Shown here one piece after another: positions 1-41,411 of a stretch of 41,411 nt of DNA (position 1 is the stretch's first letter; every line of letters begins with the position of its first letter). Made by a program: the position numbers and the translations under genes. The notes below the pieces were generated by a model. That model saw only the letters and a program-made list of their open reading frames with translations, was not told the DNA's origin and did no database searches. Origin of the DNA: a virus; IMG/VR virus record IMGVR_UViG_3300037882_003012, positions 1 through 41,411 of that record. The stretch is one strand, 5' to 3'.

Positions 1-1528
1 CCTTGATCTTATCTAGGTCATCATACCCAGCGTCAATGACCGCCTTGATAGTCGCGACTGCAACGTTAGGGATAGATAAGGAACCCAAAAGTACCTCAAG
101 AGGTAGTACCTTCTTCTCATGTAGATTAGCTACTAACTTAGACGCCAGTTTGGACCCCATACGGTCAAGACCACTGAGTTTTTCCTCGGTCAGTTGGTAC
201 AAGTCAGGCACTGAAGTAGCGAGTCCCGCTGACACCAGTTTCTCCAGAAGAACGTCACCCCACTCCAAAATCTCCAACGACTTAACCCACTGAGCCAACC
301 GACCTGACATTTGAGCAGGACAGCGCGTACTGTTAGGGCAAACGAGGTACTCGCCGTCCCACTCCGTAGATGACCCACACGAAGGGCACTCATTCAACGC
401 AGGGAGTACAGTACCAGTACCTTTAACTACTTTTACTAATTTCGGGATTACGTCGTTTGCGCGAGCTACAAGCACCCTAGCTCCAATATCCAACCCTAAA
501 TTTTTGATGTACCCATAGTTGTAAATCGAAGCATTTGAGACCGAGGCACCCAGAAGGTTGACTGGGTCAAACTGTAAAGTAGGGGCAATGCGCCCGGTGC
601 CTCCCGTCTGCCACGTAACCCCTCGAATCACGGACTCCTTTATGACGGCGGCGAACTTGAAGGCCACTGCTCCAATAGGACGCAGGTCTTTTTCACCCAT
701 GGCAAACTGCTTTGCGAGGTCATTGACTCTAACTACTAGCCCGTCAATATCGTAATCCAAAGCGTCACGCTTGGTCTGCTGGTAATCCACCCAGATATCG
801 TGGGGCGTCTTGATGCCCAACCACATGCCAGAAAGGGCCCACCAAGGCGTTTTGAAACCCAAGTCCGCCATGTACTTGAACTGCTCATCCTCCGTGGCGA
901 AATCCACTCCCTTAGTCACCTGATAGACGAAGACCGTCAAATGTTCACACCCCCGCCCATCATAGCGCTTAGCTATACCAGACGCTGCATTTCGGGTGTT
1001 AGCGTAGTCCCCATTGAAGTGGTTCTGAAGGTCACTCTTTAGAAGGACTATCTCCCCACGGAAGGAGGCCGACGTCTTACGAGGTAGCGTTTGAGGTACG
1101 CCCTGCATCTTGGCGACATTGACCGTGATATCCTCGCCTACCGTCCCGTCCCCTCGCGTAGAGGCCTGTACCAGCTTGCCGTTCACGTACTTCAAGTGGA
1201 CGCTGATACCATCCAGCTTCTCAGTAACGAATAACGACTCACCCGAGGCATAAGTATTGACCCACTCAGTCATTTCCTCAAGAGCATTGACCTTGTTCAA
1301 CGACCCCAGAGGTACTTCATGCTTCACCTTCAACCATTCAGACACTACCGGCGCCCCGACAGATATTACGACACGATTAACCGCGTCAAGTTCCGAAAGC
1401 TCGTCGGACCAAGCGTCGTAGACCTCGTCAGAAACTGACGGTTGTCTGTTGTAGTAGGCGTCCTTGGCTCCCTGAATAAGGGTTTCCAGCTCTGAGATAC
1501 GGTTTTTTCTTTCAGCGTCAGTCAACAT
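1..1528 (-). CDS. ligA: NAD-dependent DNA ligase, 3' end outside window
   Basis: Seals nicks in duplex DNA using NAD+, presumably during phage replication. The start is ATG at 1528, overlapping the stop of the upstream gene by 7 nt; the frame is open to the window edge, so about 509 codons are visible and the C-terminal HhH/BRCT part is missing. The adenylation motif KLDG puts the nucleotidyl lysine near residue 104, followed by TRGDGTVGED, SFRGEI, DIDGLVVRV and AFKFAA, the order expected for LigA. A four-Cys zinc finger (CPSC, then CPN and C) follows the OB-fold. It is the last gene of the replication block visible here. Family assignment is secure. Confidence 0.95.
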   Translation of the reverse strand, partial: MLTDAERKNRISELETLIQGAKDAYYNRQPSVSDEVYDAWSDELSELDAVNRVVISVGAPVVSEWLKVKHEVPLGSLNKVNALEEMTEWVNTYASGESLFVTEKLDGISVHLKYVNGKLVQASTRGDGTVGEDITVNVAKMQGVPQTLPRKTSASFRGEIVLLKSDLQNHFNGDYANTRNAASGIAKRYDGRGCEHLTVFVYQVTKGVDFATEDEQFKYMADLGFKTPWWALSGMWLGIKTPHDIWVDYQQTKRDALDYDIDGLVVRVNDLAKQFAMGEKDLRPIGAVAFKFAAVIKESVIRGVTWQTGGTGRIAPTLQFDPVNLLGASVSNASIYNYGYIKNLGLDIGARVLVARANDVIPKLVKVVKGTGTVLPALNECPSCGSSTEWDGEYLVCPNSTRCPAQMSGRLAQWVKSLEILEWGDVLLEKLVSAGLATSVPDLYQLTEEKLSGLDRMGSKLASKLVANLHEKKVLPLEVLLGSLSIPNVAVATIKAVIDAGYDDLDKIK

Positions 1529-1764
1529 GGTCCCTCCGATTCCCTAGCAGCCTGCTCCAACCTCTGTATTTGTTCGATAGTCGCCAAAGGCACTAGAACT
1601 AGACGTACTTCCCTGCCTTTGAGGGTCTTCAACCCGACTTGAGGATCAAAGTTGAAGGGGTTACCTTGCTCGTCCTCGGTACGAATAGTGCAGAGTCCCG
1701 TCAACGGGTCCTCTTCTACAACCCCTTCTAGTATGTAAGTAGAAGTCTCACTCAAAGCGTTCAT
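1522..1764 (-). CDS. Small protein of unknown function upstream of ligase
   Basis: Encodes 80 residues from ATG at 1764. Not recognised. The protein is acidic, with no Cys cluster and no membrane segment; the N-terminal half reads as beta-rich and the C-terminus as a short amphipathic helix (LATIEQIQRLEQAARE). Its stop overlaps the ligase start (ATGTTGA), so the two are probably translationally coupled. The gene lies directly downstream of the terminator at 1781-1824, so it should begin a new transcription unit or depend on read-through. The tight overlap and absence of a competing frame support it as real; function cannot be given. Confidence 0.7.
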   Translation of the reverse strand: MNALSETSTYILEGVVEEDPLTGLCTIRTEDEQGNPFNFDPQVGLKTLKGREVRLVLVPLATIEQIQRLEQAARESEGPC

Positions 1765-1780
1765 GGGAAAATGACCCCTA

Positions 1781-1824
1781 AAAAGGAAAAGCCTGCTCCC
1801 CAGACTGACACCGGAGGCAGGCTC
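1781..1824 (-). terminator. Intrinsic terminator after ribonucleotide reductase
   Basis: On the minus strand AGCCTGCCTCC and GGAGCAGGCT form a stem with one bulge, followed by TTTTCCTTTTT. It sits between the reductase gene and the next minus-strand gene, as expected for an end of transcription. Confidence 0.75.
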
Positions 1825-1972
1825 TAGTCAAGCCCCAATCCCTACTTCTAGCCTTTGCGTTATGGGCGTGTGCGCAGAACGCACATCTTCTAAAGAGCCC
1901 AGCCACTACCACTTTTGTGGTACCTCACCCACAAAAGAAACCAAGAAATGTTCTTCTGGGCAGGTCTTCTAG
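1825..1972 (-). other. Non-coding stretch with several hairpins
   Basis: About 150 nt between the reductase stop and the terminator with no convincing ORF. Read on the minus strand, GCCCAG pairs with CTGGGC over about 60 nt. It encloses AAGAA-CAT-TTCTT and ACCAC-AAAA-GTGGT, and GTGCG-TTCTG-CGCAC follows. It could be a structured 3' UTR or a small RNA released from it. I cannot match it to a known family. Confidence 0.35.
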
Positions 1973-4231
1973 TTATTTGACCTCACAAAAACCCCCAGCA
2001 CACGCCACCTCACCACTGAGTGTAGTGCCATCCTCTTCTTCAAACAAAGACGTATAATCCACTGGCTGGTAGCCACGAAGGATGGCGTTCCACCTCTGCT
2101 CATCAGCCTCCGTTACGACAGCCTCGTTGGGGGCGAAAGCGTAATCTTTATCTCCCGTGCTTGCTAAAAGAGATACCCCAGTGAATAACTCTCGGTTTAC
2201 CCACAAGTATTCTGCCACTGACTCCCACTCATTAGCTTGAACAGTGACCGTATTGGACACGTTGTGATTGAGCCCCGGGGAGTTACTGCTGTCTTGGGTA
2301 CCAGTAAGTACCCAATTTTGCTGTGTTGACTTGACCATATCCAAGAACTGAATAGCCTTGATATCTTCTTTGACTATAGCATTCACTGGGGCTACCACAG
2401 GAAATTCAATCACCCACTTACCGTCAGGTTTTCTCACACAAGCATGTGGGTTTTTTGCACGAAAAGCTTGAAATACTGGTTCAAGTTCATCTGCTGTGAC
2501 ACGGCGAATGTACCTACGTGCGTGGTGCGCGTGATGCCCAGACCCTACCGACCCCAACTCCAAAGAGGTTGTTCCCGAAGGCTTTACGCATGTTGTGCGA
2601 GCCGCTGGGTGAATCCCTAGTCGGGCTGCATACTCCGTGTTCCACTCCTTAACTTTTAGAGCTACCTTAACTTGGTACTCAGGGTTACATGATACCTCAG
2701 GAGCATCTAACATTCCAGTCATACCGATACCTAGTAAAGCATCCCTCTTAGCTATCTGCTCTGAGACCCACCCTAGATAAGGCATATTTGTATATGAGGC
2801 CTGCAAAGTACCGATAAGAGTGGCAGCGTGAGCCGCCGACTCAAAGTCCTCGTAGGAGGTAAACTTAGCTGCGTTGATCTCACATAAGTTACAAAATGAC
2901 CAGCCTGTGTACCTCTGACCTACCGCGACTGGCTCACCTTGTTTAGCTAGGTCATCCTTCATCTCAGAGGTTACCGTAAGCACAGGGAAGAGACCTATTT
3001 CTGCGCAGGGATTAGTACCATAGTCGTAATTGTCTGTGAAGAAAAACCCAGGCTCCCCCCATTGCCTGGTCATCTGGAAGATGCGCTTGAACTGCTTCTT
3101 TTTGACGTCGTCCCGCTTGAGCACTACAGAGTTGTTTGCGTTAGCAAACCAAGGGTCGGTCTCGTACCACTTGCCAGTCTTGGCAAACATCATCTCACTA
3201 TCGTCGAGGGAGAACAGGCTGATCATAGCCGAGCGTCGGATACCCCCTGATAGTACCGCATCAGCGGCATGACACATGATCCGATGACACTCAATAGGGC
3301 GAAGTTTACGCCCCTGAGCAGACAGTAGCACGCCTCGGATCCTCCCTAAGGACTCCTTGAGTTTTCGATGCCCTGGAGCACGCCCACCGGAGGTCTTGAG
3401 TGGAGACCCTGCGGGTCGGATCTTGTAGAAGCTGAACTCAAGATTAGTACCGTACTGAAAACTCTCGACTAAGGCTTTGAGGGCATCCGCCCAACCCTCG
3501 ATCGTGTCCTCTACCACGTGATGGACGACTTTTTTCTCATCGATATAAGAGACCTCAGGGAGCTTCTCTACATGGTCAAACTGAACTGAGTACCCCACGC
3601 CGCAACCAGAGAGAAGGAGGAACAAAGCTTCGGAGAACACCCCCATGCGGTCTATTAGGGAGTACGTGCAGTTGTAAATCCTATTGTGATTCTGCAAGAT
3701 TGCGTCACCCCCAAATTGCATTGACCTCATCGATGGTAAGACGCGCTTCGCTCGCACTAGGTCAAATGCGGACTTGATCTCATCCCCCATCTCAGGGAAC
3801 CTGGTCAGGTGCATGCCTTCTACGCGTGCAACAGTCTCCTCATATACCTCTCTACGCTTCAGATCCGGGATATAACGGGCGTACTTGCTTGCATGAATAT
3901 AATCGGAAAGGCCTTTAGGGTCGACAGCCTTTTCACGGGCCTGGCGAAGGTCTTGTCGGCGGCTTCTGTATACTATAAAAGTCTTGGCGACTTTGAACTC
4001 CTTGTGCTTCATCAGAGCGGTCTCAACCGCATCTTGAATAGTCTCGACGTCTACGACCTCGTCTTGCAGGGAGTGAAGAACGGAGTTTACCACCGTAACT
4101 ACCTTCTTCTCATCTACCGGACCCACCTCTAACCAAGCCGCCCTTACGGCGACCAGCAATTTTGCTGCATCGAATGGTTGGAGGGTTTCCCCGTCCCGCT
4201 TACGTGCATATTGTACGTTGACGCCTAACAT
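1973..4231 (-). CDS. Adenosylcobalamin-dependent (class II) ribonucleotide reductase
   Basis: Converts ribonucleotides to deoxyribonucleotides with coenzyme B12, supplying dNTPs for phage DNA synthesis. It has 752 residues from ATG at 4231 behind AGGGGG. An ATP-cone occupies roughly residues 6-95. The catalytic core carries NCTYSL (C188), SGCGVGYS (C210), the radical-site motif NPCAE (N407, C409, E411), FCNLCEIN (447-450) and VKPSGTTS. The tail ends CAGGFC, the CX4C pair that passes electrons from thioredoxin or a similar donor. Length and motifs match the monomeric RTPR-type enzyme; no separate small subunit or B12 gene is seen here. The adjacent clamp-loader and ligase genes fit a replication block. 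Confidence 0.93.
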   Translation of the reverse strand: MLGVNVQYARKRDGETLQPFDAAKLLVAVRAAWLEVGPVDEKKVVTVVNSVLHSLQDEVVDVETIQDAVETALMKHKEFKVAKTFIVYRSRRQDLRQAREKAVDPKGLSDYIHASKYARYIPDLKRREVYEETVARVEGMHLTRFPEMGDEIKSAFDLVRAKRVLPSMRSMQFGGDAILQNHNRIYNCTYSLIDRMGVFSEALFLLLSGCGVGYSVQFDHVEKLPEVSYIDEKKVVHHVVEDTIEGWADALKALVESFQYGTNLEFSFYKIRPAGSPLKTSGGRAPGHRKLKESLGRIRGVLLSAQGRKLRPIECHRIMCHAADAVLSGGIRRSAMISLFSLDDSEMMFAKTGKWYETDPWFANANNSVVLKRDDVKKKQFKRIFQMTRQWGEPGFFFTDNYDYGTNPCAEIGLFPVLTVTSEMKDDLAKQGEPVAVGQRYTGWSFCNLCEINAAKFTSYEDFESAAHAATLIGTLQASYTNMPYLGWVSEQIAKRDALLGIGMTGMLDAPEVSCNPEYQVKVALKVKEWNTEYAARLGIHPAARTTCVKPSGTTSLELGSVGSGHHAHHARRYIRRVTADELEPVFQAFRAKNPHACVRKPDGKWVIEFPVVAPVNAIVKEDIKAIQFLDMVKSTQQNWVLTGTQDSSNSPGLNHNVSNTVTVQANEWESVAEYLWVNRELFTGVSLLASTGDKDYAFAPNEAVVTEADEQRWNAILRGYQPVDYTSLFEEEDGTTLSGEVACAGGFCEVK

Positions 4232-4243
4232 TCCAAATTCCCC

Positions 4244-5224
4244 CTAAGTAGCTACTTCAAGGACTACTAACTCCACTAGCGTTCGTCGGTGACTGGTCCT
4301 CTTTAGTTCCACATCCAATTTAGATAATTTCTGCATAGTCTGGATCAGGGCTGCAGCCTTATGCTTGGCTGCTTGCACCTGCACCGTCTTCTGGTACCTA
4401 AAAGGGTGCATAGCTAGTCTGGAGGCTATCTCCTCCGCTGGCCGCCCCTTACTTATCATATACACGGCAACGAATAACTTCTCCACCCCCTTCATAAGGG
4501 AGGACAAGAGTGAGATCGAGGGATCTTCAGCCGCGAACCGGTACAGGAGGTTCAGCCCATCCATAGCGGCCCTTTTGTTCTTCATTAAGGCCGCGTCCAC
4601 TACAATCCATGGGTCTGTGCCCGCCGATCGAGAAGCCACCATTGCGATTTTGTGTAGGTCCGCGGTACCGTTGTTCCCTACAAGGAGTCTGAGCTTGTTA
4701 AGCTCATTCGTTATCCTGTGTAGATCCCCTCCCGTAAGACGAAACAGGGCGGTAGCGCAGTTTAGGTCTAACCCGAAGCCTAGCCTCTTAGCCTCGTTAC
4801 TCGCCCACTTAGCTACCTCGTTGTTATCGTCCCATGTCTTTAGTTTCTTATGCTCACGAAGCGTGACTACCCCGGGGCCACACTTCGCCCATAGAGCGGG
4901 AGCCTTCTCGGTGCGTGAGATACCAGCGAGCACAGAGAAGAGGTCCTTCTTCTGTTTACTACCCAAGTACTCCTTCAGCCTCTTCTCTGACTTGATCTTG
5001 TGGATATTATCCACTATAACGAGCCTAGGTCTAACCGTTCCCGTGTCTAAGTCTACGGATACCGTCTCACACGCCGAAACCACTTGGTCGTCAGTGACCT
5101 CTGACCCATCCAGTATGGAGATGTCCCGCCCGGGATACTTGGATAGATGGTCCAAGTCCCTGTCGAGGAAGAAGCCTTCCTCCCCAAAAGACAGCACGAC
5201 TGGGGAAGCGATCCGAAAGGGCAT
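4244..5224 (-). CDS. holA: DNA polymerase III delta-like clamp-loader subunit
   Basis: Encodes 326 residues from ATG at 5224 behind GAGG. Delta subunits wrench open the sliding clamp within the clamp-loader complex. The protein has the delta layout: an N-terminal domain without a usable Walker A, a mid-domain lid with LTGGDLHRITNELNKL (the classic GGDLxxLxNELxKL delta signature, about residues 170-185), and an all-helical C-terminal domain. It lies 12 nt upstream of the reductase and 8 nt downstream of delta-prime, so loader subunits are co-transcribed with dNTP supply. The symbol follows the bacterial family; phage versions are divergent. Confidence 0.85.
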   Translation of the reverse strand: MPFRIASPVVLSFGEEGFFLDRDLDHLSKYPGRDISILDGSEVTDDQVVSACETVSVDLDTGTVRPRLVIVDNIHKIKSEKRLKEYLGSKQKKDLFSVLAGISRTEKAPALWAKCGPGVVTLREHKKLKTWDDNNEVAKWASNEAKRLGFGLDLNCATALFRLTGGDLHRITNELNKLRLLVGNNGTADLHKIAMVASRSAGTDPWIVVDAALMKNKRAAMDGLNLLYRFAAEDPSISLLSSLMKGVEKLFVAVYMISKGRPAEEIASRLAMHPFRYQKTVQVQAAKHKAAALIQTMQKLSKLDVELKRTSHRRTLVELVVLEVAT

Positions 5225-5232
5225 ACCGCGCC

Positions 5233-6180
5233 TCAGCCGCTAAAAGTGGTGGCTAGGGCTGTCTTGATTTGGAACGCTAGATTCACGTGAGTCGACTCAT
5301 TGTCAACCCAAACCGTGCGCAAATTTCCCCACAAGGAGGACCACTTCTGCGCGGGGGCTTTACTTTGAATCTCAGTCATGTCTTCCGTCACGTCTCGGTT
5401 AATTACACGTTCCGGTATGGTTAACACCAGCAACAAGTCGTGCACGATAGCTATCGCACACTGAAGTACAAACTGTAAGTCCTTACTCAACTCGTCTATA
5501 CCCCCGAAGGCCGAAGGCAAATCCCCCACGGAAGCCAGACGAAGTATCTCCATAACCTTATTCCTGATCACTATACGGTTAGTGCTCCAGTACCGAGTGG
5601 CCTTACCTATCGAACCTTCGCTTAGGCGAGCGTACACAAGAGCCTTATCGGAGTCCCGCTCAAACTTTGACATACGAGAATGAACAAAGGACTCGGGTAG
5701 CTTACGGTAATCCACTCTACCACAACGAGACCTGATAGTCGGTATTACACGGTCGTACGATTCAGCTAAAAGGAAGAACCGAACGAAATCCGCTGGTTCC
5801 TCCAAGGTCTTGAGGATTGCGTTAGCTGCCGCCGGGGTCATATGATCCGCCCCCTCAACCAGAAAGAACCTGAGGGGTGACGCTACCGGATACTGGTACG
5901 ACTCAGAAATCGCCTCCCGAATAGACTCCACCCCCAAATCCTTACCCTCCTCGGGCTCAACAAGGAATACGTCCGGATGGGTACCTAAGTCATACTGGGT
6001 TACTTCGGGGCTATTTAGCCCACGAGAAGCTACCAGAATTTCTCGTATGGCAGCCTTCACTGAAGCCTTACGTCCAATACCTTCACCACCCACCAGGAGC
6101 AAGGGGTTTTTCAAATCTCCGGAAACTATTCTCCGGAGTACCTTTACCGCCTCATCTTGCCCGACAATATCACTTAACAT
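5233..6180 (-). CDS. Clamp-loader ATPase-like subunit (delta-prime/DnaX type)
   Basis: Encodes 315 residues from ATG at 6180, preceded by AGGTGG at proper spacing. A TTG at 6216 is possible but would overlap the upstream gene by 47 nt. The protein starts MLSDIVGQDEAV, typical of AAA+ clamp-loader proteins, then LLVGGEGIGRKAS, in which the P-loop GKT is replaced by GRK. An APLRFFLVEGADHM-like Walker B region, ILKTLEEP and the SRC motif (TIRSRCGRV) follow. The altered P-loop makes it more like delta-prime than an active DnaX subunit. A separate DnaX ATPase would be expected elsewhere in the genome. Confidence 0.85.
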   Translation of the reverse strand: MLSDIVGQDEAVKVLRRIVSGDLKNPLLLVGGEGIGRKASVKAAIREILVASRGLNSPEVTQYDLGTHPDVFLVEPEEGKDLGVESIREAISESYQYPVASPLRFFLVEGADHMTPAAANAILKTLEEPADFVRFFLLAESYDRVIPTIRSRCGRVDYRKLPESFVHSRMSKFERDSDKALVYARLSEGSIGKATRYWSTNRIVIRNKVMEILRLASVGDLPSAFGGIDELSKDLQFVLQCAIAIVHDLLLVLTIPERVINRDVTEDMTEIQSKAPAQKWSSLWGNLRTVWVDNESTHVNLAFQIKTALATTFSG

Positions 6181-6370
6181 GGCCACCTGGCAATAGGTTA
6201 GGACTCCGACCTTCAACCCGCTCGAAGTACATCGTCAACATGTAATGCTGTCCGCACTTCTTACAAACGAACCTACTGACCCCTTGACCGCTCATACCAA
6301 GTAGGCCGCCACACTCAGGTATATTACACCGAGGGGCGCCAAGATTAAAAGGTAAGTCAGATGGCGACAT
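6170..6370 (-). CDS. Zinc-ribbon miniprotein
   Basis: Encodes 66 residues from ATG at 6370; a GTG at 6403 would add 11 residues and overlap the previous gene more. The pattern C-x4-CGG (CNIPECGG) followed by C-x2-CG (CKKCGQ) about 20 residues later is a four-Cys zinc ribbon, the kind used to bind nucleic acid or a protein partner. It overlaps the clamp-loader gene by 11 nt and the preceding zinc-ribbon gene by 14 nt, so it is part of a translationally coupled chain. Function unknown; a role beside the clamp loader is only suggested by position. Confidence 0.75.
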   Translation of the reverse strand: MSPSDLPFNLGAPRCNIPECGGLLGMSGQGVSRFVCKKCGQHYMLTMYFERVEGRSPNLLPGGHVK

Positions 6371-6587
6371 ACCCGCCGGTACTGACTCCCCAAGTATTAC
6401 CACAATCTACGCAACGGTACATACGGTTGTGAGCCGCGCCAACGTTCTCCGACTGGTTCTGAGAACCAAGCTCGGTCGCCCGCATTGATTTACAACCGTC
6501 TCGACGGCACTTCATGTGAATAATCTTTGGCCCCTCAGCTTTAGTGCCGGAAAGACCTGGTTGAGTGCTCGTAGGATCAAAACTCAT
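6357..6587 (-). CDS. Second zinc-ribbon miniprotein
   Basis: Encodes 76 residues from ATG at 6587. It contains CRRDGC (C-x4-C) and, 28 residues later, CVDCGNTW (C-x2-CG), the same ribbon spacing as the next gene. The two probably descend from one another or share a fold. N- and C-terminal tails are low-complexity and polar. The start lies inside the end of the upstream 55-residue gene (ATGAGTTTTGA arrangement). The ribbon's C-terminal half (CGNTW) resembles TFIIS/RPB9-type ribbons, so a transcription-related role is possible but unproven. Confidence 0.75.
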   Translation of the reverse strand: MSFDPTSTQPGLSGTKAEGPKIIHMKCRRDGCKSMRATELGSQNQSENVGAAHNRMYRCVDCGNTWGVSTGGYVAI

Positions 6588-6744
6588 CTTCTACTCCAAT
6601 TTTCTTATCAACCAATGACTTGCGCAGGGCGGCCAATGCAATCAAAACAGCCTCACCGCCAGACCGCGCTCGTGCTTCGCGATCTGGTATTGAGGCTCCG
6701 CCTGCCTCAAACACGATGACTCGTTCTAGTTGGTATTTTTTCAT
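6577..6744 (-). CDS. 55-residue protein of unknown function
   Basis: A short frame from ATG at 6744, inside the stop of the upstream gene (ATGA), to TGA at 6577-6579, inside the start of the zinc-ribbon gene. Overlaps at both ends make it a convincing real gene despite its size. The product begins MKKYQLERVIVFEAGG and continues with an Arg/Ala-rich amphipathic helix (EAVLIALAALRKSLVDKK). No Cys, no signal peptide. No family recognised. Confidence 0.65.
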   Translation of the reverse strand: MKKYQLERVIVFEAGGASIPDREARARSGGEAVLIALAALRKSLVDKKIGVEDEF

Positions 6745-7064
6745 GGAAAATCGGCTGGGAATAACGGATCCAAAGTACGTAGGATTCTATAGTACATGTC
6801 AGAGTCTTTACCTACGGGAGTGATGATGGCATTGAAGGTGCCATCTCTTAGGTACGGCACCACTTTAACCCAGTCTTCAGACCTAACAAGAACATTGATA
6901 CCTACACCAGAAAAGCGTACGTAAGCAATGTTCTGTGCGAACGCTCTCTCTACACTAGCCTCTTTCCTCATATAAGCCACCATAGCCTTGGCTAGTTGAG
7001 GTAGGTCTTGCTTAGTGAGCCGCTGAGGGCGGGTTCCGTGTATCCTGAAAAGGCGTTGGTCCAT
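6741..7064 (-). CDS. 107-residue protein of unknown function
   Basis: Start taken as ATG at 7064, four bases after GGGG; a TTG two codons upstream (7070) is also open. Mixed alpha/beta composition with a central stretch AQNIAYVRFSGVGINVLV and no Cys. It begins 27 nt downstream of the GroEL stop and ends in an ATGA overlap with the next gene, so it belongs to the GroEL transcription unit. It does not look like GroES: no mobile loop and the wrong strand pattern. Function unknown. Confidence 0.7.
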   Translation of the reverse strand: MDQRLFRIHGTRPQRLTKQDLPQLAKAMVAYMRKEASVERAFAQNIAYVRFSGVGINVLVRSEDWVKVVPYLRDGTFNAIITPVGKDSDMYYRILRTLDPLFPADFP

Positions 7065-7091
7065 CCCCAAAGGCTGGGGATAAGACGATCC

Positions 7092-8681
<1,590 letters not shown>

Positions 8682-9059
8682 TTATTTAACTCCTCGGCGT
8701 TCATACACCGAAGAGATTTCGTCGGGCTCTAAATCTGACGGGCCCCCCTCGGAGGTCATACTGTAAGCTCGATCATGAACCCTGTCCGTCGTAATACCCC
8801 CTTTTCGGGGGGCCCAGCGACTCTCGGGGAGGATTTTTCTGACTTCCAACCAACCTAGAGCATGCAAGAGTACTTGCTTCAGAGTAATGTCCGAGACTTC
8901 CCACTGAAGTACGTCCTTAGAGTCCTTAAACGAAGCCACCCAAAGACGCGACTCCCCTGATTGCTCAACGTTGAATGACCAGCCTTCAGGGGCAGATCTA
9001 TTGACGTTTTCCCGAATTTCATCTTCGCGGAGCGAGGCAATTTCAACTGTCAGGGGCAT
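8682..9059 (-). CDS. 125-residue protein upstream of groEL, unknown
   Basis: ATG at 9059; its TAA stop abuts the groEL ATG, so the pair is coupled. The start has no Shine-Dalgarno; instead GGTGTA sits 8 nt upstream, so translation is probably leaderless. The sequence has an N-terminal beta-rich half (WSFNVEQSGESRLWVASFKD) and a helical middle (LKQVLLHALGWLEV). No catalytic motif is visible and I recognise no family. An accessory to GroEL is possible from position alone. Confidence 0.7.
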   Translation of the reverse strand: MPLTVEIASLREDEIRENVNRSAPEGWSFNVEQSGESRLWVASFKDSKDVLQWEVSDITLKQVLLHALGWLEVRKILPESRWAPRKGGITTDRVHDRAYSMTSEGGPSDLEPDEISSVYERRGVK

Positions 9060-9067
9060 AAGAGGAG

Positions 9068-9073
9068 TACACC
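9068..9073 (-). promoter_or_regulatory. GGTGTA start box
   Basis: Minus-strand TTGGTGTA with 8 nt between it and ATG 9059. One of a series of identically placed boxes in this window (see findings). Confidence 0.5.
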
Positions 9074-9077
9074 AAGT

Positions 9078-9890
9078 TTACATATTTGACGGGACTACCT
9101 CTAGCTTATTTTTAGATAGTAATCGCCACCTTCTAAGTCTTACCGAAGCCAATGACCGCTCTAAAAATACCGAGGCACTCTTGAGGTCATGTTTCACCAC
9201 ATACTCATCTTCATGTGCTTCCCATGTGCGCCGACCCTCAACTTTTCTCATTGTTAGTGGACGAACCCACTTAAGTACTTCTAAGTATGATTGGTGCTTC
9301 CTGTCCAAGCTTATACCGGCTGCGCCATAGAAACAGCTGGCTACCGCCTGAGCATCTTCTTTCCACACACAAATGTTATATACTTGGTCTCTCGTGTTGG
9401 GGTTAGTTCTCTTCAACTTCCCTATCACCCCATAAAGAAACTTTTCGTATTCTTTGGCCATGACAGCACTCTTAGTTACGAATGATAGGAAAGGAAATCC
9501 TTTCTTAGTGTAACCTAAAGACCCGTCCCCATCAAATAGGCCTCGGAAGTAGTCTGGAGCAGAGTACTCAAAGGTAGGTGGGGCGATAATCTCAGACTTA
9601 TCCCCAGTAGGGAGCCCGAGAGCCAATAGAGAGTTTCTCACCTCTAAGTCATACACAGTCCAAATAGCACTTTTAGACTCCAGTTTGAAGTTGGTGTCTC
9701 TAGTGCGATCACGTATACTAGAGTACACAGGGAATAACCCCTGAAGTCTCTCTAAAATTTGACGATCTGACGCCCGAATCTCAAGCGTAACTTTACCCTT
9801 ATTAAGAGGGCCGGCCCAATGGTGAGCATCAGCCTGCAAAAGGCCTACAACGTAAGATAAGGTATTGTTGTCTAGTGCATGCTGTAACAT
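9078..9890 (-). CDS. Free-standing LAGLIDADG homing endonuclease
   Basis: Encodes 270 residues from ATG at 9890. Two LAGLIDADG helices are visible: YVVGLLQADAH near residue 13 and YFRGLFDGDGSLG near residue 113, each ending in the acidic catalytic residue. The spacing fits a single-chain two-repeat enzyme that cleaves a long asymmetric target and copies its own gene into uncut alleles. A basic, helical C-terminus (SVRLRRWRLLSKNK) could contact DNA. It sits 6 nt downstream of rtcB and is not flanked by intein splice residues or an intron-like RNA, so it is an intergenic mobile gene. Its first Asp is followed by Ala rather than Gly. Confidence 0.85.
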   Translation of the reverse strand: MLQHALDNNTLSYVVGLLQADAHHWAGPLNKGKVTLEIRASDRQILERLQGLFPVYSSIRDRTRDTNFKLESKSAIWTVYDLEVRNSLLALGLPTGDKSEIIAPPTFEYSAPDYFRGLFDGDGSLGYTKKGFPFLSFVTKSAVMAKEYEKFLYGVIGKLKRTNPNTRDQVYNICVWKEDAQAVASCFYGAAGISLDRKHQSYLEVLKWVRPLTMRKVEGRRTWEAHEDEYVVKHDLKSASVFLERSLASVRLRRWRLLSKNKLEVVPSNM

Positions 9891-9896
9891 AATGGT

Positions 9897-22298: not shown

Positions 22299-22721
22299 TT
22301 AGCGACCCACGAATGGCGCTACCTGCTTGGATAACCACAAGGACAGCTTCATGGTCGTTTTGTCCAACGAGTCACGAGCTTCGATATCATCCTGAAAGGT
22401 TTCGCCTCGCGTCAGGAATATATCAGGGTCCAGATCCTCAAGGTTAGGCATCTGGTCAATCTCTTTAGCTTGCGGGTTAAACTCCGCGGATACGATAGGA
22501 GTTGGGGACATGCTGATGTCAACCGAACACGACCAACCGATGCCGTCTAGGTAAACGCTGACACCGGACAGGGTCTTGTTAACAACACCTTTGACCTTTA
22601 GGTCTCTCCAGCCACCATATTTGGTGAAGCGGTTCACCATGAAGTCGGCTAGACGGGCGGCCCACTCCACTTGAGCGGACAGTAGGCTATCTTGAGATGA
22701 GGTTCTGCGATCAAAAGTCAT
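22299..22721 (-). CDS. 140-residue protein of unknown function
   Basis: ATG at 22721, TAA 7 nt before the tRNA-Ile. N-terminal helix (SLLSAQVEWAARLADFMVNRF), a beta-rich middle (LSGVSVYLDGIGWSCSVDISM) and an acidic C-terminus (DLDPDIFLTRGETFQDDIEARD). Divergently placed from the VanW gene across 63 bp. No Shine-Dalgarno before the start. No family recognised. Confidence 0.7.
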   Translation of the reverse strand: MTFDRRTSSQDSLLSAQVEWAARLADFMVNRFTKYGGWRDLKVKGVVNKTLSGVSVYLDGIGWSCSVDISMSPTPIVSAEFNPQAKEIDQMPNLEDLDPDIFLTRGETFQDDIEARDSLDKTTMKLSLWLSKQVAPFVGR

Positions 22722-22784
22722 AGTACTTCAACTTTACAACAAAAAGATATTGCGCTCCCAGACTTCTGGTTGTACTATCCCCGC

Positions 22785-23570
22785 ATGACCAAGTCAATGA
22801 TTTTTGCGGCACTCTTCCTCATAACGTCCTCCGCAATGGCTCAAGACGTAGTGATGACTGAGTACGAAACTAAATTCGCCTACACCGGAAAAACCCATGC
22901 CCCAAGGGCGGCCAATATCGAGTTAGCTGCGTCACTTCTTGACGTGTCTGCCATCGAACCTGGTGGCGAATGGTCTTTCAACGAGGCGGTGGGACCCAGG
23001 AACGAGAAGCGGGGCTTCAAGAAAGCCAAAGCTATCATTCACCGAAGGCTCAAGAAGGACTTCGGAGGAGGTGTCTGTCAGGTTGCTAGCACCCTCCATG
23101 CTGCCGCCCTTAGCGCGGGCCTGAGCATTATTGAACATCACCCACACTCTAGGGTAAGTGCCTACATTCATCCATCATTAGACGCAACCGTAGTCTGGGG
23201 GCAAATGGACCTACGTATTCAAAATCCATACCCGTTCAAAGTATGGATTGACACGGATACTTCCACCCCAGGGGTACTGAAGGTATCCATATGGGGCGCC
23301 AAGAAGCCTAACGTAACTTTGTTCTTCCAGATACAGGAAACCACGGACTTCGAGTCTGTCACGTGGTATCGGAATGACTGGAAGAAAGGACGCCGCAAGG
23401 TACAGGAGCCAGGGACCCTTGGGCACAAACTCACTCGCTTCAGGGTCTTCAAGGACGGGAGGGGCGTCTCCAGCTGGGAAAAGAAGACCTTCGCATACCG
23501 ACCCTCAAGTAGGATCGTACTACTAGGGACGAAGGAAGAGGAAGTGCTCGTCAGTTCGACGCCCCGCTAA
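22785..23570 (+). CDS. Secreted VanW-family protein
   Basis: Encodes 261 residues from ATG at 22785; TTG 22770 is upstream but would spoil the signal peptide. MTKSMIFAALFLITSSAMAQ is a good signal sequence cleaved after AMA. The mature protein has the VanW signature: GGEWSFNEAVGPRNEKRGF, then GGGVCQVASTLHAAAL, then HHPHSR and IQNPYPF. VanW domains are linked to cell-envelope and glycopeptide-resistance contexts; the conserved Cys/His pattern hints at a catalytic role, but the reaction is not established. A phage copy may modify the envelope during infection or lysis. GGTTGTACTAT lies just before the start, a relaxed form of the leaderless box. Confidence 0.9.
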   Translation: MTKSMIFAALFLITSSAMAQDVVMTEYETKFAYTGKTHAPRAANIELAASLLDVSAIEPGGEWSFNEAVGPRNEKRGFKKAKAIIHRRLKKDFGGGVCQVASTLHAAALSAGLSIIEHHPHSRVSAYIHPSLDATVVWGQMDLRIQNPYPFKVWIDTDTSTPGVLKVSIWGAKKPNVTLFFQIQETTDFESVTWYRNDWKKGRRKVQEPGTLGHKLTRFRVFKDGRGVSSWEKKTFAYRPSSRIVLLGTKEEEVLVSSTPR

Positions 23571-23787
23571 CGTACTTAAGTACGTCCAGAATATTTTCTT
23601 TGGTGGCGCTAGGGTTCCTAGTTACGTACATTTCCAAGTCCTTGAGAAGGAAGGCGGACTCTCTCGCAACTACTTCAAAGTGAGCCGCGATATCGGCGTT
23701 ACCCGCTTTGGCTTGCCTACCCGCTTCCTCTAGCAGCCAGTTGAGTTTGGTAGCCATTTTCTGCATTGAGTATTGAGCTTCGGTCAT
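23551..23787 (-). CDS. 78-residue helical protein
   Basis: ATG at 23787, chosen because a GGTGTA box stands 9 nt upstream; a longer reading to 23838 has no support. An amphipathic, Ala-rich protein (KLNWLLEEAGRQAKAGNADI, ESAFLLKDLEMYV), probably a helical bundle. Its end overlaps the VanW gene end by 20 nt on the opposite strand. No family recognised. Confidence 0.65.
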   Translation of the reverse strand: MTEAQYSMQKMATKLNWLLEEAGRQAKAGNADIAAHFEVVARESAFLLKDLEMYVTRNPSATKENILDVLKYVSGASN

Positions 23788-23796
23788 AGGTAAGTG

Positions 23797-23802
23797 TACA
23801 CC
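23797..23802 (-). promoter_or_regulatory. GGTGTA start box
   Basis: Minus-strand TTGGTGTACACT, 9 nt before ATG 23787; TACACT is a plausible -10. Confidence 0.5.
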
Positions 23803-23852
23803 AAGACGCTTCTGGGGGTAGTCTTGTAAACTATTCATCCTTCCGAGTAGGT

Positions 23853-24371
23853 ATGTCTCTGAGAATGATTCAACGAGTAGCCGATTTGAGTCCGCCGTTA
23901 GGTAAGCCTGGCGGCCCCTGTCAAGTAGTCAATCGTATTGAAGATAAAATCCCAAACGAGCAGCTGCGACAGGATCTCATACAGGACGTTCAAAAAGGTC
24001 AAGATCTATCCAACCAGGAAGCGTCGAAGATCTACCGCGTGAACCGCGAACCTGGGGTCGGGGCAATCGAAGAGATTGAAATCACTAGTCACGGTCAGTA
24101 TCGAATGGACCTCCGAAAGATCACCGTAGACGACGTCCGACGCGGTTTAGGTTCGTTCCTTGACCACTTAGACCGGTTAAAGGCTTTAAACCCCAAAGGG
24201 TTAGAGAATACCCTGCGCGGACTAAACGGCGGGGAGAAAATGGTCTGGATAAACCCTAGAACCAAGCTCGTCGTCGTGTTCCAGAAGTCCGGACCCTCAA
24301 AGGTAACCATGGTGACCTCCTATTGGAAAGGACGTCCAGACCCAGGCTCAGGGGTAGTTTGCGATAGGTGA
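23853..24371 (+). CDS. 172-residue protein with a BECR/RelE-like nuclease pattern
   Basis: ATG at 23853. N-terminal MIQRVADLSPPLG belongs to the RVA-motif group discussed in findings. The C-terminal 100 residues have SHGQYRMDLRKITVDDVRRG, WINPRTKLVVVFQKSG and KVTMVTSYWKG. An HxxxRMxxR helix, a DVRxxL helix and then three strands is the order of small RNA-cleaving or effector folds of the RelE/colicin-like class. This is a pattern call, not a family match. It is joined to the next gene by GTGA. Confidence 0.55.
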   Translation: MSLRMIQRVADLSPPLGKPGGPCQVVNRIEDKIPNEQLRQDLIQDVQKGQDLSNQEASKIYRVNREPGVGAIEEIEITSHGQYRMDLRKITVDDVRRGLGSFLDHLDRLKALNPKGLENTLRGLNGGEKMVWINPRTKLVVVFQKSGPSKVTMVTSYWKGRPDPGSGVVCDR

Positions 24372-25003
24372 ACCTTTTATCTAAGAATACTAGTGTGCTA
24401 ACCAAGACCGCTACCGAGTACCTACATTTCGCTTCCATGAAGACGAAAAGTTCTAATACTTTCAAGAGTTTAGTCTTCGGTTCGGGGTGGGACCTCTTCG
24501 TCGAGGAGTGGATGCCAATCCTGCACTCCTTCCTCATTGAGGCGCTTGGGCCATACGGACGGGGGCCTCTTCCTACAATTCTGAAGCTACCTGACGGAAT
24601 GCACATGAGCGGGGCTACTGCTTCTTTCAACATGGGGACCGGGCAAATTCATCTTTCAACTTCGGTAGAAGGCAACCCAGGCCAGACGTTGGAAAAGTTG
24701 ACTCACGAACTTGTGCATGGACAGCTTGCACAATTCCCCAGCGAAGACGACTTTTATTCGGAGGGGTTCGTTGATTACTCGACATGGGTTTTGGCTCATG
24801 CGCCTATCTACGGGGAGTTTCGGAATCAAACCGTGGATGCAGCCGAGTTCAACATTAGAATGCGTCGCGAAAGGGCCTTGCGTAACCTTTCCGACTATGA
24901 TAGAAAAAGATGGGCGGGCGGAGTCTTCGCCCACTTCGCCCATGGCCCAATGATACTACACAAACTCCGCATGAAGAAAGGCGAAGGGGATTTCACATGG
25001 TAA
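24368..25003 (+). CDS. Putative zinc metallopeptidase (HELVH)
   Basis: Encodes 211 residues from GTG at 24368 in a GTGA overlap with the preceding gene. LEKLTHELVHGQLAQFPSED (about 113-132) contains the HExxH zinc site; EGFVDYSTW, 16 residues on, may supply a third ligand. No signal peptide and no transmembrane segment. It is the first of four HExxH proteins within 5 kb, each otherwise unlike the others. Such proteins in phages can be virion-carried or head-maturation proteases; which applies is unknown. Confidence 0.65.
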   Translation: MNLLSKNTSVLTKTATEYLHFASMKTKSSNTFKSLVFGSGWDLFVEEWMPILHSFLIEALGPYGRGPLPTILKLPDGMHMSGATASFNMGTGQIHLSTSVEGNPGQTLEKLTHELVHGQLAQFPSEDDFYSEGFVDYSTWVLAHAPIYGEFRNQTVDAAEFNIRMRRERALRNLSDYDRKRWAGGVFAHFAHGPMILHKLRMKKGEGDFTW

Positions 25004-26028
25004 AGGTTGCGCAAGATTCCGACAACTTTTGGGGAAAAGCTGTGCAGGCTTTGCACAAATTCAATTCCACTTTTGCCACTGTGGAGAAAAAGCCCAACGA
25101 CCCAGTAGTGTTGAGGAAGGCTGTTACAGCGATCCGCAAGCTAGTTGACATCAATATCTGGGTTGACAAGTGTTTAACAAAAGAGCGCTACGCAGACTTC
25201 CTTGAGTCCGCTCGTACTATCTACCGACTCTCACAAGATAAAAACGCTGAGCCCGCCGCACTGCTAGCGGGTATTGAGGGCTACAAAGCAGCGGTACAAA
25301 GGGCTTTGAATAGCTCCGCTTCGGAATCCTTCACTTACCAAGGGTTCAAGGTAGTGAATGAGCAGCGCTTTAGTGAGGAGTTGTGTCGGAAAGTTCTTCA
25401 AGGACTCGACTACCTCAAAGCTCTCTTCAAGAAGCGAGGGGTTGTAAACCTGATCGAGGATGGCATCTCTCGGGTCGTCCTCGTCAATGATGCCAACGCG
25501 ACTGCCTACTTTCACAATGGCACACGAGAGATGGTGATCTCCGTTGAGGAAATCACCAAAGGCTCAGCGCGCATCCTTGACGACTTCATCAACGAGACAA
25601 TCCTCCACGAGTTCGGGCATTACGTCCACCGCAACTACATTCGAGGCGAGGCCGAGGAGGCTTGGAACGAGCCTTGGGGAGACCTACCCAGCCTCGCCGA
25701 CCCTAGAACGCCCCGAGGTCCAAACAACAAGCGGAAAGAGCAGCTAGACCCACTGGAGATCGTCACCGAGTACGGGAAAGTGGACAAGTACGAGGACTTC
25801 GCCGAGACATTTGTTGTCTTTATGTCCGCACCGGAGAAGCTCACCCCTACCGCCAATTTCCGAATGCAACGGGCTCTTTCCTTATCGGGCCTGTATGGAA
25901 AACCAGTTATGCGCCTTTCATCAGATAGTATTTTACGCGTTGCCTCTAGGTTCGCCCGCTCCCTTGTGCCACCACCTATGGCGGATACTATGACACTTTC
26001 TCAGAAGAGAAAGTACACTTCTCCCTAG
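24997..26028 (+). CDS. Putative zinc metallopeptidase (HEFGH), possible frameshift end
   Basis: Encodes 343 residues from ATG at 24997, inside the end of the previous gene. A helical N-terminal 110 residues precede a domain with INETILHEFGHYVHRNYI (about 212-229) and KYEDFAETFVVFM, giving HExxH plus a downstream Glu: a gluzincin-like site. Near the end comes SDSILRVASRFARS, the shared ILRVA motif. In frame the protein stops 24 residues later. A -1 shift near 25975 instead gives 50 further protein-like residues to TGA 26133-26135 (FSEEKVHFSLDG, AYYRQKPKERAELKKR). So the annotated end may be wrong. Confidence 0.75.
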   Translation: MVKVAQDSDNFWGKAVQALHKFNSTFATVEKKPNDPVVLRKAVTAIRKLVDINIWVDKCLTKERYADFLESARTIYRLSQDKNAEPAALLAGIEGYKAAVQRALNSSASESFTYQGFKVVNEQRFSEELCRKVLQGLDYLKALFKKRGVVNLIEDGISRVVLVNDANATAYFHNGTREMVISVEEITKGSARILDDFINETILHEFGHYVHRNYIRGEAEEAWNEPWGDLPSLADPRTPRGPNNKRKEQLDPLEIVTEYGKVDKYEDFAETFVVFMSAPEKLTPTANFRMQRALSLSGLYGKPVMRLSSDSILRVASRFARSLVPPPMADTMTLSQKRKYTSP

Positions 26029-26187
26029 ATGGTACACTTGCCTACTACAGACAGAAGCCGAAAGAACGGGCCGAGCTGAAGAAGCGTGTAATCAAGAAGT
26101 TACATAAGGATCCATTCACTAACGATGACAGGTGACCTGCATGGTGAATCTACGTGTTTTTAACCAGCCCAAAGTTAGTGAGGTTGT

Positions 26188-26559
26188 ATGAACCCCTCAA
26201 TTCTACGAGTTGCCTCGCTTGCTTTGCAAGCATTTAGCATTGCTCCTCCCGCAATGGACACCCACGATACCCAGCTCGCAATCACGCAAATCCTTCTGCG
26301 TAGCGGATGGGAGCAAGGATTGGGTGGGCGCGTAATCAAGAAAGTGAAGGTGCCTATGCAGCACTCCCCTAAGATTTACAGCTTGGAAGCGTTGCGTGAC
26401 GGGCATCTAGTTACCAAAGACCGAGATGGGCGCGTTTACAGCAAGGTCAAGCTCAAGCCAAACATGAGCAATAGTGACATCATGAGCGCAGCCAAAGCGT
26501 TGAACTCAGCGGCGGCTAAGGTAGTGGTGGCTTCCAACGAAGACGACATCGACGACTGA
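26188..26559 (+). CDS. 123-residue ILRVA-motif protein
   Basis: ATG at 26188 behind GAGGT. Starts MNPSILRVASLALQAF, the shared motif, followed by a predicted linker and a basic domain (GLGGRVIKKVKVPM, GRVYSKVKLKP) and an acidic tail ending DDIDD. No catalytic motif. It precedes the two-repeat protein by 11 nt and is probably co-transcribed. Candidate virion protein; function unknown. Confidence 0.7.
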   Translation: MNPSILRVASLALQAFSIAPPAMDTHDTQLAITQILLRSGWEQGLGGRVIKKVKVPMQHSPKIYSLEALRDGHLVTKDRDGRVYSKVKLKPNMSNSDIMSAAKALNSAAAKVVVASNEDDIDD

Positions 26560-26570
26560 AAGGTACCGAC

Positions 26571-27905
26571 ATGTCAATCAGCCTTAAAGAAGACCGTGGA
26601 AAGCTTATCGTCACGGGCCCTTACAACGAGATGAAGGACGTCTACCCTAAACTGAAAACCAGAGGATTCAGTTACGACGGCGCCACAAAGGCTTGGTGGA
26701 TTGATGTAAGTAAGCTTACGCCAGCCAAACGTAAAAACATCGAAACTCTTATTCGAGGAGGCAAGGGCGTCGAAGCTCCTGTAACACAGGAGTCGAAAGA
26801 GGCCCAAAGGGAAGCTTGGAAAGAACTGGCTAAAGACCTAGAAAAAACGAAGCTTTACGCTATCCAGGTTCAAATCAATAACCCTTACTTTTTCATCCTA
26901 CACATCGGTGGCGATACCTACCCGATCAGAGACTTGATCAAGAGCCATGGAGGTAAGTGGGAAAACCGCTACTGGGAGTTGGACCTAAGCAAAGTACCGG
27001 AAGCTAAAGCACGGGATTTGTTCAAAGAACTTGAGAAGGTCTCGAAGCAACGTGCAGTACGAGCCGCCTTGATTGAAGACCGTATCGGGAGTAAACCCCG
27101 TGTGTGGCCTAACTGTAAAACTACGCTTTACGTCGCGGACGGGGGTATCGCCACACTAAAGATGACCGGTTATAACTTGTCAGTGAAGAAGCTCATTGAT
27201 CAGTACCTGTCCGAAGCCAAGGCCGGTAGCGACGCATGGCGTGCGTCTACCTACAACCTCTCAGACTCCGACGTCAAACACTTCATCGAAGGTATGGACG
27301 AGCAAGAGGTTATTGAAGAGAAGAAGTTGCAAGAGGGGCCTTCTGAAGACAAGACCGTGACCCCAACGGAAAGAAAACCTGAGCAGGTGCCTGAAAAGGG
27401 CCGTACGAACCGGAAGCCAGGGCATTGTAACAAATGTCGCGGTTGGGTTGAAGTAGGAGAAGGTACTCTCCATGGGTACTTTGATGACGACGAAGAGAAG
27501 ATGACCTACTACGTCGAGCACCGAGATAGGTCTGTGTGTGAGTCCAACATAGCAATGGCTAAAGCCGTCGCTGAAAAGGGGCGATCACGCTCGCTGGCTC
27601 TCGCCAATCTAAGGAAAATAATTTGCACAGGGCCCAACTTCGTAGACCCTCCCGCTCAAGGTTTCTTGAACCCACCTCAAGGGGAGCGTTTTGAGATATC
27701 TGCGTCTGGTTACGGTGGCGGGAACTCCGTTGTAGTAGAGCCCGGAGAACGCCACGTTTGGTTCATCCAAGGTAATAGCGCGGACGGGGACGACTGGGGC
27801 CGGAACAATATCGGAGGCCACAGCATGGGCTGGCGTACCGATCTAACCGACGAGATCAGAGGTCTTATTGAAGTCGTGGTTGACCGTAAAATCTGGAGTA
27901 GTTGA
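26571..27905 (+). CDS. 444-residue protein with two small repeats and a zinc site
   Basis: ATG at 26571. Two short repeats of one pattern: VYPKLKTRGFSYDGATKAWW at about 24-43 and YPIRDLIKSHGGKWENRYWE at about 117-136. This pattern (a helix, then a glycine turn and an aromatic strand) is found in small nucleic-acid-associated modules. A middle helical region and a charged linker follow. Then HCNKCRGW with a later His and Cys (HRDRSVC) forms a probable zinc site near 286-325. The C-terminus is Gly-rich. No enzyme motif is seen. Confidence 0.7.
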   Translation: MSISLKEDRGKLIVTGPYNEMKDVYPKLKTRGFSYDGATKAWWIDVSKLTPAKRKNIETLIRGGKGVEAPVTQESKEAQREAWKELAKDLEKTKLYAIQVQINNPYFFILHIGGDTYPIRDLIKSHGGKWENRYWELDLSKVPEAKARDLFKELEKVSKQRAVRAALIEDRIGSKPRVWPNCKTTLYVADGGIATLKMTGYNLSVKKLIDQYLSEAKAGSDAWRASTYNLSDSDVKHFIEGMDEQEVIEEKKLQEGPSEDKTVTPTERKPEQVPEKGRTNRKPGHCNKCRGWVEVGEGTLHGYFDDDEEKMTYYVEHRDRSVCESNIAMAKAVAEKGRSRSLALANLRKIICTGPNFVDPPAQGFLNPPQGERFEISASGYGGGNSVVVEPGERHVWFIQGNSADGDDWGRNNIGGHSMGWRTDLTDEIRGLIEVVVDRKIWSS

Positions 27906-27937
27906 GTAAAAAACCGTGGGCCTTTTGTCCACGGTTT
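27905..27937 (-). terminator. Terminator for minus-strand transcripts
   Basis: AAACCGTGG and CCACGGTTT form a perfect 9-bp stem; on the minus strand it is followed by three further T (TTTTTT in all). It would stop minus-strand transcripts leaking from 28323. On the plus strand there is no T-run. Confidence 0.65.
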
Positions 27938-27943
27938 GGTGTA
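27938..27943 (+). promoter_or_regulatory. GGTGTA start box on the plus strand
   Basis: TTTGGTGTAATCT, 10 nt before ATG 27954. The box is on the plus strand for a plus-strand gene, showing that its orientation follows the gene. Confidence 0.55.
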
Positions 27944-27953
27944 ATCTACATTG

Positions 27954-28331
27954 ATGCGCACCAAACCATGGTTAAAGGACTCCTCATTCAGGCCTCTAGG
28001 GGACGATAGCGACGAGGTCTCAATCCTTGTCACCGAACTCGATAGCCCAGGGGCCTTGGGTACCTGGAACCCAGAAACTTGGACCCTAAAGATTGCCCCC
28101 GGTCAGACCCGAGAACAACAGCTCGTGATCCTGATACACGAGCTGTTGCATTATGTAGAGACATGTATGATAGCCAACGGCCAAATGAAACGCAAAGTGA
28201 ACCATGGCTTCATCACCAACGGGGCCTATGGGTTAGCGGCCACCTTGGTTCACTCAGGGGTCATCAAAGGCATCAAGCCGGAGGACTGGGACGACTTCTG
28301 GGAGAAGCAGAATGCTGCCGAATCAGCCTAG
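27954..28331 (+). CDS. Putative zinc metallopeptidase-like protein (HELLH)
   Basis: Encodes 125 residues from ATG at 27954. QLVILIHELLHYVET (about 56-70) is the HExxH helix; a clear third ligand is not obvious. The preceding WTLKIAPGQT strand and turn are typical of small metallopeptidase-like domains. No signal peptide. Convergent with, and overlapping by 9 nt, the next HExxH gene on the opposite strand. Catalytic competence is uncertain because of the small size. Confidence 0.6.
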   Translation: MRTKPWLKDSSFRPLGDDSDEVSILVTELDSPGALGTWNPETWTLKIAPGQTREQQLVILIHELLHYVETCMIANGQMKRKVNHGFITNGAYGLAATLVHSGVIKGIKPEDWDDFWEKQNAAESA

Positions 28332-29552
28332 AAGCTTCTCTAGAAGCTCTACTTGATCCTGAGCTAGCTCTCCCACGCAGTAGTACGACACCATCTCCGC
28401 GAAGTTTTCGTCGGCATTCGTAGCTGCATAGTTGGTGACGAAGCCGCTGTTGTTGGGGGTTTCTATGTTGATCCCCTTCTTCCTCGCATAGGCCAAGATG
28501 TTGATCTTGGCCTTCGCCCGAGGCTCCTCCACAAGATGCAGGATAACTGTGTCGTAAACCACCCGTTCTACCTGGAACAGCTTCCCCCCATCCTCCAGCG
28601 TGTCTCCTGGCTTGGGCATTAGCTCCGGGTTCCCCAGTAAGGCCTTGAGCTTTTCCCTGTCTCTATCTCGGGATTTGCTGGCGATTGTGCGGTACATGGC
28701 GTTGACTTCACTCTGCTTACCGCTCATGAACTTGGTTTGCAGCCGGTGTGCCAACTCGTGAATGACCGTCTTCACAGCCTCGGCCTTGAAATTCTTCAAG
28801 TTGGCCCTAACGAACATCTCGTCCTTGGATGGCAGATAGAAGGCCAGGATGCTTGTCTTTCGATCCACCGTCTTCGAGATCATGATGTCGCCGTAAAGAG
28901 GCTTCGTAATGCCCTTGGACTTCATGAGTTGGACGGCCTTCTCCAAGACCATGGAGCATTCCTCCATGGTCTTGTCATCGAAGCCACCCGTGTTGAGCAA
29001 GCGGAATGGTCCGGCCGTCCATGTCTTGACTTGGTCAGGGGTTGCAGTAGAGCGGTCAACCGATTGAGACATGACCGTCTTGGCCAAAGCCAAGTGCTCC
29101 CGATACGTGTTCATGGTCTTCTTGAAGGTCTCGACTTCTTGACCTTTCTTGGCTTTCTGCATCCGGGTCTTGGACCAGAACTTGGCCGCCGCCTCAACCT
29201 TTCGGCGAAGAGCGGGACCGATTTCGTACTTCTGAAGCAAGGCCAAGAAGAGGTAGCCGCCCCCCATTCTTCGCATCTTGTCGAAGGAATCCTCAGGGAA
29301 GATGATGGAGATGAAGTACATTTTCCTGGCATCCAGGTAAGTCTGCCAAGCCGGGGTGCCCTGCAAAGCAGCCCGCTCAGGGTATGGCAGACTTTCCACT
29401 CTAAAGTACTCGTCTATCTCAGGAAGGCGGGACTCTATCCCCCTGGCAAAGGCCTGAATCAGATCCTCCCAAGTGCCTATCACTTGGGGTATATCAATGA
29501 TTTCGGCAGCTTGCCTAGTAGCTACACGGAGGATGGAGGTCAGGTCGGACAT
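28323..29552 (-). CDS. Putative zinc metallopeptidase (HELAH) with ILRVA N-terminus
   Basis: Encodes 409 residues from ATG at 29552 behind TAGGG. It starts MSDLTSILRVATRQAAEI, the shared motif. A helical 180 residues follow, then a domain with KTVIHELAHRLQTKFM (HExxH, about 266-281). NADENFAEMVSYYCVG, near residue 380, supplies the downstream Glu typical of gluzincins. The insertion between the two contains a small beta domain (VERVVYDTVILHLVEE). Different in sequence from the HEFGH protein but similar in plan. Likely a virion or maturation protease; not proven. Confidence 0.75.
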   Translation of the reverse strand: MSDLTSILRVATRQAAEIIDIPQVIGTWEDLIQAFARGIESRLPEIDEYFRVESLPYPERAALQGTPAWQTYLDARKMYFISIIFPEDSFDKMRRMGGGYLFLALLQKYEIGPALRRKVEAAAKFWSKTRMQKAKKGQEVETFKKTMNTYREHLALAKTVMSQSVDRSTATPDQVKTWTAGPFRLLNTGGFDDKTMEECSMVLEKAVQLMKSKGITKPLYGDIMISKTVDRKTSILAFYLPSKDEMFVRANLKNFKAEAVKTVIHELAHRLQTKFMSGKQSEVNAMYRTIASKSRDRDREKLKALLGNPELMPKPGDTLEDGGKLFQVERVVYDTVILHLVEEPRAKAKINILAYARKKGINIETPNNSGFVTNYAATNADENFAEMVSYYCVGELAQDQVELLEKLLG

Positions 29553-29574
29553 ACCCTACCGGAGTATAAAAGCA

Positions 29575-29964
29575 TTAATCGTCGGTCAGAGAAAGGTCTT
29601 CAACCCCCACGAGGGTGGCTTTAGCACTATTACCATATGACCGGTAGCGGGCTAGTACCTCCTCTTCCGAGTCAGGGGACTCGCATGTAACTGTATACTC
29701 TAACCGTACGGTATAGCGTTTTTGAGGGGGTAGGATACCAATATTCGACCACTTACCCGTGTAGAAAAGTTGGAGATCCTCCCAGTCCTCACAATCCGAG
29801 ATGAGCTTCAACTCAGAGCCACCGACCATAACCGGAGCATTCCAGGGGACGGTAATACTATCGATGACCTGATAGTCGTCGTCTAATACCTCCACCCAGT
29901 ACTTCTTGGGCTTCGGCTTAGCTGGCTCAGGTACCGCTACGGGTTTCTTTTTTCTAGATGCCAT
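29575..29964 (-). CDS. 129-residue protein of unknown function
   Basis: ATG at 29964 with GAGGGAG upstream, overlapping no other gene and 6 nt downstream of the helicase stop. Lys/Pro-rich N-terminus (KKKPVAVPEPAKPKPKK), then a beta-rich acidic domain with several aromatics (YTVRLEYTV). No motif recognised. The basic tail plus acidic body suggests a binding adaptor, perhaps for the large helicase encoded just upstream. Confidence 0.65.
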   Translation of the reverse strand: MASRKKKPVAVPEPAKPKPKKYWVEVLDDDYQVIDSITVPWNAPVMVGGSELKLISDCEDWEDLQLFYTGKWSNIGILPPQKRYTVRLEYTVTCESPDSEEEVLARYRSYGNSAKATLVGVEDLSLTDD

Positions 29965-29970
29965 ACTCCC

Positions 29971-32900
29971 TCATGCAGAAAGACTACCATTACCCCCGTC
30001 CGTAAGCATAGCCCAAAGTTGCTTACCGATGCTCAATCCCGCAAGGTAGTCCTCCTCACCTACACCTGCCGCTTGCAACGCACTAGAAGGGTCCAATCCA
30101 TCCGTGGATACAGAGACCGCGACCTTCTTCAAGAGAAGATCATACATCTGCACCTGAAGAGTGTTGGCGTACACTGGGCTGAAGATTCGAGTCTCCTTCT
30201 TCTGCCCGATTCGGTCTACGCGGCCGATAGCCTGCCTGAAGATTACGGGGTTCACCCCAGGATTCTCCATCCAGATTTCGGTGGCGAAGTGAACCAAATT
30301 GTTCAAGCCCGTCTGTATACACACTGGATTCGTAACCAAGATGCGGCGTTTCTTCTTGACTACCTCCTTTTCGATCCACGACTGACGCTTACCCGTCGCC
30401 ACCTTATCCGCGTACAGGATCGGGACAGTCTCCCCCAACCGCTCCGAAATGATACGCGAGTATCGCGCGAGCAGGTTCACGTGCCAGGAGAAGACCATCA
30501 CATTGCGCCCCTCGGCAAGCTCGCTTGTGATCTTGTCGATCAACCACTGCTCCTTAGGAAGCAGCTCCGACTTAGATAACGGGGTTGCAGCCGATACCAG
30601 ACCACCCCCCACGGACTCAGGATAGCGAATCTCGAACACTCCCCCATCCGTGTTGCCAGTGTCGCTTGTCGCCCGGTCTAGGTAGCTCGGAAGCTCCGCA
30701 AGCTGCCCAAAGAGCTTGCCCGCCTTCTCTTCGTCAAAGCGATCCTTCTTGATGGCCGCGATCAAATCCTGCTGTAACCTAGTGTAGTTTTTGGCCTGAT
30801 CCGCCGAAGGCTGAACGTGGCACACCTCTTGTCTACACGGAGGCAGGTCGATAGCCAAGTCGGTCTTGTGCAAGGTGACCGAGATAGTGAGTAGGTGGCG
30901 AAGCAGGAAAAGAGGCAGGAGCCCAGGGGCGTTACCCACTACGCGCTCGGATCGAGTCACGCGATCGGACATCGAACCGAACTCGACAACTTCTCCTGTC
31001 TGCTTGTCTCGCTCTTCCAGGACGCGCTTACGATACCCGTAGCGATCAATGAAGCGCTGTTTATCGTCACGGCTGAATTCCTCACGGAACTTGGGAGACA
31101 AAGCCCACATGTTCGCGAATAGACTCTCAGCGTAACCATTCATGATGGTACCCGTCTGAAGGATCGTAGGGATACCCAGCGCCGTCAACCGATGAGCCGA
31201 TACCCCCTGAGCTGAGTTATCTGAGCTATACTCGTGACCCTCATCTAATACGATTAGGTCAAACAGTTTAGGGTGGCGTTTGGCGATGTGTTGGGCGAGC
31301 GCAACGCGCCTCGGTTCCGGTACCGCCTGGAAGAGTATCTCACCGCACTCTTTTGTGAACCTGAACCGAGCCAGCTTGGTCATCGGATGAATCAAACGCG
31401 TGGCCAGCCCAATGCTGTTACGACCCTGTTCTCCGACCGTAAGCTCCCCGCCCATCCACTTAACGGGCAGGTTGGCGACGGTCGCTTCCGCTTCATCCCC
31501 GTCCACGGCCTTCTTGACCTTCTCCTTGAAAGCCGTCCACGGATTCCAGTAGGACAGGTTAGTCTTGTCCGCGTACTGCTCAACGAGCTGGGTTTGACGC
31601 TCGCTACCGGGCTCAAGTAGGAAGAGTATGTTGCGCCCAAACGAATCATGGGAGGAGTAGGTTTCTGCGTCTAGGTACTTACGGGCTACTCTCTCAATCT
31701 GATCGTCCGTACCTGCGAGGGCGAGAGCCATGACGATAGCCTGTTGCGCCGCTTCTACATGTTCCGTATCCAACAAGGCCGCTTCGATAACGTAATCTAG
31801 TGTACCCTTCTGGAAGCCATGGAACTTGGTCTCCCCCTCGCTTGAGTGAAGGCTCGTGTAATGAGCCACCCGAAGTCGTTCATGCCTACTGCGAAGTAGT
31901 TGTGCTACCGCCGACGACTTAGGGTTGTACTTCGAGATAGTCCTGGCATAACCCATGCATTGACGAGCGAATAGGTTGGAAGCGAGAAGTGTCTTTTCCT
32001 CACAACGTGAGCGCTTCTTCGCCATGTCTACGCTAGGCGTCTCGCTACCGCACTTAGGGCAAACGGGGCCCGCTCCAACCCAAGCATGCCCGAGCTTGGC
32101 TGTCTCTCGCGAGAGCACCGAAATGACCATACGGTCGGACTTATCTTTAGAGAGGGAATCCAAGTCTCCCACCGTCTGAAGAATGCGAACCTCAGCCTCA
32201 GGGGCAACTACCTTGATCTCGTTCGTCCAGGACTCAAGAAGGTGGGGAGGGCACATAACTAATGGACGAGTGGATTTGATCGTTTTCGCGGTCACTAAGG
32301 CGCAGCTAGTGTTATGAGTAACTGTGAAATCCCCCAGAAGGAAACGGCCATCACCGTCTAATTCAAACCCAGCATAATAACCTTCACCGAGTGGTTCGAC
32401 CTTTATACCATTCCGGGTTACATGAGGCATTCTTCTGTACCCTGATTCCACATCTAGTTTGCGGTTTCGTCTTTGTGTTGCCCTAGGGGTAGCTTTTTTA
32501 CGAGGAAGTAACAGAGGCAATGTACTGAAGTCTCCACTCAAGCATACGCGCCAGTAAAGGTCACCTTTTTCCCCTCTACGAGAGGATTTGTACTCTGGTG
32601 TCATCACAGCCCTGAAGCCTAAAGACCTAGCTACAAAACACACACCATCTGACCATGGTCTACGTTTTTGTATGAAGTCGTAAACCCCATTACTTAAACT
32701 ACCGTCTGAGTCAAAAAATCCTGCTAAAAAGGCTTCTCTTACTTCCCTACTCCCGTAGAGCACTTCGGGAGGTAAGTATATCCCATCTCTATATGCTTCT
32801 CGGAGTAAGTCCAATACTGGGTTGGGCTTACCTCCAGTACAACCAGTAGTGATACGGTAGGTCGCACACCCCTCTCTCTCACAATCAATATTTAACCAAA

Positions 32901-34809
32901 GCCCATAAGATTCCGCAAAAGACTCAAGATACGACACAATCTCTGAGTCTCCCGTGGTGACTGAAACACCCGCTAAACCGCAGTTGGTTACTTCTTTAGT
33001 GCCGTCACCATACCACAAACCTAAAAAGTATGGATCTAACTTTGGAGGAAAGGTAGGAGAGAAGTTTATACCTGCCTCAGGAGTAAACTGTTTAAACTCT
33101 TCTTTCGGGTGTGTAAGACGTCCACCTTTAGACAGTTTCCTCCGGAGGCGGCGTGTGGATATGTACTCCTGTAGAGGAATGTCAAATATATCGTCACTCA
33201 TAGTGTGAACTAAAGTGAGTATATGTGCATCATTGCACTCCCAAGGGTCTCCTTTTGTAGGGATTATACGAAACAAAGGGCCTACTCCTCGCGTGGTACC
33301 TAGAACCTTACGAGGTAAACTGTCGGGGCCCATAAGAAGGTCTCCAGTCTGGACCTTCTCTACAGGGATAGCCCTACCATCGTACTTCATGACTAAAGTA
33401 CCTAATCCGAGACACTTGCCCGATCCGATTTCCCCCAGTAGGATAGCTGCCTTCCCTTTCCTACCTGCTTTCGAGCAATCTACCCCGCCGAGGAGTTGGA
33501 CGATTGCCTTCGTAGCGTGCGCTTGAGCCGTGAACATTTTACGAGAGGACGACGCTAGCTCTACTTTAGGAGCATCCCTACGTGGGTCATACATGATGGG
33601 ACATTGGCGTTCCATTACCTCCATCAAGCTTTGCCCATAATGCTTGAGAAGGTCTGCCACGCCCATGGACGATACTTCGACCTTGCGAGACTCATCCGAA
33701 CCCGTGCGTAAAGTATGATACTTGTGAGTATCAAGATCCAGAACCGTCGTTACCAACTTTGGTTGCTGAACCTGGACCACGGACTTGACTTCGCCCGCCT
33801 TGTTCCTTTTCTCCTCAACCGTGCGATACTCTCGATCGAAAACGCCCTTGACTAGTAGAGGAGGAAGTGTAGAAGCAGGGTCCGTAGGTTCAATTCGAGC
33901 GCCGTTGAAGAGCCCCGAGGCGATACCCGCCGCAATATGGGCGGGCCTAGGAGGCGTAGCTACGGGATAGGTTCGAAGTAGAAGCTCTTGTACCGGTAGG
34001 TCCGGGATAACGCCGGGAACGGGCACTAGGGCGCCCCCTCGCGTACTCTGGTACCACGGGCGTAGCTTCCCCAGAAGGGTCTTCATATCGATCGGGCGAA
34101 GTCTCCATTCCTCTAGCCCTTCATGGTAGGACTTCGAAGAAGGTACCTTAAACTGTCTAGTCTCCGAAACCGGAAGCTCTAATATAGACGAGGCATCGGC
34201 TGACCAAGCCATGACTTGACCCACGAGCTGTGGGTCTGGCTCAAAGAGCGTTGCGCCCTTTCTCGCGATAAGAAGAACCTGCTTGAAGATCTTGAAGTCT
34301 TCCTCAGGGAATCGAAAGCAGGTTAGACTGTCATATTCCTGAGCCAGTAGGTTAGCCGAAGCCTTAAGGGCGTAAAACGGAACCAGGAAGATCAGGTAGC
34401 CGCCGTCCATCAAGACGGGCGTAAAACGCTCCAGGAAGCGCTGCTCAAGGCGTCCGTGAATCGGATCCGTATCGTAGGGCGGATTAAGGAACAGGACGGA
34501 AATACCGTCCTTTCCGCCCTTTGAGAAGGAGACTCGAAAAGCGTCCCCGTGAACTAGATTCTTCTCGCTTGGCCAACCAAGAGCTTCTTTAGCTTTGGCG
34601 TAGCGCGTAGCTTCCATCTCACAAGCGTAGATTTGATTCTCGCCCGCGAGAGCCTTTATCGCTTCCGCCTCGCCTGCACACGGGTCCATGTACGTGACCT
34701 TACAATCGTAGGACGATTCAGGTACATCGAATAGACCCGCAATACGCGGAAGTAGGTGAGGAAATGTGGGGTAGTACCCCCCGACGGCGATACTTTCTGG
34801 GCGTGCGAT
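29971..34809 (-). CDS. DNA methyltransferase-SNF2 helicase fusion with intein, ATC start
   Basis: Annotated from ATC 34809 rather than ATG 34689. The 40 extra codons read (M)ARPESIAVGGYYPTFP, the normal N-terminus of this methyltransferase family, and AGAGGAGG lies 6 nt upstream. The product has 1612 residues. Order: SAM methyltransferase (DPCAGE near 42, NPPY 109-112); a P-loop GEIGSGK-T split by an intein at 466-833; then SNF2 motifs DEGHEY, TGTIMNGY and QAIGRVDRIGQ near the end. A zinc-like CPKC...C cluster follows the intein. Spliced length is 1244. Methyltransferase-helicase fusions in phages, such as P1 DarB, protect DNA from restriction, so an anti-restriction role is likely. Confidence 0.85.
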   Translation of the reverse strand: MARPESIAVGGYYPTFPHLLPRIAGLFDVPESSYDCKVTYMDPCAGEAEAIKALAGENQIYACEMEATRYAKAKEALGWPSEKNLVHGDAFRVSFSKGGKDGISVLFLNPPYDTDPIHGRLEQRFLERFTPVLMDGGYLIFLVPFYALKASANLLAQEYDSLTCFRFPEEDFKIFKQVLLIARKGATLFEPDPQLVGQVMAWSADASSILELPVSETRQFKVPSSKSYHEGLEEWRLRPIDMKTLLGKLRPWYQSTRGGALVPVPGVIPDLPVQELLLRTYPVATPPRPAHIAAGIASGLFNGARIEPTDPASTLPPLLVKGVFDREYRTVEEKRNKAGEVKSVVQVQQPKLVTTVLDLDTHKYHTLRTGSDESRKVEVSSMGVADLLKHYGQSLMEVMERQCPIMYDPRRDAPKVELASSSRKMFTAQAHATKAIVQLLGGVDCSKAGRKGKAAILLGEIGSGKCLGLGTLVMKYDGRAIPVEKVQTGDLLMGPDSLPRKVLGTTRGVGPLFRIIPTKGDPWECNDAHILTLVHTMSDDIFDIPLQEYISTRRLRRKLSKGGRLTHPKEEFKQFTPEAGINFSPTFPPKLDPYFLGLWYGDGTKEVTNCGLAGVSVTTGDSEIVSYLESFAESYGLWLNIDCEREGCATYRITTGCTGGKPNPVLDLLREAYRDGIYLPPEVLYGSREVREAFLAGFFDSDGSLSNGVYDFIQKRRPWSDGVCFVARSLGFRAVMTPEYKSSRRGEKGDLYWRVCLSGDFSTLPLLLPRKKATPRATQRRNRKLDVESGYRRMPHVTRNGIKVEPLGEGYYAGFELDGDGRFLLGDFTVTHNTSCALVTAKTIKSTRPLVMCPPHLLESWTNEIKVVAPEAEVRILQTVGDLDSLSKDKSDRMVISVLSRETAKLGHAWVGAGPVCPKCGSETPSVDMAKKRSRCEEKTLLASNLFARQCMGYARTISKYNPKSSAVAQLLRSRHERLRVAHYTSLHSSEGETKFHGFQKGTLDYVIEAALLDTEHVEAAQQAIVMALALAGTDDQIERVARKYLDAETYSSHDSFGRNILFLLEPGSERQTQLVEQYADKTNLSYWNPWTAFKEKVKKAVDGDEAEATVANLPVKWMGGELTVGEQGRNSIGLATRLIHPMTKLARFRFTKECGEILFQAVPEPRRVALAQHIAKRHPKLFDLIVLDEGHEYSSDNSAQGVSAHRLTALGIPTILQTGTIMNGYAESLFANMWALSPKFREEFSRDDKQRFIDRYGYRKRVLEERDKQTGEVVEFGSMSDRVTRSERVVGNAPGLLPLFLLRHLLTISVTLHKTDLAIDLPPCRQEVCHVQPSADQAKNYTRLQQDLIAAIKKDRFDEEKAGKLFGQLAELPSYLDRATSDTGNTDGGVFEIRYPESVGGGLVSAATPLSKSELLPKEQWLIDKITSELAEGRNVMVFSWHVNLLARYSRIISERLGETVPILYADKVATGKRQSWIEKEVVKKKRRILVTNPVCIQTGLNNLVHFATEIWMENPGVNPVIFRQAIGRVDRIGQKKETRIFSPVYANTLQVQMYDLLLKKVAVSVSTDGLDPSSALQAAGVGEEDYLAGLSIGKQLWAMLTDGGNGSLSA
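32311..33414 (-). mobile_element. Intein with LAGLIDADG endonuclease in helicase P-loop
   Basis: 368 residues beginning CLGLGTLV with the splice Cys directly after GEIGSGK, and ending FTVTHN before extein Thr. Block A/B features (PVEKVQTGDLLMG, then CNDAHILTLV) and block F/G at the end are present. Endonuclease motifs FLGLWYGDGT and FLAGFFDSDGSL lie between. The junction restores GEIGSGKTS, a working Walker A. P-loops are a favoured intein site because homing targets there are conserved. No frameshift is seen, so splicing and homing both look intact. Confidence 0.92.
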
Positions 34810-34829
34810 GACGAACCTCCTCTTTCGAG

Positions 34830-34913
34830 CTACGTTTCAAAGTCTAACTGACGAGCCATGTATTCTGCAAGGTCTTTTCTCTTAGTCTTTAACCGCCGCG
34901 AAGAAGCTAGCAA
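34830..34913 (-). CDS. Possible 27-residue ORF
   Basis: From TTG 34913 to TAG 34830, overlapping the end of the ATPase-like gene in another frame. The basic, helical sequence ends KDLAEYMARQLDFET and looks protein-like, but the start codon is weak and there is no clear ribosome site. Listed for completeness; it may be noise. Confidence 0.2.
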   Translation of the reverse strand: MLASSRRLKTKRKDLAEYMARQLDFET

Positions 34914-35694
34914 CTTGCTCCGCTAGTACTCGTTCGATGCTCGCGTGCTCCGCTCTAAAAGCTATAGGTCTCACAAACCCAAGGTCTTCTAACCCTAAGG
35001 CACTAAAGTTGAAGTAATTATGCACCCCAAACTCACGAGAATGACTCCGTGTGTCTGCTAAGGACGCCAAGCCTTCCTTTAGACAGGCTAGCATGAGCTG
35101 CAAGTAGAAACGTTCATCGGCTGGGATAGGACAACGCGTCCTGCGGTCCAAATAGGACGCGAACAAGAAGGAAATAGGGACCATTTCCGCTAGCTCATCA
35201 TCGGTTAGTGTAGGAACCCCCCGATACGAATCCACGAACCTTTTAGCATGTTGAACCAAAGGATTGACATCGATCTTTTGGTTCACTGACCATTCTTTTG
35301 TAGGAAGGGTCACAAAAGCTGACCCTTCTGGGTCAACCATTCCTGGATCCATTTGAAATAAGTCAGGTAGGAATATCGTGGCAATCGAGCCTTCGGTTTC
35401 TCTTTGCCAAGTGACGGAATAACCCGCCGAACGAAGGAAGGCCATCTTATCAGTCTTCCGGCTGTAATAGCCGGAACGGGACAGCTCGCATTTGCGACCC
35501 GTCTTCAAGTTAGCTACAAATGGTCGCATTTCCTGTTCGGAGCCAGCGAACATTGCCCATACCGGCCTTTGCTCATCCGTATCCGTTTGTCCGCCAGACC
35601 ACAATAAGTCTGCCTCTATGCTAGCAAGACACATTGCAGTAAAGGAGCGTCCCTTACCCTCGGTTTGAGGCGCTATAATGGCTTCGCGAATCAT
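34882..35694 (-). CDS. Putative ParA-like or P-loop protein, divergent
   Basis: Encodes 270 residues from ATG at 35694, with no Shine-Dalgarno. The start IIAPQTEGKGRSFTAMCLAS resembles a deviant Walker A of ParA/MinD type (KGGxGKS), here EGKGRS. No clear Walker B follows. Middle and C-terminus are mixed alpha/beta, with FAVRPIAFRAEHAS-like segments near the end. It is placed between two DNA-modification genes, so a role in DNA handling is possible. The frame is open a few codons further upstream (to the methyltransferase stop) without a good start. The call is tentative. Confidence 0.4.
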   Translation of the reverse strand: MIREAIIAPQTEGKGRSFTAMCLASIEADLLWSGGQTDTDEQRPVWAMFAGSEQEMRPFVANLKTGRKCELSRSGYYSRKTDKMAFLRSAGYSVTWQRETEGSIATIFLPDLFQMDPGMVDPEGSAFVTLPTKEWSVNQKIDVNPLVQHAKRFVDSYRGVPTLTDDELAEMVPISFLFASYLDRRTRCPIPADERFYLQLMLACLKEGLASLADTRSHSREFGVHNYFNFSALGLEDLGFVRPIAFRAEHASIERVLAEQVASFFAAVKD

Positions 35695-35730
35695 TTCGAT
35701 TTGGAGCGTAACCCGAAAATCCAGGAGAGG

Positions 35731-37419
35731 TCAACCAGAAAACTGCTCATCTCCGTTTAAGGCTAGGTCAATAAGGCTGACTTCCGGCTCAACGGCGTCT
35801 TTGAGGGTCTCCGTAGCTGCTACCTTTGCCTTCTTTTTCTTTGGTTCGGTCTTTTTGGTTGACTTGCTGAACTCGCCCCTTCGAGCCATCTCAACCCGAA
35901 TCCTGCCTCGCTCCACATAAGGCTCATGCTTTTCGATACCCACGAAATTGACACCTTCAAGCACCGCAGCCACGCATGTCGTACCGGAACCGGAGTATGG
36001 GTCTAATACTACGCCGCCCTTAGGTGTGACAAGTCGTACAAGATACTGCATGAGGGTTACGGGCTTTACCGTGGGGTGTTGCTCAAGCTCCTTGCCGATC
36101 TTCTTCTCAGCTACCGAGGCCTTGGCACAATAGATGAACGGAGCGTCGGGCTCGAACTGTGCAAAGAAGCGGGAGGCTCCTCCGGAGTCCGCCATGTACT
36201 CTTTTGATTTGAAAGCTACCCCACCTCCATACCCCATACTACCGGACTTATTACCTTTATCCCCCGCACCACTCTTCAACGTGCCGCTCTGATTGTCCAA
36301 TGCCTTGACTGGGCAACCTTCCATGCACTCGTAGAGCGGGATCTCTTCTTCCCCGTTTTCGTCTCCTGTCTGAGTGCTCGTGAAGCCATGACCGGCGCCG
36401 TCTCCGAAGGGCTTCATGCCATCCTCGAAGCGGTTGATGATGGGCGCCTTGACTTTCTTGGAACCTACTACCCGGCATTCAGAGCCGTGAACGAATAATG
36501 TATTAGCTGGCCACCTGCCTGAGCGCTCCGAGTGAGTATCAAGGTTTGTGTTTTGGGCTGTAACTCTACCAGTCTCTTCCACAGTTTTGGAGGTAGGGTG
36601 GCTAGGGTGGGCACTATTTGACCCTCGACTATGAGTTGTAACAGAATCGGTGCCACCAATACGACAACCATCGATGTTGATCGCCCCCGTACCCGTCGCG
36701 AGAACCTGATCAACAAGGGTTTTCTCCGATACAGGTTTTCGAAACATGAAGATGGGCTCCCAACTTGGCTTGAGGTTATTCCCCCATCCCTCCCACTTCT
36801 TAGCTTCCTCGCTAGCAGGAGCCGTAACCGGAACATCGATCGCAACTTGTTTCGCTCCAACGCCGTAGGCTCCAACCCCTTTCCCACCATCATCGGTGGT
36901 TTGTCTTATCTCGCGCCCATTGACGATGTCGTTTAGGTTTTCCCCACCCACTCCGCGTTTTGTACCAATGACCTCACGTTCCAAACCAAGCCTTTTGTCA
37001 ATCTTTGCACCTACATTGTGGGACTTTGGGAACCCACTCCCATACTTCCACTGAAGTACGCTTGGGCCGAACTGCGCGGCGATGGTATCGCGGTTCTCAA
37101 ACCCGGCCATGCGGATTCCCATGGACATGAGATCTTGCGTGCGTGTGCCTGCGAAGGCCAAGAGGTACCCGCCTGGCTTGAGTACTCGGAAGCACTCCTT
37201 CCAGACTGCCACGGGAGGTAAATCCCATGGTTTATTCATGAAATCCCCGGTTTTCAGCTCCGCCCCGTTGAGGTACGCCAGCAGATCCTCCGGCTTAGGT
37301 TCGCGTTGACCTAAACCGTATGGTGGGTCGCAGACCACTGCGGAGACTGACTCATCCGGCAAGGTGCGAAGGACTTCAAGGCAATCCCCATGGACGATTT
37401 CATTGAGCGGCAATCTCAT
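35731..37419 (-). CDS. DNA methyltransferase (N6-adenine/N4-cytosine, beta class)
   Basis: Encodes 562 residues from ATG at 37419; the TTG at 37488 is rejected because a GGTGTA box stands 9 nt before the ATG and the family normally starts HGDCLEVL near the N-terminus. CDPPYGLG (about 34) is the catalytic DPPY motif; LDPYSGSGTT near 475 is the SAM-binding motif, so motif order is IV then I (beta class). A long middle region with SGFPKSHNV and a Ser/Gly/Lys-rich variable part is probably the target-recognition domain. Protects phage DNA or marks it for packaging or regulation. Confidence 0.9.
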   Translation of the reverse strand: MRLPLNEIVHGDCLEVLRTLPDESVSAVVCDPPYGLGQREPKPEDLLAYLNGAELKTGDFMNKPWDLPPVAVWKECFRVLKPGGYLLAFAGTRTQDLMSMGIRMAGFENRDTIAAQFGPSVLQWKYGSGFPKSHNVGAKIDKRLGLEREVIGTKRGVGGENLNDIVNGREIRQTTDDGGKGVGAYGVGAKQVAIDVPVTAPASEEAKKWEGWGNNLKPSWEPIFMFRKPVSEKTLVDQVLATGTGAINIDGCRIGGTDSVTTHSRGSNSAHPSHPTSKTVEETGRVTAQNTNLDTHSERSGRWPANTLFVHGSECRVVGSKKVKAPIINRFEDGMKPFGDGAGHGFTSTQTGDENGEEEIPLYECMEGCPVKALDNQSGTLKSGAGDKGNKSGSMGYGGGVAFKSKEYMADSGGASRFFAQFEPDAPFIYCAKASVAEKKIGKELEQHPTVKPVTLMQYLVRLVTPKGGVVLDPYSGSGTTCVAAVLEGVNFVGIEKHEPYVERGRIRVEMARRGEFSKSTKKTEPKKKKAKVAATETLKDAVEPEVSLIDLALNGDEQFSG

Positions 37420-37428
37420 GCAGTCTTC

Positions 37429-37434
37429 TACACC
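37429..37434 (-). promoter_or_regulatory. GGTGTA start box
   Basis: Minus-strand CTCCGGTGTAGAAG, 9 nt before ATG 37419 of the methyltransferase. Confidence 0.5.
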
Positions 37435-37519
37435 GGAGACTAGAAGATCGGATGCCTCATGATGTCCAATCCCATGCAAGTCAACCAATTAAAGACCGAG
37501 ACGAAGAACGCAACGAAAG

Positions 37520-38539
37520 TCATGTCTCATTTACACCGAAGTCCCGGGTCTCCTGTGCATGCCTCTTCGCCGCTACCGCATCAGCCCGTGCCTCATAGGC
37601 CCTAACGATGCGTTGGACCATAGGATGGCGAACTACGTCCGCGTCTGAGAAGAAGTTGAATGATATCCCTTCAACGTTCTTGAGGAGCCCTAACGCATCC
37701 GCTAGCCCAGAACGCTGGTTGTGAGGCAAATCGATCTGGGTGACGTCCCCCGTAATGACTGCCTTGGACCCTGGACCCAGGCGCGTCAAGAACATCTTCA
37801 TTTGGTCCGCTGTAGTGTTCTGAGCCTCGTCTAAGATGATGAAACTATTGGTGATCGTCCTTCCGCGCATGAAGGCTAGGGGAGCCACCTCTATTATCCC
37901 ACCTTGTACCATCTGCTCGAACTTCTCCCGTTCCACCATTTCCCCTAGTGCATCATACAAGGGGCGAAGATAAGGATCAACCTTCTCTTGAAGCCCGCCT
38001 GGAAGGAAACCTAGCTTCTCACCTGCCTCTACCGCTGGGCGCGTGAGGACAATCTTCTTGACCTGGTTGTTCAACAGTGCAGAACAGGCGGCTGCTACCG
38101 CTAAGTAGGACTTACCTGTACCGGCGGGGCCTATTCCGAAGGTCACGTCATGCGTCTGTATGTTTGCAATGTACTCTTGCTGAACCTGGCCCTTAGGGAT
38201 AATGGCCTTACGTCCGTTACCTAGCTTCACGGAACCCCTAGGGCCGCCTCTAGAAGGCTTAGCTTCGGGCTTGCGTTTCATATTACCTGCAACGCGTTTG
38301 ACCTCGTTAGAGGTCAAGTCACTGCCTTGATTAATCATTTCCAGAAGGTCTGAGATCGTACGTTCTGCGAGCGCCACGTCCTCTGCTGTACCCGACAAAT
38401 GAATAGAGAGGCCTCTAAGGCTAGCCCTTATCCGGAATGCGTTTTCCAGTAACTTAAGGTGACTTTCATTTGGCCCGGTTAGAGCCAGAAGTAGGTCTTG
38501 ACTCATCTCGATCTCTGTCGAGATACGCGCAACTGACAT
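37520..38539 (-). CDS. phoH: PhoH-like ATPase
   Basis: Encodes 339 residues from ATG at 38539 behind AAAGGTAG. An N-terminal KH-like/RNA-binding-like segment of about 100 residues precedes the P-loop domain: GIGPAGTGKSYLA (Walker A, about 134-146), LTRPAVEAGEKLGFLPG, FIILDEAQNT (Walker B), and VITGDVTQIDLP. These match the full-length bacterial PhoH (YbeZ type) rather than the short phage form. PhoH proteins are widespread in phages; RNA helicase or ribosome-associated roles are reported for relatives. A GGTGTA box falls inside its last codons, upstream of the next gene. Confidence 0.95.
   Translation of the reverse strand: MSVARISTEIEMSQDLLLALTGPNESHLKLLENAFRIRASLRGLSIHLSGTAEDVALAERTISDLLEMINQGSDLTSNEVKRVAGNMKRKPEAKPSRGGPRGSVKLGNGRKAIIPKGQVQQEYIANIQTHDVTFGIGPAGTGKSYLAVAAACSALLNNQVKKIVLTRPAVEAGEKLGFLPGGLQEKVDPYLRPLYDALGEMVEREKFEQMVQGGIIEVAPLAFMRGRTITNSFIILDEAQNTTADQMKMFLTRLGPGSKAVITGDVTQIDLPHNQRSGLADALGLLKNVEGISFNFFSDADVVRHPMVQRIVRAYEARADAVAAKRHAQETRDFGVNET
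37532..37537 (-). promoter_or_regulatory. GGTGTA box inside the end of phoH
   Basis: Minus-strand TTCGGTGTAAATG, encoding FGVN of PhoH, 8 nt before an ATG at 37523 that opens only a 27-codon frame. May be incidental, or may serve a tiny ORF (37440-37523). Confidence 0.3.
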
Positions 38540-38568
38540 TAAGCTACCTTTCGTTTAGTACAACTAAA

Positions 38569-41411: not shown

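Follow-up and report, generated by a model that had tools for sequence, protein, structure and literature searches.

A putative AUC start codon behind an extended Shine-Dalgarno site in a phage methyltransferase-helicase gene

The methyltransferase-helicase gene and its open frame

The window, by which we mean the whole stretch of DNA that was analysed, is a 41,411-base virus record (IMGVR_UViG_3300037882_003012), on the minus strand of which a DUF6094 methyltransferase and a SNF2-type helicase share one reading frame (Table 1). The methyltransferase part belongs to DUF6094, matching Pfam PF19587 (E = 1.4e-18; 67.2 bits against a gathering cut-off of 22.8) and containing motif X, motif I, and the NPPY motif; GGYYPT, DPCAG, and NPPYD were conserved in an alignment of relatives, and a Foldseek search with a model of this part matched the fold to M.BseCI and M.TaqI. 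The helicase part was identified by SNF2 (E = 2.1e-6) and phrog_62 DNA helicase (E = 8e-35), and its Walker A loop (GEIGSGK / TSC) is interrupted by the intein, which is absent from the relatives L002 and L003.

Several other genes of the window were noted in passing. A phage-borne GroEL, an RtcB-type RNA ligase, and a ribonucleotide reductase lie close together (7092-8681, 9897-11303, and 1973-4231, minus strand), two adjoining genes at 4244-6216 (minus) match the C-terminal domain of DNA polymerase III delta and delta-type clamp-loader domains, and a VanW-like protein with a G5 domain, unusual in a phage, is encoded at 22770-23570 (plus). A second LAGLIDADG-type gene of 270 aa, located between other genes at 9078-9890 (minus), is probably a free-standing homing endonuclease.

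Table 1. Coordinates of the features at the methyltransferase-helicase locus, with anti-Shine-Dalgarno energies in kcal/mol
Feature	Position	Strand	Remarks
DUF6094 methyltransferase and SNF2-type helicase	29971..34809	-	1,612 codons from ATC; intein inside
Intein, 368 aa, LAGLIDADG endonuclease	32311..33414	-	Hom_end (E = 3.6e-10), Hom_end_hint, LAGLIDADG_3
First canonical start, ATG (Met41)	34687..34689	-	Weak Shine-Dalgarno (-3.9); within predicted strand 39-42
GGYYPT, methyltransferase motif X	34765..34782	-	Absent from a product begun at ATG 34689
ATC, proposed start (AUC) of the methyltransferase-helicase	34807..34809	-	Read directly; aligned with ATG in 21 of 23 relatives
Spacer of 72 nt, upstream gene to ATC	34810..34881	-	Compared with gaps in relatives
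Shine-Dalgarno AGAGGAGG	34816..34823	-	Pairing extends to AGAGGAGGU; anti-Shine-Dalgarno duplex -12.6
Mini-ORF, MARQLDFET and stop	34830..34859	-	ATG 34859; without Shine-Dalgarno (-0.9)
Upstream stop of the frame, TGA	34837..34839	-	Closes the methyltransferase-helicase frame 5'
Upstream gene, 270 aa	34882..35694	-	No family; just 5' of the methyltransferase in relatives too

Read directly on the minus strand, the frame runs from TGA through AAC GTA GCT CGA AAG AGG AGG TTC GTC to the ATC and continues with GCA CGC CCA GAA AGT ATC GCC GTC GGG GGG TAC TAC CCC ACA TTT CCT CAC CTA, and its translation from ATC 34809 is (I)ARPESIAVGGYYPTFPHL. The absence of any in-frame ATG, GTG, or TTG between TGA 34839 and ATC 34809 upholds the claim of an earlier note on this DNA that the frame opens after a stop without a canonical start, the first of which, ATG 34689, lies 40 codons downstream of the ATC.

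Conservation of the N-terminus and the start column

Relatives were gathered by a search with the helicase half, which returned L002 and L003, by tblastn, which returned a 485-kb phage, and by alignment searches, which returned further viral and bacterial-contig relatives; a search with the short N-terminus alone found none. Among the 23 relatives with a readable start, a set that includes a few near-duplicates (L015/L016) and in which the start of L024 lies one codon later, the column occupied by ATC in the window holds ATG in 21, TTG in one (L017), and ATA in one (L013, which is the same contig as L003). An AUH codon thus stands at a homologous AUG position, and aligning homologues, a check named by the earlier note, confirmed its observation that the ATC falls exactly where ATG is expected. 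In a tree of the family the window grouped with L010 (support 81/89) and L013 with L015 (99/98). Since the tree separates window and L013, each beside a relative with ATG, the AUG was most likely lost independently in the two lineages, to judge from these sequences. The contig of L003 also offers an alternative in-frame TTG (2977 in L013) with a weak Shine-Dalgarno site.

The relatives share the N-terminus M-A-R-x-E-S-V-A-V-G-G-Y/F-Y/F-P-T. Over codons 2-25 the window and L010 are identical at 19 of 24 residues, with 12 codons synonymous and 6 first-, 5 second-, and 15 third-position differences, and the pattern was similar in 11 other comparisons; as the changes are mostly at third positions and the residues are kept, this stretch is translated, selected sequence. 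Comparison with homologues from other phages showed residues 2-40 to be conserved protein, so that the frame upstream of ATG 34689 is indeed the conserved methyltransferase N-terminus that the earlier note had taken it for.

In the family profile, GGYYPT of this segment falls opposite G..FTP of M.BseCI and GGEFFTP of EcoR124II HsdM, and we take it to be motif X, part of the cofactor pocket of amino-methyltransferases. An AlphaFold model of the methyltransferase part (mean pLDDT 70.6, which is middling; residues 11-60 averaging 72-89 per ten-residue block) places Met41 in a predicted strand, residues 39-42, just before the SAM-binding loop DPCAG. The model thus suggests that a start at ATG 34689 would cut the fold, with motif X lost together with half of a core strand, and no canonical start yields the conserved protein. 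The earlier note was right that such a start would lose GGYYPT; its description of the start as lying within the SAM-binding motif needs amending to the strand just before the DPCAG loop. It is very improbable that the protein begins at Met41 or that the gene is a decaying pseudogene: ATG 34689 is the first canonical start and has a Shine-Dalgarno site of sorts upstream, but residues 2-40, motif X included, are conserved at the protein level, Met41 sits inside the predicted core strand, and the frame is whole over its 1,612 codons. Most gene callers take only ATG, GTG, and TTG as starts, so the protein would be annotated without motif X.

The Shine-Dalgarno site and the remodelled spacer

The 3' end of AGAGGAGG lies 6 nt before the ATC, as the earlier note had stated, and with pairing extended to AGAGGAGGU (spacing 5) the anti-Shine-Dalgarno energy of -12.6 kcal/mol is the strongest among the 39 listed ORF starts of the window (next, -10.2) and also exceeds those of the 23 relatives (next, -11.0), a value that 0.13% of random positions attain; the other candidate starts, ATG 34859 and ATG 34689, reach -0.9 and -3.9 kcal/mol. 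AGGAGG with an ATC 4-8 nt downstream is present three times in the window (2.0 expected); the motif proves nothing by itself, and it is its position at the family start column that is beyond chance. The Shine-Dalgarno site is unmasked, as the region around it folds less than shuffled sequences do (z = +1.8). Widespread use of AUH starts in the window was considered and rejected: in a scan, a strong Shine-Dalgarno site preceded just three further AUH codons, which lie 2, 5, and 20 codons ahead of a canonical start. To our knowledge, no homology supports these three codons.

A single wrong base at 34807, in a genome with an ordinary ATG, would also account for the ATC; one base change yields a fully ordinary gene, the locus is known from a single metagenomic contig, and database searches found no near-identical second record of it. 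Such an error is possible because there is only one record and because true AUG-to-AUH switches are very rare, with one AUU among 61,358 ancestral AUG codons in surveyed genomes (PMC5622118), a rarity that counts against the AUC reading; with an estimated error rate, a genuine change from AUG to AUC is, a priori, roughly as improbable as an error of this kind. We nevertheless regard a sequencing or assembly error as unlikely, given that the surrounding large genes are intact, that an independent relative has ATA in the same column, and that compensation would predict both the remodelled spacer and a Shine-Dalgarno site of such exceptional strength.

The spacer sets the window apart from most of its relatives. 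The upstream gene, for which tblastn found matches in 18 of the listed loci at 28-62% identity, usually overlaps the methyltransferase slightly or ends no more than a few nt from it in insert-free relatives, with gaps of up to ~70 nt in L011, L017, and L023. Other relatives carry inserts at this boundary. In L003 a 243-aa gene (2863-3594) with NUMOD3 (Pfam), and with an N-terminus that reads as GIY-YIG-like in sequence without a Pfam GIY-YIG match, separates the upstream gene from the methyltransferase, and its TAG stop overlaps the ATA (ATAG) at the methyltransferase start place. In L025 (~2263-3000) a decayed relative of this endonuclease gene, broken after its N-terminal part, runs into the methyltransferase start, where the ATG is intact, and in L024 a 111-aa ORF occupies the same place. 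Because of these three inserts, the sequences mark the boundary as an insertion hotspot. The record of L003 holds two further matches related to the NUMOD3 gene (L008 and L009).

The 72-nt spacer of the window gave no protein match to a homing endonuclease gene or remnant, and a search of Rfam found no intron or other known RNA in it. Its DNA similarity to the tail of the L003 endonuclease is not significant, being reached by ~4% of random segments, and a tandem duplication of flanking genes was rejected as its source, the best match extending to only 8-9 nt.

The mini-ORF in the spacer ends 20 nt before the ATC and begins with ATGGCTCGTC, the first 10 nt of the gene in the nearest relative, L010; it may be what is left of the former 5' end, or may encode a leader peptide. 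This identity invites the reading that ribosomes start at ATG 34859 (ATG GCT CGT), skip 50 nt, land on CGC (34803-34801), and resume at CCA 34800, making MARPESIAVGG, which matches the family. The insert between MAR and PES would then be a new bypass element, a mobile-element scar skipped by recoding and not by ordinary initiation. The gap is exactly 50 nt, as is the out-of-frame insert of T4 gene 60, which likewise arose beside a homing endonuclease (PMC5009743), and both have a Shine-Dalgarno-like site ahead of the landing region. Most hallmarks of gene 60 are missing here, however. Its take-off and landing codons are matched GGA codons, whereas CGT and CGC are synonymous for Arg and not identical; CAG, not a stop, follows the take-off CGT, and TAG comes only as the seventh codon after it; no take-off stem-loop is apparent (fold z = +1.8 against shuffles); and the three residues made before take-off leave no room for a nascent peptide acting in the tunnel. 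ATG 34859 itself has no Shine-Dalgarno site either, and we give bypassing very little credence.

The mini-ORF also overlaps the open frame from 34836 to 34830, where a -1 frameshift could feed ribosomes into it, as could read-through of TGA 34839. Either route is scarcely credible: the overlap (TTT GAA ACG TAG) has no slippery heptamer, the start of the mini-ORF is without a Shine-Dalgarno site, and the strong site at the ATC would go unexplained.

Initiation at AUC and comparison with known systems

Taken together, these sequence comparisons make it probable that AUC 34809 is where ribosomes begin the methyltransferase-helicase, in genuine initiation of low efficiency rescued by the extended Shine-Dalgarno site. 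The ancestral gene of the family would have started as ATGGCNCG, immediately after the upstream gene. An insertion at the hotspot, perhaps of a mobile element since lost, may have parted the two genes and placed new sequence before the methyltransferase gene, after which the old ATG could have become ATC, with the strong Shine-Dalgarno site compensating. In the cell, AGAGGAGGU, its near-ideal spacing, and the weakly structured RNA would hold the 30S subunit on an AUC that IF3 normally rejects, and initiator tRNA at this codon would produce fMet-Ala-Arg-Pro-Glu-Ser, an N-terminus like those of the relatives, with the output of the methyltransferase-helicase presumably reduced. Re-initiation after the stop of the mini-ORF, which itself lacks a ribosome-binding site, could add to initiation at AUC; a contribution of this sort is conceivable because re-initiation without a Shine-Dalgarno site is of the IF3-sensitive kind (PMC2268962).

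Decoding of AUC by a dedicated phage initiator tRNA appears highly doubtful. Four relatives have roughly 35-48 tRNA genes each (L038-L044; records of L003, L010, L014, and L015), and an initiator tRNA with a GAU anticodon was rejected as a candidate in that every initiator-like tRNA-Met gene found in these relatives reads CAU. The window has one tRNA-Val, and the virus's own tRNA cluster lies outside the contig. One of the initiator-like tRNA-Met genes (L042, 3382-3454) has C1:A72 and a GGG/CCC stem.

Initiation at AUC in this gene would be an unexpected link between a putative AUC start and a mobile-element hotspot, and a phage example for which both homology and a Shine-Dalgarno site unmatched in the set speak; a relative adds a second, independent case, in which AUA has replaced the AUG of that column. 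These observations suggest a rule by which an insertion at a gene boundary can cost the gene its AUG and a strong Shine-Dalgarno site keeps the gene in use with an AUH codon, and the AUC and AUA cases could serve as natural reporters for discrimination by IF3.

Rare as it is, AUC initiation here seems to lie within known rules, in which an AUH start is paired with a compensating Shine-Dalgarno site; weak starts tend to have stronger sites (PMC5622118). In Staphylococcus aureus, infC and ccpN (both AUA) and cvfC1 (AUU) likewise combine an AUH start with an extended, strong, and properly spaced Shine-Dalgarno site, and AUA and AUU starts of this kind yield ~10% of the output of AUG, with ccpN reaching up to 30% in rich medium (PMC13009471); those starts belong to cellular genes, are for the most part conserved, and were demonstrated by ribosome profiling, whereas ours is a phage gene known from sequence, in a family where AUH is not general. 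The start of infC, the gene through which IF3 regulates its own synthesis, is ATT in E. coli and, as here, ATC in Streptomyces (PMC5472188); IF3 would be expected to limit the ATC of the window too, though a methyltransferase-helicase would not be expected to take part in such feedback. Streptomyces sigR, which starts at GTC behind the very extensive ribosome-binding site AGGAGGTG and is limited by IF3, was also recognised because no canonical start fits (PMC5472188); it differs in its codon and in having a regulatory role established by experiment. As to the boundary, the free-standing GIY-YIG (seg) endonucleases of T4 (PMC2988022) resemble the inserts of L003 and L025 in being intron-less genes of GIY-YIG type between two phage genes. 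They differ from the L003 endonuclease, which abuts the next gene with its stop overlapping a start place where AUG is now AUA, and from the window, where the 72-nt spacer stands in place of any such gene.
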